Shown in pieces: positions 1 to 58,640 of a DNA stretch of 58,640 bases (positions are counted from its first letter, which is position 1; every line of letters starts with the position of its first letter). The notes beneath the pieces are model-generated. The model was given only the letters and a program-made list of their open reading frames with translations. It did no database searches and had not been told where the DNA came from. Made by a program: the position numbers and the translations under genes. Source of the DNA: a virus. The DNA is taken from positions 1-58,640 of the IMG/VR virus record IMGVR_UViG_3300009182_000072, one strand, 5' to 3'.

Positions 1-23
1 ATGAATTAAAGTAAAGGGAAAAA

Positions 24-50
24 CGCTAAGTGACTTACATTCAGTTAGCG
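24..50. repeat. imperfect inverted repeat in the leading non-coding stretch
   Basis: CGCTAAGTGA at 24-33 faces TCAGTTAGCG at 41-50, giving 9 of 10 pairs around a 7-nt loop. It lies in the first 232 bases, where I find no convincing gene. No run of T follows directly, so it is a weak terminator candidate; it could be an RNA hairpin at the end of a gene lying outside the window. The rest of 51-197 shows nothing I can name. Confidence 0.35.
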
Positions 51-197
51 GGACTCCTACCCTATGTCCCTATAGACTGGGTTTAATTGCTAGACATGTT
101 TTCTCTCTATCTACAGGAAAAACCCTAATGAATCTGTTTTCACATCTCCCAAAAATAGTCCCGCAGAAAATTTTTTGTAGAAAAGGTCGATAGGTGC

Positions 198-226
198 TTT
201 ACTTTAATTCGGATCTGGGGTATAAT
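198..226 (+). promoter_or_regulatory. sigma70-type early promoter with ATG at +1
   Basis: TTTACT (198-203) and TATAAT (221-226) are separated by 17 nt. The ATG at 233 lies 7 nt after the last base of the -10 box, where transcription would be expected to begin, so the first gene is probably read from a leaderless mRNA. The stretch TTTACTTTAATTC recurs in the promoter at 13885, and TTGACTTTAATTC in the one at 4804. Confidence 0.8.
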
Positions 227-232
227 TCTTAC

Positions 233-448
233 ATGATGAACGAAAAGGAACTGATGATGACACGTACTGAAGAACAAGAAGCTATCGATGCCAAATACAA
301 CGAACTGTGCTCTGCCCTAACTGCTTTTGACTACAAGTTGAGAGAGTTGGCTCGTATGGTAGATCTGGATGATATCAAGGACATCTACCTTAAATCACTA
401 CCCTTGCACGACCTCCTAGACGAGATCGATGAAGTACTGGAGAAGTAA
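233..448 (+). CDS. hypothetical small protein, leaderless start
   Basis: A 71-residue acidic, helical protein that I do not recognise. I start it at 233 (MMNEKELMM) because a consensus promoter ends at 226; an upstream start at 194 would lie inside the -35 region. There is no Shine-Dalgarno sequence, which fits leaderless translation from +1; a second ATG follows at 236. It is the first gene of a plus-strand run of tightly packed small genes, and the next gene begins 1 nt after its stop. Heptad-like charged and Leu residues in the C-terminal half suggest a coiled helix. Function unknown. Confidence 0.6.
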   Translation: MMNEKELMMTRTEEQEAIDAKYNELCSALTAFDYKLRELARMVDLDDIKDIYLKSLPLHDLLDEIDEVLEK

Positions 449-449
449 T

Positions 450-677
450 ATGAAACAAATCTACGAAATTCGCTCGATGTTTAAAGATCCTGTACTAGAC
501 CAAATTGTCGTGTGGGGTTCCTATGATACTGAGAAGCAAGCAAGGCGAGCATTAGTGGATCTCTCCACTCGTAACTACGCAAATGCTAACGAGATTCGTT
601 CGCTTGGCCTAGAGTTGGTTCAGTACATACCTTTTGCGCTGGATCGCATTTCCGCTTTAGATATGGAGCTAGTATGA
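450..677 (+). CDS. hypothetical small protein
   Basis: 75 residues starting MKQIYEIRSM, 1 nt downstream of the preceding stop, so probably translationally coupled. The first half reads like a small alpha/beta fold (YEIRSMFKDP, IVVWGSY, then a charged helix with KQARRALVDL). No motif identifies a function. It overlaps the tiny gene at 674 by an ATGA-type junction, typical of this early operon. Confidence 0.6.
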   Translation: MKQIYEIRSMFKDPVLDQIVVWGSYDTEKQARRALVDLSTRNYANANEIRSLGLELVQYIPFALDRISALDMELV

Positions 678-775
678 GTGATGCAGTATTTTACGGTTTT
701 CTCTTGGCTGTGATGTTTTTGTTATTTGGACATCCCATTATTGCATTGATTGTTTTTCTCTTGGCGATACTATGA
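674..775 (+). CDS. tiny single-span membrane protein
   Basis: A 33-residue ORF, ATG at 674 and TGA at 773-775. It overlaps the preceding stop and hands over to the next gene with ATGA at 772. Nearly the whole peptide is hydrophobic (FLLAVMFLLFGHP then IIALIVFLLAIL), giving one or two membrane helices broken by Gly-His-Pro. The tight overlaps on both sides are the main argument that it is translated. Function unknown; phages often encode such small membrane peptides. Confidence 0.5.
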   Translation: MSDAVFYGFLLAVMFLLFGHPIIALIVFLLAIL

Positions 776-1185
776 AACAAATTATTTTTGGTGGTAGAGT
801 GATGGATGGTTACTACATCGAATTCAAGAACGATAAAGTAAAGGTCATATCAACTAAACAAACTGGCATTAAAGAGATGTCCCTGCCCATGAGTGGTAGT
901 TCTAAGTATCCTGGTTTAGTCTTTACTGTTGGTTCTGATAAGATCAGAGCAGATATTCATCGGGTTATAGCTGAGAATTTAATTCCTTTCCCCAGACCAA
1001 AGTGTATACCTAAATCAAAGTGGGATTCTACTTCAAATTTGGTGAAGGATCATATCAAGTCTCTTTACTTTGTTAACCATATCGATCATGACAAGTATAA
1101 CTTTCATCCTACAAATCTAGAGTGGGTCACTAGCAAGGGTAATGCTAATGCGTATCAGAAGCATAAAAAAGGAATTACAAAATGA
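772..1185 (+). CDS. HNH endonuclease
   Basis: 137 residues. The C-terminal half carries a classic HNH motif: VNHIDHDK (about 101-108) followed by HPTNLEWVT (112-120). This is the metal-binding and catalytic hairpin seen in phage HNH homing-type nucleases; H103, D106, H112 and N115 are the likely key residues. The preceding IHRVIAENLIP (62-72) matches the helix that usually comes before the motif in this family. No separate DNA-binding NUMOD or AP2 domain is seen beyond the first 60 residues. The gene sits in an early operon with ATGA overlaps on both sides. Such proteins usually nick or cut DNA and are often mobile; whether this one acts as a homing enzyme cannot be told. Confidence 0.85.
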   Translation: MKQIIFGGRVMDGYYIEFKNDKVKVISTKQTGIKEMSLPMSGSSKYPGLVFTVGSDKIRADIHRVIAENLIPFPRPKCIPKSKWDSTSNLVKDHIKSLYFVNHIDHDKYNFHPTNLEWVTSKGNANAYQKHKKGITK

Positions 1186-1532
1186 GTCTTGATGTTGATT
1201 TAATGGTGATGCAACCTACCTCTGTATACAGTAGGAACATCACACACAATTTGGCTATAATGGCCAGTGAGGTTGATATATCTTACATGGCTGGAACAGT
1301 GACTTTGTATACTGTTCTTTGGCGACCAGAAGAACTTCAGTTTACCCGAGCACGAGAAATCGCAGAGTTACTGGATGAAGGGTGGAATATCCTACTCTCT
1401 GATCCAGAGTATTATAAAACATTTGACCCAGAGAATGGTTGGGGTTCGTATGAAGGATTGGTTGACTTTGTTTATACGTATCGTAACGCATGCAGGGAAA
1501 ATCCCGATGCAGAATTGAGGATATCAAGATGA
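1182..1532 (+). CDS. conserved-looking hypothetical protein
   Basis: 116 residues beginning MSLDVDLMVM. The first half has beta-rich character with a conserved-looking SRNITHNLAIMAS segment; the second half contains GWNILLSDPEYYKTFDP and an acidic aromatic helix. It resembles a type of small phage protein starting MSLDV that carries an N-terminal H-N motif, but I cannot assign a role. It overlaps both neighbours (ATGA at its start and end), so it belongs to the early operon. Confidence 0.65.
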   Translation: MSLDVDLMVMQPTSVYSRNITHNLAIMASEVDISYMAGTVTLYTVLWRPEELQFTRAREIAELLDEGWNILLSDPEYYKTFDPENGWGSYEGLVDFVYTYRNACRENPDAELRISR

Positions 1533-1825
1533 AGAAAATTTATAAATCTCGCTACGTAAATGCGCTTAAGAAAGCAGCGAAAATCAATCGCTACCTAAAG
1601 AAGGGATACCATGTGTTTCATGGTGGTAGCCTAGTTGTAGGTGGTAAGTTTATACTCCGAGGTGATGAGTTACTCTTCAAGAGTAGCGATACCTACTACA
1701 CTGTGTACTATCAAAATAGCCCAGACTGGGATCATGGTTACTGGACTAACATAGATATATGGAACAAACAATTTACTGATTCATTTGAAGTTTATCAACC
1801 AAGTGCAAAGGTCACGCTATGTTAG
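1529..1825 (+). CDS. hypothetical basic protein
   Basis: 98 residues, start at 1529 chosen for the ATGA overlap with the preceding stop and the GAGG at 1517-1520 upstream. The N-terminus is strongly basic (MKKIYKSRYVNALKKAAKIN), followed by a beta-rich segment with many Tyr and Trp. It might bind nucleic acid, but there is no recognisable motif. It overlaps the next gene by 7 nt. Confidence 0.6.
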   Translation: MKKIYKSRYVNALKKAAKINRYLKKGYHVFHGGSLVVGGKFILRGDELLFKSSDTYYTVYYQNSPDWDHGYWTNIDIWNKQFTDSFEVYQPSAKVTLC

Positions 1826-2043
1826 AAATTTTTATTCCCGTTCTAGTTATCTGTATGAATGGTAAATGTGAATTCATGCAAGCGCATGTTCACTACACCA
1901 CCGAAGATGCTTGTAGACAACAAGTTGATGTTCAAATACAACATATGCAAGGATTGGCCAACCAGGGAGGAAAAGAGATTACCATCATTGAAGGTACTTG
2001 TATAACTGCTAAGGTTAAACCCATAAAAGGAATTGAGGCATGA
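1819..2043 (+). CDS. hypothetical small protein
   Basis: 74 residues with a hydrophobic first 12 residues (MLEIFIPVLVIC), three further cysteines (C17, C32, C60) and a mixed alpha/beta remainder. The start could be a short membrane anchor or an exported leader, but no clear cleavage site is visible. It overlaps the preceding gene and is followed 1 nt after its stop by another small gene. Function unknown. Confidence 0.55.
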   Translation: MLEIFIPVLVICMNGKCEFMQAHVHYTTEDACRQQVDVQIQHMQGLANQGGKEITIIEGTCITAKVKPIKGIEA

Positions 2044-2044
2044 T

Positions 2045-2173
2045 ATGTTTAGACATGATACTGTAATGGCTGTTCGTGAGATGCTTGAGCGACACTGGGA
2101 TGTGTATGAGATTGCATCTAAGCTGAAACTTGACATTTCTCTGGTTCAAGCTATAATTGACTTATTGACATGA
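2045..2173 (+). CDS. small helix-turn-helix-like protein
   Basis: A 42-residue ORF from the ATG at 2045 to the TGA at 2171-2173, filling an otherwise empty gap and overlapping the next start by ATGA. The sequence reads as three short helices: VMAVREMLERHWD, VYEIASKLKLD and SLVQAIIDLL. The spacing of the last two resembles a helix-turn-helix (EIASKLKLDISLVQAII). It is too short for a confident family call; a transcription modulator is possible. Confidence 0.5.
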   Translation: MFRHDTVMAVREMLERHWDVYEIASKLKLDISLVQAIIDLLT

Positions 2174-2394
2174 AGAAAACGATTTGGAAAATTCGTCTCC
2201 GACCAGATGGTGAATGGGAGAATGTCTACTGTGGTGAAGAACCAACAACTGTCACCGATCCTAAAAAGATTGCAATGCTCGAGGAAGTTAAACGTCTCGA
2301 GGAATTCAAAGAATACCTGATTGAACAAGCACTTGAGATTAAAGGTTTTGCAGAAGCAAACGAAGTGATATCTCGAATCAAAAATAAAACTTGA
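2170..2394 (+). CDS. hypothetical small protein
   Basis: 74 residues beginning MKKTIWKIRLRPDGEW. The first 30 residues suggest a small beta sheet; the rest is a long charged helix (MLEEVKRLEEFKEYLIEQAL). Its last codons run into the -35 box of the promoter at 2391, so it closes the first transcription unit. Function unknown. Confidence 0.6.
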   Translation: MKKTIWKIRLRPDGEWENVYCGEEPTTVTDPKKIAMLEEVKRLEEFKEYLIEQALEIKGFAEANEVISRIKNKT

Positions 2395-2419
2395 CTTTTA
2401 TCTTACTTTGGAGTATAAT
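2391..2419 (+). promoter_or_regulatory. sigma70-type early promoter with ATG at +1
   Basis: TTGACT (2391-2396), a 17-nt spacer and TATAAT (2414-2419). The ATG of the next gene is at 2426, exactly 7 nt after the -10 box, predicting a leaderless mRNA. The -35 overlaps the end of the upstream gene. Confidence 0.85.
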
Positions 2420-2425
2420 TATATT

Positions 2426-2644
2426 ATGACTAATGATGAACTAATTGCAATATCCAATGGCGTTGATACTTACATGTCAACACTCATGCATGTATATGAA
2501 ATAACTCCACTATCACTAACAGCAATTTTGCTGGCACGTTGCATGGTTTTAAACAAACAAACAGGATCGGTTGAGGACTTCCTAAAATTGGTCAACACAA
2601 TTGTTCAGGATCCTCCGATGGAAATACAGAGAAAGGTACACTAA
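2426..2644 (+). CDS. hypothetical small protein, leaderless start
   Basis: 72 residues starting MTNDELIAIS. An in-frame ATG at 2408 is rejected because it lies inside the promoter spacer. Helix-rich, with a hydrophobic middle segment (ITPLSLTAILLARCMVLN) and a C-terminal QDPPMEIQRKV tail. Its last base is the first base of the ATG of the metallophosphoesterase at 2644 (TAATG-type junction), so the two are probably coupled. Function unknown. Confidence 0.6.
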   Translation: MTNDELIAISNGVDTYMSTLMHVYEITPLSLTAILLARCMVLNKQTGSVEDFLKLVNTIVQDPPMEIQRKVH

Positions 2645-3501
2645 TGAGAATCGCAATATGTTCGGATGTCCATTTGGAATTCGGACCAATTACACTGCAG
2701 AATGATAATGGGGCTGACGTGCTTGTGCTGTCGGGTGACATCTGCACAGCCAAAGATCTTGAAGTTACAGACAGTATCCTGTCCAGTGCCAAGACCGATC
2801 GCTTTATGGAATTCTTTGGTACTTGCAGCAAGAACTTCCCGCATGTGGTTTACGTCATGGGTAATCATGAGCACTATCATGGTGACTACGCTACTTCAAT
2901 TCATACTCTAAAAGCAGCATTGAAGTCATACGAAAACATCCATGTTCTTGACAAAGAATTCTGGGATCATGGTGATTATCGTTTCATGGGTGGTACACTA
3001 TGGACTGACATGAATGGTGAAGATGAACGAACCATGAGTTATGTTCATGATCGTATGAATGACTTCCGTATCTGTGCGAATAGCAATCGGGTTGTGAACT
3101 ACAGATCGTTTGAAGAAGGTAAAGCAAAGTTTCATGAGCGACCAGCTAAACTTAGTCCACAAGATGCTCTTGAAGACCACAAAGCAATGATGCGTTTCCT
3201 TGAGGATACTTACAAGGATACACCTCCATGGATGAATGTCATTGTTTGCGGTCATCATGCTCCAAGCAAACTTTCTGAGCATCCTCGTTACAAGAGTGAG
3301 TACCTGATGAATGGTGCTTACAATTCTAACTTGGATCAGTTTATCTTGGATCATCCAGGTATTAAACTTTGGACTCATGGTCACACTCATGAAGATTTTG
3401 ACTACATGATTGGCAGTACTCGTATTGTTTGTAATCCTCGTGGTTACATCGATTACGAAGAACGTGCAGATCGCTTTATGCTTAAGACTGTTGAAGTATG
3501 A
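2644..3501 (+). CDS. calcineurin-like metallophosphoesterase
   Basis: 285 residues with all the metal-binding blocks of the family: D8 and H10 in CSDVHLEF, D32 in LSGDIC, N74 and H75 in MGNHEHYHGD, a C-terminal VIVCGHHAP block, and HGHTHEDFDY. The two-metal centre hydrolyses phosphoesters; phage members have been linked to nucleotide or nucleic-acid phosphate removal, but the substrate here is unknown. The length suits a single-domain enzyme. It is the main gene of the leaderless transcription unit starting at 2426 and overlaps the next gene by ATGA. All expected ligands appear present, so it should be active. Confidence 0.9.
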   Translation: MRIAICSDVHLEFGPITLQNDNGADVLVLSGDICTAKDLEVTDSILSSAKTDRFMEFFGTCSKNFPHVVYVMGNHEHYHGDYATSIHTLKAALKSYENIHVLDKEFWDHGDYRFMGGTLWTDMNGEDERTMSYVHDRMNDFRICANSNRVVNYRSFEEGKAKFHERPAKLSPQDALEDHKAMMRFLEDTYKDTPPWMNVIVCGHHAPSKLSEHPRYKSEYLMNGAYNSNLDQFILDHPGIKLWTHGHTHEDFDYMIGSTRIVCNPRGYIDYEERADRFMLKTVEV

Positions 3502-3833
3502 GTGAGTATCGCCCAGATAAATGGTTAGTCGTTAAGATTACTGGAAAGGATACTCCACCAGTCCATAAAGTTTTTGCTTGCTGGTATGGTGGTTATCTTG
3601 GTTCAGATTCTTGGAAACTAAACAGTGGCATTACCAAGGCTACTCTTGAAGGATATGTTTATTCCTTTGAGGGTAGTTCTGGTTCTGTATATGAATGTCA
3701 TAAAGATTATTATGGCACAAACGGCTATGGTGCAGATGTTCTTTCTAACATTATTGCCAGGGCTGGAATGAATGGCGTTACTATTGAACTTATGCCCGAA
3801 AATACTAACTGGATGGAGATAAACTATGAGTGA
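3498..3833 (+). CDS. hypothetical protein, Tyr/Gly-rich
   Basis: 111 residues, starting MSEYRPDKWLVVKI. The sequence suggests a compact beta-rich fold (KWLVVKIT, HKVFACWYGGYLG, EGYVYSFEGSSGSVYEC) ending in a short helix and a beta strand. It looks like a conserved small phage protein, but I cannot place it. It overlaps the phosphoesterase stop (ATGA) and the next gene by 8 nt. Confidence 0.6.
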   Translation: MSEYRPDKWLVVKITGKDTPPVHKVFACWYGGYLGSDSWKLNSGITKATLEGYVYSFEGSSGSVYECHKDYYGTNGYGADVLSNIIARAGMNGVTIELMPENTNWMEINYE

Positions 3834-4023
3834 ACCTACACACTGGACACTTACGCTTGAAGAAGCAGACGATGGCAGTGGAGACTTAGTTCTTCCATTG
3901 ACTGATGAAATTATGGCATCCGCTGGTTGGAAAACTGGCGATACCTTAATCTGGACCGATCTACACAATGGATCATGGTCTCTTAAAAAGAAAGATGTCG
4001 ATGATGGAACCGAATCAGTGTGA
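3826..4023 (+). CDS. small protein resembling an AbrB-type swapped hairpin
   Basis: 65 residues. The middle part, LPLTDEIMASAGWKTGDTL followed by SWSLKK, has the pattern of AbrB/MazE-type DNA-binding hairpins: beta strand, the L-P-x-E/D helix, then GxKxGD and a final strand. This suggests a small DNA-binding or antitoxin-like regulator, or a structural scaffold with the same fold. No toxin gene is recognisable next to it. It overlaps the genes on both sides. Confidence is moderate for the fold and low for the role. Confidence 0.5.
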   Translation: MSEPTHWTLTLEEADDGSGDLVLPLTDEIMASAGWKTGDTLIWTDLHNGSWSLKKKDVDDGTESV

Positions 4024-4147
4024 GTATGCTGAGACCGCACTTGAGCATTACATGATGAAGTGTTATTCTCTTGAAGAAGAGAACCATCTCTTAAAGAAAC
4101 AAATCGAGAAACTACTACAATTATTGGAGGGAACTGAACATGCCTAA
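4004..4147 (+). CDS. small coiled-coil protein
   Basis: A 47-residue ORF from the ATG at 4004 to the TAA at 4145-4147. It bridges the gap between the genes at 3826 and 4140 and overlaps both. The second half is a strong coiled-coil (SLEEENHLLKKQIEKLLQLL) preceded by a Cys- and Tyr-containing helix. Full coverage of the gap and the heptad pattern argue that it is real. It probably forms a dimer; no function is evident. Confidence 0.5.
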   Translation: MEPNQCEYAETALEHYMMKCYSLEEENHLLKKQIEKLLQLLEGTEHA

Positions 4148-4433
4148 GTTTACATTTATTGCAGAACATGAAAGTGGTCAGAAAGTAACTTACGAGTGCC
4201 AACATGATTTTATTGATCATGTGCTTGAAGATTTTAATTTGTTTCTTCGTGGAACAGGTTTCTATCCACAGGGTGATCGTCTAGAGTATGTCTCTGATGA
4301 CTTTGGAAACTATGAAGAAGACTATGAAGAACTTCATGATGAACATTCAGAACACTACTGGGATACTGAACGAAATAAATCAGTTGAATCCCTTGATGAG
4401 TGGACACGAACAATTCGAGGAGAACATGAATGA
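4140..4433 (+). CDS. hypothetical acidic protein
   Basis: 97 residues starting MPKFTFIAEHESGQKVTYEC, with a beta hairpin at the start, then a helix (IDHVLEDFNLFLRGTGFYP), and an extremely acidic, Tyr-rich second half (EEDYEELHDEHSEHYWD). The layout resembles small conserved proteins found next to MazG in T4-like phages. TTGGAGG at 4125-4131 is a good ribosome-binding site. It overlaps the MazG-like gene by ATGA. Role unknown; the acidic part could mimic nucleic acid, but that is speculation. Confidence 0.65.
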   Translation: MPKFTFIAEHESGQKVTYECQHDFIDHVLEDFNLFLRGTGFYPQGDRLEYVSDDFGNYEEDYEELHDEHSEHYWDTERNKSVESLDEWTRTIRGEHE

Positions 4434-4807
4434 GTAAAGTATTCACTGATGTTTCAGTGTTTCTCAATGCATGTGGTCAACACACACCGCATCAACCAGA
4501 TCCAAAGGTTTCTGACCTTGCCGAACTCTACAAGAAACTCATCAAAGAAGAAGTAGAAGAATTCTGGGAAGCAGAAGCTACAAGTGATGATGCTGAACAG
4601 CTTGATGCATGTTTCGATATGATCTGGGTTATCGTTGGATACATGAAGGCACGTGGTTGGGATTGTTCTGCTGCATGGGATGAAGGTGCAAAGTCTAATC
4701 TTTCAAAAATTGACCCTACTACTGGTATGGTTATTCGTCGTGAAGACGGCAAAATCCTTAAACCAGAGGGCTGGAAGCCACCAGACTTTACCAAATTTAT
4801 CGCTTGA
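4430..4807 (+). CDS. mazG: MazG-like nucleotide pyrophosphohydrolase
   Basis: 125 residues of the all-alpha NTP pyrophosphohydrolase family. The Mg-binding signature is visible as E40, E41 and E44 in LIKEEVEEFWEA, followed by E56 and D59 in DAEQLDACFDMIW with D63. These enzymes convert (d)NTPs or related nucleotides to monophosphates and pyrophosphate. In T4-like phages such genes are thought to adjust nucleotide pools or alarmone levels during infection. The single-domain length suits the short phage MazG type rather than the double-domain bacterial one. The stop at 4805-4807 lies inside the promoter of the next gene, so it ends its unit. Confidence 0.8.
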   Translation: MSKVFTDVSVFLNACGQHTPHQPDPKVSDLAELYKKLIKEEVEEFWEAEATSDDAEQLDACFDMIWVIVGYMKARGWDCSAAWDEGAKSNLSKIDPTTGMVIRREDGKILKPEGWKPPDFTKFIA

Positions 4808-4832
4808 CTTTAATTCAGTTTTGAGGTATAAT
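4804..4832 (+). promoter_or_regulatory. consensus sigma70 promoter with ATG at +1
   Basis: TTGACT (4804-4809), a 17-nt spacer and TATAAT (4827-4832). The ATG at 4839 is 7 nt beyond the -10 box, so the transcript is predicted to start on the initiation codon. This is the best match to the bacterial consensus in the window. Confidence 0.88.
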
Positions 4833-4838
4833 TATATT

Positions 4839-5372
4839 ATGAAAAACGATATTACACTCTACTTAGACATGGATGGTGTGCTTTGCAATTTTGACAAAGC
4901 GTACAAATCCCTACGCACTCATGCTGAAGATGGAAACCGATTCCGTGCAGCTGTCATGGAATTCAATATTTTTGAAGAACTTGAATTCATGCCAGATACC
5001 ATGGAGTTGATGAACTACGTAACGAAACTTGATGGAGTTAACATTGAGATTCTTACTTCAGTAGGAACATTCGATGAAGTCCGAGGAAATGCAGCTAAAC
5101 GCCAAAAGAACAAATGGCTTGACAGCAGAAACTTTCCTTACAAACCAAACTTCGTTCGTACGAAATCTGAAAAAGCTAACTACGCTACACCAAATAGCAT
5201 CTTGATTGATGACTCGATTGGTTGCATTGAACCATTCAACGCCAGTGGTGGTCATGGTATTCTACATACAAATTCCACACATACTGTTCAAATACTACAT
5301 GATGTCATTCGTGGTATTCGTGGATTGAACATGCTGAAATTTGGTTATGACTCAATGGGAACTTATGCTTGA
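4839..5372 (+). CDS. HAD-superfamily phosphatase (5'-nucleotidase-like), leaderless start
   Basis: 177 residues. HAD motif I is LYLDMDGVLCNFD, with nucleophile D10 and acid/base D12. Motif II is the Thr/Ser of EILTSVG, and the late acidic motif is SILIDDSIG. The GVLCNFD context and small cap are typical of the 5'(3')-deoxyribonucleotidase (NT5C) type, so it likely dephosphorylates nucleotides or a related small molecule; other HAD substrates are possible. I start it at 4839 because the promoter immediately precedes this ATG; longer in-frame extensions would run back through the promoter into mazG. Its neighbours MazG and the phosphoesterase suggest a nucleotide-metabolism group. Confidence 0.85.
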   Translation: MKNDITLYLDMDGVLCNFDKAYKSLRTHAEDGNRFRAAVMEFNIFEELEFMPDTMELMNYVTKLDGVNIEILTSVGTFDEVRGNAAKRQKNKWLDSRNFPYKPNFVRTKSEKANYATPNSILIDDSIGCIEPFNASGGHGILHTNSTHTVQILHDVIRGIRGLNMLKFGYDSMGTYA

Positions 5373-5649
5373 TATTTTTGCACCAACTTTACAATGGATA
5401 CGTGATGACTACTCTTCTAATCGTATTCGCTTTGTTGCCGAGTTTCTTGCTTGGATTATTAGTATTGGGTGTAGCATTACAATGGCATCTACCGTACCAA
5501 ATCCTCCCCTCTTGGCTCTTTATCCTGTGTGGATTACTGGCTGTGCTATCTATGCTTGGGCTAGTTATACTAGGAAATCTTTTGGCATGCTTGCTAACTA
5601 CTTACTACTAGTAAGTATTGATTGTTTTGGATTGTGGAGAATGTTATGA
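5365..5649 (+). CDS. conserved small integral membrane protein
   Basis: 94 residues starting MLDIFAPTLQW after a GGGA at 5357-5360; starts at 5341 (TTG) and 5347 (ATG) are alternatives. Three hydrophobic segments are visible: FVAEFLAWIISIGCSITMA, LALYPVWITGCAIYAWASY and GMLANYLLLVSIDCFGLW, separated by NPP and basic loops (YTRKS). I recall closely similar membrane proteins, with the same NPPLLALYP turn, in T4-like marine phages, where they are uncharacterised. It overlaps the HAD gene by 8 nt and the next gene by ATGA. Probably in the inner membrane; function unknown. Confidence 0.7.
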   Translation: MLDIFAPTLQWIRDDYSSNRIRFVAEFLAWIISIGCSITMASTVPNPPLLALYPVWITGCAIYAWASYTRKSFGMLANYLLLVSIDCFGLWRML

Positions 5650-5903
5650 GTCAAGTTTTAACAACAAACACTTATTACGGTGCTGTTCCACCAGCACCTA
5701 TACCTGTTCCACCCCAACCTGCTCCATCTATTACGATGCCTGAGCCGATCAGTTATGAATTTCAGGTAGTTGAGTTTATTGACAAAAATAAAATTATCAA
5801 AGTTGCATTGCAAGTTAAACGTAACACGCATGATCAATATGGTAATATTAAAATCCATGGAACTTGGCAAGATGTACCACGTGTAAAGGTTGAAGAACTA
5901 TGA
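5646..5903 (+). CDS. hypothetical Pro-rich protein
   Basis: 85 residues. The start at 5646 is set by the ATGA overlap with the membrane-protein stop. It has a proline-rich N-terminal linker (VPPAPIPVPPQPAPS, about 15-29) followed by a beta-rich domain (YEFQVVEFID, KVALQVKRNTHDQYGN, VPRVKVEEL). The Pro-rich part could span a distance or bind a partner; the role is unknown. It overlaps the next gene by ATGA. Confidence 0.6.
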   Translation: MSQVLTTNTYYGAVPPAPIPVPPQPAPSITMPEPISYEFQVVEFIDKNKIIKVALQVKRNTHDQYGNIKIHGTWQDVPRVKVEEL

Positions 5904-6442
5904 ATATCTTTTATCTACATAATGACCCACGCACTTGTGCAGAAATGCATGTCGATAAACACTGCATAAAGATGATCCTCGAATATGCTCAATTACTTTC
6001 TACTGCTCATCGTGTTCTTGATGGTATTCAAATTGTTGGTTTATCTAAATCTGGAAGAAAACAGACACGGTATGAACTTTCTGACAATCGTGATGGCATA
6101 TTGTATAGTGCTACTCATATCAATCACCCTTCCGCTGTTTGGGTAAGAAAAACAGTTCAGAATTATATGTGGCTCGCTGAATTGCTCGAGATGCTTTGCA
6201 GTGAATACACGTATCGTTATGGTCGTGTTCATAAAGTTGAAGATACTGGTTTGATGCAGTTGCTAAAGAATGAATTCCCAAAGAATATCCCTACAGGTAA
6301 CTTTACTGAGCCAACCCCAGCCATGCCTGACAACTACAAAGTAGCAGGTGATTCTATTCAGTCTTACAAAAATTATTACCTTGGTGACAAAACTCGCATG
6401 TTCTCTTGGAAAAATCGTCAACAACCAAGTTGGATTCAATGA
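5900..6442 (+). CDS. conserved phage protein, H/W-rich
   Basis: 180 residues beginning MNIFYLHNDPRTCAEMHVDK. This N-terminus, with HVDKHCIKMILEYAQLLSTAHR, is a recognisable conserved family in T4-like phages of aquatic bacteria. Several conserved-looking His, Asp and Trp residues (H17, D19, H21, HPSAVWVRK) suggest an enzyme, but I know of no proven activity. The C-terminus (FSWKNRQQPSWI) is aromatic and basic. It is flanked by ATGA overlaps on both sides and is likely co-transcribed with the HAD gene. The spread of aromatic and basic residues would fit DNA or nucleotide binding; that is inference. Confidence 0.7.
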   Translation: MNIFYLHNDPRTCAEMHVDKHCIKMILEYAQLLSTAHRVLDGIQIVGLSKSGRKQTRYELSDNRDGILYSATHINHPSAVWVRKTVQNYMWLAELLEMLCSEYTYRYGRVHKVEDTGLMQLLKNEFPKNIPTGNFTEPTPAMPDNYKVAGDSIQSYKNYYLGDKTRMFSWKNRQQPSWIQ

Positions 6443-6987
6443 AGATAATTTCATACTATACTGCACTATATGAACCAGAAGCAGCAAATCTTATAAAGTC
6501 TCTTAATAAGTTTCCAGATATTAAGTATGAAGTAGAACAGCGAGAAGAAAGTGGTAACTGGGAACGTAACACTCATTATAAAGCAATATACATAAAAGAG
6601 AAACTTACTGAACCAGTTATCTGGACAGATGCTGATTCTGTTTTAAGGCAGTATCCTGTATTATTTGAAACGATAGATTGTGATTTTGCTGCTCACTGGT
6701 TTAAAGATGATGAACTAATTTCTGCAACAACCTACTGGAATAATACTCCAAAGGCGCATGAACTACTTGATAGTTGGGTTAGACTAAATCGTTTGTTTCC
6801 TGAAAATTGGGATCAGGTTAATCTGCAAAATGCACTTAATGGTATTGATGATATTTCAGTCTATCGATTACCACCAGAATATAATTGTATATTTGATTTA
6901 AGTCGAGAATACTACGGTGAACTAAAACCTGTGTTTGAACACTTCCAAGCAAGTCGTAAGTACAAAGCCAGACTAAATAGAGTGTAA
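6439..6987 (+). CDS. glycosyltransferase-like protein (GT-A fold)
   Basis: 182 residues from the ATG at 6439, overlapping the previous stop. A DxD-type metal and nucleotide-sugar motif appears in VIWTDADSVLR (D64, D66), preceded by a beta-alpha start (MKIISYYTALYEPEAANLI) and followed by HWFKDDELISATTYWNN. This resembles small nucleotide-diphospho-sugar transferases that phages use to modify DNA, virion proteins or host surfaces. Compared with full-length enzymes it is short. No partner gene identifies the acceptor. The fold is likely, the substrate unknown. Confidence 0.65.
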   Translation: MKIISYYTALYEPEAANLIKSLNKFPDIKYEVEQREESGNWERNTHYKAIYIKEKLTEPVIWTDADSVLRQYPVLFETIDCDFAAHWFKDDELISATTYWNNTPKAHELLDSWVRLNRLFPENWDQVNLQNALNGIDDISVYRLPPEYNCIFDLSREYYGELKPVFEHFQASRKYKARLNRV

Positions 6988-6996
6988 GGAGATATT

Positions 6997-7242
6997 ATGC
7001 CAACATATTTGTTTAGAAATACTGATACAGGTGAAGTGTTTGAAAAGATCATGAAGATATCCGAACTTGATCAATACAAAGAAGCAAACCCCACTCACGA
7101 AAGATATTACGATGGAGTAGCACCAGCGTTTGCTGGAGACCACATAACAATCAAGAAGGACACGGGATTCAAGGAGGTTCTACAAAGAGTCCATGAGAAA
7201 ACACCAGGAAGCCAATTAAATAGACTATCATCGCAACTATAA
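6997..7242 (+). CDS. FmdB-like small protein lacking zinc cysteines
   Basis: 81 residues. MPTYLFRNTDTGEVFEKIM matches the start of FmdB-type zinc-ribbon proteins, where a CxxC pair normally follows MPTYEYRC. Here there is no cysteine anywhere, so it cannot bind zinc in that way. The end, GFKEVLQRVHEKTPGS, also resembles the versions found in T4-like phages. AAGGAGA at 6987-6993 is a strong ribosome-binding site, and CTAAATA at 6973-6979 could be a late-type promoter box. It lies just upstream of phoH, a common arrangement. Role unknown. Confidence 0.65.
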   Translation: MPTYLFRNTDTGEVFEKIMKISELDQYKEANPTHERYYDGVAPAFAGDHITIKKDTGFKEVLQRVHEKTPGSQLNRLSSQL

Positions 7243-7255
7243 GAAAGAGAAACTA

Positions 7256-8020
7256 ATGGCAACTCGTTCAGCTAAAAAAGTAGTAGAAATAAATTATGAT
7301 GAACGTGAGACTAAACCAGTGTCTTCTAATCAACTAAAATTAAGATTAGATAATTTAAGAACTTTCCAACCACTAACAGAAAACCAAAAATTATTCTTTG
7401 ATGCGTATAAACAAGGTGATTACTTTGTAGCATTACATGGTGTAGCTGGTACTGGTAAAACCTTTATTGCACTTTATAAAGCAATAGAAGAAGTACTGGA
7501 TAAATCAAATCCTTTTAATAAAATTATTGTTGTTCGTTCAGCAGTGCAAGGTCGTGAGATTGGTCACCTTCCAGGTGATGTAAACGAAAAGATGGAAATC
7601 TATGAACAACCTTATCGTCAGATCTGCCATCAGTTGTTTGATCGTAAAGACGCATGGGATCGTTTAGAAGAACAAGGTTATATCCAGTTTATTTCTACTT
7701 CCTTTATTCGTGGTATGTCTTTTGATAATGCAATCATTATTGTTGATGAGATGCAGAATTTAACATTTGAAGAAATTGATACAGTTATGACTCGTGTTGG
7801 TCACATGTCTAAAATTCTTTGGTGTGGAGACTATCGTCAGACTGATCTAAATAAACTAAAGAACGACGTTACTGGTATTTTGAAATTCTTTGATATTGCT
7901 CAACACATGAAGTCATTTACTCGGATTGAGTTTACTGTAGATGACATTGTTCGTTCTTCACTGGTTAAAGATTATATCTTGGCTAAATTAAAATTCGAAG
8001 ATTATGAGGATAAACGATGA
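7256..8020 (+). CDS. phoH: PhoH-like ATPase
   Basis: 254 residues with a RecA/superfamily-1 helicase-type ATPase core: Walker A GVAGTGKT (62-69), Walker B IIIVDEMQN with D164 and E165, and motif WCGDYRQTDL as sensor region. PhoH is named as a phosphate-starvation-induced protein in E. coli; phage copies are very common in aquatic myoviruses, and their function is unsettled (RNA metabolism has been proposed). Length suits the phage form. The first 40 residues are a divergent, basic extension. AAGAAAGAGA precedes the start, and it overlaps the endolysin gene by ATGA. Confidence 0.93.
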   Translation: MATRSAKKVVEINYDERETKPVSSNQLKLRLDNLRTFQPLTENQKLFFDAYKQGDYFVALHGVAGTGKTFIALYKAIEEVLDKSNPFNKIIVVRSAVQGREIGHLPGDVNEKMEIYEQPYRQICHQLFDRKDAWDRLEEQGYIQFISTSFIRGMSFDNAIIIVDEMQNLTFEEIDTVMTRVGHMSKILWCGDYRQTDLNKLKNDVTGILKFFDIAQHMKSFTRIEFTVDDIVRSSLVKDYILAKLKFEDYEDKR

Positions 8021-8637
8021 TTACAACAGAACAATTTGCACAATTATTTCCACGCAACCCAGAACCAGAGTTGTGGGCAGAATCTATGCAAGAAGTATTT
8101 CCAACTTATGAGATTAATACACCACAACGTGTTTCTGCATTCTTGGCACAGTGTGGTCATGAGTCTGGTGGTTGGACTACCTTCCAAGAAAACTTAAACT
8201 ATTCTGCACAGGGATTGTGTACCACGTTCAAGAAGTATTTTCCTACACTTGAATCTGCAACACCTTATGCACGTCAACCAGAAAAGATTGCTAATCGTGT
8301 TTATGCAAATCGTATGGGTAATGGACCAGAAGAATCTGGCGATGGTTGGAAGTATCGTGGTCGTGGACCAATTCAGTTGACTGGTAAGAGCAACTATATG
8401 CAATTTGCGCAAGACATGTTTGATGACTGGGAAAATCTTTTCAATAATCCAGACTGGGTTACTGAAGACAAAGACTTTGCACTGATGTCAGCTATCTGGT
8501 TCTGGAATAAAAACAAACTTAATGTTCAAGCAGATGCTGGTGACCTTAAGCTAATGACCAAGAAAATTAATGGTGGTTATCTTGGACTTGATGATCGTAT
8601 TGCACATTATAATGAATGTATAAACCTGTTAGGCTAA
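8017..8637 (+). CDS. endolysin, glycoside hydrolase family 19
   Basis: 206 residues forming a single GH19 (chitinase-like) lysozyme domain. The catalytic acid and base are E49 in CGHESGGW and E58 in FQENLNYSAQGL; the YRGRGPIQLTGKSNY block is the family's substrate-binding signature. GH19 endolysins cut the glycan strands of peptidoglycan at the end of infection. No signal peptide or membrane anchor is visible, so it should need the holin encoded at 20980-21495 (minus strand) to reach the wall. It overlaps phoH by ATGA; the next gene begins immediately after its stop. Confidence 0.92.
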   Translation: MITTEQFAQLFPRNPEPELWAESMQEVFPTYEINTPQRVSAFLAQCGHESGGWTTFQENLNYSAQGLCTTFKKYFPTLESATPYARQPEKIANRVYANRMGNGPEESGDGWKYRGRGPIQLTGKSNYMQFAQDMFDDWENLFNNPDWVTEDKDFALMSAIWFWNKNKLNVQADAGDLKLMTKKINGGYLGLDDRIAHYNECINLLG

Positions 8638-9291
8638 ATGAAAACTTTTATTGATCATGATTTCCCTAAACTCCAACGTGACACTTCCCCCGATGGCACA
8701 CGAGTCTATAAAACACCGACGGGTCGAGCCTATCCAAGCGTCACTACCGTTACAGGACTCCACACAGCAAAAGGAATCGCCGAGTGGAGACGAAGAGTCG
8801 GAAATGAAGAAGCTAACAGAATCAGTTCCCGAGCAAGTGCCAGAGGTACAAGAATCCACTCTCTCTGCGAAGCATATCTCCGCAATGAACGATGTGAACC
8901 TGATATCTTCGATAAAGAGTTATTTGGAAGCATATCACAGTGGCTCGAAGACATAGATAATATACATGCCATTGAAGAACCACTGTACTCAGATTATCTT
9001 GAAGTAGCTGGTACTGTTGATTGCATTGCTGAGTTTCAGGGTAAGTTATCAGTTATCGATTTTAAGACTTCTAGTAAGCCAAAAGATCGTGATGATATCT
9101 ACAACTACTTTATGCAGTGTGCTGCATATTCAGTGGCATTTGAAGAGAGAACAGGTATTCCTATTGGGAGACTTGTGATCATAATGGCAGTTGATAATGA
9201 TGATCCAAGATTGTTCATTGAAAAACGTGACAACTGGATTGGTGGATTTCGTAAACTAAGATTAGATTATAAAAATTTAAAAGGAGTATAA
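8638..9291 (+). CDS. PD-(D/E)XK nuclease, MGME1/RecB-like exonuclease
   Basis: 217 residues. The nuclease core is visible as GTVDCIAEF (D128) followed by LSVIDFKTSS (D141, K143), the RecB-type D...DxK signature, with a QCAAYSVAFEE helix behind it that carries the usual QxxxY. The N-terminal GTRVYKTPTGRAYPSVTTV and ARGTRIHSLCEAYL match the phage and mitochondrial MGME1-type single-strand exonucleases, where the H-x3-E helix completes the site. It probably trims single-stranded or flap DNA ends in replication or recombination. It starts directly after the endolysin stop. Confidence 0.85.
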   Translation: MKTFIDHDFPKLQRDTSPDGTRVYKTPTGRAYPSVTTVTGLHTAKGIAEWRRRVGNEEANRISSRASARGTRIHSLCEAYLRNERCEPDIFDKELFGSISQWLEDIDNIHAIEEPLYSDYLEVAGTVDCIAEFQGKLSVIDFKTSSKPKDRDDIYNYFMQCAAYSVAFEERTGIPIGRLVIIMAVDNDDPRLFIEKRDNWIGGFRKLRLDYKNLKGV

Positions 9292-9292
9292 T

Positions 9293-10135
9293 ATGGCACT
9301 AACAGTCCCAGACGTAAATAATATTGTTCTAGCAAACATTGGTGGGATGCCACAAATTCCAGCAACCACAACAACAGTGGAAGGTAGAACTGTTACACCA
9401 CAAATTTCTACATTGTGTGCACTTGGTCAGGCAATTGCACATCTTTGGGATGCAATTAAATCGGCTCTTAATGCCTTTATGAATGGAATTGATAATTTAA
9501 TTCTCAATCCTTTAAAAGCATTTGCCACAGCTTGTTTGAATGCTATCAATGCTGTATTGACTAAAATAGCTGCTCTCTTAAACGCTGCCAGTACTGCTTT
9601 GCGTGCTGCACTGCAAGCTGTTATTAATGCGTTTAATGCTGCTATTACTGCAATAACAAATATCATCTCTCACATTGGAAGATTGTTGGGTGAAAAACTT
9701 CAGCAACTCTTGGCTTCTTTCACACAGTGTGCTCCACCACAAGTTGGCGCAAAGACTTATAACAAAAGTGATCTCGCAAGTAGTTTAGATCAAAAGCAAC
9801 CTATTATTGATATACAAACTAAATCAGATCTTATCAATACAATATTGGATGATACTAATACAAGTGATGATGAAAAAATTGCTCTATTGAATAGCGCATC
9901 TGGAACTATAACTACACACTCTGGCACGTTAGATGCTGCTGTTGCACATGATGAAGCCAACTTGGCAGAATCCCAACTACAGGCTCAAGGTATTGGTAAG
10001 ATGACTACTTTGGCGAATGCACTAAATAACCCAGTGACTGCTGATTTTGCTACTTCAATTATTAATCCAGCAAGTAGCGATATGATTTCAGGTCTTGCTA
10101 CAGTAATGAATACAAAACCTGTAGTTTTTGTTTAA
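9293..10135 (+). CDS. Ala/Ile-rich amphipathic protein of unknown function
   Basis: 280 residues. Residues about 40-145 form an almost uninterrupted amphipathic or hydrophobic helical stretch rich in Ala, Leu, Ile and Asn (LNAINAVLTKIAALLNAAST is typical), reminiscent of tape-measure or pore-forming segments. The flanks are a polar N-terminal arm (MALTVPDVNNIVLANIGGMP) and a soluble Asp/Ser/Thr-rich C-terminus. No signal peptide. The strong AAGGAG ribosome-binding site at 9281-9286 suggests high expression. It could be a virion or membrane-active protein; I do not recognise the family. Confidence 0.6.
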   Translation: MALTVPDVNNIVLANIGGMPQIPATTTTVEGRTVTPQISTLCALGQAIAHLWDAIKSALNAFMNGIDNLILNPLKAFATACLNAINAVLTKIAALLNAASTALRAALQAVINAFNAAITAITNIISHIGRLLGEKLQQLLASFTQCAPPQVGAKTYNKSDLASSLDQKQPIIDIQTKSDLINTILDDTNTSDDEKIALLNSASGTITTHSGTLDAAVAHDEANLAESQLQAQGIGKMTTLANALNNPVTADFATSIINPASSDMISGLATVMNTKPVVFV

Positions 10136-10153
10136 TTTGTGAAAGGTATTTAA

Positions 10154-10474
10154 ATGATTCCATTATTTGACTATGGTTCTATTAAAGAAGAACATAAATT
10201 AGCTGCAGAAGAATGCGCTAAGATGATTGAACCACATCAATCATATGTAGCTAATCAGATTCGTGAAAGATTTAAGATTGTGGAGCCAGAAAGAATGGAT
10301 CCCGAGAGTAGCGAATTCTATAGAACAGCAAAAGAATTTGGTTTGCATGTAGCAATGCAAGGTCATATGGTTGGACCAGATGGGGTTCAAATACCAATGG
10401 TTATAGTTTGTGCTGAACTACCAAAGTTTGATGAATTTTTGCAGTACTACAAAAAGTTGAACTGCAAAGATTAA
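10154..10474 (+). CDS. hypothetical protein
   Basis: 106 residues beginning MIPLFDYGSIKEEHKLAAEE. Mostly helical and charged in the first 75 residues, with a beta-like end (VQIPMVIVCAELPKFDEFL). A GAAAGG at 10141-10146 serves as ribosome-binding site. It lies between the Ala-rich gene and the tmRNA, and its last codons overlap the tmRNA promoter at 10457. It looks like a conserved small phage protein; no function assigned. Confidence 0.6.
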   Translation: MIPLFDYGSIKEEHKLAAEECAKMIEPHQSYVANQIRERFKIVEPERMDPESSEFYRTAKEFGLHVAMQGHMVGPDGVQIPMVIVCAELPKFDEFLQYYKKLNCKD

Positions 10475-10485
10475 TACGGTATAAT
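10457..10485 (+). promoter_or_regulatory. sigma70-type promoter of the tmRNA
   Basis: TTGAAC (10457-10462), a 17-nt spacer and TATAAT (10480-10485). The predicted start is about 10492, which fits the 5' end of the acceptor piece of the tmRNA. The -35 box lies inside the end of the preceding gene. Confidence 0.8.
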
Positions 10486-10560
10486 TATGTGTAAGTGAAT
10501 GGTTGTTTGAAATTAACCGAAAGGTGTTGCGGACGGGAGTTCGATTCTCCCCACCTCCAC

Positions 10561-10630
10561 CAGAAACATACTAGGTCGTTGAGTTAAAAAGTCGCATGTG
10601 ATGCGCTCAGATTAAAATAGTATGTTTCTG
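10561..10630 (+). repeat. 13-bp inverted repeat closing the tmRNA intervening sequence
   Basis: CAGAAACATACTA (10561-10573) and TAGTATGTTTCTG (10618-10630) are perfect reverse complements. In the precursor RNA this helix stacks almost directly on the acceptor stem (10552-10558 with 10633-10639) and should hold the two pieces together until processing. The enclosed loop can fold further: TGAG (10581-10584) with CTCA (10606-10609), and CGCAT with ATGCG around GTG. The repeat begins within the encoded CCA. Confidence 0.85.
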
Positions 10631-10767
10631 ATGGGGGTGACCAGGTTTCGACGTGGCAATAAGTACGAAGATGGACAACTCGAGACAGATACTCGTTAAA
10701 AGTAAACAAAAGTAAACGCAAACGACTCACAGTTCGCATTGGCAGCCTAAACGCTGACTAGGGTTTC

Positions 10768-10813
10768 GGTAGGTTTCCTCGTAACAGAATAACCTACCAC
10801 TTTTAACTTTTAA
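10768..10813 (+). terminator. possible 3' end hairpin of the tmRNA coding piece
   Basis: GGTAGGTT (10768-10775) pairs perfectly with AACCTACC (10791-10798) around a 15-nt loop, followed by ACTTTTAACTTTT. It may be a tmRNA structural helix, the processed 3' boundary of the coding piece, and a weak intrinsic terminator at once. The large loop and interrupted T run make strong termination uncertain, so read-through into the porin-like gene at 10826 is plausible. Confidence 0.45.
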
Positions 10814-10825
10814 GGGAATTTACAG

Positions 10826-11269
10826 ATGAAGAAAATGATTTTTGTAGCTGCATTAATGGCAGCAGTTTCTGCGCAAGCAGTTGAGTTGGGTATCAATGCA
10901 AGTCGTGATAATGGTAACTCCAATCGTGATGGCGGTGGCTTGACCATCTCTGAAAGTTTCGGTACAACTGGTATCGTAGCTGGTTGGGATCGTTACTCAA
11001 GTGGTACTGAATTGAACAAGTATAGCTTGATGGGCACTTATGATGTTGCTAATTTTGGTAAAGCAGTTGTAGCTGTTAAAGCTGGTGTTGCTTATGTAGA
11101 CCAAAAGAATTCAACTGATGGTTATGCTGGTTTGGTTGGTGTAGGCGTATCATACCCAGTTGCTAAGAAAGTTTCTTTAACTGCAGATTATCGTTATCAA
11201 GCAGGTCAAAGTCGCATTTCTAGTCTAGATGGTGGTGCTGTTTCTGCTGGCTTGAAGTACTCGTTCTAA
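10826..11269 (+). CDS. small outer-membrane beta-barrel (porin-like) protein
   Basis: 147 residues with a clear Sec signal peptide: MKKMIFVAALMAAVSAQA, cleaved after residue 18. The mature part alternates polar and hydrophobic residues in about eight strands with Gly/Asp turns (SLMGTYDVANFGKAVVAVKA, VSLTADYRYQAG) and ends in LKYSF. A C-terminal Phe in an alternating strand is the BAM recognition signal of Gram-negative outer-membrane proteins. The size fits an 8-stranded OmpA/OmpX-type barrel. It follows the tmRNA with AAGGGAA at 10812-10818 as ribosome-binding site. Phage-borne barrels can alter receptor availability or permeability; that role is inference. It looks like a host-derived cargo gene. 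Confidence 0.8.
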   Translation: MKKMIFVAALMAAVSAQAVELGINASRDNGNSNRDGGGLTISESFGTTGIVAGWDRYSSGTELNKYSLMGTYDVANFGKAVVAVKAGVAYVDQKNSTDGYAGLVGVGVSYPVAKKVSLTADYRYQAGQSRISSLDGGAVSAGLKYSF

Positions 11270-11275
11270 TGTTTT

Positions 11276-11776
11276 ATGCTAGGTGTAATACTAGGTAATG
11301 GACCAAGCAAACACTGTTTTGACAGAAATGGTGATTTTGTAATTGGTTGCAACATTCCTGGTGATGCATTTAGCGTTGATGCTACAGTAATCGCTGACGA
11401 AGAAATTGTTTGGATTTTAAAATCAACTCCAAACATTATTCAATGTCCGATTATTGTTAGCACCAAAGCATGGGAAAAGATGAAAGAATTGCGGATTGAT
11501 GATCAGTTTACAATTCTTCATGTTTTCAAACCAAAGGAATGGTATAACGCAGCCCACTATGCTGCGGACTTTCTTTTAGAATTTAGTGCATGTGATGGCA
11601 TAAATATATGGGGATGTGATTCTATATTTCAAGATAACATAGCATCAACCACTGATCAGTTTGTCAAAAAAGAAAACACTGCCGATATGAAGTTTATTAG
11701 AAATTGGCGCAGAATCTGGGATGACATCTTTGATCAAAATCCGAATGTTAATTTTAATGCAATGAGGGTGGATTAA
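11276..11776 (+). CDS. GNGPS-type protein, distantly like DUF115/glycosyltransferase-associated proteins
   Basis: 166 residues. It opens MLGVILGNGPSKHCFDRNGD, the GNGPS loop typical of a phage and bacterial family related to DUF115 (MptE-like) and sugar-transfer proteins. Further on are VIADEEIVWIL, IIVSTKAWE and INIWGCDSIF, suggesting an alternating alpha/beta Rossmann-like fold. No clear Shine-Dalgarno precedes the ATG. It lies 6 nt after the porin stop and overlaps the next start by 1 nt, so the three genes 10826-11958 form a unit. Possibly involved in surface-glycan modification; not proven. Confidence 0.6.
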   Translation: MLGVILGNGPSKHCFDRNGDFVIGCNIPGDAFSVDATVIADEEIVWILKSTPNIIQCPIIVSTKAWEKMKELRIDDQFTILHVFKPKEWYNAAHYAADFLLEFSACDGINIWGCDSIFQDNIASTTDQFVKKENTADMKFIRNWRRIWDDIFDQNPNVNFNAMRVD

Positions 11777-11958
11777 TGAAAACTTTATTTACAATTTTAG
11801 TAATGGCTCTAGCAACAACTGTTTTTGCAGCAGAAAAGAAACCAGAAGCACCAAAGAAAGTTGAAAAGTGCGTTCCTAGCAAAGAAGTAGTTTGCGATAA
11901 AAATCTTCAAGGAAAAACTCGTCCAAAGCCAAAGAAGCAGATAGAAACTACTAAATAG
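11776..11958 (+). CDS. small secreted Lys/Pro-rich protein
   Basis: 60 residues with a signal peptide (MKTLFTILVMALATTVFAAE, likely cut after VFA). The remaining 40 or so residues are strongly basic and Pro-rich with two cysteines (C32, C40) that could form a disulfide in the periplasm. Together with the outer-membrane barrel upstream, it suggests a set of envelope-directed proteins. Its start overlaps the previous stop. Function unknown. Confidence 0.6.
   Translation: MKTLFTILVMALATTVFAAEKKPEAPKKVEKCVPSKEVVCDKNLQGKTRPKPKKQIETTK
11951..11957 (+). promoter_or_regulatory. candidate T4-late-type promoter box
   Basis: CTAAATA followed by GTATAC, near the T4 late -10 element TATAAATA, 70 nt upstream of the gene at 12027. 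Identical heptamers precede several structural genes here. Evidence is motif and position only. Confidence 0.4.
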
Positions 11959-12026
11959 TATACACAGTGGGTTGATGGATCCCAATAAAACCATCTTTTT
12001 TTAACACACACACAAAGGAGAAAATT

Positions 12027-12302
12027 ATGGCAAACCTTACGCCATTTGAAATCCGTCTTGAACTTCTCAAGATGGCAAAAGACATGCTTTCCGAGGAATA
12101 CTATGGTAAGCGTGAAGTAATTAGCAACGACTGGCAAACTAAAGTCGAATCTGCTAAAATCAATGGTGGCACGATTCCTGATCATCCAGGATTCCCTGCT
12201 TACCCAGTAGAAAGCGACATCATTGCAAAGGCGCAAGTCTTGAATGGTTTCGTTTCAAACATCCCCCAAGATACAAAGACTACTAGCAAGAAGTCAACCT
12301 GA
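12027..12302 (+). CDS. conserved small phage protein
   Basis: 91 residues starting MANLTPFEIRLELLKMAKDM. This helix-rich N-terminus is familiar from T4-like phages of aquatic bacteria, where the protein is uncharacterised. The middle has a conserved-looking HPGFPAYPVESDIIAKA, and the tail is basic and polar. An AAAGGAGAAAA ribosome-binding site precedes the start, a candidate late box lies upstream, and an intrinsic terminator follows directly, so it is probably a strongly expressed single-gene unit, perhaps structural. Confidence 0.7.
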   Translation: MANLTPFEIRLELLKMAKDMLSEEYYGKREVISNDWQTKVESAKINGGTIPDHPGFPAYPVESDIIAKAQVLNGFVSNIPQDTKTTSKKST

Positions 12303-12311
12303 TACGGGATT

Positions 12312-12337
12312 GAAAGAGAGCATCCGCTCTCTTTCTT
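12312..12337 (+). terminator. rho-independent terminator
   Basis: GAAAGAGAGC (12312-12321) pairs perfectly with GCTCTCTTTC (12326-12335) around the 4-nt loop ATCC, followed by a short T tract. It ends the gene at 12027. Confidence 0.75.
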
Positions 12338-12356
12338 AACTAATTAAGGAGATACT

Positions 12357-12953
12357 ATGCGAGTGTATTTATACATACTCATACTCATATCAACAATTGT
12401 TGCAATTACATTTGCTGCAACTGCATATCCACAAAATTTTAAATTATTTGACATCCGATACTCTGAACTAACAAAAGAAGCGAAACAACAAGTAGCATGT
12501 TTAGCTGAGAACATCTATTATGAAGCTGGTTATGAACCAGAAGATGGAAAACTAGCTGTTGCTCTAGTCACATTGAATAGGACACAAAGTCCAAAATTCC
12601 CAAACAATATTTGTGGTGTTGTAAAACAGAAAACCAACTCCACTTGCCAGTTTACATGGTTCTGTGAACCAATGAGGTTAAATAAGAATAACATCGCTTA
12701 TGAAAAAGCCATGGAAGTTGCTTTGTTTGCTTATGCAAACTATGAAGTTATAGATGATATAACAAAGGGTGCTCTATATTATCATGCTGACTACGTTAAC
12801 CCAAGATGGAAACTTCAACGAACAACCATAATCGGTCGACATATTTTTTATAAAGAAGGTGGTATACACAATGATGGAAAAACTAAACCTGTCTCTAAAA
12901 GAGGACAGTTCGAGGCACTCGTTCTTTCTCTTGATGGAGGAAGTAACTCTTAA
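12357..12953 (+). CDS. SleB/CwlJ-type cell wall hydrolase
   Basis: 198 residues. An N-terminal hydrophobic segment (VYLYILILISTIVAITFAAT) is a signal peptide or anchor. The hydrolase_2 domain follows: ENIYYEAGYEPEDGKLAVA, with the catalytic glutamate probably E56, then VTLNR, the GVVKQK block, CQFTWFC and LYYHADYVNPRW near the end. Family members are lytic transglycosylases acting on spore cortex or peptidoglycan. With a signal sequence this could reach the periplasm without the holin. AAGGAGATACT is a strong ribosome-binding site. The last 83 nt overlap the start of the ClpP gene in another frame. Confidence 0.85.
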   Translation: MRVYLYILILISTIVAITFAATAYPQNFKLFDIRYSELTKEAKQQVACLAENIYYEAGYEPEDGKLAVALVTLNRTQSPKFPNNICGVVKQKTNSTCQFTWFCEPMRLNKNNIAYEKAMEVALFAYANYEVIDDITKGALYYHADYVNPRWKLQRTTIIGRHIFYKEGGIHNDGKTKPVSKRGQFEALVLSLDGGSNS

Positions 12954-13428
12954 TACTTGTAAGCAAGCAGTTGAGTGGATTCTTGAAGCAAATTTTGCTG
13001 AAGAAACTCCAGAGATGCTTAATTTAATTATTACTAGTCCAGGTGGCGATCTTAATGCTGCGTTTGCATTAGTTGATGTAATGCGTGGCTCTTCAATACC
13101 AATACGAACAGTTGGTCTTGGACAGGTTGCTTCTGCTGGTCTGATGATTTTTATTGCAGGTACAAATGGTCAGCGAATTCTTACACCGAATACTTCTATT
13201 CTATCACACCAATATTCATGGGGTGCGTTTGGTAAAGAGCATGAACTGTTTGCGCAGATTAAAGAATTTGATCTAACTACAAAACGTATGGTATCTCACT
13301 ATAAGAAATGTACTGGTCTTAAAGAAGAACAGATTCGTGAATATCTACTTCCTCCACAAGACATCTGGCTCAGTTCTGCTGAAGCCAAAAAATTAGGATT
13401 ATGCGATGACGTTAAAGATCTTAAGTAA
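12871..13428 (+). CDS. clpP: ClpP-like serine protease
   Basis: 185 residues of the ClpP fold. The catalytic triad is intact: S88 in GLGQVASAGLM, H113 in ILSHQYSWG and D164 in PPQDIWLSSAEAKKLGL. SPGGDLNAAFALVDVM is the substrate-groove and oxyanion-loop block. It lacks most of the N-terminal processing region of bacterial ClpP and starts directly with a beta strand segment. The start at 12871 follows AAGAAGGTGG; GTG at 12859 is an alternative. It should form a barrel with its own copies or with host ClpP and depend on host ClpX or ClpA. With the phage tmRNA 2 kb upstream, it may degrade tagged peptides; a capsid-processing role is the main alternative. Confidence 0.88.
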   Translation: MMEKLNLSLKEDSSRHSFFLLMEEVTLNTCKQAVEWILEANFAEETPEMLNLIITSPGGDLNAAFALVDVMRGSSIPIRTVGLGQVASAGLMIFIAGTNGQRILTPNTSILSHQYSWGAFGKEHELFAQIKEFDLTTKRMVSHYKKCTGLKEEQIREYLLPPQDIWLSSAEAKKLGLCDDVKDLK

Positions 13429-13597
13429 TTACGTAAAGTATTCTGGCATTTGGATTAGTATTACACTAAATCCATTTCACTGGCGTCTCGCCTTTGAGTT
13501 TATGCAACCCGATGAACTCAATCCAAATATGCGAGGCATTTTTATATCACTCTTACCAATTTCATTGAGAGTGGTTGTCGACGATGGTTCATGGTAG
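13406..13597 (+). CDS. conserved small phage protein
   Basis: 63 residues. The central YSGIWISITLNPFHWRLAFEF and the end LRVVVDDGSW are familiar from a family of 60-90-residue proteins in T4-like phages of aquatic bacteria. It may associate with membranes through its two hydrophobic stretches. The start overlaps the end of clpP by 23 nt. Function unknown. Confidence 0.7.
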   Translation: MTLKILSNYVKYSGIWISITLNPFHWRLAFEFMQPDELNPNMRGIFISLLPISLRVVVDDGSW

Positions 13598-13605
13598 GAG
13601 AAAAT

Positions 13606-13851
13606 ATGAACAATAAAGAAAGTTTAGCATTTATCATTGGAGTTGTTTTAATTGCAGTTACGGCTATTGGTTGTGCAACTTATTACAATTACCACAAGAC
13701 TAACTCAATGCAGTCTAACATTGAGTCAGCTATTGTTAAAGGGATTGATCCTCTTGCAGTTCGTTGTGCTTATGAACATGGTGATAATGTTTGCATTGCA
13801 TATGCAATCGCCCATGGCAAGATGGAATCTCAGACTACAGTCAAAAAATAG
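13606..13851 (+). CDS. small membrane-anchored protein
   Basis: 81 residues; the start at 13606 follows TAGGAG at 13595-13600. An N-terminal membrane span (LAFIIGVVLIAVTAIGCATY) is followed by a short soluble tail with two cysteines (VRCAYEHGDNVCIAYAIAHG), probably periplasmic. Similar short spanin-like or Cys-pair proteins occur near lysis genes, but I see no lipobox partner, so a spanin role is only a guess. A terminator-like hairpin follows. Confidence 0.6.
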   Translation: MNNKESLAFIIGVVLIAVTAIGCATYYNYHKTNSMQSNIESAIVKGIDPLAVRCAYEHGDNVCIAYAIAHGKMESQTTVKK

Positions 13852-13866
13852 TCCTACAAAAGTGAG

Positions 13867-13890
13867 GGGATTAGCAGAAATCCCTTTACT
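13867..13890 (+). terminator. terminator-like hairpin abutting the next promoter
   Basis: GGGATT (13867-13872) and AATCCC (13879-13884) form a 6-bp stem with loop AGCAGA, followed by TTTACTTT. The T run is also the -35 box of the promoter at 13885. Confidence 0.5.
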
Positions 13891-13913
13891 TTAATTCAGA
13901 CTTCAGGTATAAT
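13885..13913 (+). promoter_or_regulatory. sigma70-type promoter
   Basis: TTTACT (13885-13890), a 17-nt spacer and TATAAT (13908-13913). Unlike the sister promoters, the +1 region reads ATAG rather than ATG; the first gene starts at 13943 with its own AGGA ribosome-binding site, so this transcript has a leader of about 23 nt. Confidence 0.8.
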
Positions 13914-13942
13914 TATATTATAGTGACTGAATAGGATTTGTT

Positions 13943-14287
13943 ATGCAGATGATACATACTGGACCAGCCAAATCAAAGAAACCCAAGCCTAACGCTAAAC
14001 AGCGAGAGTTGCAGAGCGAGTGGGAACGAATGCTCAAGAAGTATGCCACAAAGAAGGTTGTTCAAAAAGAGCAATCACTCAGTGATGTGTACTCACTTGG
14101 AAAATCTGCTCGTCGTGAGACGCCTAGGATTCCAAGTCTTCCCTTTACTGGTGGACCATGTGCATTAAAGCCACCTCCAGTCTACACAGGTTCTCTAATC
14201 AAAGGTATTGGTACTATGCATAAGTCAAATGCAGTGCCGATCTTTTCTGATCAAGAAGCCATTGACATTGCAACAATGAGGAGATGA
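13943..14287 (+). CDS. conserved phage protein (GTxHKSNAVPIF family)
   Basis: 114 residues. The C-terminal KGIGTMHKSNAVPIFSDQEA and the preceding RRETPRIPSLPFTGG are highly typical of a family found in many large myoviruses and other phages, always ending in I-A-x-M-R-R; the role is unknown. The N-terminal third is basic (SKKPKPNAKQRELQSEWERM) and helical, suggesting nucleic-acid contact. First gene after the promoter at 13885, in the unit leading to gp33, gp59 and gp32. Confidence 0.8.
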   Translation: MQMIHTGPAKSKKPKPNAKQRELQSEWERMLKKYATKKVVQKEQSLSDVYSLGKSARRETPRIPSLPFTGGPCALKPPPVYTGSLIKGIGTMHKSNAVPIFSDQEAIDIATMRR

Positions 14288-14288
14288 T

Positions 14289-14477
14289 ATGAGTGAATTC
14301 TGTGTTAAGTGTGCTGAGAAAGAAGCTGAGATAGAACTTCTGCGTAAGAAGTACCATCAGGAAGCTGTATGTATGAAAAATAAAATTACCCACCTGACTA
14401 GAGAAAATGAAGCACTCATCCTTGATGTTGCATTTTATGGCGGTAATATGATAAACTTGTCTTGCAATGATAAATAA
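14289..14477 (+). CDS. small coiled-coil protein with a CxxC motif
   Basis: 62 residues. CVKC at residues 5-8 is followed by a heptad-patterned helix (EKEAEIELLRKKYHQEAVCM, then KITHLTRENEALIL). A further cysteine pair (C28, C59) is present but no complete zinc knuckle. The stop overlaps the spacer of the next promoter. Function unknown. Confidence 0.55.
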   Translation: MSEFCVKCAEKEAEIELLRKKYHQEAVCMKNKITHLTRENEALILDVAFYGGNMINLSCNDK

Positions 14478-14485
14478 GGTATAAT
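14457..14485 (+). promoter_or_regulatory. sigma70-type promoter with ATG at +1
   Basis: TTGTCT (14457-14462), a 17-nt spacer and TATAAT (14480-14485). The ATG at 14492 is 7 nt after the -10 box, the same leaderless geometry as at 233, 2426 and 4839. Confidence 0.78.
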
Positions 14486-14491
14486 TACATT

Positions 14492-14758
14492 ATGAATACA
14501 AACTACACAAAAATCGTTTCGTTCGCAACTGATCGTAACACCCAAGGTATCCATGACACACACCACGAACTTCTTGTGGAGCGCATGCGTCTGGATAAAT
14601 TCTTCAGCATGTATCTTGATAAATTTGAGCGCAAGATGGATCCTGAGAAAACCAACACACCTATCTGGCATCTCTATAAAAAGAAAATGCGTGAGTATGG
14701 TGAACTTCAACAAGCAATCAAAGCAGCAGAATACTACCTGAAGAAATCATATGTTTAA
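14492..14758 (+). CDS. hypothetical helical protein, leaderless start
   Basis: 88 residues, almost entirely helical and charged (ERMRLDKFFSMYLDKFERKM, MREYGELQQAIKAAEYYLKK). It begins with a polar stretch containing HDTHHELL. No Shine-Dalgarno precedes it, and its ATG sits at the predicted +1. It overlaps the gp33-like gene by 8 nt, so it heads the gp33-gp59-gp32 transcript. Role unknown; the position hints at replication or transcription. Confidence 0.65.
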   Translation: MNTNYTKIVSFATDRNTQGIHDTHHELLVERMRLDKFFSMYLDKFERKMDPEKTNTPIWHLYKKKMREYGELQQAIKAAEYYLKKSYV

Positions 14759-14966
14759 GAACTCAAATGAATTTTCTTTGCTTATCGAACAGATCGTTAA
14801 GGAAAAACGCATCAATCACATGGATGCAGTTCTGGAGTATTGTAAGCAGAACTACCTTGAACCAGAAGATGTAAAGTCTCTCATCAACAAATCCCTCAAG
14901 GAAAAGATCGAGATGAACTTTCGTGAGATGAATTATTTACCTAAACAAGCACAGCTAGATGTATAA
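14751..14966 (+). CDS. 33: late-transcription coactivator gp33
   Basis: 71 residues. It matches the short gp33 of T4-like aquatic phages: NSNEFSLLIEQIVKEKRINH at the start, then the DAVLEYCKQN helix, KSLKEKIEMNFREMNYLPKQ and a hydrophobic acidic end LDV. In T4, gp33 binds the beta flap of host RNA polymerase and, with the gp45 clamp, switches it to late promoters together with gp55. Its conserved place immediately before gp59 and gp32 supports the call. It ends at 14966, the first base of the next ATG. Confidence 0.8.
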   Translation: MFKNSNEFSLLIEQIVKEKRINHMDAVLEYCKQNYLEPEDVKSLINKSLKEKIEMNFREMNYLPKQAQLDV

Positions 14967-15580
14967 TGGACGGATTTAAAGCATTTAAGTATTACATTTC
15001 TATCAAGTTACATTTCTCAAAAGATTCTTTCGATGTGTTTAAAAACAGGGGTGCTGTACAAGGAACTCGTGAAGCATTCCACGCACGCAATGATAGATAT
15101 ATGTTTGAGAAGTTAGCTCGTAAGTTTCCTGTTGACAAAGACCTTATTCAATTTTTCGTTGCAAATTTCGCATACGGTAATGAGAATATTGTTTATGCCT
15201 CAGAAGAAGCTGAGACTTACCTGATGGCTTGGCAAAAACGTAAACAATCCATGACGAAAATCTTTGCAGATGACTGCAATAAAATTTTAATGGATGCTTA
15301 CAAACGCAAGATTAAACAAGAATCGATTTTAAATTTTACTTTAAATCAATATCCAAGTATACTTAACTTATACCTTGGAAAACAAATTGGGATTGAAACC
15401 CTTAGGATTATAGATGACTTCGAGAATTTACTTGGTGCGTGGAAACAACACAGTTCTATGTTATTACTGTGGGAAAACGAGATACGCAAAGTTGAGAAAG
15501 TTAGAGGATTTGTTAAGTACGATCAAGAAAAAGTCTTAACAGTTTTTAATCAATTTAAAGAAGAGATAGCAGAGTTGTAA
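14966..15580 (+). CDS. 59: DNA helicase loader gp59
   Basis: 204 residues, close to T4 gp59 (217). The RNDRYMFEKLARKF segment corresponds to the conserved RRDKYFFQKL block of T4; the second half (YPSILNLYLGKQIGIETLRI and the WENEIRKVEKV stretch) matches the C-terminal helical domain that binds gp32 and helicase gp41. It loads the replicative helicase on forked, gp32-covered DNA. The protein is mostly helical and basic. Gene order gp33-gp59-gp32 is as in T4. Confidence 0.88.
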   Translation: MDGFKAFKYYISIKLHFSKDSFDVFKNRGAVQGTREAFHARNDRYMFEKLARKFPVDKDLIQFFVANFAYGNENIVYASEEAETYLMAWQKRKQSMTKIFADDCNKILMDAYKRKIKQESILNFTLNQYPSILNLYLGKQIGIETLRIIDDFENLLGAWKQHSSMLLLWENEIRKVEKVRGFVKYDQEKVLTVFNQFKEEIAEL

Positions 15581-15581
15581 T

Positions 15582-15791
15582 ATGGGTAAGACCTATCATA
15601 AAAATTCAAAGAAATTTGAAGAAGATTTTTCTGGTCAGCGTTCTGGAAAATCCACTGGTAAAAAAAGTGGCGGTATGAAAACGCTAAATAGTTATGTTGA
15701 TGAAGACTATGATGATCCATTTGTCGATGAGGTAGATGGAATAACTGATCAGATCTTTATTCAACATATAAAACAAGACGATACTAATTAA
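15582..15791 (+). CDS. small basic/acidic protein between gp59 and gp32
   Basis: 69 residues: a basic Gly/Ser/Lys-rich N-terminal half (MGKTYHKNSKKFEEDFSGQR, KSTGKKSGG) and an acidic C-terminal half (VDEDYDDPFVDEVDGI). It is probably largely unfolded. Similar short charged proteins sit at this position in other T4-like phages. Begins 1 nt after the gp59 stop. Function unknown. Confidence 0.65.
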   Translation: MGKTYHKNSKKFEEDFSGQRSGKSTGKKSGGMKTLNSYVDEDYDDPFVDEVDGITDQIFIQHIKQDDTN

Positions 15792-15814
15792 TACTTTAAT
15801 ACGAAGGAAATACA

Positions 15815-16729
15815 ATGGATATTCAAACACTCCGCAAAATGCGCAATTCTGACTTTGGTGCAATCTCAAATGCATTCGAAAAAGTCGCAAATCCCCAAAC
15901 TGAAACCAAGTCATACGCTGACGATCGCTTCTGGAAACTTGAAGGCGACAAAGCAGGTAATGGCACAGCCACACTCCGCTTCCTACCACGTGTAGAAGGT
16001 GATGAGTTGCCTTGGGTACGTTTGTTTTCTCATGGCTTCCAAGGACCAACTGGTAAGTGGTACATTGAGAACTCCCTAACAACTCTTGGTGAAAACGATC
16101 CTGTCGGTGAGTTGAATACCCAACTTTGGAACTCTGGTTCTGAAGCAAACAAAGAGATTGCTCGTAAACAAAAACGTCGCCTATCTTTCATTGCCAATGT
16201 CTTGGTCGTATCTGATCCAAAGCATCCTGAGAATGAAGGTAAAGTTGTTCTGTTCAAATTCGGTAAAAAGATTTTTGATAAGATCATGGACAAGGCACGT
16301 CCAACTTATGATGATGAAAAACCTGTAAATGTTTTTGATCTTTGGGAAGGTGCAAACTTCAAACTGCGCATGCGTAAGAAAGATGGTTACACCAACTATG
16401 ATGAGTCTTCATTCCAGGATCCCGCACCTGTTTCTGAAGATGAAGACAAGTTGTTGGCTGTTGTAAATGCACAACACAAGTTGTCCGAGTTTACTGATCG
16501 CAAGAACTTTAAATCTTATGATGAACTAAAGAAGAAACTTGAAGAAGTTCTTTCTGGTGATGCGTTCTCTTCAAAGTCTGCTGCTGAGATTGCTGAAGAA
16601 GAAGATCGTCCAGTGGCTGCTGCTCCACAGATTAAATCTGCGCCAGCACCTAAGTCAAAGGAAGTCTCCCTTGAAGATGACGATGAAGATGTAATGTCTT
16701 ACTTTAAGAAAATCGCTCACGAAAATTGA
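15815..16729 (+). CDS. 32: single-stranded DNA-binding protein gp32, zinc cysteines lost
   Basis: 304 residues, as in T4 (301). The N-terminal basic arm (LRKMRNSDF) serves cooperative binding; the core OB fold has AGNGTATLRFLPR, FSHGFQGPTGKWYIE, SFIANVLVVSDPKHPENEGK and WEGANFKLRMRKK; the acidic tail is LEDDDEDVMSYF. In T4, zinc is held by H64, C77, C87 and C90. Here H73 remains but the aligned cysteines are S87, D95 and G98, and the protein contains no cysteine, so the zinc subdomain must be stabilised differently. AAGGAAA precedes the start. It is the last gene before a bidirectional terminator. Confidence 0.95.
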   Translation: MDIQTLRKMRNSDFGAISNAFEKVANPQTETKSYADDRFWKLEGDKAGNGTATLRFLPRVEGDELPWVRLFSHGFQGPTGKWYIENSLTTLGENDPVGELNTQLWNSGSEANKEIARKQKRRLSFIANVLVVSDPKHPENEGKVVLFKFGKKIFDKIMDKARPTYDDEKPVNVFDLWEGANFKLRMRKKDGYTNYDESSFQDPAPVSEDEDKLLAVVNAQHKLSEFTDRKNFKSYDELKKKLEEVLSGDAFSSKSAAEIAEEEDRPVAAAPQIKSAPAPKSKEVSLEDDDEDVMSYFKKIAHEN

Positions 16730-16746
16730 TCGATCGTTAGCCAAAG

Positions 16747-16772
16747 AAAAGCCACCCTTGCGGTGGCTTTTT
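16747..16772. terminator. bidirectional intrinsic terminator
   Basis: AAAAGCCACC (16747-16756) pairs with GGTGGCTTTT (16762-16771) around CTTGC, with a run of five T on the plus strand and four on the minus strand. It separates gp32 from the convergent minus-strand tail operon. Confidence 0.88.
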
Positions 16773-16777
16773 CACAT

Positions 16778-19657
16778 TTAGTACGCACCAAGTCTGCTTG
16801 CGTAGTATTTGTTTAGTGTTCCTTCTTCATTTCTGAATGGAGACTTAGCATGAGATGATGTTTGGCTATTGTTATTAACTGTTGTTGGAGCATTAACAAC
16901 AGAAGTTCCACCACCTTTCGATGATAGATCATCTCTAGAATTTGCGACATCGCCAGTTTTAGCTTCAATGGCATTACCAGTTCCCGCTGGTGCAGGTGCA
17001 CCTTGAGCAGCTTCTAAATCTACTCCAAACAGTTTTGCACCACCAGCTATCATTGCACTTAATGCATTAGGTGGAGGTTTTTTACCACCTTCAGTTATTG
17101 GTGTTGCTTTACCTGGAGCATTAGGTTGAGTTCCAGCAGCAGTAGCATTATAATTCTGTGCACTCGGATCAACAGTTTGTCCACCGCCAGGAATAGGTGT
17201 TGCAGATTTTTCAACTATTGGTGACGCAGCGTCACCAGCTGCTGTTGCAGATTTTTCAACTATTGGTGACGCAGCATCACCAGCTGCTGTTTCAGATTTT
17301 CTCCCCAATTGTTTATTGTATTGATCCATTATTTCTGCGGGATACTTATTTCCCATAGAAGTAGACATACCAATTACTGCCATCTGTTTGGCAGATAATG
17401 GTTGTCCAGGAACTACATCTTCACCAGCAATTTTTGTAGTTACAGTAGATGTTGTTCCTGCTGCTGGTGCTGCTCCCGTTGCTGCTGGTGCTGCTCCCGT
17501 TGCTGCTGGTGCTGCTCCCGTTGCTGCTGGTTGTCCAGATACTGGATTATCATTCTCTGGTGGTACTGCTTTCGTAGTTCCCCCAGCTGCATCAGTAGAT
17601 GGAGTATCAGCTGGTGCTTCAGAATCTTTCTTAAATGGGTAGAATGGACCAATAGAAACTTTCTTACCGATAATTGGTATAGTGAATCCCATCTCTGGGA
17701 TACCGATACCTTCAAGCATACCAATTATGCTGTCACCAATCCCTGAGAAGAAATCAATAACTGGATCAAACACATGAACAATTCCACTAAACGTATCCAT
17801 TATGATCTTACCCAATTTCATAATTGAGTCAATTGGATGCATAATAAAATTCTGAATTGTTTGTGGAATAAACAAAATAGCATCAACCAAATCACTAAAC
17901 AGATCTTCGAATGAGAATGAGTCTAGGAATTTTTCTACTGCAGTGAATCCTAGTGCTCCAGCGATCCAAGAAATTGCACCTTTAATCATATCAGCGACAC
18001 CACCAACAAGAGAATTAAACAATCCTTTTATTGCTCCACCAATTGCACCTATTAAACCACCTTCTTCCCAACCCTTTAGTGCACCTTTTATAGTATCCCA
18101 TACAGCCATAACAACCATTAGTGGATATGCGATCTTTGACACTATGCCAGACACTGCACGGAATAAAGTGCCAAACATTTCTAGTTTGGAACCAATACCA
18201 GTGAAGAATTCCATAAAGGTACCAATACCATTCTTGACAAAACTTATTGCCTTTGATATTGGTCCACTGGCTTCAGCAAGTGCTGTAAACCCTGCGGTAA
18301 TTGGCTCTAAGAAACCAGTTACTGCACTTTTTATTGTAGATACTACTTTACCAAGTAATGATCCTTCACCAAATAGATTTTTAAAGAATCCTACTGCGCT
18401 TTCAAACATTGAAGCAAATTTACTAACAACTGAAGAGAATATACCTTTGATCCCCTCAATAAACCCAGTGAAAGTTTCTTGAACTACTTTTAATATTTTA
18501 CCAAACGATGGAAAAATCTCTCCAAGTGCGGTAAGTCCTTTACCAAACATCTCACCGAATAGTTTAACAGTTTTAACCCATGCGCTTACTAACCCAGCGA
18601 TAGTACCTGCTGCAACAGCTAGTCCAATTCCTAGTGGACCAAGAGAGTCTCCAAGATCATCTTTCTTTTCTGCTTTAAATTTATCTTTACCACCAGTATT
18701 TTCAGCAATACGTTTTAGAAGTTCAGTTTGATCATCTTCTCTTTTAATTGCTTCTTGTTGAAGTTCATCAGTTTGTATTTTTGGATTATCTGAATTGCCT
18801 ACTATTGCAGAAATTGGACTAGTGCCCATTGGTGCTTTATTTTTAGCACTCATTGGTGCTTTATTTTTTTCTTTTTTAGCTTCTTCTAATTGTGGGTTGT
18901 TTGTATTTGCCAGTACTGCAGAAACTGGGGTAGTTCCCATTGGTGTTTTATTTTTAGCACTCATTGGTGCTTTATTCTTTTCTTTTTTAGCTTCTTCTAC
19001 TTGTGGTTGCACTCTATAGTCAAGTTTAGATATCTCTTGAACATTAGTTCTGCGTGTATCTAAAAGTTTTTTACCATTCGCAGTTTTACCTAACTGTTCT
19101 TCAGAGATTCCAAGTTTAGTGAATTTGCTAATTTCTTTTTCATTTTTAGAAACAATCTTTTCATGGTCTTTAATAGTTTGAAGTTTATTTCTGGCTTCTT
19201 GTTCAGAGGATCCATGTAGTTTCATATCCCCTTTGATAAAAGTTTTATCAGCTTCTCTTCTATTAAGAGCAGAATCTAACATCCCACCAGTACCTTTCTT
19301 GACAATACCCATGGTGTCAAGAATATTACGAACTGAACCAAATTTAGAATCGAATTTAGATTTAAGATTATCACCAAATGACTTTGGTTGTTTATCAGCA
19401 ATTACTTTAGCGATATCTTTAGCAGATTCTCTGGTTATCTTAACCAGTTCTTTAATATTCGCATTTAATTCTTTATCTGATTTCTCTTGTTCACCAACAA
19501 CCTTTTTATCTTCATCACGAATTTCTTCTGTAAGATCATTTAATTTTTTAGATGATGTTTCAATAGCTTCTGCAGTTTTATTAGCTGCTCTCTGTGCTTC
19601 CAGAATTCTCTTAAACTCAGAATATTCTATCTTTGGTTTTGGGGTATTATCATCCAT
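16778..19657 (-). CDS. tape-measure-like tail protein
   Basis: 959 residues. The N-terminal 110 residues are a charged coiled coil (EAIETSSKKLNDLTEEIRDE). Residues about 335-640 hold a long series of hydrophobic, glycine-punctuated helices (LGIGLAVAAGTIAGLVSAWV onwards), typical of tape-measure proteins whose helices traverse the tail tube. The C-terminal third is low-complexity Ala/Pro/Thr/Gly. Internal repeats are present: EEAKKEKNKAPMSAKNK twice, AATGAAP three times, and GDAASPIVEKSAT twice. It is last in the minus-strand operon next to gp26 and a small tail protein. It could instead be another hub-associated virion protein; T4 gp29 is shorter (590) and no specific gp29 motif is seen. Confidence 0.65.
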   Translation of the reverse strand: MDDNTPKPKIEYSEFKRILEAQRAANKTAEAIETSSKKLNDLTEEIRDEDKKVVGEQEKSDKELNANIKELVKITRESAKDIAKVIADKQPKSFGDNLKSKFDSKFGSVRNILDTMGIVKKGTGGMLDSALNRREADKTFIKGDMKLHGSSEQEARNKLQTIKDHEKIVSKNEKEISKFTKLGISEEQLGKTANGKKLLDTRRTNVQEISKLDYRVQPQVEEAKKEKNKAPMSAKNKTPMGTTPVSAVLANTNNPQLEEAKKEKNKAPMSAKNKAPMGTSPISAIVGNSDNPKIQTDELQQEAIKREDDQTELLKRIAENTGGKDKFKAEKKDDLGDSLGPLGIGLAVAAGTIAGLVSAWVKTVKLFGEMFGKGLTALGEIFPSFGKILKVVQETFTGFIEGIKGIFSSVVSKFASMFESAVGFFKNLFGEGSLLGKVVSTIKSAVTGFLEPITAGFTALAEASGPISKAISFVKNGIGTFMEFFTGIGSKLEMFGTLFRAVSGIVSKIAYPLMVVMAVWDTIKGALKGWEEGGLIGAIGGAIKGLFNSLVGGVADMIKGAISWIAGALGFTAVEKFLDSFSFEDLFSDLVDAILFIPQTIQNFIMHPIDSIMKLGKIIMDTFSGIVHVFDPVIDFFSGIGDSIIGMLEGIGIPEMGFTIPIIGKKVSIGPFYPFKKDSEAPADTPSTDAAGGTTKAVPPENDNPVSGQPAATGAAPAATGAAPAATGAAPAAGTTSTVTTKIAGEDVVPGQPLSAKQMAVIGMSTSMGNKYPAEIMDQYNKQLGRKSETAAGDAASPIVEKSATAAGDAASPIVEKSATPIPGGGQTVDPSAQNYNATAAGTQPNAPGKATPITEGGKKPPPNALSAMIAGGAKLFGVDLEAAQGAPAPAGTGNAIEAKTGDVANSRDDLSSKGGGTSVVNAPTTVNNNSQTSSHAKSPFRNEEGTLNKYYASRLGAY

Positions 19658-19835
19658 TTTTCTTGCTTTCTAACCTTTGTTTTTCTTCTTCTAAGTGTTG
19701 AATCAGCATAGTAATATAGATTTCTCTCTCAAAAGGAATCATAGATTCCAATTCTTCCAATGAATACTTATGATATTGTATCAATGAAAAGTTTGTTTTA
19801 TAATGATTGAATAAAGAATCATGAGAGAGATTCAT
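19650..19835 (-). CDS. small tail protein downstream of gp26 (gp51-like position)
   Basis: 61 residues. The core YHKYSLEELESMIPFEREIY is the signature of a small conserved protein of T4-like phages located between gp26 and the long tail gene, comparable to the small assembly chaperones that precede tape-measure genes. The C-terminus is a charged helix (LIQHLEEEKQRLESKKNG). It overlaps both neighbours, sharing its first base with the gp26 stop. Role in hub assembly is inferred. Confidence 0.65.
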   Translation of the reverse strand: MNLSHDSLFNHYKTNFSLIQYHKYSLEELESMIPFEREIYITMLIQHLEEEKQRLESKKNG

Positions 19836-20548
19836 TAAAAAAAACTGTCAAGTCCCTCCAAGACTTTATCATGCGCAAGAGAACACACAGGGCAAGTGTA
19901 TTTAACTGGCTGTCTTAATCTTGGCATGGTCTCAAAGAATTTTTGAATCTTATTAAACTGATTCGATGTAAGATTCTCAAGAAATTCAACAACATCTTTT
20001 TTATTCTGTTCTTTGGTATGGAATATCTCATCTCCATTATAGATAATGTCAATAGAAGATGATATGATATTGAACACACTATCAACGTCACTGGTGTTTA
20101 CGTTTTCTAATTGTTTGATAACATTGATTGTAGGATACTTCATAATGACACCAACGTCGTCAAATAATTTAATATTTTTGTCATGACCTTCTGGAATCTC
20201 TACATTGATCTGCGTTAGGTCAAAACTAATTTTTACTCTAGCCTTTTCATCATCGCAAACATCGCATGGGAACAGTAAGTCAACATTCTCACCAACAGAC
20301 TTTGCTCGTATTTGAGTAAAGAGATACTCAATATCAAACATAGCAAGTGTATCTGGATTTACTTTATCAAGCATGCAAGATTTGATAATGTTCTTTAGCG
20401 TATCAATCATTACATTTTGATCTTCACTGTGCTGTGCGATCAACAATGCTTTTTCTTCTTTAACTAAGAATGGTCTGAATTTAACATTCTCTTTAGTTGA
20501 AGGAATTGTTACGTTATACGTAGGGGTTGTGTTAAATGGTAAAGCCAT
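19835..20548 (-). CDS. 26: baseplate hub subunit gp26
   Basis: 237 residues. MALPFNTTPTYNVTIPSTKE, FRPFLVKEEKALLIAQHSED and FEYLFTQIRAKSVGE-like text (here DIEYLFTQIRAKSVGE) match the gp26 family of T4-like phages. Two CxxC pairs (C95/C98 and C219/C222) suggest a zinc-binding site. gp26 takes part in building the central hub of the baseplate. The LFPCDVC and YTCPVC blocks and the LEGLDSFF end are typical. It lies immediately after the small terminase gene on the minus strand. Confidence 0.88.
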   Translation of the reverse strand: MALPFNTTPTYNVTIPSTKENVKFRPFLVKEEKALLIAQHSEDQNVMIDTLKNIIKSCMLDKVNPDTLAMFDIEYLFTQIRAKSVGENVDLLFPCDVCDDEKARVKISFDLTQINVEIPEGHDKNIKLFDDVGVIMKYPTINVIKQLENVNTSDVDSVFNIISSSIDIIYNGDEIFHTKEQNKKDVVEFLENLTSNQFNKIQKFFETMPRLRQPVKYTCPVCSLAHDKVLEGLDSFF

Positions 20549-20549
20549 A

Positions 20550-20978
20550 TTATGATTCTCCTTTGTTCATATTTTGTATCATTTTCGCTAACTCACTGGT
20601 GCTACCAACAAAGATAGCATTGTTAGTAATCTTAGATGCATCTTTATTCTTTGGTGCATCTAATTTGGCTTTTTGTTGATGTAAGTCCATGAGTTGTTGG
20701 TTTACATCAGCCAATTGTTTCATCAAATTACCCACGACTTCAAAAGCACGTGGGTGTTCAGATTGTTTGGCAACTTCTAGAGCATGCATCAATGCATTCT
20801 GGCCAGTTGTCAATAAGTCACGAAGGTTTTTACGAGTATCCTCATAATCATTTTCAATTTTTGTTTCTGCTGTTAGGATTATTTCACCAGTTTCAGAATC
20901 AATAATTTCACCTTCACTAGAAGTCTTAGTTATGACTGGTGTGTCAAAGACTTCTGATAATCTATCATCAATTTTCAT
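20550..20978 (-). CDS. 16: terminase small subunit gp16
   Basis: 142 residues. The helical core YEDTRKNLRDLLTTGQNALM followed by EHPRAFEVVGNLMKQLADVN is the conserved centre of gp16 in T4-like phages, the DNA-recognition subunit that assembles as a ring and stimulates the gp17 packaging motor. The N-terminal SETGEIIL part and polar C-terminus are variable. The large subunit gp17 is not in the window. The gene lies 1 nt from the gp26 start and follows the holin. Confidence 0.88.
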   Translation of the reverse strand: MKIDDRLSEVFDTPVITKTSSEGEIIDSETGEIILTAETKIENDYEDTRKNLRDLLTTGQNALMHALEVAKQSEHPRAFEVVGNLMKQLADVNQQLMDLHQQKAKLDAPKNKDASKITNNAIFVGSTSELAKMIQNMNKGES

Positions 20979-20979
20979 A

Positions 20980-21495
20980 TTAATCGTTTCTTGTATTTCT
21001 TGCAGGTGGATCAGATGGATCTAATCCGAATCCTCCACCGAAACCAGTTGCTGTGGGCATTGGTTTTGGGGTACTGAATACTGGCGTTGGTGCTGGTGTA
21101 CTGAATACTGGCGTTGGTGCTGGTGCACTAAAACTGGTTGGTGAACTGAATGTTGCTGCTGGCGCAGAAACGCTAGGTGCTGTAAAGTTGCTTGATGGTA
21201 AGGATATTCCACCATTATTTGCTCCATTTAGTTTTTCTTGTGTGCGACCGAATGCTGCGATACCTAGAACTGCACCCATGGCAATATGGAATAAACCAGC
21301 ACCTTGTAGTGATAGTGGACTCCACTGAGTGATTGGGGTATGAGTTGCTGTTTGTAGTAAACTCCATAAGATTGGAAATACGATCATATCCATGGTACAT
21401 ACTAACATGTACATCCAACCCATCATCGGACGCCACTTACTGTTCATCCAATCTTCTTTGTTTAGTTCGCTTTCGCTTTTAATTTCTTCTGCCAT
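20980..21495 (-). CDS. holin of the 3TM type
   Basis: 171 residues from the start MAEEIKSESE, chosen because TAAGGA lies 7 nt upstream; a further-upstream ATG at 21513 lacks a ribosome-binding site and overlaps the previous stop. SKWRPMMGWMYMLVCTMDMI and WSLLQ, then the LSLQGAGLFHIAMGAVLGIA helix, are characteristic of the gene-transfer-agent/3TM holin family. The C-terminal 80 residues are a flexible Pro/Ala/Ser tail with two copies of APTPVFSTP. It probably opens the inner membrane for the GH19 endolysin encoded far away on the other strand. Confidence 0.82.
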   Translation of the reverse strand: MAEEIKSESELNKEDWMNSKWRPMMGWMYMLVCTMDMIVFPILWSLLQTATHTPITQWSPLSLQGAGLFHIAMGAVLGIAAFGRTQEKLNGANNGGISLPSSNFTAPSVSAPAATFSSPTSFSAPAPTPVFSTPAPTPVFSTPKPMPTATGFGGGFGLDPSDPPARNTRND

Positions 21496-21505
21496 TTTAT
21501 GTTCC

Positions 21506-22201
21506 TTATCCATGACCGATCATAATGTCACCATTTGAATCTTCAAAACTATTTACGTCAGAAGATACAACTGCATTATTAACAAAACTACCAGCTGGTA
21601 CTCCTTGTGTTCTTCTACCTGTATGTCCTCTTGCAATTTCTAATTTGTTAGATTGTTGTGTTGGAGTAGGTTCTGATCTATTTAATACTTCTGAACGCCA
21701 GTATTTATATGCAAAACTAACACTCAGCTTCATTATATCTTTCTGATCATAACCCATTTGAACTGGACTAACAGTTTTTGGGTAAACTTCATAAAGACCA
21801 ACTATGTATTTTGGTTGATTGTTTAAATCTTCAACGAAAATCTTAACTACATCAGCAGTGTAGTTATTGTAGTAATTAAAATTTCTTGTATTAACATCTT
21901 GAACACTTTGAATCCATTCATCAAAGATACCTTTGATAACCATGTTTCCATCAACATAAAAACTCAAAGTGATTGGATCATAATTCATTTCAAACGGCAT
22001 CTCTCGAATTTCACCGAATGTTCTGATTGGCGTTGTATTTACGTTCAATCCAGGTAGCTGTACTGCTTCACAAAACAGTAACATCTTTCTGTATTGATTT
22101 TGTGAATAAGTTGTTCCTGGAAGCGTTAACTGAACCGTATAACGATTCGATCTTGCTAAACCAGATTGACCTACTTGAGATACAAAATTTGATATTTTCA
22201 T
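21506..22201 (-). CDS. 54: tail-tube-fold protein, probably tube initiator gp54
   Basis: 231 residues. LLFCEAVQLPGLNVNTTPIR followed by the ITLSFYVDGNMVIKGIFDEW block is the conserved centre of the gp19/gp54/gp48 tail-tube fold: a beta barrel with the LPG turn. The tube monomer gp19 would usually be about 160-200 residues, and gp48 is encoded separately at 23342, so gp54, which starts tube polymerisation on the hub, is the likely identity. The C-terminal 50 residues are polar and variable. It overlaps the preceding gene by 4 nt. Confidence 0.7.
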   Translation of the reverse strand: MKISNFVSQVGQSGLARSNRYTVQLTLPGTTYSQNQYRKMLLFCEAVQLPGLNVNTTPIRTFGEIREMPFEMNYDPITLSFYVDGNMVIKGIFDEWIQSVQDVNTRNFNYYNNYTADVVKIFVEDLNNQPKYIVGLYEVYPKTVSPVQMGYDQKDIMKLSVSFAYKYWRSEVLNRSEPTPTQQSNKLEIARGHTGRRTQGVPAGSFVNNAVVSSDVNSFEDSNGDIMIGHG

Positions 22202-22800
22202 ATTCTAGCCTGAGAGTCTTTCCATACATTTTCTTTTGTAGATTTAGAAAATCTTTCTACTGGTAGTAACATTGCAGTTGCCCAGTCATTGGAATCAATT
22301 TTCTTAAAAGCTGTTTTAACATGGGGTAATAGATAGTGTTTAATACAAGGTTCTGCTAACTTAAATTTAGATACCCCTGCGATCAATGACCATGAATACT
22401 TTATTCTAGTAGTACTATCCATCTTATCATTGTTCTTGAATACCATTAAACGATCTAATAAGCGAATACGTAATTGGTAAGGAAGATAGTGCATATTTAA
22501 ACCCATGAACCCACCAGGAACTGAAGCATACGGGAATACTAGAGGAAATTTATCGTAGTACGGTAGAGTTTCTTTTAGTTTCGGATCATATCCAAACATG
22601 TAAAGATTGCCTGGAATAATACGTGCTTTTTGCTCATTAGGATGTTCACGCATTAACTGCTGTGGCGTGATTCTCTGCCTACCAAGAAGCAGTACTTGTT
22701 GAGAGTACCATCCACGAGATTTTGTTGCTGCAGTTTTGAGGTCGTATTTATTACGCTCAAAGATATCGTGTATGGTAGGATTTTTAGGTTGAGTAGCCAT
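22198..22800 (-). CDS. conserved T4-like structural/morphogenesis protein (gp2-like?)
   Basis: 200 residues. IIPGNLYMFGYDPKLKETLP and FMGLNMHYLPYQLRIRLLDR form a conserved block of a family present in T4-like phages; the adjacent gp4 and the size would fit the DNA-end protector gp2, which acts with gp4 in head completion, but I am not certain. The N-terminal third is basic (RGWYSQQVLLLGRQRIT). There is no Shine-Dalgarno; a CTAAATA box lies 5 nt before the ATG, so a leaderless late transcript is possible. Confidence 0.6.
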   Translation of the reverse strand: MATQPKNPTIHDIFERNKYDLKTAATKSRGWYSQQVLLLGRQRITPQQLMREHPNEQKARIIPGNLYMFGYDPKLKETLPYYDKFPLVFPYASVPGGFMGLNMHYLPYQLRIRLLDRLMVFKNNDKMDSTTRIKYSWSLIAGVSKFKLAEPCIKHYLLPHVKTAFKKIDSNDWATAMLLPVERFSKSTKENVWKDSQARI

Positions 22801-22805
22801 TCAAT

Positions 22806-22812
22806 TATTTAG
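22806..22812 (-). promoter_or_regulatory. candidate late promoter box with ATG at +1
   Basis: On the minus strand CTAAATA is followed by ATTGA and then the ATG of the gene ending at 22198. The spacing of 5 nt between box and ATG equals that of gp25 at 29851. T4 late transcription starts about 6 nt after the end of this element, which would be the initiation codon. Confidence 0.45.
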
Positions 22813-22813
22813 G

Positions 22814-23251
22814 TCATTTAATACCAAGTTCATGCTCGGTTATAATCTTAAATTCCCATCCACGATCCTTTGCATACTCAGTGGCAGCTTTCCATTTAGC
22901 TTGATTCTTGATAAAGGTCATTGATTCAGTTAGATAACGCTGAGTTTGACGACCAGGATATACTGGTGGGATTGTTTGGGCAGCTGGTTTTACCTCTACA
23001 AGATAGGTTCGGAGCAAACCTTCTTTGTTCCTAATTTGAATTTGAAAGTCTACAAAATAACGATGAATCTTATCATCGGTTGGACATCTGTAGGGAACAA
23101 CAGTTTCTTCTGATTTCCATTTAACGACCGATGGGTTTTTATCACACCATGAGGCGAATTTAGTCTCCCAGGAACTACGCATAATTATACACGTAGGGTC
23201 TCCTGAGTATTTTTCTGGAAATGCAGGTACGAATCGTCTTTTATGGAACAT
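22814..23251 (-). CDS. 4: head completion protein gp4
   Basis: 145 residues. KYSGDPTCIIMRSSWETKF, VVKWKSEETVVPYRCP and IHRYFVDFQIQI match T4 gp4 (also called gp50/65), with a nuclease-like fold: E, D and the VEVKP motif resemble a PD-(D/E)XK-type site (D68 in FVDF, E86 and K88 in LVEVKP). gp4 acts after DNA packaging and is needed to complete heads before tail joining. It is the first gene of the minus-strand operon, transcribed divergently from gp48. Confidence 0.85.
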   Translation of the reverse strand: MFHKRRFVPAFPEKYSGDPTCIIMRSSWETKFASWCDKNPSVVKWKSEETVVPYRCPTDDKIHRYFVDFQIQIRNKEGLLRTYLVEVKPAAQTIPPVYPGRQTQRYLTESMTFIKNQAKWKAATEYAKDRGWEFKIITEHELGIK

Positions 23252-23280
23252 AAATACTATAAAGAATAAATAACCACTTT

Positions 23281-23287
23281 TATTTAG
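23281..23287 (-). promoter_or_regulatory. candidate late promoter box for the minus-strand operon
   Basis: CTAAATA read on the minus strand (TATTTAG at 23281-23287 on plus), 30 nt upstream of the gp4 ATG. It is paired with the divergent box at 23303 in the only intergenic space between the two late operons. Confidence 0.5.
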
Positions 23288-23302
23288 ACGTAAGTAGTTC
23301 GC

Positions 23303-23309
23303 CTAAATA
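23303..23309 (+). promoter_or_regulatory. candidate late promoter box for the baseplate operon
   Basis: CTAAATA followed by ATAATG, 33 nt upstream of gp48. Its similarity to TATAAATA and its placement before a large late operon support the call. Confidence 0.5.
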
Positions 23310-23341
23310 ATAATGTAAGCCACCCACAAAACAGAGAACTT

Positions 23342-24397
23342 ATGGCAGATACAAAGCAAAAACCTACTACGCCTCCATTTGAGACTACTCCATCACAAAA
23401 ATTTAATGCTCGAGAATTCGGGATTGGGGGACTTTCATACCCAAGTGACTTGTTTAGCAATCAACGAGTATACGGTGGAAATTATGTACTGTTTAACATC
23501 AATGTTAATAATGATTCTAGATTATTGACATCTGGTTCAGTTACACCTATGGATACTCAAGCAGATCGTAATCGTGGTACATTAGCTGGACAGAAAGTTA
23601 CAAAGGGTGAAGGCATGGCTGCCGCTACAGGTATTGGCGCAATCAGTGGAGGTGCCATAGGTGGTAATTTAAAAGGTGGTGCTGTTGGTGCAGCAATCGG
23701 TTTAGGTGCTGGAGCAATTGTAAGCGATGCTACTGGAGGTTCAGATCTATCACGCCAGCAGAAAACTATTAAAGGTGGTATTATGCTTCATGTGCCAAAC
23801 CAACTAAGCATCAATTATAGTATGGAGTGGGCTGCAGAAGATACTTTTGCTTTTCAAGCAGCAGCAATGGCAAGCAGAGAAGTAGCAAAGGCAGTAGGTA
23901 GCGGAGAAAATTCTGCCAAGTCTGTTGCAAAAAGTATCGCAACAAATCTCGCATTGTCAAAGACACCTATTAGTGGTGCTCTTTCTGCAACTTCTGGTAT
24001 GGCAGCAAACCCGATGAAGGAACAAGTTTTTAAGAATGTAAACTTTAGAAAATTTACGTTCGATTATACATTTTCTCCTCGTACTGCCGCTGAAGCGTCA
24101 ACTGTGAAACAAATTATACAGACATTTAAATTACACATGCATCCAGAGTATAAAGATGCGCATAATTTTGTGTTTATTTATCCATCTGAGTTTGACATAA
24201 CTTACTATACTGGCGGTACTGAAAATAAAAATTTACATCGTCATCCATCTTGCGTACTTGAAAGTATGAATGTAAATTATACTCCAAATGGTGCATTCAA
24301 TACTTTTGAGGGTGGTATGCCAACCCAGATTAATGTCACATTGTCGTTCTTAGAATTGGCAATCTTGACTAAAGCACAGATAGGGAATAATTACTAA
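23342..24397 (+). CDS. 48: baseplate tail-tube cap gp48
   Basis: 351 residues, close to T4 gp48 (364). The C-terminal half shows the tail-tube fold: FRKFTFDYTFSPRTAAEA, IIQTFKLHMHPEYKDAHN, FVFIYPSEFDITYY and CVLESMNVNYTPNG. The N-terminal half carries a glycine/alanine-rich segment (AATGIGAISGGAIGG and GAAIGLGAGAIVSDA) that is probably membrane-like or flexible. gp48 caps the hub and, with gp54, starts the tail tube. First gene of the plus-strand baseplate operon; its stop overlaps the gp53 start. Confidence 0.85.
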   Translation: MADTKQKPTTPPFETTPSQKFNAREFGIGGLSYPSDLFSNQRVYGGNYVLFNINVNNDSRLLTSGSVTPMDTQADRNRGTLAGQKVTKGEGMAAATGIGAISGGAIGGNLKGGAVGAAIGLGAGAIVSDATGGSDLSRQQKTIKGGIMLHVPNQLSINYSMEWAAEDTFAFQAAAMASREVAKAVGSGENSAKSVAKSIATNLALSKTPISGALSATSGMAANPMKEQVFKNVNFRKFTFDYTFSPRTAAEASTVKQIIQTFKLHMHPEYKDAHNFVFIYPSEFDITYYTGGTENKNLHRHPSCVLESMNVNYTPNGAFNTFEGGMPTQINVTLSFLELAILTKAQIGNNY

Positions 24398-24891
24398 TGA
24401 GTTACTTTAATACTCTCCCAGAAATATATTATAACTTCGTTCTAAATGGAACTGAGAAACTTTTTGTTGTTCGAGACATTACTGCAAATGTAAGACCACT
24501 AAAAAACACTCTAGATAATATAACAGTATACGATCTGTATGATATTGTTGATGGTGAAACACCAGAAATTATATCACATAAATTTTATGGATCTCCAAAG
24601 TATCATTGGGCAATAATGATTGCTAATCAGCGTTATGATTATCTAAATGAATGGCCATTACCCTATGATAGATTAGTTCAATATTGTGTTGATAAATACG
24701 GTGACATTTATGACACACATCATTACGAGAACGAGAATGGGTTTGTTGTAAATAGTGATTATCCTGCAGCAACTCCGATAGACAATATTACGTATGAGGA
24801 CAGAATTAATGAATCAAAGAGAACTATCAAATTAGTTTCTCTTCAAATTATACAACAAATGACTTCAGAATTTGAGAGATTAATGGCATAA
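24397..24891 (+). CDS. 53: baseplate wedge subunit gp53
   Basis: 164 residues. MSYFNTLPEIYYNF, the RDITANVRPLKNTL segment and ITVYDLYDIVDGETPE are the conserved start of gp53, followed by the LysM-like ISHKFYGSPKYHWAIMIANQ and WPLPYDRL. gp53 bridges neighbouring wedges as the baseplate assembles around the hub. Its ATG overlaps the gp48 stop. Confidence 0.9.
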   Translation: MSYFNTLPEIYYNFVLNGTEKLFVVRDITANVRPLKNTLDNITVYDLYDIVDGETPEIISHKFYGSPKYHWAIMIANQRYDYLNEWPLPYDRLVQYCVDKYGDIYDTHHYENENGFVVNSDYPAATPIDNITYEDRINESKRTIKLVSLQIIQQMTSEFERLMA

Positions 24892-24893
24892 TT

Positions 24894-26249
24894 ATGTTTG
24901 AATTTTTAACTGAAATTTTAGGTGGGGAATCAAGAGGATTTGGCTCTGATAAAATTAGACATGCTGGAGATATTAATGTCGAGCAAATTAAGATAACATC
25001 TCTTAAGAGTGGTAAATCATTTAATGTAACAAATCAATTGCTGACGATTCAAATATATGAAGATATGTTTGCACCATTTATTTCTGGTTCTTTAATCTTT
25101 AGGGAATCTCTTGACTTTATTACCAACTTTCCTTTTATTGGAGAAGAGGTAGTAGATTTAAGAATTTTTACCCCTGGATACAATATAAATCGACGAGCCG
25201 ATGTAATAAATGCAAGGTTTTATATCTACAAAATATCTGATCGTGAAAAGTTGGCAGATAGAAATATGGTTTATCAACTTCACTTTGTTTCTGTTGAAGC
25301 TGTGACTGATCTTAATACAAAAATATCAAAGGCATTCGAAGGGAATATACGAGAGATAGTTCCATCTATAGTTGATACTTGGCTGCAGGGACCAACGCAA
25401 GATTTTAAGAAAAAGATGTTGTGCACTTTAGTTAGAAATAAAACAAAATATGTTTCTAATTTTTGGTCACCAGTTAAGAATTTAAATTATCTCGCAGAAC
25501 GTGCCCTTGATGCTTTAGGGAATCCAACATATATCTTTTTTGAAAATAGATATGGGTTTAATTTTATTTCTTTAGATGAGCTAAATTTTAAAAATCCTAT
25601 AGCAGGTTTCATAAACAATCAAGTCCAAGATAATGTAAAAGAAGGTGGTAGTGATGGTGGAGGATCTTCAAAAGATTTGAATAGTCAATATAAAACTATT
25701 AGAGACTTTCAAGTTATATCAAGTCAAAATTACATGGATAATGTTATGGGTGGAGCCTATGGTTCTAGTATAATGTTTTTTGATATAACTAAAAAGAAAT
25801 ATAAAAGACTTTCATATAAAGCACCTTCAAAATTTGGTCCTTTCGAGAAACACTTAAACTTAAGTCCTCTATATACATCAAAATTGCTTGCTACAAATAA
25901 AGGTGTTTTGTTTAATGATGTTGTACACTCAAAAATGTTTGGTGATCAATGGGATGATGTTACTAGTGTAACCATGAGACTTGAACGTATGTCCAGATTA
26001 AAATTAGCAGAGGCATTCAAAATTAATATTGTAGTTGCAGGAAAAACTGACTATACAGTTGGTCAAAAGGTTAGAATAAAAAGTTATAAAAGTGCTCCTG
26101 TGCGAGAACAAGATGGTGATGATGAAAACGTAGATTATACTATATCTGGATTTTATTTAATAGCTACCATCAATCATGTAATTGACCGAAAAAGTCACGA
26201 GTGTCATATGCAATTGATCAAAGATTCTTATCATGGGATAACTAACTAA
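24894..26249 (+). CDS. baseplate hub protein, gp27-like
   Basis: 451 residues. Domains of the gp27/VgrG-head type are suggested by VEQIKITSLKSGKSFNV, LTIQIYEDMFAPFISGSLIF and VYQLHFVSVEAVTDLNTKIS, followed by WLAER-like NLNYLAERALDAL and the C-terminal VGQKVRIKSYK barrel. A Gly/Ser-rich linker sits at about residues 249-257 (GGSDGGGSS). The position between gp53 and the gp5-like spike is where the hub ring protein would be expected; I name it by fold and context, since sequence similarity to T4 gp27 is weak. Overlaps the spike start. Confidence 0.7.
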   Translation: MFEFLTEILGGESRGFGSDKIRHAGDINVEQIKITSLKSGKSFNVTNQLLTIQIYEDMFAPFISGSLIFRESLDFITNFPFIGEEVVDLRIFTPGYNINRRADVINARFYIYKISDREKLADRNMVYQLHFVSVEAVTDLNTKISKAFEGNIREIVPSIVDTWLQGPTQDFKKKMLCTLVRNKTKYVSNFWSPVKNLNYLAERALDALGNPTYIFFENRYGFNFISLDELNFKNPIAGFINNQVQDNVKEGGSDGGGSSKDLNSQYKTIRDFQVISSQNYMDNVMGGAYGSSIMFFDITKKKYKRLSYKAPSKFGPFEKHLNLSPLYTSKLLATNKGVLFNDVVHSKMFGDQWDDVTSVTMRLERMSRLKLAEAFKINIVVAGKTDYTVGQKVRIKSYKSAPVREQDGDDENVDYTISGFYLIATINHVIDRKSHECHMQLIKDSYHGITN

Positions 26250-29200
26250 TGTTTAAAAAGTTTTATACTGGATGCGTAGAGGATAGAGATGATCCTCTAA
26301 AGGTTGGACGTTGTAAAGTTCGTGTCGTTGGTCTTCATACTGAAGACAAAACTGAACTTGCAACAAAGGATTTACCATGGGCTCAACCAGTCTTACCTAT
26401 TACTGAAGCAGGAACTTCTGGTGTTGGAAAAGCACCAGTTGGACCAGTTCCTGGTACATGGGTATTGGTTATGTTCATGGATGTGGACGAACAGATTCCA
26501 ATTATGATGGGAACTCTTACTGGAGTTTCTCAAAAGGAAGATGCCTTTGAGGGTAATAATATACAACAGCCATTAGTTGTTAATAATTATCAATTAGATG
26601 GTATTCTATCCCCAGCAGCTAATGCCCCAGTTCCACCACCAGCATCTACAGCAGCTGCAGGTTCAACAGATAAACTTCCACCTGGTAAAGTTGTAAGTAC
26701 AGAAAAGGTTCTTGGACCACTTGCTAAACTTGTTAAAACTGGTGATGCTGTTGCGGGTAGTTATGATACTTATACAAAATCAGCAAATAGCCCACAAGGA
26801 ACTTCTGCTATAGCTACTGGTGATGGTAATGTCAAATTGTCTAAGATGACAATTAAAGACATTATGGAGAAACAATCATTACCAGCTGGAAGCCCAGATA
26901 AACTTTCTTCAGTTGGTAAATACCAAATTGATCCAGTAACTTTAAAGAATGCAGTTCAATCACTTAATATTGATGTCAACCAATCATTCAGTGAGGCAAC
27001 TCAAGATCTTATTTGTCAAGAATATATTATCGCTCGTAAACGTCCGAAATTATTCGCATACTTTAAAGGCAAATCTAAAACTGATGACACGTTATTAAAA
27101 GGTGCTGGTGAGGCACTTGCTGCAGAGTTTCCTACATATGAAGATCCATATAATCTTGGATTCCCATTCGGTGGTGAAAAGGGTAACTATTATAAAAATG
27201 GTAATAAAGTTACTACTACTTGGTATACTGTTCAGAAAAATTTAATGCGTGAGTGGGAGTTTCGTAATGATCCAAAGAATCCTTCACCAACAGCTTCAAT
27301 TGCCGATGGCGACAAAGTTGAAAAGGGATCTGACTTTTCTGGTGTGAGAAAAGCATTACCTCCAGATGACTCAGATAAAACTCCACCAGAATCTTCTGCA
27401 GCAGCAGGTACTGATGTACCAAATGATAATCCAAACCCAGATGCTGCAGGTGATTTAGGAAACTTAGCAGATCTTGGTAGTGCATTTAGCCCAGCAGCAT
27501 TAACTGCTGTTGGTGATTTAAATAATCTTGGCTTAAAAGATCTTGGTAAACTAGGTGAACTTGGTGCAGTAATTGGTGAATTGGGCGCAGCTGGTCTTGC
27601 TAATCTAGATGCATCTTTACTATCAGTAATAACTAGTGTTCAAAATGAATTTGCAAATTTAACTAAATCAGTTAATCTAGATGGCGATATTAATAAAGTT
27701 TTAACAAGCACTGGAAATTCTAACAGCACTCTTTCTGAATTTGGAAATTCATTGAATGAAATTTCCTCAACCCTTGGTATTGATAATCCAAGTGGTACTG
27801 TTAGTGGATTAGTTGCTAACCTTGGACTTGCTTCAGCTGATCCAAAACTAATTATTAAAGAATTAGAAAAAATTTCTGGTTCTACTGCAGGACAAGCCAG
27901 AGCGTTAATGGTTAAATTAGAAGGTGAGCCATCTAAACCACAACCAGTTCCTATAGGTGAACTTAGACCAGATGGAACTATTAGTAATGGTAGTGATGTA
28001 GATTCAACAAAAGGATTCCAAGATCCTAATGGTGTATATCCAAAGTATAAAGAAGAGCAAGATACAAACCGACTTGCTTCTGGTAATAATCTTGGCAGAA
28101 CAATTGTTACTGAAAAACAAGCTGATTTAAAATCAGGAATTAGAATTGCCAATGGTGGAACTTGGAATTCGCCACCAGTTCCTTATGCTGGTGTATATCC
28201 ATATAATCATGTAACGCAATATGAGTGTGGACATGTATTGGAGTTTGATAATACACCAGAAGCAGAGCGTATTAATATTCATCACAAAGTTGGCACATTC
28301 ATTGAGATGGATGCTTCAGGAACTCAGGTTAATAGAATCATGGGTGATGGATATGAGATTATTGATCGAAATGGATTTATCTATATTAAAGGTGCATGCA
28401 ACTTAACAGTTGATGGTGCGTTAAATGTTCGTACCGATAACGTATTCAATCTTGAAATTTCTGGCGCAGCTAATATCAATGTATATAATGATGCTAATAT
28501 CAATGTCAGTGGTTCAACTAATATGGCTGTTGGTGGTGAGTTTAATCTTAAAGCAAATAAGATCAACTTGGAATCTGCTGGACAATTTAACATGATTTCT
28601 AAAACTGGATTTAATATAGAAGCTGGTGCGGATTTACATATTAAGACTGAAGGTAGTGCGTTTATTGGTGCTGACGGTAACATCAATAATAAATCTGGTG
28701 GTGGAATATTAATGCTAAGTGGTACTGATACAAATATTAAATCTGTTGGTCTGCTGAATATTCAAAGTACAGATAATATGAATCTTAAATCTGATCATCA
28801 AATGTATATTCAAAGTGAAGAAACTTTAAATATTAAATCTCGTGCAGATGCAGCTTTTGGTTCAAATGATGCATTAAGTATTATTTCTGGTGGACGAGTT
28901 GCAATTGACGGCGAAACATTAAAGATGCAGAATGGTCTTGCAGCTACACCAAATTCAGCAGACCCAGCTAAAACTGCAAAACCAGCAAGAGATGCGATAA
29001 GAACTGATTTAGAATTACCAATTGAAACACGTGGAACTTCTGGTGTTTCTCAGATTGCTGCTGCACCATTGGTAACTCGTAGTTCTGAAGTAGCGTTTGA
29101 AACACCAACTCAAAGTCCAGGTTCTGATTTAGCAGCATATAAAGCAGATAGAGTTGCTCAAAATCAAACATCAAAATCTGCAGATTCTGCAACTACGTTT

Positions 29201-29836
29201 GTTAAAGATACAGTTAAACCAACTGCTACCTCTGCAGCAACTGGTAAATCATCTGATGTCAGTACCATATTGAATATGTCAACTGATGCATTCAATGCTG
29301 GTATGAGATTATCAAAGAACTTTACTCTTGGTGATTTAACCATGGGTGGTGTACGTATTCCAAGAAGATCTTATCAGATGGCTGATGGTGAGATGCTTGC
29401 TCCGCAAGATATTGTTGCTAATCTAAAACGTCTCTGCGATAATATACTTGAGCCAATTGCTGAACTATATGGAAGAGATTCTTTCGTAATTACAAGTGGA
29501 TTTAGACGACCATCCCAGGGACCAAATGATGGTGGCGATTTGAATATTAAACTTGCGAATGGAACTTATCAGAAAGAAGGTGGAGATCATCCTGCTGGGC
29601 GTGCTGCCGATATTTCCTTCAAAGGTGGTAAAGCAGATACTCATAAGAAAGCTGGTGAGATTGTTAAGAAATTAGGTTCTTGGAATCAGGTTATTATGGA
29701 ATATGACAGAGGTGGTCAGGCATTCTGGATTCACTGTTCATACAGACAAACAGGGAATCAGGGTCATATGTTTACCATGAATAACCACCAAACTGTGGCA
29801 GGAACTTATCCTAAAAATGGATTTGCACTAGTATAA
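26249..29836 (+). CDS. 5: gp5-like tail spike with lysozyme-like, beta-needle and M15 peptidase domains
   Basis: 1195 residues. Residues 1-95 are the gp5 OB fold (GCVEDRDDPLKVGRCKVRVV, GTWVLVMFMDVD, IPIMMGTLTG). About 170-335 resembles a lysozyme/transglycosylase domain (LSKMTIKDIME, SVGKYQIDPVTLKNAV), though I cannot identify its catalytic Glu with certainty. About 715-890 is a regular repeat of alternating I/N/L/K strands (INVYNDANINVSGSTNMAVG), the trimeric beta-helix needle. The C-terminal 170 residues are a peptidase M15-type domain: SGFRRP, H1114 and D1121 in GGDHPAGRAADI, and H1162 in FWIHCSY as zinc ligands. The spike would pierce the outer membrane and digest peptidoglycan locally. 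Long Pro/Ala/Thr linkers join the domains. Confidence 0.88.
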   Translation: MFKKFYTGCVEDRDDPLKVGRCKVRVVGLHTEDKTELATKDLPWAQPVLPITEAGTSGVGKAPVGPVPGTWVLVMFMDVDEQIPIMMGTLTGVSQKEDAFEGNNIQQPLVVNNYQLDGILSPAANAPVPPPASTAAAGSTDKLPPGKVVSTEKVLGPLAKLVKTGDAVAGSYDTYTKSANSPQGTSAIATGDGNVKLSKMTIKDIMEKQSLPAGSPDKLSSVGKYQIDPVTLKNAVQSLNIDVNQSFSEATQDLICQEYIIARKRPKLFAYFKGKSKTDDTLLKGAGEALAAEFPTYEDPYNLGFPFGGEKGNYYKNGNKVTTTWYTVQKNLMREWEFRNDPKNPSPTASIADGDKVEKGSDFSGVRKALPPDDSDKTPPESSAAAGTDVPNDNPNPDAAGDLGNLADLGSAFSPAALTAVGDLNNLGLKDLGKLGELGAVIGELGAAGLANLDASLLSVITSVQNEFANLTKSVNLDGDINKVLTSTGNSNSTLSEFGNSLNEISSTLGIDNPSGTVSGLVANLGLASADPKLIIKELEKISGSTAGQARALMVKLEGEPSKPQPVPIGELRPDGTISNGSDVDSTKGFQDPNGVYPKYKEEQDTNRLASGNNLGRTIVTEKQADLKSGIRIANGGTWNSPPVPYAGVYPYNHVTQYECGHVLEFDNTPEAERINIHHKVGTFIEMDASGTQVNRIMGDGYEIIDRNGFIYIKGACNLTVDGALNVRTDNVFNLEISGAANINVYNDANINVSGSTNMAVGGEFNLKANKINLESAGQFNMISKTGFNIEAGADLHIKTEGSAFIGADGNINNKSGGGILMLSGTDTNIKSVGLLNIQSTDNMNLKSDHQMYIQSEETLNIKSRADAAFGSNDALSIISGGRVAIDGETLKMQNGLAATPNSADPAKTAKPARDAIRTDLELPIETRGTSGVSQIAAAPLVTRSSEVAFETPTQSPGSDLAAYKADRVAQNQTSKSADSATTFVKDTVKPTATSAATGKSSDVSTILNMSTDAFNAGMRLSKNFTLGDLTMGGVRIPRRSYQMADGEMLAPQDIVANLKRLCDNILEPIAELYGRDSFVITSGFRRPSQGPNDGGDLNIKLANGTYQKEGGDHPAGRAADISFKGGKADTHKKAGEIVKKLGSWNQVIMEYDRGGQAFWIHCSYRQTGNQGHMFTMNNHQTVAGTYPKNGFALV

Positions 29837-29850
29837 TTGCAGCACAATTC

Positions 29851-29857
29851 CTAAATA
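29851..29857 (+). promoter_or_regulatory. candidate late promoter box with gp25 ATG at +1
   Basis: CTAAATA at 29851-29857 is followed by ATAAT and the ATG at 29863. No Shine-Dalgarno is present. With the T4-late start distance of about 6 nt, the transcript would begin on the initiation codon. Confidence 0.5.
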
Positions 29858-29862
29858 ATAAT

Positions 29863-30255
29863 ATGGCACACAATTCCCGAACATTCGTTGATATAGATTT
29901 AAATTTTATGGCTCATCCTGTCACTAAAGATGTGACAGTTAAGACTAATGAGCAAGCTATTAAATCCTCAATCCGAAATTTGATTTTAACGTCAAATTAC
30001 GAAAAACCATTTCACCCAGAGATCGGTTCACAGATAAATTCACTATTGTTTGAACCAGCTACTCCAATGCTACCCATTATGCTTAGGAAAGCAATAGAGT
30101 TTACAATTTATAACTTTGAACCAAGAGTTAGTCTTACAAATGTAGAGGCAATTGTATCTGAAGATGAAAACTCTATTGATGTAACCGTAGAGTTTGTAAT
30201 AATTAATACGAGTACCCCAGTGGCACTTGATCTAATACTTTATAGAACGAGATAA
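29863..30255 (+). CDS. 25: baseplate wedge subunit gp25
   Basis: 130 residues, matching T4 gp25 (132). FVDIDLNFMAHPVTKDVTVK, the IKSSIRNLILTSNYEKPFHP block and GSQINSLLFEPATP are the family's hallmark. gp25 has a lysozyme-like name by history but is the structural wedge protein that starts sheath polymerisation with gp6 in the core bundle. Its ATG lies 5 nt after a late-promoter-like box and lacks a ribosome-binding site. Confidence 0.95.
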   Translation: MAHNSRTFVDIDLNFMAHPVTKDVTVKTNEQAIKSSIRNLILTSNYEKPFHPEIGSQINSLLFEPATPMLPIMLRKAIEFTIYNFEPRVSLTNVEAIVSEDENSIDVTVEFVIINTSTPVALDLILYRTR

Positions 30256-30258
30256 GAT

Positions 30259-32106
30259 ATGGCTATAGATAGCAAAAGAATTCAGGTCAGCGAATTAGAT
30301 TTTGACCAAATTAAAAGTAATCTAAAGAATTTCTTAAAGGGTCAAAATCAGTTTACTGATTATGATTTTGAAGGTTCAGGATTATCTGTTCTTCTAGATG
30401 TTCTTGCATACAATACTCACTATAACGCATTGTATACAAACTTAGCTGTAAACGAAATGTTTTTGGATTCAGCAAGTAAACGTGCAAGCGTAGTATCTCT
30501 TGCTAAAACTTTGGGTTATACTCCATCTTCAGTTAGATCTGCCAGAGCCATTGTTAATATGGCAGTAAGCAATCCAAATCAATCTCCATCGACATTGACA
30601 CTACCACAGTATAGTCCTTTCAGTACTGTTATTGGTAATTTAAATTATACATTCTATACTATATCTGAATATACAATTATTCCTGTAAATGGTACATATA
30701 CTTTCACTAACATAGAGTTAGTTGAAGGTAGTCCACTTTCTTTTTATTATACTGTTGCCACTGGTCAACAGTATATCATCCCAAATCAAAACGCTGATAT
30801 TTCAACTCTAAAGGTTCGTGTCCAAGAGTCATCAATATCAGATACCTTTACTACTTTTACTCCAGCAACTTCTTTAGTTCAACTAGCTTCAGATAGTAAT
30901 GTTTACTTTATTAAAGAAATTGATGGTGGATTATATGAACTTGTGTTTGGTGACACAATTATATCTGCTGGGCTAACCAATGGTAATGTCATTCACTTAG
31001 ACTATTTTGTTTCTGGTGGAGAAGTTGGTAATGGTGCACGTGAGTTTAGATATAATGGCATTTCTTTAATTGGTGGAAGTCCAATAGTTACTACTGTTGA
31101 TATTGGTGCAGGTGGTGTTGCTATTGAATCTATTGATAGTATTAAGTATAATGCACCAAGATTGTATGCTGCTCAAAATCGTGCAGTAACTCCTGATGAC
31201 TATAAAGCATTGATTTATGCTGCGTTCAATTATATTCAAGCAGTTTCTGTTTGGGGTGGTGAAGATAATACACCACCAGTTTATGGTAAGACTTACATTT
31301 GCGTAAAACCATATAACGCAAATAAGCTAACACTACAACAAAAATCTGATATAAAAACTACTTTGTTGGCATCCAGAAGTGTAGTATCAATTACACCAGA
31401 GATTGTTGATCCAGATTTCCTTAATATTGCATTGGATGTAACTGTTTATTACAATGATAGAAAAACTATTAGAACTGCATCTGAGATTGCAACAATCGTA
31501 ACGAATACTATTTTTAATTACGATAATGCTAAACTCCAAAGATTTGATGGAGTATTTCGTTTCTCAGAACTTAGTCGTTTGATTGATACTTCAGAACAAG
31601 CAATCGTAAGCAACATAACAACTGTATTGATGCGCAGAAAAGTAGCACCACGCTATAATGTTTCTGCAGAGTATACGCTAAATCTGATTAACCCAGTTTA
31701 TTCAGCTGGTGTGCCTGAAGGTGCTATTTCTTCAACTGGTTTCTATATCTATGGCAGTGAAGAAATCCACTATATTGAAGATGATGGAGTTGGTAATATT
31801 AGACTTTATTATAATGTAGTATCAACAAGCGCAACTGGTAGTACTAAATTTATTGTAAACCCAACTATCGGTACAATTGATTATGCCAATGGGTTGTTCA
31901 ATGTCAAGAACTTAAACATTACTGGTTTGGCTGATGTTGATTGGGAAATTACCTTTAAGCCACAATCAAATGATATTGTTTCTGCGTATACTCAAATTGC
32001 TGAAATTGCACGTGACCATTTAACTGTTATTGCAATTCCTGATAAAACTGCAAATGGTGACCTACGTGGTGGAAAGAATTATACATTTACTTCTAGCAGA
32101 AACTAA
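30259..32106 (+). CDS. 6: baseplate wedge subunit gp6
   Basis: 615 residues (T4: 660). The N-terminal KNFLKGQNQFTDYDFEGSGL, then VLLDVLAYNTHYNALY-like text and NEMFLDSASKRASVVSLAKT with LGYTPSSVRSARA, are the conserved gp6/gpJ-type start; the C-terminal PRYNVSAEYTLNLINP block leads to the dimerisation part. gp6 forms the ring of the baseplate periphery and binds gp25 and gp53. Its stop overlaps the next start by 1 nt. Confidence 0.93.
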   Translation: MAIDSKRIQVSELDFDQIKSNLKNFLKGQNQFTDYDFEGSGLSVLLDVLAYNTHYNALYTNLAVNEMFLDSASKRASVVSLAKTLGYTPSSVRSARAIVNMAVSNPNQSPSTLTLPQYSPFSTVIGNLNYTFYTISEYTIIPVNGTYTFTNIELVEGSPLSFYYTVATGQQYIIPNQNADISTLKVRVQESSISDTFTTFTPATSLVQLASDSNVYFIKEIDGGLYELVFGDTIISAGLTNGNVIHLDYFVSGGEVGNGAREFRYNGISLIGGSPIVTTVDIGAGGVAIESIDSIKYNAPRLYAAQNRAVTPDDYKALIYAAFNYIQAVSVWGGEDNTPPVYGKTYICVKPYNANKLTLQQKSDIKTTLLASRSVVSITPEIVDPDFLNIALDVTVYYNDRKTIRTASEIATIVTNTIFNYDNAKLQRFDGVFRFSELSRLIDTSEQAIVSNITTVLMRRKVAPRYNVSAEYTLNLINPVYSAGVPEGAISSTGFYIYGSEEIHYIEDDGVGNIRLYYNVVSTSATGSTKFIVNPTIGTIDYANGLFNVKNLNITGLADVDWEITFKPQSNDIVSAYTQIAEIARDHLTVIAIPDKTANGDLRGGKNYTFTSSRN

Positions 32107-34316
32107 TGATTACCCGACCAAAAATCGCATCAGTACTTCCTTCTCAGGTTCCTGAGTTTGTAAGGGAAGACTATGGAACATTCATCGAATTCATAAAAGC
32201 ATATTATGAGTTTTTGGATCTAAATTATGATTCCCAATTTACAACACTGAGAGATTTAGATAATACTCTAGATTCATTCATTGAATACTTCAAGAATGAA
32301 GTTGCACATAATATTCCGTATACAGTTGTCAATGAAAGATTCTTATTAAGTAAGATGAAAGATCAGTACCTAGCAAAAGGTTCTGAAGCATCTTTTAAAC
32401 TACTGTTCAAAATTTTATTCAATAAAGAAGTTGTAGTTGATTATCCATCTAAACAAATTCTTCGTGCATCTGATGGCAAATGGAATCAAGACGTTTCCGT
32501 ATTTGTATATGTAAATGCTGGAAGCCCAGATGATGTTGTTGGTAAGATTGTTGATGTTGTAACTGCAACAAAGATTCTTCGTATTCAGGTTGATAAAAGA
32601 CAGTATGTTGAAATTGAAGTAGACAATGCTGTTCAAATCTCTGAACACATTTACGAATTGTTTATTGATCGTAGATTCTTTGGTAATATTAGTATTGGTG
32701 ATAAACTTCGTTACAGTGATGTATTTGATGCAACTGTTTTAGCAACTACATCAAAAGTTGAAGTTCAGCGTGCTGGTAAAAAATTCAAAGTTGGTGACTT
32801 ATATGAAGTTAAAAATGGACAGGGCGCAGGTTCTGTTTTAAAGGTTACTCGTGTAAGCGATGTTGGCGGTATTCAAGCACTTGAATTTGTTAAGTATGGA
32901 ATTGGATATACTACAGACTTTACTGCAACACTATTACCATATGGTGGGGTTTCTGCAACAAGTGCTGGTTCCACTGGTTTAGTTATTACAACACTCCCAA
33001 CTGTTCCATCTCCGCCATATCCAGGCACATCAATTGCATTCTCAGAAACTACAAATGGTTTCTTTGAACAAGGTACTATCAATACTACAAACTATAACGT
33101 AACCGCATATTGGGATGGTACTTATGTAGGTGAGACTGTTCGTGAATTCTTCGTTGATAACAAATATACAATTCTAGATGCAGATGAACCTGCAGTTATT
33201 AAAGTTACGCTAAATTCTCTGGCAAAATATCCAGGATACTATACAACAAATGATGGTTTCTTAGATGATGCTATTTTTATTCAAGATAGTAAATATTATC
33301 AGGCATTTGCTTATGTGCTTAAGATTGATGAGCGTCTAGATACATATCGTTCAGCAGTTAAAACATTGCTACATCCAGCTGGTATGGCACTGTTTGGTGA
33401 GTTTGATATTAGAAATGAATTTGACACTGGAACTACATTAGAATTCGCATTGAAGTATTTGGTAGTTGCTTTACAAGATGAACTGCAATCTACTGATGCT
33501 ATTTCTACTAAAGGTGTTACCAAAGCAATTGCTACTCAATACTTAAATGATGGGGTAACAGCGGACATTAATTCGGTAACTATAAGTTCTGAGACTGGTA
33601 CAAATAGTACTAGAACAGTACCTTATCTAGTTACATCAAAGGCTATATCTACTCATAAGTTGTATGATGGTGTGACTTCGGATACTAGTTCAGTTACAAT
33701 GAGTTCTGAGACTGGTACAAATAGTACAAGAACAGTACCTTATGCTAATATATCCAAACCTTTGGCAACTCACTTTTTAAATGATGGTACTACAGCAGAT
33801 ACTAGTTCTGTTACTCCATCAGAAGCAACAATATCTTATGGGTATAGTTCATTAACTAGAAATGGTATTAGTGTATTAACTAATACTAAGACATTAAACT
33901 CTCAGGTATATAATCATTATTTGTATGATGGTACAACATTAGATAGTGATTTATTTACGTTAAGTGATACCACAGGATCTAATAGTACAAGAACAGTACC
34001 TTATGCTGATATATCTAAGGCTATTGCTACACATTATTTAAACGATGGAGTTACTGCTGACACAAGTTCAGTGACAATGAGTTCTGAAACTGGTACTGAC
34101 AGCACAAGAACTGTTCCCTTTGTTGTCCTAAATAAATCATTGGCTACTCATTATTTAAATAATGGGATAACAGCAGATACGAGTTCAGTTACAGCAACTG
34201 GTAGTGGTGGTGGGATTTGGTTAAATTCATATAATGACCCATATCCAGCTAGCAGTTCATATTTTGCAAATGACAGTGGAAACTACATAGTAGGCGAATC
34301 TACTTTCACGGGATAA
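32106..34316 (+). CDS. baseplate wedge-associated structural protein with 117-bp repeats
   Basis: 736 residues. The N-terminal 250 residues form a conserved structural domain of T4-like aquatic phages: FVREDYGTFIEFIKAYYEFL, VNERFLLSKMKDQYLAKGSE and VDYPSKQILRASDGKWNQD. Its location between gp6 and gp8 suits a gp7-like wedge initiator or tail-pin component, although it is shorter than T4 gp7. The last 260 residues contain about five and a half copies of a 39-residue unit (core ATHYLNDGVTADTSSVT, then SSETGTNSTRTVPY). Such repeats probably make a thin fibrous extension. Confidence 0.75.
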   Translation: MITRPKIASVLPSQVPEFVREDYGTFIEFIKAYYEFLDLNYDSQFTTLRDLDNTLDSFIEYFKNEVAHNIPYTVVNERFLLSKMKDQYLAKGSEASFKLLFKILFNKEVVVDYPSKQILRASDGKWNQDVSVFVYVNAGSPDDVVGKIVDVVTATKILRIQVDKRQYVEIEVDNAVQISEHIYELFIDRRFFGNISIGDKLRYSDVFDATVLATTSKVEVQRAGKKFKVGDLYEVKNGQGAGSVLKVTRVSDVGGIQALEFVKYGIGYTTDFTATLLPYGGVSATSAGSTGLVITTLPTVPSPPYPGTSIAFSETTNGFFEQGTINTTNYNVTAYWDGTYVGETVREFFVDNKYTILDADEPAVIKVTLNSLAKYPGYYTTNDGFLDDAIFIQDSKYYQAFAYVLKIDERLDTYRSAVKTLLHPAGMALFGEFDIRNEFDTGTTLEFALKYLVVALQDELQSTDAISTKGVTKAIATQYLNDGVTADINSVTISSETGTNSTRTVPYLVTSKAISTHKLYDGVTSDTSSVTMSSETGTNSTRTVPYANISKPLATHFLNDGTTADTSSVTPSEATISYGYSSLTRNGISVLTNTKTLNSQVYNHYLYDGTTLDSDLFTLSDTTGSNSTRTVPYADISKAIATHYLNDGVTADTSSVTMSSETGTDSTRTVPFVVLNKSLATHYLNNGITADTSSVTATGSGGGIWLNSYNDPYPASSSYFANDSGNYIVGESTFTG
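33517..34225 (+). repeat. tandem 117-bp coding repeat
   Basis: Six degenerate copies, with T/ADTSSVT cores beginning near 33556, 33673, 33790, 33939, 34053 and 34170. Most intervals are 114-117 bp; the third to fourth is longer because of an insertion with GYSSLTRNGISVLTN. Identity is highest between copies 1, 2 and 5 (SSETGTNSTRTVPY). Confidence 0.85.
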
Positions 34317-34335
34317 TTAATAAAAGGAGAATTTT

Positions 34336-34797
34336 ATGAATTTACAAGAAAACTTAGGAATCACAGGCGAGTTAACTATTTCTGTATTTGACAGAGATGG
34401 TAATTTAAAAGAAGCAAAGAAAGTACCCAATTTGGTTGTTACAGTTGGTAAGACTTATATTGCTGCTCGTATGGTTGGAACTGCGCAGTCAGTAATGAAT
34501 ACTATGGCGATCGGTACTGGTACTGGTACTCCAGCAGTTGGTGACACCGCATTGGGAACATCAGCTGGTCGTGTTGCTACTAGTTCATTCACTGCTTCTA
34601 CCAATACTGTTACTGCAACAGCAACTTTCCCAGCTGGTACTGGTACTGGCGCAATTACTGAAGCTGGTATTTTTAATCCAACTACTGCTGGTGGTACTGA
34701 TGGAACAAACTCAATGTTATGTCGTACAACTTTCCCAGTTGTTAATAAAGCAGCTGGTGATTCTATCGCAATCACTTGGGTTATTACAGTAAGTTAA
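34336..34797 (+). CDS. small virion/fibre protein
   Basis: 153 residues beginning MNLQENLGITGELTISVFDR, then KKVPNLVVTVGKTYIAARMV and a beta-rich Thr/Gly/Ala region. This layout, with an N-terminal beta sandwich and low-complexity middle, is common in small phage fibre or decoration proteins. AAAAGGAGA upstream is a strong ribosome-binding site, indicating high expression. It probably trimerises on the baseplate; the exact role is unknown. Confidence 0.65.
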   Translation: MNLQENLGITGELTISVFDRDGNLKEAKKVPNLVVTVGKTYIAARMVGTAQSVMNTMAIGTGTGTPAVGDTALGTSAGRVATSSFTASTNTVTATATFPAGTGTGAITEAGIFNPTTAGGTDGTNSMLCRTTFPVVNKAAGDSIAITWVITVS

Positions 34798-34811
34798 TTT
34801 TCGGATAAAAC

Positions 34812-37800
34812 ATGGCTACATCTTCTTTAATGAAGACCACTCTGCATAATTCTATTGCAGATGGTCTATACAATGAGATTACATCTAGATACTCAAGATA
34901 TTATTATTTCTTGGGTAGAACTCTTACATGGGAAGATGAGCTAACTCCACCAACACCTACTGATAGTTTTGCATATGAATTACAAACTCGTAATGAAATT
35001 ATTACGGCTAAAGAAATTAAGCCAACTGATATTGCTTATGTAGTATTAAGACATAATTGGGTTAGTGGAACTACATATGATCAATATGATGATCAATACT
35101 CTACTGAAGTTCAGGGTATTAACTTAACATCTGGTGGTTATAGTTATGGTTCAGCACCGAATGTTTATATTGGATCTCAGGGTGCGGTTACTTGGGTTGC
35201 TAATACATCATATGTTTATGGTACTATGGTTAAAGTTCAAGTATCAGCAAATGTTCAAAGAACTTATCTTGTAACAAATACTGGTGTTTCTGGAACTACT
35301 GCACCAACACATACTACTGGTACTGTTTTGAATGGTACTGGAACTTTGATGCTACAGTACTTTGCGCATAATGATGCAAATGGTTCTGGTGCAACTGCAG
35401 AAGCAACTGTTCTTGATGGGCAGATAATTGATATTTCATTAACAAATCGTGGTTCTGGTTATACATCTGCTCCAACAGTTGTAATTATTGGTGGTAATGG
35501 AACAGCTGCGGTAGCAACTGCTACAGTTACAATTGCACCTTCTGGAACTCAAAAATTAGAAGATGCTGTATTTTATGTAGTTACTGATGAGTATAATGTT
35601 TATCAGTGTTTAGATAATAACAATGGTAGTCCATCAACAGTAAAACCAACTGGCACTTCTTATGATACAATAGGAACAATGGATGGTTATCTGTGGAAAT
35701 TCCTTTATAACATTCCGATTGCATTAAGAAATAAATTCTTAACTGATGTTTACATGCCAGTTGTTACTGCGCTTCGTTCTCAATTTTATTCTGCTGGCAC
35801 ATTAAAAACTATTCGTCTTGATCAGTCTGGTTCTGGATATACTTCTGGATCAATTACTGTTCAGGGTGATGGTTATGCTACTGATGAAGAAATTTATTTA
35901 ACAGGAAAAGCACTATCTTCTGGTGGCTCTGGATATACATCTGCAACCATTAGTATTTCTCCTCCATTCGATGGCGTTTCTACATGGTCTGCAAGTAGCA
36001 CAGCTATTGTTAATCAGAAATTAACATATCAAAATAATGTATATCGTGTTGCAATTTCTGGTGTTACTGGATCTAGTGGACCAATACATCGTCATAATAC
36101 TATTGCAAATGGAACATCGGCACTTGAGTATATTGGTACTACAGCAACAGCTGAGGCTGTTATTACTAATAGCACAGTTACTGTTGGTTCTTTCACTATC
36201 GGTAAAATATATACAATAGCCAGTATGGGTACTACTACTAGTACTCAATGGAATACTATTGCTGGAACCAGTGCAATAACTTATACTGTTGGTAGTGTAT
36301 TTACCGCTGCTATTGCTGGTACTGGATTGGGAACTGGTACTGCTACATTTAAAACCATTACAGATTTAACATTGTATGGAATGATAAATAAAATTCAAGT
36401 TGTTGGTGGTGGTTCTGGATATACTTCTCCTCCTATTGTTAATTTTAGTGGCGGTAGTGGAACTGGCGCAGCAGCTGTTGCTGTTTTACAGAATGGGTCA
36501 ATTATACGTGTTGGTGTAACAGATCCAGGATATGACTATACATCTGCACCAACTATTACCTTTGGTACAATTTGGACAGGATTGACTTCACTAACAAATA
36601 TTGGTGATCAGATTTATTATTCAAATCGTTTATACACTGTGGCCAGTACTGGTTATACAGGTTCTGTTGCACCTATCCATGTTTCTGGAACTATAACAAA
36701 CTCACCAGCTTTTGCGTTTTCTACTGCGTTGACTTTAAATAGTACAGTTTATGTTTCTGGTAGATTATATAAAGTAACTACTGCAGGAACCACTTCTGTT
36801 GGAACAACTCCAACACATACTACTGGAACTGTGACAAATGGAACTGCTGCATTATTATATCTTGGTGCACCCGCAACATTAACATATGCTGGAACACAGG
36901 CTACTGCAACAACTTCTCTTAAATATGGTGCTGGTTATTCTGCATATCCTGCTATTACGTTTTCATCTCTTTCTGGTACTGGTGCCGCAGCTAACTTTAC
37001 TGGTGTAAAAACTGAGGCTAGTCTAATACCAATTTTTGCTGCAGATACTTCTGGGCAACAATGGCAAACAAGTACTGTATATACTGCAGGATTAAAACTC
37101 TGGTACAGCAATAGATTATATACAGTTACTGCAGGTGGTACTAGTGGAACTGTTGCACCATCTCATACATCTGGTACAATTTCAAATGGTACTACTACAC
37201 TATATTTTGAAGGTTTGTTTGGAGAATTAGTTGGTGTTCAGGTAGATGATCCAGGTGTTGGATATACATACGCTAACTTAAATGTAACTGGTGATGGTTC
37301 TGGAGCATCTATCTCTGCTGATCTATCTCCAGGTGATGTAAATACTCTACAAGCAAATATTGAATTACTTACTGTGGATGGTAAAATTACAAATTGCCCA
37401 ATTATTTCTGGTGGTTACGGATATGGCGCAGTAAATATAACTATAACTGGTGATGGGACTGGAGCAGCTGCTACAGCTGTTTTGAATAATGGTTCAATTG
37501 AGAAAATAACTATTACTAATCAAGGTTCTGGTTATCGTTGGGCGACAGTCACTATTACTGGTTCTGGATTTGGTGCCAGAGCAAGAGCAATCATTGGTCC
37601 ATACGGTGGTTACGGAAAAGAAGCACTTAACAATTTATTTGCTAAAACGCTAATGTTCTATAGTAACATATCCCAAGATAGAAATCAGGGTTTTGATGTT
37701 AATAATGATTATCGTCAACTTGGTATCATTAAATCACCACGTCAATATGGGAATACTAATCCATTAGTTGCAGTTCTTGCGTCGGCATGTTGGGTTATTA

Positions 37801-38099
37801 GTGGAACTGCAAATACAACACTGTTCCCAGTAGATTCTACTATTACTGATGACGCAGCTAAGAGATTTAGGATTGTTACAAATACTGGCACATCATTACT
37901 AGTTCAATCGCTTGATAATGCTGCTATTGTTTCTGGAACTAATTTTTCAAACACTAATGGAGATTTATTCACTGCATCTACAGTCACTCCACCAACAATA
38001 GATAAATACTCAGGTGACTTATTGTTTATTGATAACAAGCAAGCATTCACCCCAACTGCAGACGAGACAGTTACCCTTAGAACAGTTATTAAGTTCTAA
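34812..38099 (+). CDS. 8: gp8-like baseplate wedge protein with multiple inserted modules
   Basis: 1095 residues, three times the length of T4 gp8 (334). The gp8-type ends are recognisable: SRYSRYYYFLGRTLTWEDEL and KEIKPTDIAYVVLRHNWVSG at the start, KLEDAVFYVVTDEYNVYQCL and MDGYLWKFLYNIPIALRNKF after the first insert, and LNNLFAKTLMFYSNISQDRN with RQLGIIKSPRQYG near the end. Between these are about five carbohydrate-binding-like modules (pattern GxxxxYxNRLYTVxxxGTxGxxxPxH) and about nine GGSGYTSAPT-type hairpin repeats. gp8 connects wedge gp10/gp7/gp6 in T4. The inserts probably decorate the baseplate edge and may bind surface glycans. Confidence 0.78.
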   Translation: MATSSLMKTTLHNSIADGLYNEITSRYSRYYYFLGRTLTWEDELTPPTPTDSFAYELQTRNEIITAKEIKPTDIAYVVLRHNWVSGTTYDQYDDQYSTEVQGINLTSGGYSYGSAPNVYIGSQGAVTWVANTSYVYGTMVKVQVSANVQRTYLVTNTGVSGTTAPTHTTGTVLNGTGTLMLQYFAHNDANGSGATAEATVLDGQIIDISLTNRGSGYTSAPTVVIIGGNGTAAVATATVTIAPSGTQKLEDAVFYVVTDEYNVYQCLDNNNGSPSTVKPTGTSYDTIGTMDGYLWKFLYNIPIALRNKFLTDVYMPVVTALRSQFYSAGTLKTIRLDQSGSGYTSGSITVQGDGYATDEEIYLTGKALSSGGSGYTSATISISPPFDGVSTWSASSTAIVNQKLTYQNNVYRVAISGVTGSSGPIHRHNTIANGTSALEYIGTTATAEAVITNSTVTVGSFTIGKIYTIASMGTTTSTQWNTIAGTSAITYTVGSVFTAAIAGTGLGTGTATFKTITDLTLYGMINKIQVVGGGSGYTSPPIVNFSGGSGTGAAAVAVLQNGSIIRVGVTDPGYDYTSAPTITFGTIWTGLTSLTNIGDQIYYSNRLYTVASTGYTGSVAPIHVSGTITNSPAFAFSTALTLNSTVYVSGRLYKVTTAGTTSVGTTPTHTTGTVTNGTAALLYLGAPATLTYAGTQATATTSLKYGAGYSAYPAITFSSLSGTGAAANFTGVKTEASLIPIFAADTSGQQWQTSTVYTAGLKLWYSNRLYTVTAGGTSGTVAPSHTSGTISNGTTTLYFEGLFGELVGVQVDDPGVGYTYANLNVTGDGSGASISADLSPGDVNTLQANIELLTVDGKITNCPIISGGYGYGAVNITITGDGTGAAATAVLNNGSIEKITITNQGSGYRWATVTITGSGFGARARAIIGPYGGYGKEALNNLFAKTLMFYSNISQDRNQGFDVNNDYRQLGIIKSPRQYGNTNPLVAVLASACWVISGTANTTLFPVDSTITDDAAKRFRIVTNTGTSLLVQSLDNAAIVSGTNFSNTNGDLFTASTVTPPTIDKYSGDLLFIDNKQAFTPTADETVTLRTVIKF

Positions 38100-38105
38100 T
38101 AAATA
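38099..38105 (+). promoter_or_regulatory. candidate late promoter box
   Basis: ATAAATA then ATAGAG, 30 nt before the large gene at 38136, which also has an AGGA ribosome-binding site. Same ATAGAG extension as at 50405 and, approximately, 56965. Confidence 0.5.
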
Positions 38106-38135
38106 ATAGAGATTACTTACAGGACATAGTTCACA

Positions 38136-41100
38136 ATGTTAGACTTTAATACCGAACCATATAATGATGATTTTGACGAAAATAATAAATTTCACAGAAT
38201 TTTATTTCGTCCAAGTTATGCTGTTCAAGCTAGAGAATTAACTCAACTTCAGTCTATCCTGCAGAATCAGATTAAGCGTCATGGAGATCATGTATTCAAA
38301 CAGGGTGCTATGGTTATCCCTGGTCAGATCTCACTAGATACAAAACTTAGTTATGTAAAATTAGAAGTATTTAACTCTGCTGGTGATGTAACTGAAACTT
38401 TTATTGCTAATTTAGCTGGCAAGACTTTAGTTGGTGAGAGCGGATTAACTGCTCAAATTATTGCAATATCAAATGCAGATGGTTCAGATCCAACTACACT
38501 ATTTGTTCGTTATACTTCTAGTGCTGACGATACTACAACAAAGGTATTTGCTGATGGTGAAATTCTAACTACATCAGATGATGCGTATACAGTAACTGCC
38601 TTAGCTTCTGACGCTACTGGTACTGGTTCAGCTGCAACTATCGAACGTGGTGTTTACTATGTTAATGGGTTCTTCGTTCTATGCGATACTCAAACTATTG
38701 TTCTAGACAAATATACAAATACACCTTCATATAGAGTTGGTTTAACTATTGATGAGCAGAAAGTTACACCAGAAGATACTGGGTATGAGTCACTTCTTGA
38801 TAATGCACAAAACAGTTATAACTATGCTGCTCCAGGTGCACATCGTTACTATATCGATTTAATTCTTACTAAGTTAGCACCAGATTCTACTGATGACGTT
38901 GATTTCATTGAACTTCTTTCTGTAAATGAAGGACAGGTTAAACGTGAAGTTACTAAAACAGCTTATGCTGAAATTGAGAAAACCCTTGCTCGTCGTACAT
39001 ATGACGAGTCTGGTAACTATACTACAAAACCATTTAAGATTGATATTCGTGAACATAGAAATAACAATCGTGGAACTTGGGTCGCCAACAAAGCATATTT
39101 GATTGGTGATGTAGTTACATATGACACTAACATCTATGTTGCCAAGAATTCTTCAACTTCTGTAAATATTCCACCAACACATACTACTGGAACATCATAT
39201 GATGGTGCTTCTTCAACTGGTATTAATTGGGAATATAATTTAAACCCATTCTACAATCGTGGTATCTATAGACCAGAGGATGGTGGAGATGAAGCCAACC
39301 TAGCAGTTGGTATGGAACCAGGTAAAGCATATGTTCAGGGTTATGAGATCGAAAAGATCGCAACTGAATATGTTACTGTTCCAAAGGCACGTGATTTTGT
39401 GCAAACTAGCAATACATATTTAACTGCTCCAATGGGCAACTTTGTATATATTGCAAATACAAATTCGTTGCCGCCATTTGATTCAACAAGTGGTATGCCA
39501 ACAATTACCCTTTATAATAGATTCACTTCTTCTGTTGGTGTTGCTCCGAGTGGTGCAACTGCAGTTGGTACTGCACGTGTTCGTGGTATTGAATGGGATA
39601 GTGGCACACTTGGTTCTATAAGTGCTGTTTATAAACTTTACCTATTTGACGTAACAATGTCAAATGGATATGATTTCAATAGAGATGTAAAATCATTATA
39701 CTATAGCCGTTCTGATACTAATTTAAACTTTACTGCTGATATAAATTCACTTGTTACTCAGTTGGTCGGTTCTGCAACAACTTATTCTTCATACCCAACT
39801 AAGGGTGCTTCAACTACTTTAATTGGTATTGGTTCAGCATGGCAGGGTGGAACTTCAGCTAGCCCAGCACTTAAGGTTGGTGATTATATTCGCATCGGTC
39901 CAAATACTTCTACGAATGTTCGTAGAGTTACAACTATTACAAATAATGGAACTATTGTAGTAGATTCCTCAGTCACTGCTGATGGCGATATTATTTACTT
40001 GATATCAACTAAAATCCAAGAACCACAAAACAATAAACTGATTTATCCGCTTCCAAATTACGCAATCAAATCTGTTCGTGATGCTACTTCAGCAAAACAG
40101 ATTATCTATTATGGAATGCAGTATCTAAGTGGTACTTCAACGTCAATTTCTGGCGGTGCATGTACGCTAACTATCAACACAACTGCTGGTGTTTTTGCAG
40201 ATTCTGCTGAAACTGATAACTATATCGTTGTATGGTATGATGCTACTTCTGGCGGTACAGTTGTTCTACCAAATTCTATTAGTGCTGGTGGTTCTTCATC
40301 TATTACGTTCACTCTACCATCTTCATACGCATCTTCTAACTTTATTGTCATGGCCACAATTAAGAAGATTGGTTCTGATGGCGGTGAGAAAACAAAGACA
40401 CTACAAACTGTTACTCAAACATATACAACACAAGCTGCTACAACTAAAGCAATTCTATCTCTTGGTAAAGCAGACGTATTGAGAATCAAATCTATTTACA
40501 TGGATACTGGTTCTTTTGCTTCACCATCTGGAACATACACTGTTGATATTTTTGATCGTTATGATTTTGATAATGGTCAACGAGATACTCACTATGATCT
40601 TGGTCGTTTGATTTTAAAGAGTTCATTTGCTCCTCCATCTGCACCAATCTCTGTAACTTTTGAATATTTCTCGCATTCATCTGGTGATTATTTTACAGTA
40701 AATTCATATCCATCAACTATTTCTCGTAAAGATATTCCACCGTACAATGGTGTTTCTCTACGTGACGTATTAGATTTTCGTCCACGTATTAGTGATGCTG
40801 GAACAACATTCTCTGGATCTGGTTCATCTTTTGCGATGACACCTAAACGTGGTCAGGATATTACTGTTTCATATTCTTACTACCTTTCTCGTAAAGATAA
40901 AATTGCAATTTCTCCAGATGGTTCATTCTTTGATGTTACTGGAGTTTCTTCATTAAGTCCATCAGAACCAGTTGATCCTGCTACTGGAATGGTTCTTTAT
41001 AAACTTACTCTTGAGCCATATACTTTTGGAACTTCAAACGCCAACATCATTATCGATCAGGTAGATAATAAACGATATACAATGCGTGATATCGGTAAAC

Positions 41101-44100
41101 TTGAAAAGCGTATTGATAATCTAGAGTACTATACTTCTCTAACATTATTAGAACAAGAAACTAAAGGTCTTACTATCACAGACACTACTGGTCTTGATAG
41201 ATTTAAAAATGGTTTTATTGTTGATGCATTCACTGGTCATAATGTTGGTAATGTGTTATCTCCAGATTACCTATGTTCAGTTGATATGCAGAATGGTGAA
41301 TTGCGTCCATTCTATGTAATGGACAATGTAAACCTTGTTGAGAGTTTGTCAAACGATGGAGATCGTACAACTGCTGGGTATAAAGTTTATGGTGATGTAA
41401 TTACACTACCATTAAATTCTACCACACCACATGTACCATTGGTTACTCAACAATATGCTTCTCGTCTAGAGAATATTAACCCATTCGCTATCTTTACATT
41501 CCTTGGCGATATTCGTTTGAACCCATCTTCAGATGACTGGTTTGAAGTTGCCCGTGCTCCAGATATCGTTCGTAATGTGGAAGGTAACTTTAATACTATT
41601 GCTGCGCTTGCAACTCAAGCTGGAATTCTCGGAACTATCTGGAATGCATGGCAAGTTAATTGGATCGGTCAACCAGTTCCAACTGGTGGATCTTTAATTC
41701 AGTATACAACTGGTTCAAACTGGGCAAATGATCGTGCGCTTGGTGAAGGTGCTACTTACATTAACGTAGATGAATTTAATCAGCGTTTTGGTACTGCTGG
41801 CGCTGGCGGTCCAGCACGTCAGGTTTATGTTTCAACTAGCGCACAAACTGGAACTAGATCTAGAACTGGTGTTAAATCAACTCTTGCAGTTCAAATGGAA
41901 CGTCAGGTTGTTGATGATAAAGTTATCTCAACAGCGTTAATTCCTTATATCCGTAGTCGTAATATTCTGGTTCAGGTTAAGAAACTAAAACCAAATACTA
42001 CTTTCTATCCATATTTTGATAACACTAGCGTATCAGATTACTGCACACCATCTTCATACTTCACATATACTCTACCTTCTGCGACTTCAACAGATTTTGA
42101 AACTGCAAAGAACTCTGGTAGTTTAGCAAATTCAACTGCTCGTATTATCAATAACATCTCTGGTGTATTAACCGCAGACGATGCTGGCAATATGTGTTTG
42201 AATGTTGGTGATGTAATTACTGGTGCTTCTTCAGCTGCAACTGGTGTTGTAGTTGGTAAAGAGTATGATATGGAAAGTGGAGTTAGAAAACTCCATGTAA
42301 TGAATATCAAGGGTACATTCACTCTTAATGAACAAATCTCTGGTTCAATCTCTGGTGCTGTTGGAACATTAACTGCCAAAGAAAATAACAAGTCTCAGGG
42401 TGCTGCTCTTGTAACTAATTCTATTGGTGATCTAAACTTTATCTATCATATTCCAAATACCAGTTCTATTAACTTTAGAACTGGTACTCGTGAATTTAAA
42501 CTACTTGACGTAAGCACTGTTACTGGTCAACAGTCATCTTCTGCTAAGACTCAATATGAAGCAACTGGTATTCTAGAGACAAAGCAACAGACTGTTCTTT
42601 CTATTCGTAATGCTCATATTATTCAAGAGATCGTTGCTGAGAATGATACTGTTTCTCGTACTATTGAGCGTGTTGCACGTGATACTGGTTGGTATGATCC
42701 ACTTGCTCAAACATTCTTGGTTCAAAATCCAGGTGGTGCTTTCTTAAGTAAAGTTGATATTTTCTTTGCAACTAGAGATAGTCAACTTCCTGTAACATTA
42801 CAAATTCGTGATGTTGTAAATGGATATCCAGGTAAGCGTGTTCTACCTTTCTCAGAAGTTACATTGAACCCATCTCAGGTTAATATCTCTTCAACTACTG
42901 TTGCGATGACTGATGGTTCTGGATCTAACTATCCAAAGTATGATACACCAACTACTTTCACTTTCCCATCTCCTGTTTATGTTCAGGATGGTGAAGAGTA
43001 TTGTATCGTTCTAGCATCTGACTCAAACAACTACAAAGTTTGGATTAGTCAGATGGGTGATATTATCCCAGCTTCTTCAAGAACTATTTCTGAACAACCA
43101 TATGCTGGTGTTCTCTTTAAGTCACAGAATGCATCAACTTGGACAGCAAACCAAGATCAAGATTTAAAGTTTACGGTTTATCGTGCAAACTTTGACACGC
43201 TAGTAACTGGTAGCGTTGTATTTACAAATGACGTATTACCTACTCCAGTTATTGACACAGATCCTTTTGAAACTGTATCTGGAACTAACAAAATTCGTGT
43301 GTGGCATCGTGACCATGGTTTATTTACAGGTTCTAAAGTTCAATTTGATAATACTGATACCACAGTTTACGCTGGTGAAGCATCTTCTGGTGGTACTATT
43401 ACTACTTCAACTTCTAGCACTACAGTTACTGGTACTGGAACATTGTTTATAACTGACTTTACTGCTTCTGGTGCTGCTTTATTCCGAGCATCTGATGGTA
43501 AGTGTATCGGTATCGTTGACCATGTAACAAATGATACTACATTGGTATTGAAAGCCAATGCCTCAGTTACAATCGGTACTGGAGTTGCTTATAAGTATGC
43601 ACTTCCAATCAATGGAATTCCTGTTACTGAAATTTATCATGATACTCTTGGTGCTGCTATTACTCAAACTATTAGTGATGTTGATCTAGATTCATACTGT
43701 ATTACTGTTACTACAAGCGCATCAACTACTGGTTATACTGGTGGAGATATGGTTCGTGCTGGTTATAACGTAATCTATGACGTAGTTCAACCAAGTATTC
43801 AATACCAAAACTTCCCAGATACTAATTGTGATTTTACATTCAAAGGAACTTCTGGTAAGTCTGTTGATGGTAGCGAAAGTCCGTATGTTCTTGGAACTTA
43901 TTCTGGAGTTACACCGAATGATAGTAACTATCTAAATGCTCCTGGAGTTATTGCTTCCACAATCAATCAGTCTACTTTTGTTGGCTCTAAGACTGCTTTC
44001 TTGCAAGCAACTATCTCGTCATCAAATAGTTCTGTTACACCAATTATTGATACTCATAGAACATCGCTAATTACTGTTTCTAATAAGCTGAATAATCCAT

Positions 44101-45230
44101 CTCAAGATAATGTCAATGTGGCTAATCTTGATGATAGAACTCTCTTCACTGGTGCAACTGGTGCATATAGTTTTGCAAATGCTGGATCTGCATGGACAGC
44201 AAATACTGCTAAAGTTGTTGGTGATCAAGTAAACTATGCTGGTAATTTATATACTGTAACTCAGGCTGGCACAACTGGAAATGTAGCACCAACTCATACT
44301 GTAGGTAGTGTTTCAAATACACCATTAAATAGTACATTATCTGGAGTTATAATTACTGGAACTGCAGGACAATTTAGCTGTACATCAACTTCTTTATCTC
44401 TGGGGCAACCAATAACTATTACTGGAAGCTATGGTGGTACTGGTTCTATTACTAGCTACGCAACTGGTACTACATATTATATTATTACAACAAATGGTAC
44501 AACTACCTTTACATTATCTGCGAGTTTAGGTGGTTCCGCAATTACTACAACTGCAGGAACTCCAACTGGTTTAACGTACACAACTACTGGCGGAACATTA
44601 GTATTAACATACGCTGGTAACTCTTCAACTATTACTTCTACCAATGCTGCAGTTTGTGCCCTAATACAAACTGTCTCTGTTGGTAAATACGTAACAATAT
44701 CAAGTGCAACTACTGCTGGAAACAATGGTACTTACCTAGTTACTAAAGTAGCTGGTGATGGTTCTACAACTGGAACTATTACTATCCTTAAGACTAGTAC
44801 TACTACTGCCGAAGCAGCAGTAAGTGGAACCACAGTTAAACTAAGAACTTTATTCGTAGATGAAATTGCTCCAAAGGGTAGTACATCGGTTAATAAATAT
44901 ATCTCGAAAGCGATTAAATTAGAAAACCCATCTAGTTTCTTTAGAGTAAGATTATCAACTAACTGCCCAAGCGATTCAAACGTATTGGTATATTACAAGA
45001 CTAATCCAGTTGGATCTACTCAAGACTTAGAATTGGTTAACTGGACATTGAGTTCTCCAGATTATCCTATTAAGAAAGTTCAGAACGGTAATGGAACATT
45101 CTATGATGTGGATTACTCTGAAGAGAATCTAGTCCCGTTTGATTCTATCGCTGTTAAGATCGTAATGCAGTCTACTAATAGTTCTGCACCTCCAAGAATC
45201 AAAGATTTGAGAATTATTGCCTGCGCATAA
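38136..45230 (+). CDS. giant baseplate/fibre-attachment protein (DUF4815 family)
   Basis: 2364 residues. The N-terminus (NKFHRILFRPSYAVQARELT, LQSILQNQIKRHGDHVFKQG, then AMVIPGQISLD) is the DUF4815 domain of T4-like aquatic phages, a structural protein thought to sit at the wedge periphery like T4 gp10. About 1-900 holds conserved blocks (YRPEDGGDEANLAVG, GKAYVQGYEIEKIATEY, VSLRDVLDFRPR); about 1500-1750 contains the RDTGWYDPLAQTFLVQNPGG block, typical for the family. CBM5/12-like modules are inserted near 39074-39235 and 44190-44330. The C-terminus (VDEIAPKGSTSVNKYISKAI, RIKDLRIIACA) is also conserved. It is preceded by a late box. Confidence 0.82.
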   Translation: MLDFNTEPYNDDFDENNKFHRILFRPSYAVQARELTQLQSILQNQIKRHGDHVFKQGAMVIPGQISLDTKLSYVKLEVFNSAGDVTETFIANLAGKTLVGESGLTAQIIAISNADGSDPTTLFVRYTSSADDTTTKVFADGEILTTSDDAYTVTALASDATGTGSAATIERGVYYVNGFFVLCDTQTIVLDKYTNTPSYRVGLTIDEQKVTPEDTGYESLLDNAQNSYNYAAPGAHRYYIDLILTKLAPDSTDDVDFIELLSVNEGQVKREVTKTAYAEIEKTLARRTYDESGNYTTKPFKIDIREHRNNNRGTWVANKAYLIGDVVTYDTNIYVAKNSSTSVNIPPTHTTGTSYDGASSTGINWEYNLNPFYNRGIYRPEDGGDEANLAVGMEPGKAYVQGYEIEKIATEYVTVPKARDFVQTSNTYLTAPMGNFVYIANTNSLPPFDSTSGMPTITLYNRFTSSVGVAPSGATAVGTARVRGIEWDSGTLGSISAVYKLYLFDVTMSNGYDFNRDVKSLYYSRSDTNLNFTADINSLVTQLVGSATTYSSYPTKGASTTLIGIGSAWQGGTSASPALKVGDYIRIGPNTSTNVRRVTTITNNGTIVVDSSVTADGDIIYLISTKIQEPQNNKLIYPLPNYAIKSVRDATSAKQIIYYGMQYLSGTSTSISGGACTLTINTTAGVFADSAETDNYIVVWYDATSGGTVVLPNSISAGGSSSITFTLPSSYASSNFIVMATIKKIGSDGGEKTKTLQTVTQTYTTQAATTKAILSLGKADVLRIKSIYMDTGSFASPSGTYTVDIFDRYDFDNGQRDTHYDLGRLILKSSFAPPSAPISVTFEYFSHSSGDYFTVNSYPSTISRKDIPPYNGVSLRDVLDFRPRISDAGTTFSGSGSSFAMTPKRGQDITVSYSYYLSRKDKIAISPDGSFFDVTGVSSLSPSEPVDPATGMVLYKLTLEPYTFGTSNANIIIDQVDNKRYTMRDIGKLEKRIDNLEYYTSLTLLEQETKGLTITDTTGLDRFKNGFIVDAFTGHNVGNVLSPDYLCSVDMQNGELRPFYVMDNVNLVESLSNDGDRTTAGYKVYGDVITLPLNSTTPHVPLVTQQYASRLENINPFAIFTFLGDIRLNPSSDDWFEVARAPDIVRNVEGNFNTIAALATQAGILGTIWNAWQVNWIGQPVPTGGSLIQYTTGSNWANDRALGEGATYINVDEFNQRFGTAGAGGPARQVYVSTSAQTGTRSRTGVKSTLAVQMERQVVDDKVISTALIPYIRSRNILVQVKKLKPNTTFYPYFDNTSVSDYCTPSSYFTYTLPSATSTDFETAKNSGSLANSTARIINNISGVLTADDAGNMCLNVGDVITGASSAATGVVVGKEYDMESGVRKLHVMNIKGTFTLNEQISGSISGAVGTLTAKENNKSQGAALVTNSIGDLNFIYHIPNTSSINFRTGTREFKLLDVSTVTGQQSSSAKTQYEATGILETKQQTVLSIRNAHIIQEIVAENDTVSRTIERVARDTGWYDPLAQTFLVQNPGGAFLSKVDIFFATRDSQLPVTLQIRDVVNGYPGKRVLPFSEVTLNPSQVNISSTTVAMTDGSGSNYPKYDTPTTFTFPSPVYVQDGEEYCIVLASDSNNYKVWISQMGDIIPASSRTISEQPYAGVLFKSQNASTWTANQDQDLKFTVYRANFDTLVTGSVVFTNDVLPTPVIDTDPFETVSGTNKIRVWHRDHGLFTGSKVQFDNTDTTVYAGEASSGGTITTSTSSTTVTGTGTLFITDFTASGAALFRASDGKCIGIVDHVTNDTTLVLKANASVTIGTGVAYKYALPINGIPVTEIYHDTLGAAITQTISDVDLDSYCITVTTSASTTGYTGGDMVRAGYNVIYDVVQPSIQYQNFPDTNCDFTFKGTSGKSVDGSESPYVLGTYSGVTPNDSNYLNAPGVIASTINQSTFVGSKTAFLQATISSSNSSVTPIIDTHRTSLITVSNKLNNPSQDNVNVANLDDRTLFTGATGAYSFANAGSAWTANTAKVVGDQVNYAGNLYTVTQAGTTGNVAPTHTVGSVSNTPLNSTLSGVIITGTAGQFSCTSTSLSLGQPITITGSYGGTGSITSYATGTTYYIITTNGTTTFTLSASLGGSAITTTAGTPTGLTYTTTGGTLVLTYAGNSSTITSTNAAVCALIQTVSVGKYVTISSATTAGNNGTYLVTKVAGDGSTTGTITILKTSTTTAEAAVSGTTVKLRTLFVDEIAPKGSTSVNKYISKAIKLENPSSFFRVRLSTNCPSDSNVLVYYKTNPVGSTQDLELVNWTLSSPDYPIKKVQNGNGTFYDVDYSEENLVPFDSIAVKIVMQSTNSSAPPRIKDLRIIACA

Positions 45231-45231
45231 T

Positions 45232-45462
45232 ATGTATATAAAAGTTGAAGGAAATTCGGGATTAGTTAGGGATGTTGACACTATGGCAATCCTAAATACT
45301 AATAGAGCAGACTATGATAATTATATTCGTAAAAAAGAATCCCTAATGTCCGATAAAGATCAAATAGCTAATCAGGCAATAGAAATAAATAACCTAAAAC
45401 AAGATTTGAGCGAAATCAAACACATGCTATCAGCATTATTGCAAGCCAGCACAAAAGGATAA
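45232..45462 (+). CDS. conserved small coiled-coil protein
   Basis: 76 residues from the ATG at 45232, 1 nt after the preceding stop. MYIKVEGNSGLVRDVDTMAI begins a beta hairpin, and IEINNLKQDLSEIKHMLSAL is a C-terminal coiled coil. I recognise this as a conserved protein placed after the giant structural gene in T4-like aquatic phages. It is possibly an assembly factor or small virion protein. A CTAAATA at 45292-45298 lies inside it and could drive the fibre gene at 45470. Confidence 0.7.
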   Translation: MYIKVEGNSGLVRDVDTMAILNTNRADYDNYIRKKESLMSDKDQIANQAIEINNLKQDLSEIKHMLSALLQASTKG

Positions 45463-45469
45463 GTAGAAA

Positions 45470-46513
45470 ATGTCAACATTAACCTTAAGAGCGACTAAAG
45501 GTTCACCTCTTACCAATACTGAAGTCGATAATAACTTTAGTAACCTAAACACAGATAAACTGGAAGCCACCTATGCTGGTGCTATGAACAGTTTAACTGG
45601 CGGTACTTCTATTGTTACTCTTGGCACTATTGGTACTGGTGTTTGGAATGGTACTATTATTACTGGTCAATATGGTGGCACTGGCGTAGCAAATACTGGT
45701 AAAACTATTACACTTGGTGGTAACCTAACTACCTCTGGCGCATTTACTACTACGCTTACTGTATCTGCAAATACTAGCGTAACACTACCAACAACTGGTA
45801 CTCTTGCCACTCTTACTGGCACAGAATCTCTAACAAATAAGAAACTTGGTAGTTTAACTACTAATGGTCTTGTTACTACTTCTGGTGCAGATGGTACTCT
45901 TAGTGTTACAACTCTTGGTACTGGCGTAGCAACATTCTTATCTACTCCATCATCAGCAAACCTTATTTCTGTTGTTACTGATGAGACTGGTACTGGTTCT
46001 CTAGTATTCGCAACTAGCCCAACTCTAACTACTCCTACTATCGGTGTTGCAACTGCTACTAGTGTTAACAAAGTTGCTATTACTGCTCCAGCTACGTCAG
46101 CTACTTTGACTATTGCTGATGGAACTACAATATCTACTGCTGGTAATTTTAGCACTAGTGGTGCGTTTGCTCTAACATTAACTACTACTGCAGGAACTAA
46201 CGTAACCTTACCTATAAGTGGTACTCTGGTAAATACCGCAGTAACTACCCTAAGTAGTCTAGTATCTATTGGTACTATTACTACTGGTGTTTGGTCAGCT
46301 ACTGCGATTGGACCAACAAAGGGTGGTACTGGTTTAACTACTTACGCTACTGGGGATATGATTTATGCTTCCGCAGCAAACACCCTAAGTAAATTAACAG
46401 TAGGTACAGATGGACAAGTTTTAACGCTGGCAAGTGGAGTGCCTACATGGTCAACTTCTACAGCAGCATCAACTGGCAAGGCTATTGCCATGGCAATAGT
46501 TTTCGGCGCATAA
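45470..46513 (+). CDS. tail fibre protein, Thr/Gly-rich
   Basis: 347 residues. It starts MSTLTLRATKGSPLTNTEVD, with the NNFSNLNTDKLE helix typical of phage short-fibre or fibre-attachment N-termini, followed by beta-rich repeats (TLGTIGTGVWNGTIITGQYG, and later the same core again as SIGTITTGVWSATAIGPTKG). The end, DGQVLTLASGVPTWST, is a common fibre motif. It is expected to be trimeric and to project from the baseplate. AAGTAG gives a weak ribosome-binding site. Confidence 0.8.
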   Translation: MSTLTLRATKGSPLTNTEVDNNFSNLNTDKLEATYAGAMNSLTGGTSIVTLGTIGTGVWNGTIITGQYGGTGVANTGKTITLGGNLTTSGAFTTTLTVSANTSVTLPTTGTLATLTGTESLTNKKLGSLTTNGLVTTSGADGTLSVTTLGTGVATFLSTPSSANLISVVTDETGTGSLVFATSPTLTTPTIGVATATSVNKVAITAPATSATLTIADGTTISTAGNFSTSGAFALTLTTTAGTNVTLPISGTLVNTAVTTLSSLVSIGTITTGVWSATAIGPTKGGTGLTTYATGDMIYASAANTLSKLTVGTDGQVLTLASGVPTWSTSTAASTGKAIAMAIVFGA

Positions 46514-46530
46514 TTTAAAGAGGAAATAAA

Positions 46531-46935
46531 ATGGCAAATCCAAATATCGTATCAGTAGCTACTATCAATGGTGCTACTACATATCAAGCATTGACAAACA
46601 CAAACGATAATGCTTTAATTACTAATGCTGCATCTAGCAGTACTATTATTAAAGTTAACAATATTTTTGTATCAAACGTAAATGGTGTTTCAGCTGCGAC
46701 TGTATCACTATCATTCCGCTCTGCTGCAAATACTGTTACTAGTGGTACACTTTCAACTGCGGCTAGTGGTACTGCATATCGTATGGTATATCAAGTTTCT
46801 GTTCCAGCTAACTCAACTCTAATGTTGTTGGATAAAGCTGGTTCAATCTACTTGACAGAAAATACTTCATTATCAATTCAGGCTGGTACAGCAAGTTATC
46901 TAGAGGTTGTTGCTTCATACGAAACAATTTCTTAA
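46531..46935 (+). CDS. small conserved virion protein
   Basis: 134 residues beginning MANPNIVSVATINGATTYQA, with a beta-sandwich composition (IIKVNNIFVSNVNGVSAATV and VYQVSVPANSTLMLLDKAGS). The family is widespread in T4-like aquatic phages next to fibre genes, often with the start MANPNIV. Strong AAGAGGAAA ribosome-binding site. It probably decorates a fibre or the head; not known. Confidence 0.7.
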   Translation: MANPNIVSVATINGATTYQALTNTNDNALITNAASSSTIIKVNNIFVSNVNGVSAATVSLSFRSAANTVTSGTLSTAASGTAYRMVYQVSVPANSTLMLLDKAGSIYLTENTSLSIQAGTASYLEVVASYETIS

Positions 46936-46963
46936 TTTTAGTTTTTGAATAAGACGGGACACC

Positions 46964-49900
46964 ATGTCTAAGAGATACCCAGGAAATTTTATTACTGGAA
47001 ACCCAGTAGCACTATCACAAACATCAAATAATGGTGTATGGGATTTAAAAGATAATTATGCTGCAACGAATGCGGGCACATGGCAGGAAAATGATGGTAT
47101 CTATGAGATTCCAAATTCTCTAAGATTTAGATCTGCAACAACTCCATATCTTCAAAGAACTCCAACAGTTGCTGGTAATCAGAGAACATTTACAATATCC
47201 TATTGGCTTAAAAAGGGTAGTGCTGACACAGATAGACAAGTTGTTAGTTTTGGTAATACACTATCATTCTTAATTTACCATGGCGGCAGTAATACTCAAG
47301 AATTTGCAATGGGTTCTCAATCCCTTGGTGTTTCAAATCCATGGTACTTGTCATCTGTAGCAAAATTCCGAGACGTTGGCGGTTGGTATCACTTTGTAGT
47401 AGCAATAGACACAACACAAACTACTCCATCAAACAGAGCACTTGCATGGGTTAATGGGGTTCAAATAACTGCATGGAGAGACAACGCACCTCCATCGCAA
47501 AACTATGATACTGGTGCTAGTTCAGCAACTAGCCACTCAATTGGTCGTAGAGAAGATAATGGTTACGGTTTGTTGGATGGTTACCTAGCTGAATTTAATT
47601 GGGTAGATGGTCAAGCACTAGATCCGTCATACTTTGGTTATACAGATTCTACTACTGGTATCTGGCAACCAAAACGATATACTGGTGGTTATGGTACAAA
47701 TGGTTGCTACTTACCATTTAATCAGTACACTTCTCAAAGAATGCTTGGTAAGAATTATAACTCAAGCAATCTAATTACGTACTCAGAACAATTTGATAAT
47801 GCTGCATGGTTAAAACCAGCATCAGCAGTAGCCACAGTCGTTACTGCAAATGCTACAACCGCTCCTGATGGAAGTACTACTGCAGATTTATTAACTTTTG
47901 CTGGTGCCACAACTCACCCATGTTATCAAGAATATACTGTACCAACTTTTGTAGTAGGTGATACGTATACTGCAAGTGCTTACTTAAAGACTTCAGTTGC
48001 AGGTACATATAATTTGCAGCTAGTTTATTTCTATACTAGTGGTGGTAATCAAGATGGTTATACTCAGGTAGTATTTGATTCAAATGGTAATTTAACTTCT
48101 GCTACGCCACTTTACGGTTCTTATGCAGCATCTAAAGTACAATACGTTGGTAATGGATGGTATCGTGTTTCTGTAACTAATCAATGGTTAAATCAGGGTG
48201 GGGCATTCTCTGGAACAGTTATTCGTATGTCGATCGGACAAGGTTCTGGTGCATCTTCAATCTACGCATGGGGTGCACAATTAAACCTTGGTAATACTGC
48301 TGATACATATAAACAAACAGTTGCATCTGTTATTAATAATAGCTGGAATCCAAATGGTGGTCTAGTTGTAAGCACCAGTTTAGTTGCGAATACAGGTAAT
48401 ATCAATCACAGTAGATATCTAAGATATACTGATGCTACTTTACCAACTACCAGTGGTACAATTTATAGCGTATTTAGTGGTTATGGTACAGGCGGTGAAG
48501 GTAAGAACAGCGTTGAAATACGATATACACCTCCAACTGCAATTGCATATAATACTCTTGAAATTAAGTGGGGTGATAGTAATAATAACAATAGTGCAGG
48601 TGCTCCGCTATTTGTAAATGGCACACAAGTTGCAACTGTTAATGGTGGTCAGGGTGGTGGTAAAACGCAGATATATCAGGCTACAAGCGGTACACTTACA
48701 TCATGTGGTGTGGGTGGTGGTATTAGTGGTCAGTATGGTGCACACATAGATTATATTAAAATCAATGGTGTGTTTTTGGCAGATGCTAACCTTAATGATA
48801 TATCATTGGATTCACCTACTAATGTATTTACATCAGCAACTGATATCGGTGGGGTATTTTCTGGTAACTATTGTACGCTAAATTCATTATGGAAACGTAA
48901 TGTATCATCTTATGCTACAATTACTCATGGGGGATCTCAAGCATCTGGTACTGGTGAGTATTCAGGATCAATGGTTGTTACTAGTGGAAAGTGGTATTGG
49001 GAAGCATATCAGTATGGAGCAGCTGGTGCTCAAGGCGATTATATTGGTTTTTCTAATTATTTCACACCAGATGTTGGTAGCAATCTTAGATTATATGGAT
49101 CTAATGGACAGTGGTATAATGGTTCATGGCAAACAGCTACATGGCCAACCTATACTGATGGAGATCTTATTGGTGTTGCTGTAGATGTTGATGCTGGTAC
49201 TTCAACTTTCTATAAGAATGGTGTATCTGCTGGTTCAATTACATTTGCTGCAGGTAATCCAGTAATGCCATTCGGAAATATTGCAACTGGTTCTACTTAT
49301 ACAAATTATAATTTTGGACAACGTCAATTCCAATATACTCCACCAACTGGATATAAATCTTTAAATACTACAAACCTACAAGCACTTGGTTCAGCTTATG
49401 TTGCTACTGCTGGTATAAATCCAAGCAAATGGTTTGATACTATTGTTTATACTGGTAATAGTGCTAATACGGGAAATAAAATTAGCACATTAAATTTTGC
49501 ACCAGATTTTCTTTGGATTAAGAACAGAGGTGCCGCAATAACTCATAGCATATATGATACACGTCGTGGTGCTGGTAGACGTTTAAGTATAGCAGACAAT
49601 ACTGTAGAAAATAATTATGAATCGCAGATGACTTCATTTAATAGTGATGGTTTTACTGTTGCAACTACTAATAATGAAGTTAACGAAGCTGGTAAATCTT
49701 ATGTTGCATGGAATTGGAAAGAATCAGTTGTATCTGGTTTAAATATTATTACATATACAGGTACTGGCTCAACAACTTCTATCTCACATAATCTTGGTGT
49801 AGTTCCAAGCATGGTTATTGTTAAGGTTAGAACTGGTGGTGCAAATGACTGGTATTTTAAGCATAAGAGTCTTGCAAGTGGATATAATCTTGTAATGGAT

Positions 49901-50425
49901 TCAGTTTCCTCACCAGTTCAACCAACATCTAATGGATATATTGGAGATTTGTCTTCTTCTAGTACTATTAGTCTTGTATCTGGATCAAGTACTTCACAAA
50001 ACGTAAATGCTTCTGGGTGGACTTATGTTGCATATGTATTCGCTGAAGTTCCAGGATTTAGTAAGTTTGGTTTTTATACTGCGAATAATGCTGCTGATGG
50101 ACCATTTGTTTACCTAGGATTTAAACCAAAATATATTATGGTTAGATCAATAGCTAGTAGTGTGAATAGAGATTGGTTAGTTTGGGATTCTACTAGAACT
50201 CCATATAATAACTACAACACATCAGACCCACATGCTGGAGCGCAAGCGTTTATTACTGGCACATCATATACTGGAACACCAGGTTATAGTGATGCGATTG
50301 ATTATCTAAGCAATGGATTTAAGTTTAGAAATGCTGCTTCTCCAAATTATAATGCATCTAGTGAAACATATATTTACGCTGCTTTTGCCGAGTCACCATT
50401 TGCCCTAAATAATAGAGCAATATAA
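46964..50425 (+). CDS. large tail fibre with LamG and SPRY-like domains
   Basis: 1153 residues. The N-terminal domain (FRSATTPYLQRTPTVAGNQR, then FTISYWLKKG, WYHFVVAIDTTQ and NRALAWVNGVQ) is a concanavalin-like LamG sandwich. Around 280-440 is a CBM-like jelly roll (LLTFAGATTHPCYQEY, VQYVGNGWYRVSVT). About 650-790 is a SPRY-like domain (SGKWYWEAYQYG, DLIGVAVDVDAGTSTFYKNG). The C-terminal 300 residues (FLWIKNRGAAITHSIYDTRR, then the EVPGFSKFGFYTAN, DGPFVYLGFKPKYIMVR block) recur in the fibre at 50916. These are carbohydrate- or protein-binding folds, so it is a receptor-binding candidate. Confidence 0.82.
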   Translation: MSKRYPGNFITGNPVALSQTSNNGVWDLKDNYAATNAGTWQENDGIYEIPNSLRFRSATTPYLQRTPTVAGNQRTFTISYWLKKGSADTDRQVVSFGNTLSFLIYHGGSNTQEFAMGSQSLGVSNPWYLSSVAKFRDVGGWYHFVVAIDTTQTTPSNRALAWVNGVQITAWRDNAPPSQNYDTGASSATSHSIGRREDNGYGLLDGYLAEFNWVDGQALDPSYFGYTDSTTGIWQPKRYTGGYGTNGCYLPFNQYTSQRMLGKNYNSSNLITYSEQFDNAAWLKPASAVATVVTANATTAPDGSTTADLLTFAGATTHPCYQEYTVPTFVVGDTYTASAYLKTSVAGTYNLQLVYFYTSGGNQDGYTQVVFDSNGNLTSATPLYGSYAASKVQYVGNGWYRVSVTNQWLNQGGAFSGTVIRMSIGQGSGASSIYAWGAQLNLGNTADTYKQTVASVINNSWNPNGGLVVSTSLVANTGNINHSRYLRYTDATLPTTSGTIYSVFSGYGTGGEGKNSVEIRYTPPTAIAYNTLEIKWGDSNNNNSAGAPLFVNGTQVATVNGGQGGGKTQIYQATSGTLTSCGVGGGISGQYGAHIDYIKINGVFLADANLNDISLDSPTNVFTSATDIGGVFSGNYCTLNSLWKRNVSSYATITHGGSQASGTGEYSGSMVVTSGKWYWEAYQYGAAGAQGDYIGFSNYFTPDVGSNLRLYGSNGQWYNGSWQTATWPTYTDGDLIGVAVDVDAGTSTFYKNGVSAGSITFAAGNPVMPFGNIATGSTYTNYNFGQRQFQYTPPTGYKSLNTTNLQALGSAYVATAGINPSKWFDTIVYTGNSANTGNKISTLNFAPDFLWIKNRGAAITHSIYDTRRGAGRRLSIADNTVENNYESQMTSFNSDGFTVATTNNEVNEAGKSYVAWNWKESVVSGLNIITYTGTGSTTSISHNLGVVPSMVIVKVRTGGANDWYFKHKSLASGYNLVMDSVSSPVQPTSNGYIGDLSSSSTISLVSGSSTSQNVNASGWTYVAYVFAEVPGFSKFGFYTANNAADGPFVYLGFKPKYIMVRSIASSVNRDWLVWDSTRTPYNNYNTSDPHAGAQAFITGTSYTGTPGYSDAIDYLSNGFKFRNAASPNYNASSETYIYAAFAESPFALNNRAI
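50405..50411 (+). promoter_or_regulatory. candidate late promoter box
   Basis: CTAAATA followed by ATAGAG inside the last codons of the fibre gene, 25 nt before the small gene at 50437. Confidence 0.42.
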
Positions 50426-50436
50426 AGAGAAAAGAA

Positions 50437-50889
50437 ATGACAACTTACTACTTAAATGGAACAGCACTTCATGAAGATGCTGACTTTACAATTAATGGAA
50501 TGTCTTATCCATACTCATGGTTAGAAGGTACTTCGCCATCAGTTCGTGCATCACTGGGTATTGAGAAAACTGGCGATATCAATTTTGATACTGCATATTA
50601 CTGGGCTGTAGGAAATCCAAAAGATCTTGAAGATACACAAGATACAAAGGGTTTAAAAACTACTTGTACTGCTACTATTAAATCGCTTACAAATACTCTA
50701 TTGAAGTCAACAGATTACTACATCCTACGTCATGAAGTTGAACAAGCAGAAATTCCAGAAACAGTTGTAACATATCGTGCAGCTGTTATTGAGGAATCAG
50801 AAAGAGTAGTAACAGCTATCGCTGATGTAACTACAGTTGAAGGATTGGTTACCGTAATGGGATCAATCGTTTGGCCAGAAGCTAAATAA
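50437..50889 (+). CDS. fibre-associated protein, probable assembly chaperone
   Basis: 150 residues. Starts MTTYYLNGTALHEDADFTIN, and the second half is helical (TTCTATIKSLTNTLLKSTDY, YILRHEVEQ, TVVTYRAAVIEESERVVTAI). The C-terminal half, with TVTYRAAVI and W-P-x-A/E at the end, is shared with the gene at 56999, and both follow a giant fibre gene; this is the arrangement and helical type of tail-fibre assembly proteins. It likely folds or caps the fibre encoded upstream. Confidence 0.68.
   Translation: MTTYYLNGTALHEDADFTINGMSYPYSWLEGTSPSVRASLGIEKTGDINFDTAYYWAVGNPKDLEDTQDTKGLKTTCTATIKSLTNTLLKSTDYYILRHEVEQAEIPETVVTYRAAVIEESERVVTAIADVTTVEGLVTVMGSIVWPEAK
50882..50888 (+). promoter_or_regulatory. 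candidate late promoter box
   Basis: CTAAATA then ATATAG overlapping the stop of the preceding gene, 27 nt upstream of the giant fibre gene at 50916. Confidence 0.45.
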
Positions 50890-50915
50890 TATAGAATATA
50901 CTTTAGGGCAAACAC

Positions 50916-53900
50916 ATGACTCGTCGTAATACTGGTGGATTTATATCTGCCACTGAACAAGCTACTGACGCTAATACAGCGAATGGTATCTTTACGCTAT
51001 CCGATGCTGCCGCTGCAACAAAGGCTGGCGTATTTCCAACTGGTCGTTGGACACCTCAAGCATCTGCTAGATTTAGAAGTAGTGCATCTGCTTATCTAAG
51101 TAGAACACCATCTGTAGCTGGGAATCGCCAAAAGTTTACTGTAAGCATGTGGCTTAAACTTGGTGCAACTGGCACAAGTTCTCGTGGTGGATTATTTGGT
51201 TCTGGAAACTGCGCAACTGGCGGTGGTTCGGGTATGGGTGTTCATATTCGTGGTACTAGTGAAGGTAGTAATATTCAATTGTTCCTTGGTGGTGGAACAA
51301 CAATGTTATTAGCTTCTACTCAATATTTCCGAGATCCAAGCGCATGGTACCATTTTGTTATTGCATGGGACACAACCCAAGCAATTGCATCTAATCGTGT
51401 GCGTGTTTACGTTAATAATTTAGAAATATCCTCATGGCCTTCTAATACACAAATTTCTCAAAATTATTCTTTGGATTGGAATAATTCAGGCTCCGCAATG
51501 TATATCGGTGCATACAATGATGGTACGCCAATTTCCACATTTTTTGATGGATACATGACTGAAATCAATCATATTGATGGTCAACAATTAACTCCAGCAT
51601 CTTTTGGTACTACTGATCCAGAGACTGGTACATGGATTCCTAAAATTTATTCTGGTACTTACGGTACTAATGGTTTTTATCTACCATTTAATCAAGCTAG
51701 TTCTCTTGGATCAGATCGTTCTGGTAACGGTAATAATTTAACTCCAAATAATTTCACTACATCTGGTGGTGGTTCTGTAGCTAATGTTGTTACATTCCCA
51801 GTCGTAGGAACTACATCTTGGACTGCTCCAGCAAACGTAACTTCTGTTAACTACCTAGTAGTTGCTGGTGGTGGTGGTGGTTATATCGGTGGTGGTGGTG
51901 CTGGTGGTATGCTTACTGGTTCGCTATCTGTGACACCTGGAACTGCATATACAGTAACTGTTGGTAATGGTGGTGCTACAAATACCAATGGTACCAATTC
52001 AGTATTCAGTTCGATCACAGCAACTGGTGGTGGTGGTGGAGCAGTTGGAGGTGCAGCTAATACTGGTGGTTCTGGTGGCGGTGGTTCGTATAGCAATGGT
52101 GCTGGTGCTGCTGGTACAGGTGGTCAAGGTAATGCTGGTGGTACTGGCAGTTCAGTCAGTGGTGGCGGTGGTGGTGGTGCTGGCGCAACTGGCGGCAATG
52201 GCTCTGGAACAACTGGTGGTGCTGGTGGCGTTGGATTAGCTTCATCTATATCAGGCGTTTCAACTTATTACGCTGGTGGTGGTGGTGGTTCTTGCGGTAG
52301 TGGAACTGTGTCGGGTGGTAATGGTGGCGGTGGTTCTGGATCACAAAATAACGCAGCCATTGGCGCTGGAACAGCTAATACTGGTGGCGGTGGTGGTGGT
52401 AATCAAGCAGTAACTTCACCAAGTGGTGGTACTGGTGTTGTTATTCTTTCGTACACTTATGCTAATACCATATCAACTTATGATTCAATGGTTGATGTTC
52501 CAGGTATTCCAGCAGTAACATCTCAACAAGATGTTGGTGGTGTTCAACGTGGTAACTATGCCACACTAAATTCAGTCATTCCAGTTTATTCATCTGCAAC
52601 TACTTTTTCTAATGGAAATCTAGGATTTACTGTTACTTCTAATGGTGGTGTTACAGATTCTGCGTTTTCATCTATTGCAGTTTCATCTGGAAAATGGTAT
52701 GCAGAATGCACAGTGACGGCAACTCCATCAGCTGGTACTGCTTGGATTGGTGTATGCTCTAATGTCCCAGCTACAGCTAGAGGATTAAATGGTGCTGGTG
52801 TTCGTTCTAATGGCTATTCATATAAACAATCAACTGGTAATAAATGTGGTGCTGATAATACTGGCACTGCTTATGGCGCAACATATACAACTGGTGATAT
52901 AATCGGTATAGCATTAGATTTAGATAACAGAACTATTACATTCTATAAGAATGGAATTTCTCAAGGAGTTGCTTATACAAGCATAACTTCTACTGATGGG
53001 AACTTTGTATTTGGTGTTGATTCAGATCCAACTGCAACATTCAATTGGAATTTTGGTCAGCGTCCATTCTCCTTTACTCCACCAATAGGTTTTAAATCAA
53101 TCTGTACAACAAACTTACCAAACCCGATTATCAAACGATCAAACGATCACTTTGATATTAAAACATACACTGGCAATGGTAATCAGTTAATGGTTGGTAA
53201 TACACCTAAACAGTTGGCTTCTGCTGCAATTGGTAAGTCGTTAAGATTCAAGTCAGCAGCTAAAACTTATTTGAATAGATTTATTCCTGGTGGTGCAAAG
53301 TTCAATGGTAGTAACCAATACTTGTCATTGTCTACTCAAACTGCATTTGACTTCGGTACTGGTGACGCTACAGTTGAGTTCTTCTTTAACTCTCCAGGTA
53401 CTTCTAATAATTATCCTGGTATTGTTAGTGGTGCAAACTATAACCTTGCTGGTTCTGCTAGTATTCGATTTGATGTTACTGGACAAAAAGGTAAAGTATA
53501 CATGTATCTTAATGGTAGTGGTGCAGACCCTATTATTACAAGTACAACAACAATTGCGTACAACACATGGCACCATGTTGCCATCACTCGTACAGGAACA
53601 TCTTTAAAATTGTATCTAGATGGAGTATTGGATACCACAGTAACAATTAGTGCTGGACAAGGTTTCAATCTAGGTTATGGTGGTTTGTATATTGGTCGTG
53701 GCTTTGACGTTGATACCTCAAATGCATACTACAATGGATATATCTCCAATGTCAGATTAGTTAAAGGTGTTGTAGTTTATACTGGTAATTTTACTGTACC
53801 AACTACTGCTCTAACAGCCACACAAAGTTCTGGTACTAACATTAGTGCAATTACTGGCGTACAAACTAGCTTATTATTAATGGCACAAAATAGTTTAGCA

Positions 53901-56900
53901 AATAATTTGCAAAATAACTACGCTCAAGATACTAGCACTAATGGATTTACTGTAACCAACAATAACACAGTACTGGTATCATCATCACCAAAACTTCCTG
54001 TACTGGGTTCAGCACTTGGAAGCACAACAACTTGGACTTGGAGTGGTTGGGTAAAACGTACTACTGTTGGAACTTCACAAAGAATTCTTAGTTACGCAGA
54101 TGCAGCTGGATGGGATAGTGCTCTACTCTTTGATAGTTCTAATAAATTGCGTTTCTATGAAACTCAAAATAGTTCTTTTATTTGGGATGTTAAAACTAAT
54201 GCTGCATACTCAGAAACAACTCAATGGTATCACATAGCTTGTGTACTTGATACAACTAATGCTGTTGCATCTCAACGAGTTAAACTATATGTTAATGGTG
54301 TTCAAATAACATCTCTAGCAACTGCTACATATCCAGCTCAAAATACAACTGGTAATTATAATAATGCAACTTATAACAACTTGGTTATTGGTGGCTATTA
54401 CCCAGATCGTTCATCAGATGCACTTGATGGATACTTAGCTGAAGTCAACTTTATTGATGGTCAAGCCCTAACTCCATCATCTTTTGGAACTTTTGACGCT
54501 AACAATAACTGGGCTCCTAAAACATATACTGGTACATATGGTGTAGGTGGTTTCCGATTAGACTTTAGTGATGCTGATGCGGGTATGACAAACCCGTCAT
54601 GGGCTGTACCAAACGCAGGCATGGGTAAAGATGTTAGCGGAAATGGAAACTATTTCCAAGCTGTTGGTTTCGGTCATTGGGGTGCCACAGTTCAATCGTT
54701 TACAAGTGTTGGTACAACATCATGGACTGCTCCAGCTGGAGTTACTAGCGTTAATTACCTAGTAGTTGCTGGTGGTGGTTCTGGCGGTGGACAAGGTCCA
54801 TCTGGCGGTGGCGGTGCTGGCGGTGTTGTTACTGGAACACTTGCAGTAACTCCAGGAAATTCTTATACTGTTACTGTAGGTGCTGGCGGTATTAGTACTG
54901 GTGGTTCAGTTGATGGCAATGGTCGTCCAGGTAATAACTCTGTTTTCTCAACTGTTACTGCAATTGGCGGTGGCGGTGGTATTGCATATAGTACAGATAG
55001 CGGCACATGGGCATCATCTGGTGTTGGAAATGGTGGTTCTGGCGGTGGCGGTGGTACTGGCGGTCTTGGTACTCCTGGACAAGGAAATAATGGCGGTGCT
55101 GGTAGAAATGGATCTGGTGGGTTAAACTCTGGAGATGGTTACAATAGTGGTGCTGGCGGTGGTGCGGGTATGGCTGCTGTTGCAGTTGCTCCAAACTCTG
55201 GTGCTCCTGGTGGTGCTGGTAGATTAGTTTCTATTACTGGTTCAGATGTTTACTACGGTGGTGGTGGTGGCGGTGGTATGGATTCCGCACGTGTTGGTGG
55301 TGGTACTTCTGGTGGTATCGGTGGTGGCGGTGGAGCAAACCAAGGTAGTAATGGATCTGCTGGTACAGCAAATACTGGTGGCGGTGGCGGTGGCGGATGT
55401 AATAGAAGTGGTGCTGGTGGTGCTGGTTACTCTGGCGGTGATGGTGGATCTGGTATCGTTGTTCTTGCATACAGTGCAACTGGTGCTAGAAGAACTAAAA
55501 GCTATGATCCAGTGTATGATGCTCCAGTTGATACTACAGATTCTAGTGGTAACATTATTGGTAACTACGCAACTTGGCGCAGTGTTTCAAACGTATCAGA
55601 AGGTAATTTAACATTATTCGGTACTGGTGCTAGCGCAGCTGCGAATTTAGCATCAACCACTGGTAAATGGTATGCAGAATTTACTTGCATATATGGTACT
55701 GTGGGAGATACCAATACATTCTATATCAATGGTGGTAATGTTGCACTATATGGAACTTCTGGTAATGCTTATTACAATGGTGGTTGGAACTCATATGGAT
55801 CTAGTTACACTACTGGAGATATAATTGGATGTGCCGTAGATATGGATGCGGGATCTGTTACATTCTATAAAAACAATGTGGCGCAACCAACATTAACAAT
55901 AGCTGGTACTGCAAATGGTGCTTTGACCTTTGCGTCGGGGAATTCTGGAGCGAATTCAAACTCTGGTTATTATGCTAACTTTGGTCAACAAGGATTTACT
56001 TATACTCCACCTACTGGATTTAAAGCACTGAATACAAAGAATCTAAAAGATGTTGGTTCGTATAACCTACCAGATTCATTCGGTAACTTTGTAAATACTC
56101 CAGACTTGGTTTGGACTAAATCACGTAGTGCTGTTGATAACCATTATGCACATGATACTGTTAGAGGTGCAGGTAATCGTCAGTGCCCTAACCTAGCAAT
56201 AGGTGACGCAGTTGAAACTAAAGTAATTGGATTCCTTCCAAATGGGTTTCTTCATGGTCCAGATGTTGGTGGAAATACCTCTGGCGCAACTTATGTTGCT
56301 TGGATGTGGAATCGTGGTAAAGTACCAGGATTTGATATTGTAACTTATACTGGTAATGGTCTAGCTCAAACCATCCCACATAACCTAGGACAAACTCCAG
56401 CATTCATGGCTGTTAAGAATATTACTAACAGTACAAATAGTAACTGGATGGTTTATCATAAGAACTTAGGTGCTACATACGCTGGAAACTTTAATGGTGC
56501 AACTGCCTTTGGTACAAGTACTGGTTACTGGAATGATACTGCACCTGGTCCAACAAACTTTACAGTTGGTAATAATGCCAACGTAAGTACTACAAGTATA
56601 TCTTATGTTGCTTATCTGTGGGCAGAAGTTCCAGGATTTAGTAAGATGGGTGAGTGGACAGGTAATGTTTCTGCTGATGGTCCATTCGTTTACTGTGGAT
56701 TTAGACCAAAATATATCTTGCTTAAACAAGCACTAGGCTCAGGAAACTGGGATATTTTAGATACTGCAAGAAATCCAATAAATCCAACAACTCAAAGATT
56801 ATTAGGTGAGTCAACCGCAGCTGAGTTTGCAAATCTATCTTCAATGATTGACTTTACTGCAAATGGATTTAAAGTAAGAAATACTGATACTAGCTATAAT

Positions 56901-56969
56901 TCTTCTGGTGTTAGATATCTTTTCGTTGCTTATGCTGAGGCTCCTTTCAAGTACGCCAACGCACGATAA
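50916..56969 (+). CDS. giant tail fibre with duplicated LamG, polyglycine and SPRY-like modules
   Basis: 2017 residues. Residues 1-250 are a LamG sandwich (KFTVSMWLKLG, WYHFVIAWDTTQ, NRVRVYVNNLEIS). About 295-515 is a glycine-rich domain (TSVNYLVVAGGGGGYIGGGG onward), followed at about 580-730 by a SPRY-like domain (SGKWYAECTV, DIIGIALDLDNRTITFYKNG). A second LamG lies near 785-960, a third near 1040-1190, a second glycine-rich domain near 1265-1520, and another SPRY-like domain near 1570-1700. The C-terminal 300 residues parallel the fibre at 46964. Glycine-rich segments resemble polyglycine-helix receptor-binding tips of T4-like adhesins. It is likely the main host-range determinant. Confidence 0.83.
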   Translation: MTRRNTGGFISATEQATDANTANGIFTLSDAAAATKAGVFPTGRWTPQASARFRSSASAYLSRTPSVAGNRQKFTVSMWLKLGATGTSSRGGLFGSGNCATGGGSGMGVHIRGTSEGSNIQLFLGGGTTMLLASTQYFRDPSAWYHFVIAWDTTQAIASNRVRVYVNNLEISSWPSNTQISQNYSLDWNNSGSAMYIGAYNDGTPISTFFDGYMTEINHIDGQQLTPASFGTTDPETGTWIPKIYSGTYGTNGFYLPFNQASSLGSDRSGNGNNLTPNNFTTSGGGSVANVVTFPVVGTTSWTAPANVTSVNYLVVAGGGGGYIGGGGAGGMLTGSLSVTPGTAYTVTVGNGGATNTNGTNSVFSSITATGGGGGAVGGAANTGGSGGGGSYSNGAGAAGTGGQGNAGGTGSSVSGGGGGGAGATGGNGSGTTGGAGGVGLASSISGVSTYYAGGGGGSCGSGTVSGGNGGGGSGSQNNAAIGAGTANTGGGGGGNQAVTSPSGGTGVVILSYTYANTISTYDSMVDVPGIPAVTSQQDVGGVQRGNYATLNSVIPVYSSATTFSNGNLGFTVTSNGGVTDSAFSSIAVSSGKWYAECTVTATPSAGTAWIGVCSNVPATARGLNGAGVRSNGYSYKQSTGNKCGADNTGTAYGATYTTGDIIGIALDLDNRTITFYKNGISQGVAYTSITSTDGNFVFGVDSDPTATFNWNFGQRPFSFTPPIGFKSICTTNLPNPIIKRSNDHFDIKTYTGNGNQLMVGNTPKQLASAAIGKSLRFKSAAKTYLNRFIPGGAKFNGSNQYLSLSTQTAFDFGTGDATVEFFFNSPGTSNNYPGIVSGANYNLAGSASIRFDVTGQKGKVYMYLNGSGADPIITSTTTIAYNTWHHVAITRTGTSLKLYLDGVLDTTVTISAGQGFNLGYGGLYIGRGFDVDTSNAYYNGYISNVRLVKGVVVYTGNFTVPTTALTATQSSGTNISAITGVQTSLLLMAQNSLANNLQNNYAQDTSTNGFTVTNNNTVLVSSSPKLPVLGSALGSTTTWTWSGWVKRTTVGTSQRILSYADAAGWDSALLFDSSNKLRFYETQNSSFIWDVKTNAAYSETTQWYHIACVLDTTNAVASQRVKLYVNGVQITSLATATYPAQNTTGNYNNATYNNLVIGGYYPDRSSDALDGYLAEVNFIDGQALTPSSFGTFDANNNWAPKTYTGTYGVGGFRLDFSDADAGMTNPSWAVPNAGMGKDVSGNGNYFQAVGFGHWGATVQSFTSVGTTSWTAPAGVTSVNYLVVAGGGSGGGQGPSGGGGAGGVVTGTLAVTPGNSYTVTVGAGGISTGGSVDGNGRPGNNSVFSTVTAIGGGGGIAYSTDSGTWASSGVGNGGSGGGGGTGGLGTPGQGNNGGAGRNGSGGLNSGDGYNSGAGGGAGMAAVAVAPNSGAPGGAGRLVSITGSDVYYGGGGGGGMDSARVGGGTSGGIGGGGGANQGSNGSAGTANTGGGGGGGCNRSGAGGAGYSGGDGGSGIVVLAYSATGARRTKSYDPVYDAPVDTTDSSGNIIGNYATWRSVSNVSEGNLTLFGTGASAAANLASTTGKWYAEFTCIYGTVGDTNTFYINGGNVALYGTSGNAYYNGGWNSYGSSYTTGDIIGCAVDMDAGSVTFYKNNVAQPTLTIAGTANGALTFASGNSGANSNSGYYANFGQQGFTYTPPTGFKALNTKNLKDVGSYNLPDSFGNFVNTPDLVWTKSRSAVDNHYAHDTVRGAGNRQCPNLAIGDAVETKVIGFLPNGFLHGPDVGGNTSGATYVAWMWNRGKVPGFDIVTYTGNGLAQTIPHNLGQTPAFMAVKNITNSTNSNWMVYHKNLGATYAGNFNGATAFGTSTGYWNDTAPGPTNFTVGNNANVSTTSISYVAYLWAEVPGFSKMGEWTGNVSADGPFVYCGFRPKYILLKQALGSGNWDILDTARNPINPTTQRLLGESTAAEFANLSSMIDFTANGFKVRNTDTSYNSSGVRYLFVAYAEAPFKYANAR

Positions 56970-56972
56970 ATA
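56965..56972 (+). promoter_or_regulatory. candidate late promoter box
   Basis: GATAAATA then ATAGAATT at the end of the giant fibre gene, 26 nt upstream of the gene at 56999; close to T4 late TATAAATA. Confidence 0.48.
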
Positions 56973-56998
56973 ATAGAATTCTTTAAGAGGAAATAACA

Positions 56999-57508
56999 AT
57001 GTTCGCTTTAGTAAAAAATGATAACAGCATTAAACTGTTTGCCCCATACACAATCTGGGAAGATAAGAATGGGACTCAACATAGTCCAGATTCTTTACTT
57101 ACCCTAACTGCATCTCAGAAACAAGATCTAGGTATCTATGATGTAGCTTATGGTAGTCGTTTAGATGATCGTTTCTATACGATCACTGAAAATGCTCCAA
57201 CCTTTGATCAAGCACTAAAAGTTGTTAAGGTAACTTACACTTCAGTAGCAAAAGATCTAGAAAATTCTGAGCTAAAGAAAGAGTGGATTGCCAATGTCAA
57301 ACAAATGGCAAACAATACTCTCGCTCAAACTGATTGGATGTTAGTTCGTAAGATTGAACGTAGTGTAAATGTACCAGCTAAAACAGTAACATATCGTGCT
57401 GCTGTTATTGCTGAGGCTACTCGTTTAACTGCAGGCATTACTGCTGCCACAGAAATTACTGAACTTATCTCATTAGTTACTTCGATGTCTTGGCCATCTG
57501 CAGAGTAA
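56999..57508 (+). CDS. fibre-associated protein, probable assembly chaperone (paralogue)
   Basis: 169 residues. The N-terminal half (KNDNSIKLFAPYTIWEDKNG, LLTLTASQKQDLGIYDVAYG) differs from the protein at 50437, but the C-terminal half shares TVTYRAAVIAEATRL and an end W-P-S-A-E. The helical region (NSELKKEWIANVKQMANNTL, TDWMLVRKIERSVNVPAKTV) is typical of DUF4376-like fibre chaperones. It follows the 2017-residue fibre with an AAGAGGAAA ribosome-binding site and is closed by a terminator. Confidence 0.7.
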   Translation: MFALVKNDNSIKLFAPYTIWEDKNGTQHSPDSLLTLTASQKQDLGIYDVAYGSRLDDRFYTITENAPTFDQALKVVKVTYTSVAKDLENSELKKEWIANVKQMANNTLAQTDWMLVRKIERSVNVPAKTVTYRAAVIAEATRLTAGITAATEITELISLVTSMSWPSAE

Positions 57509-57528
57509 AGGTTCTTCTCGTATAGCCT

Positions 57529-57560
57529 AATACCCCACCGAGAGTGGGGTATTTATTTTG
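57529..57560 (+). terminator. rho-independent terminator
   Basis: AATACCCCAC (57529-57538) pairs perfectly with GTGGGGTATT (57544-57553) around loop CGAGA, followed by TATTTTG. It ends the fibre transcription unit. Confidence 0.82.
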
Positions 57561-57573
57561 CAGTGATGAAAAC

Positions 57574-57581
57574 GATAAATA
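57574..57581 (+). promoter_or_regulatory. candidate late promoter box
   Basis: GATAAATA then AAGAGTAG, between a terminator and the gene at 57604, 22 nt from its start. The terminator-promoter pairing makes it one of the better late candidates. Confidence 0.52.
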
Positions 57582-57603
57582 AAGAGTAGAATGGGAGAAT
57601 TCT

Positions 57604-57942
57604 GTGGCATCGATAGCAAATTTATACATAGACCAAGGTTCGACTTACAGTAATGTTATAACTGTAGCGTCAAGCACAGGCGCAGCTTTAAATTTAACTG
57701 GATATACCGTTGCTTCTCAGATAAGAAAGTCTTATGGTTCTTCCACTTATTATACATTTACTGCAAGTGTTTATGACGCTGCAACAGGTAAGGTTAGATT
57801 ACAACTAACATCGACACAAACTTCTGCGATTCCAGCTGGTAGATATCTTTATGATATAGAAATCACAAATACATCTACAACTGCAAAAACAAGAATCTTG
57901 GAAGGTATTGTTATAGTAACCCCAGAAATAACGCAGATTTAA
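57604..57942 (+). CDS. small beta-rich structural protein (GTG start)
   Basis: 112 residues starting at GTG (57604), with GGGAG at 57593-57597 as ribosome-binding site. ANLYIDQGSTYSNVITVASS, GYTVASQIRKSYGSSTYYTF and AGRYLYDIEITNTS show an immunoglobulin-like beta sandwich of the type found in phage baseplate upper-domain (BppU-like) and fibre-linking proteins. It is 2 nt from the next gene. Probably a virion protein. Confidence 0.68.
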   Translation: MASIANLYIDQGSTYSNVITVASSTGAALNLTGYTVASQIRKSYGSSTYYTFTASVYDAATGKVRLQLTSTQTSAIPAGRYLYDIEITNTSTTAKTRILEGIVIVTPEITQI

Positions 57943-57944
57943 CC

Positions 57945-58205
57945 ATGGCAGATATAATTGCAGTTGTAGATGATCCAACCCAATCAATAATCACTGCCAC
58001 CACAAGTACTGGTGGTACGACTATTATAACAAATAGTAATTTGACAAATGTAGATAGTATAAGTGTAAGTTCTCTTTCAGCGATTGGTAATGTAGATACA
58101 ACAACGCTTAATAATGGGGCGATATTAATATACAAAACAACCACAAATAAGTGGACATCCACCACCACCCTCGATGGTCAAAACATGGAAGGTGGAGAAT
58201 TTTAA
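57945..58205 (+). CDS. hypothetical small Thr/Ser-rich protein
   Basis: 86 residues, MADIIAVVDDPTQSIITATT at the start, Thr/Ile/Val-rich, ending NKWTSTTTLDGQNMEGGEF. The composition is like a beta-rich segment of a fibre, and the end resembles the NGAILIYKTTTNKW motif common in phage fibre-adaptor proteins. Co-transcribed with its neighbours. No function can be assigned. Confidence 0.6.
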   Translation: MADIIAVVDDPTQSIITATTSTGGTTIITNSNLTNVDSISVSSLSAIGNVDTTTLNNGAILIYKTTTNKWTSTTTLDGQNMEGGEF

Positions 58206-58219
58206 TCGGAGAATAAAAA

Positions 58220-58640
58220 ATGGCATCAATAATTAGAATAAAGCGTTCTTCCACAGCAGGTAATCCTAGTACTCTTGCAGCTGGTGAATTAGCCTACTCA
58301 GCATATGCAGGAGCAGGTGGTAATCGTTTATACGTTGGTATAGGCGCAGAGACTTCAGGTAATGCTGCAAATCACTATGTGATCGGTGGTACTTACTATA
58401 CTGGTTTAATAGACGCATCAACTGCGGGTACATTAAATACTGCAGCATCGTCAATCCCAGTTCTTTCCGCAACTGGTACAATTGACAAGTGGTTAGTTGG
58501 TAATTTACAGTTAACTAGTAATACACTAAGCACTACTGATACAAATGGTAACTTAGTACTTAATCCAAATGGCACTGGCATGGTGCAAATTGCTGGTACT
58601 TGGACACTACCAAGATCAGCTGGCACTAATGGATATATCC
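58220..58640 (+). CDS. tail fibre or structural protein, truncated by the window end
   Basis: The ATG at 58220 (MASIIRIKRSSTAGNPSTLA) follows CGGAGAATAAAA. 140 codons are visible and the reading frame is open to the last base. IRIKRSSTAGNPSTLAAGEL is a widespread phage motif for the N-terminus of baseplate-attached fibres (major tropism-determinant type), followed by GNRLYVGIG and NGNLVLNPNGTGMVQIAGT, which are also frequent in fibre repeats. The C-terminal receptor-binding part lies outside the window. Confidence 0.72.
   Translation, partial: MASIIRIKRSSTAGNPSTLAAGELAYSAYAGAGGNRLYVGIGAETSGNAANHYVIGGTYYTGLIDASTAGTLNTAASSIPVLSATGTIDKWLVGNLQLTSNTLSTTDTNGNLVLNPNGTGMVQIAGTWTLPRSAGTNGYI

Follow-up and report, generated by a model that had tools for sequence, protein, structure and literature searches.

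A T4-like myovirus very probably carries a functional permuted ssrA gene, i.e., one that specifies a tmRNA in two pieces, in the 58,640-nucleotide stretch of virus DNA analyzed here (IMG/VR record IMGVR_UViG_3300009182_000072; termed the window). We put the probability of this reading at roughly 0.86, counted for the whole mechanism including the transcription, processing, charging, tagging and benefit to the phage that we infer for it. The tmRNA of the window is a member of a widespread phage-only lineage that is found in many uncultured T4-like phages and occupies the same genomic place in them.

Structure, covariation and proposed working of the tmRNA

An earlier note on this DNA, made from the letters alone, had proposed a phage-encoded two-piece tmRNA and had named covariance models and ARAGORN as a check. 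ARAGORN reported a permuted tmRNA (tmRNA*) at 10470-10841 with the tag ANDSQFALAA as the sole RNA gene of the window, and both Rfam models scored above cut-off, i.e., RF04321 (tmRNA_permuted) at 10501-10750 with 126.8 bits (cut-off 47) and RF01850 (beta_tmRNA) at 10449-10805 with 121.3 bits (cut-off 84). All three agree on the proposed identity, and the coordinates that had been given for the parts of the molecule are borne out by the sequence. The acceptor (3') part comes first and ends with CCA at 10560-10562; it is followed by an intervening segment and by the mRNA-like (5') part, which begins with GGGGGUG at 10633. The features are listed below with their basis in brackets; all are located on the + strand.

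8638-9291, +: exonuclease gene located upstream of the tmRNA, marker of its conserved position (PHROG 298, 234 bits; synteny)
10457-10485, +: sigma-70-like promoter TTGAAC-17-TATAAT, 10/12 consensus (consensus scoring)
10492-10562, +: acceptor (3') piece, about 62-71 nt, ending in encoded CCA (Rfam alignment, sequence; 5' end predicted)
10501-10506, +: P2 5' strand GGUUGU, partner at 10675-10680 (sequence, re-pairing test)
10535-10551, +: T-arm with stem GGGAG/CUCCC and loop UUCGAUU (Rfam alignment; stem covaries)
10552-10559, +: acceptor stem 3' strand CACCUCC (10552-10558) and discriminator A10559; U70 is 10556 (sequence, Rfam)
10560-10562, +: encoded CCA (sequence)
10561-10573 with 10618-10630, +: outer 13-bp helix of the intervening segment (consensus fold, pair counts in 11 phage sequences, single-sequence fold)
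10563-10632, +: intervening segment of 70 nt, starting directly after CCA, predicted to be absent from the mature RNA (folds, pair counts)
10633-10639, +: acceptor stem 5' strand GGGGGUG; G3 is 10635 (sequence, Rfam)
10633-10805, +: mRNA-like (5') piece, about 170-180 nt (RF01850 match to 10805; 3' end predicted)
10718-10750, +: tag reading frame ANDSQFALAA (codons 10718-10747) and UAA (10748-10750) (ARAGORN, sequence)
10768-10798, +: 3' hairpin GGUAGGUU/AACCUACC of the mRNA-like piece (covariation in relatives)
12859-13428, +: ClpP-family serine protease with intact triad S92/H117/D168 (Pfam PF00574, 106 bits; match to ClpP in PDB)

The hallmarks on which the earlier note had founded its expectation of a working molecule are all present as far as they can be examined at the level of sequence, and the tmRNA is structurally complete. 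The acceptor stem forms seven out of seven pairs including G3-U70 (10635 with 10556), GGUUGU at 10501-10506 pairs with ACAACU at 10675-10680 as a P2-like helix across the two pieces, and the intact tag ANDSQFALAA ends in UAA and has the hydrophobic terminus recognized by proteases. A conserved GGUUUCGAC is situated 3' of GGGGGUG and 5' of the tag frame. The outer helix of the intervening segment includes the last two bases of CCA and prolongs the acceptor stem.

Folding energy of the window tmRNA yielded z = -3.8 relative to shuffled sequences, with none of 100 shuffles being as good. When 11 diverse phage copies were aligned, a 37-pair structure spanning both pieces, which RNAalifold had derived from the very alignment used for the test, was paired in 97.5% of cells. 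Double compensatory changes occurred in 22 of its 37 base pairs (0/500 shuffles), double-changed cells numbered 57 vs. 15.4 in shuffles, and sliding the helix partners abolished the signal. P2a is double-changed in five out of seven pairs in these copies, as are all five counted pairs of the 3' hairpin at 10768-10798 among relatives, while the true partners of P2 outscored all 200 mismatched re-pairings by a small margin. The 11 copies had been collected by a pattern with fixed acceptor stem and this stem is therefore invariant among them. In a set of 82 permuted tmRNAs, comprising phage and a few bacterial copies mainly from loci reached via a neighboring protein, the acceptor stem is paired at 7/7 positions with ten different stem sequences, pairs 4, 5, and 6 showing compensatory changes; the script takes the best-pairing placement, which favors pairing as such and not a G-U at position 3. 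G3-U70 is kept in 82/82 cases. The 13-bp helix that buries the last two CCA bases in the precursor also covaries among the 11 phage copies, an indication that the fold of the precursor directs its processing.

Some phage tmRNAs deviate in the arms. Unusual T-loops (UGCAAAU, UGCGAAU and, judged by eye, GGCAGUG-like) were noted at eight loci (L073, L074, L076, L077, L099, L205, L211, and L212), and several of these phage tmRNAs also have an altered D-loop (CUCAGUAUUCGAC); the combined alterations suggest that an alternative D-T contact may form in them. Two other loci, L015 and L017, encode a permuted tmRNA with a tag of 27 residues (AEDADTFEFGALSFTGNTVGGEVAVAA) compared to the usual 10.

With regard to expression, the promoter seen in the earlier note, TTGAAC-17-TATAAT with 10 of 12 consensus bases, indeed precedes the tmRNA. 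Of 69 related permuted tmRNAs, 48% have a sigma-70-like site with at least 10/12 consensus bases just upstream, vs. 2.4% of random stretches taken from the same loci as a control. No intrinsic terminator was found on the tmRNA strand of the window, and the next gene starts about 20 nt past the modeled 3' end of the tmRNA. This region directly 3' of the tmRNA (10826-11269) encodes a protein of 147 amino acids with a signal-peptide-like start and weak matches to beta-barrel families of Pfam (OmpA_membrane, porin), an unusual cargo for a phage.

We propose that host RNA polymerase would transcribe a single precursor from the tmRNA's own sigma-70-type promoter, in the order acceptor piece, intervening hairpin and mRNA-like piece. 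By analogy with bacterial two-piece tmRNA, host RNase P would cut at 10632/10633 and host 3' trimming would proceed back to CCA, such that the intervening segment would be lost and the mature pieces would be held together by acceptor stem, P2a and P2. Alanyl-tRNA synthetase would charge the molecule via G3-U70, and host SmpB would bring it to stalled ribosomes, where addition of ANDSQFALAA would mark the product for proteolysis of the ClpXP/ClpAP type. SmpB was not found in 15 phage records (the window and 14 related ones) while control genomes were positive, and SmpB would therefore have to come from the host. The most likely benefit would be that ribosomes are kept free in infection, when decay of mRNA yields many nonstop messages.

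A phage lineage at a conserved genomic position

Judged by gene content, the window represents part of the genome of a T4-like myovirus. It encodes homologs of T4 gp59 and gp32, a baseplate hub with tail lysozyme, baseplate wedge subunits, a DNA end protector, a tail tube, the terminase small subunit, PhoH and endolysins. For the end-protector protein, identity to the best matches among the phage records listed does not exceed about 45%, which places the window far from cultured phages. No near cultured relatives were found for the tmRNA at the DNA level, and in the 6 kb around it DNA matches are only short, stem from cyanophages and fall into the exonuclease and ClpP genes. An identical tmRNA gene is located on a second contig (L012) that matches the window with 99.99% over 13.9 kb.

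Many phage contigs with a similar tmRNA gene were collected by patterns and protein anchors, and a position downstream of the T4-like exonuclease was also found in relatives whose exonuclease is 39-79% identical to that of the window. Among 80 contigs chosen solely by exonuclease, ARAGORN detected a permuted tmRNA in 36. Six out of 20 ARAGORN-negative loci that were re-tested proved positive by covariance model, some of them alpha-type, resulting in at least 42/80; as ARAGORN overlooks some copies, its counts are lower bounds. The permuted tmRNA is thus carried, patchily, by about half or more of the wide exonuclease-anchored T4-like group. No copy was detected on the fragment in nearly half of this wider set and the patchy presence implies that the gene is not essential to the group. 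The idea that we are dealing with a chance resemblance, or with bacterial DNA misjoined to a phage contig, is already refuted by covariance-model scores far above cut-off, by the identical gene on the second contig and by the same neighborhood in many phage contigs, and no point was found that would support it.

Phylogenetic analysis, resting on 243 columns and with many weak forks, placed the window tmRNA within a clade of 11 members, all from phages and supported at 100/100, the copy from cyanophage BUCT-ZZ01 among them. Six bacterial-type beta tmRNA rows group together elsewhere on the tree, and the window tmRNA does not group with them; this separation argues against recent capture from a host. 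The same evidence bears on the view that the gene is left over from a captured host ssrA and has no present function, for example after imprecise excision of a prophage from an attachment site within ssrA. Prophages are indeed known to contain pieces of ssrA (PMC9004378) and some genomes of the Oxalobacteraceae hold permuted copies with odd tags. On the other hand, tag, stem and CCA are all intact in the window tmRNA, compensatory changes extend across many relatives, the clade is restricted to phages and there is no integrase among the annotated proteins of the window, which are T4-like. A relic is therefore strongly disfavored and we regard it as highly improbable. Tags of the relatives are likewise intact and mostly end with LAA. 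If the molecule acted as a decoy or competitor, blocking or redirecting trans-translation of the host instead of aiding it, it would need neither tag frame nor stop codon, yet both are intact in the window and kept in relatives, such that this role appears very unlikely for the window tmRNA.

Bacterial genomes provided further observations. In the Oxalobacteraceae, permuted tmRNA-like matches whose tags are odd or degraded (L020, L021, L023, L024) accompany weaker matches elsewhere in the genome, and these odd-tag copies are possibly borne by mobile elements. In Dechloromonas (L022/L025), one bacterial genome contains two permuted-tmRNA matches that are separated by about 155 bases and differ in strand (paired matches at G004:C1:1035817-1036400 and G007:C7:82002-82585).

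Isolated phages infecting Pseudomonas, Stenotrophomonas, Xanthomonas, and Alcaligenes also have permuted tmRNAs, several of them unannotated. For two of these host genera, Pseudomonas and Stenotrophomonas, a one-piece tmRNA is expected, and a phage thus does not necessarily carry the tmRNA form of its host. In BUCT-ZZ01, the host of which is a cyanobacterium, an unannotated permuted tmRNA of the beta type (111.9 bits; L175 1953-2249, record 116952-117248) partly lies under an annotated hypothetical protein. The jumbo Xanthomonas phage XacN1 (L067 4342-4755) has a GOLLD RNA (227 bits) near its permuted tmRNA.

Small reading frames and a ClpP gene next to the tmRNA

In relatives of the window phage, though not in the window itself, the intervening segment of the tmRNA is taken up exactly by a small reading frame. 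These frames start 11-12 nt past the CC of CCA after a site resembling a ribosome-binding site and end with UGA at the border to the 5' piece. Two unrelated proteins are encoded in this way, a membrane-type protein of 41 amino acids (ARAGORN tmRNA spans L105 6192-6632, L106 6477-6915, and L108 6453-6914) and a protein of 52 amino acids (L132 6171-6662 and L136 1177-1668). Substitutions by codon position amount to 9/1/17 for the 41-residue frame (L105-L106) and to 9/0/10 or 7/2/12 for the 52-residue frame, a skew that indicates a coding pattern in both families. A search with the alignment of the 41-residue protein as query retrieved a family of small membrane proteins (..YWIYxxxTYDWSNF..DQEQAKKDLF) in 25 contigs (L193-L217, with the match at about 1501 in most loci). 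In most of these contigs, the gene is situated within a permuted tmRNA or immediately 5' of one. If the arrangement holds true for the relatives, one transcript would yield both a two-piece tmRNA and a messenger from the segment that is discarded in bacteria. No relevant paper on reading frames inside tmRNA intervening segments was found in the literature.

The gene for the ClpP-family protease is located 2.1 kb downstream of the window tmRNA on the same strand, and its triad motifs are found in 80/80 relatives. A permuted tmRNA is present upstream in all 41 testable ClpP loci of the close lineage, i.e., those with at least 3.5 kb of upstream sequence (40 by ARAGORN, L087 by covariance model), the distance between the two genes being 1.06-2.96 kb over all ARAGORN-positive ClpP loci. 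Together with the intact triad, this arrangement speaks for a phage tmRNA that feeds the phage ClpP, i.e., for a phage-run branch of tagging and degradation. So do two further points. Cyanophage BUCT-ZZ01 has both a ClpP (53% identical) and a permuted tmRNA, though far apart. ClpP was also considered as prohead protease, a role that is disfavored and probably does not apply because a separate gp21-type enzyme (Peptidase_S77) is encoded in 5/8 longer relative contigs. However, ClpP and tmRNA were unassociated in the exonuclease-anchored control (Fisher p = 1.0). When part of the ARAGORN-negatives had been re-tested by covariance model, the tmRNA occurred in 5/7 contigs with ClpP vs. at least 37/73 without. 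Furthermore, 0/10 ClpP-bearing phages of other groups contain a permuted tmRNA, nor was a one-piece tmRNA over cut-off found in these ten, and the tags keep a generic LAA end that would be read by host ClpX. A functional pair, perfect in the close lineage, thus failed the unbiased control and the check outside the family, and the pairing is treated as co-inheritance in one lineage. ClpP is a possible downstream working partner of the tmRNA; a dedicated phage-run branch appears unlikely. It is equally unlikely that phage ClpP docks on host ClpX/ClpA and takes over or accelerates the degradation of tagged products to recycle amino acids in infection, with the precursor of the relatives doubling as messenger. 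No relevant paper on phage ClpP and tmRNA was found in the literature.

Comparison with known two-piece and phage tmRNAs

Permuted phage tmRNAs as such are already known, both from Methylophilales phage Melnitz and from annotated isolates, e.g., Stenotrophomonas phage Marzo, and the novelty of the window copy is limited to that extent. The two-piece tmRNA of Melnitz was described in 2022 along with an ARAGORN survey that revealed 53 two-piece tmRNA genes in 18,146 phage genomes, mostly aquatic (PMC9004378), while a tmRNA database paper, the source of RF04321, lists 79 phage tmRNA sequences (PMC11915505). Melnitz resembles the window in its permuted ssrA with intact tag, in infecting aquatic bacteria as a myophage equipped with T4-like genes and in its predicted need for host factors. 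However, the Melnitz copy groups with alphaproteobacterial tmRNA, whereas that of the window belongs to a distinct phage lineage of the beta type. In addition, the former is linked to a glutamine riboswitch while the window is without an Rfam riboswitch match and its tmRNA adjoins the exonuclease gene.

The best specific Rfam model for the window tmRNA is that for betaproteobacterial tmRNA (RF01850); two-piece tmRNA from this group is credited to Sharkady and Williams (2004), as cited in PMC9004378. Gene order, P2a/P2, T-arm, acceptor stem and 3' hairpin are shared with the bacterial form. On the other hand, the window scores 121 bits compared to about 250-298 bits for the best bacterial-type copies, falls into a separate clade and lacks a GC-rich 3' terminator hairpin, and intervening segments comprise 27-201 nt in phages vs. 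25-50 nt in the bacterial copies seen.

Among isolated phages, permuted tmRNAs are found in Marzo, where it is annotated, in Pseudomonas phage SM1 and Alcaligenes phage QDWS595, as well as in Xanthomonas phages XacN1 and Rb1 and Synechococcus phage BUCT-ZZ01, for which the stretches read carry no tmRNA annotation. Like the window tmRNA, these copies exceed the RF04321 cut-off and have intact tags and, where measured, G3-U70. They differ in phage group and host, and only that of BUCT-ZZ01 joins the clade of the window. Mycobacteriophage DS6A likewise encodes a tmRNA relative, which, according to PMC11915505, has no tag reading frame and inhibits host tmRNA, whereas the window tmRNA has a tag.

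The split tmRNA is accordingly a regular component of a broad group of T4-like phages, most of them uncultured, with a lineage of its own, and not an occasional loan from a host. This bears on the use of tmRNA type for inferring the host history of phages, as was done for Melnitz, the authors of which took the mismatch with host tmRNA as a sign of host switch (PMC9004378); a lineage maintained by phages offers an alternative reading of that mismatch. The benefit that a phage may draw from ribosome rescue can be tested in the cultured carriers BUCT-ZZ01, Marzo and SM1.
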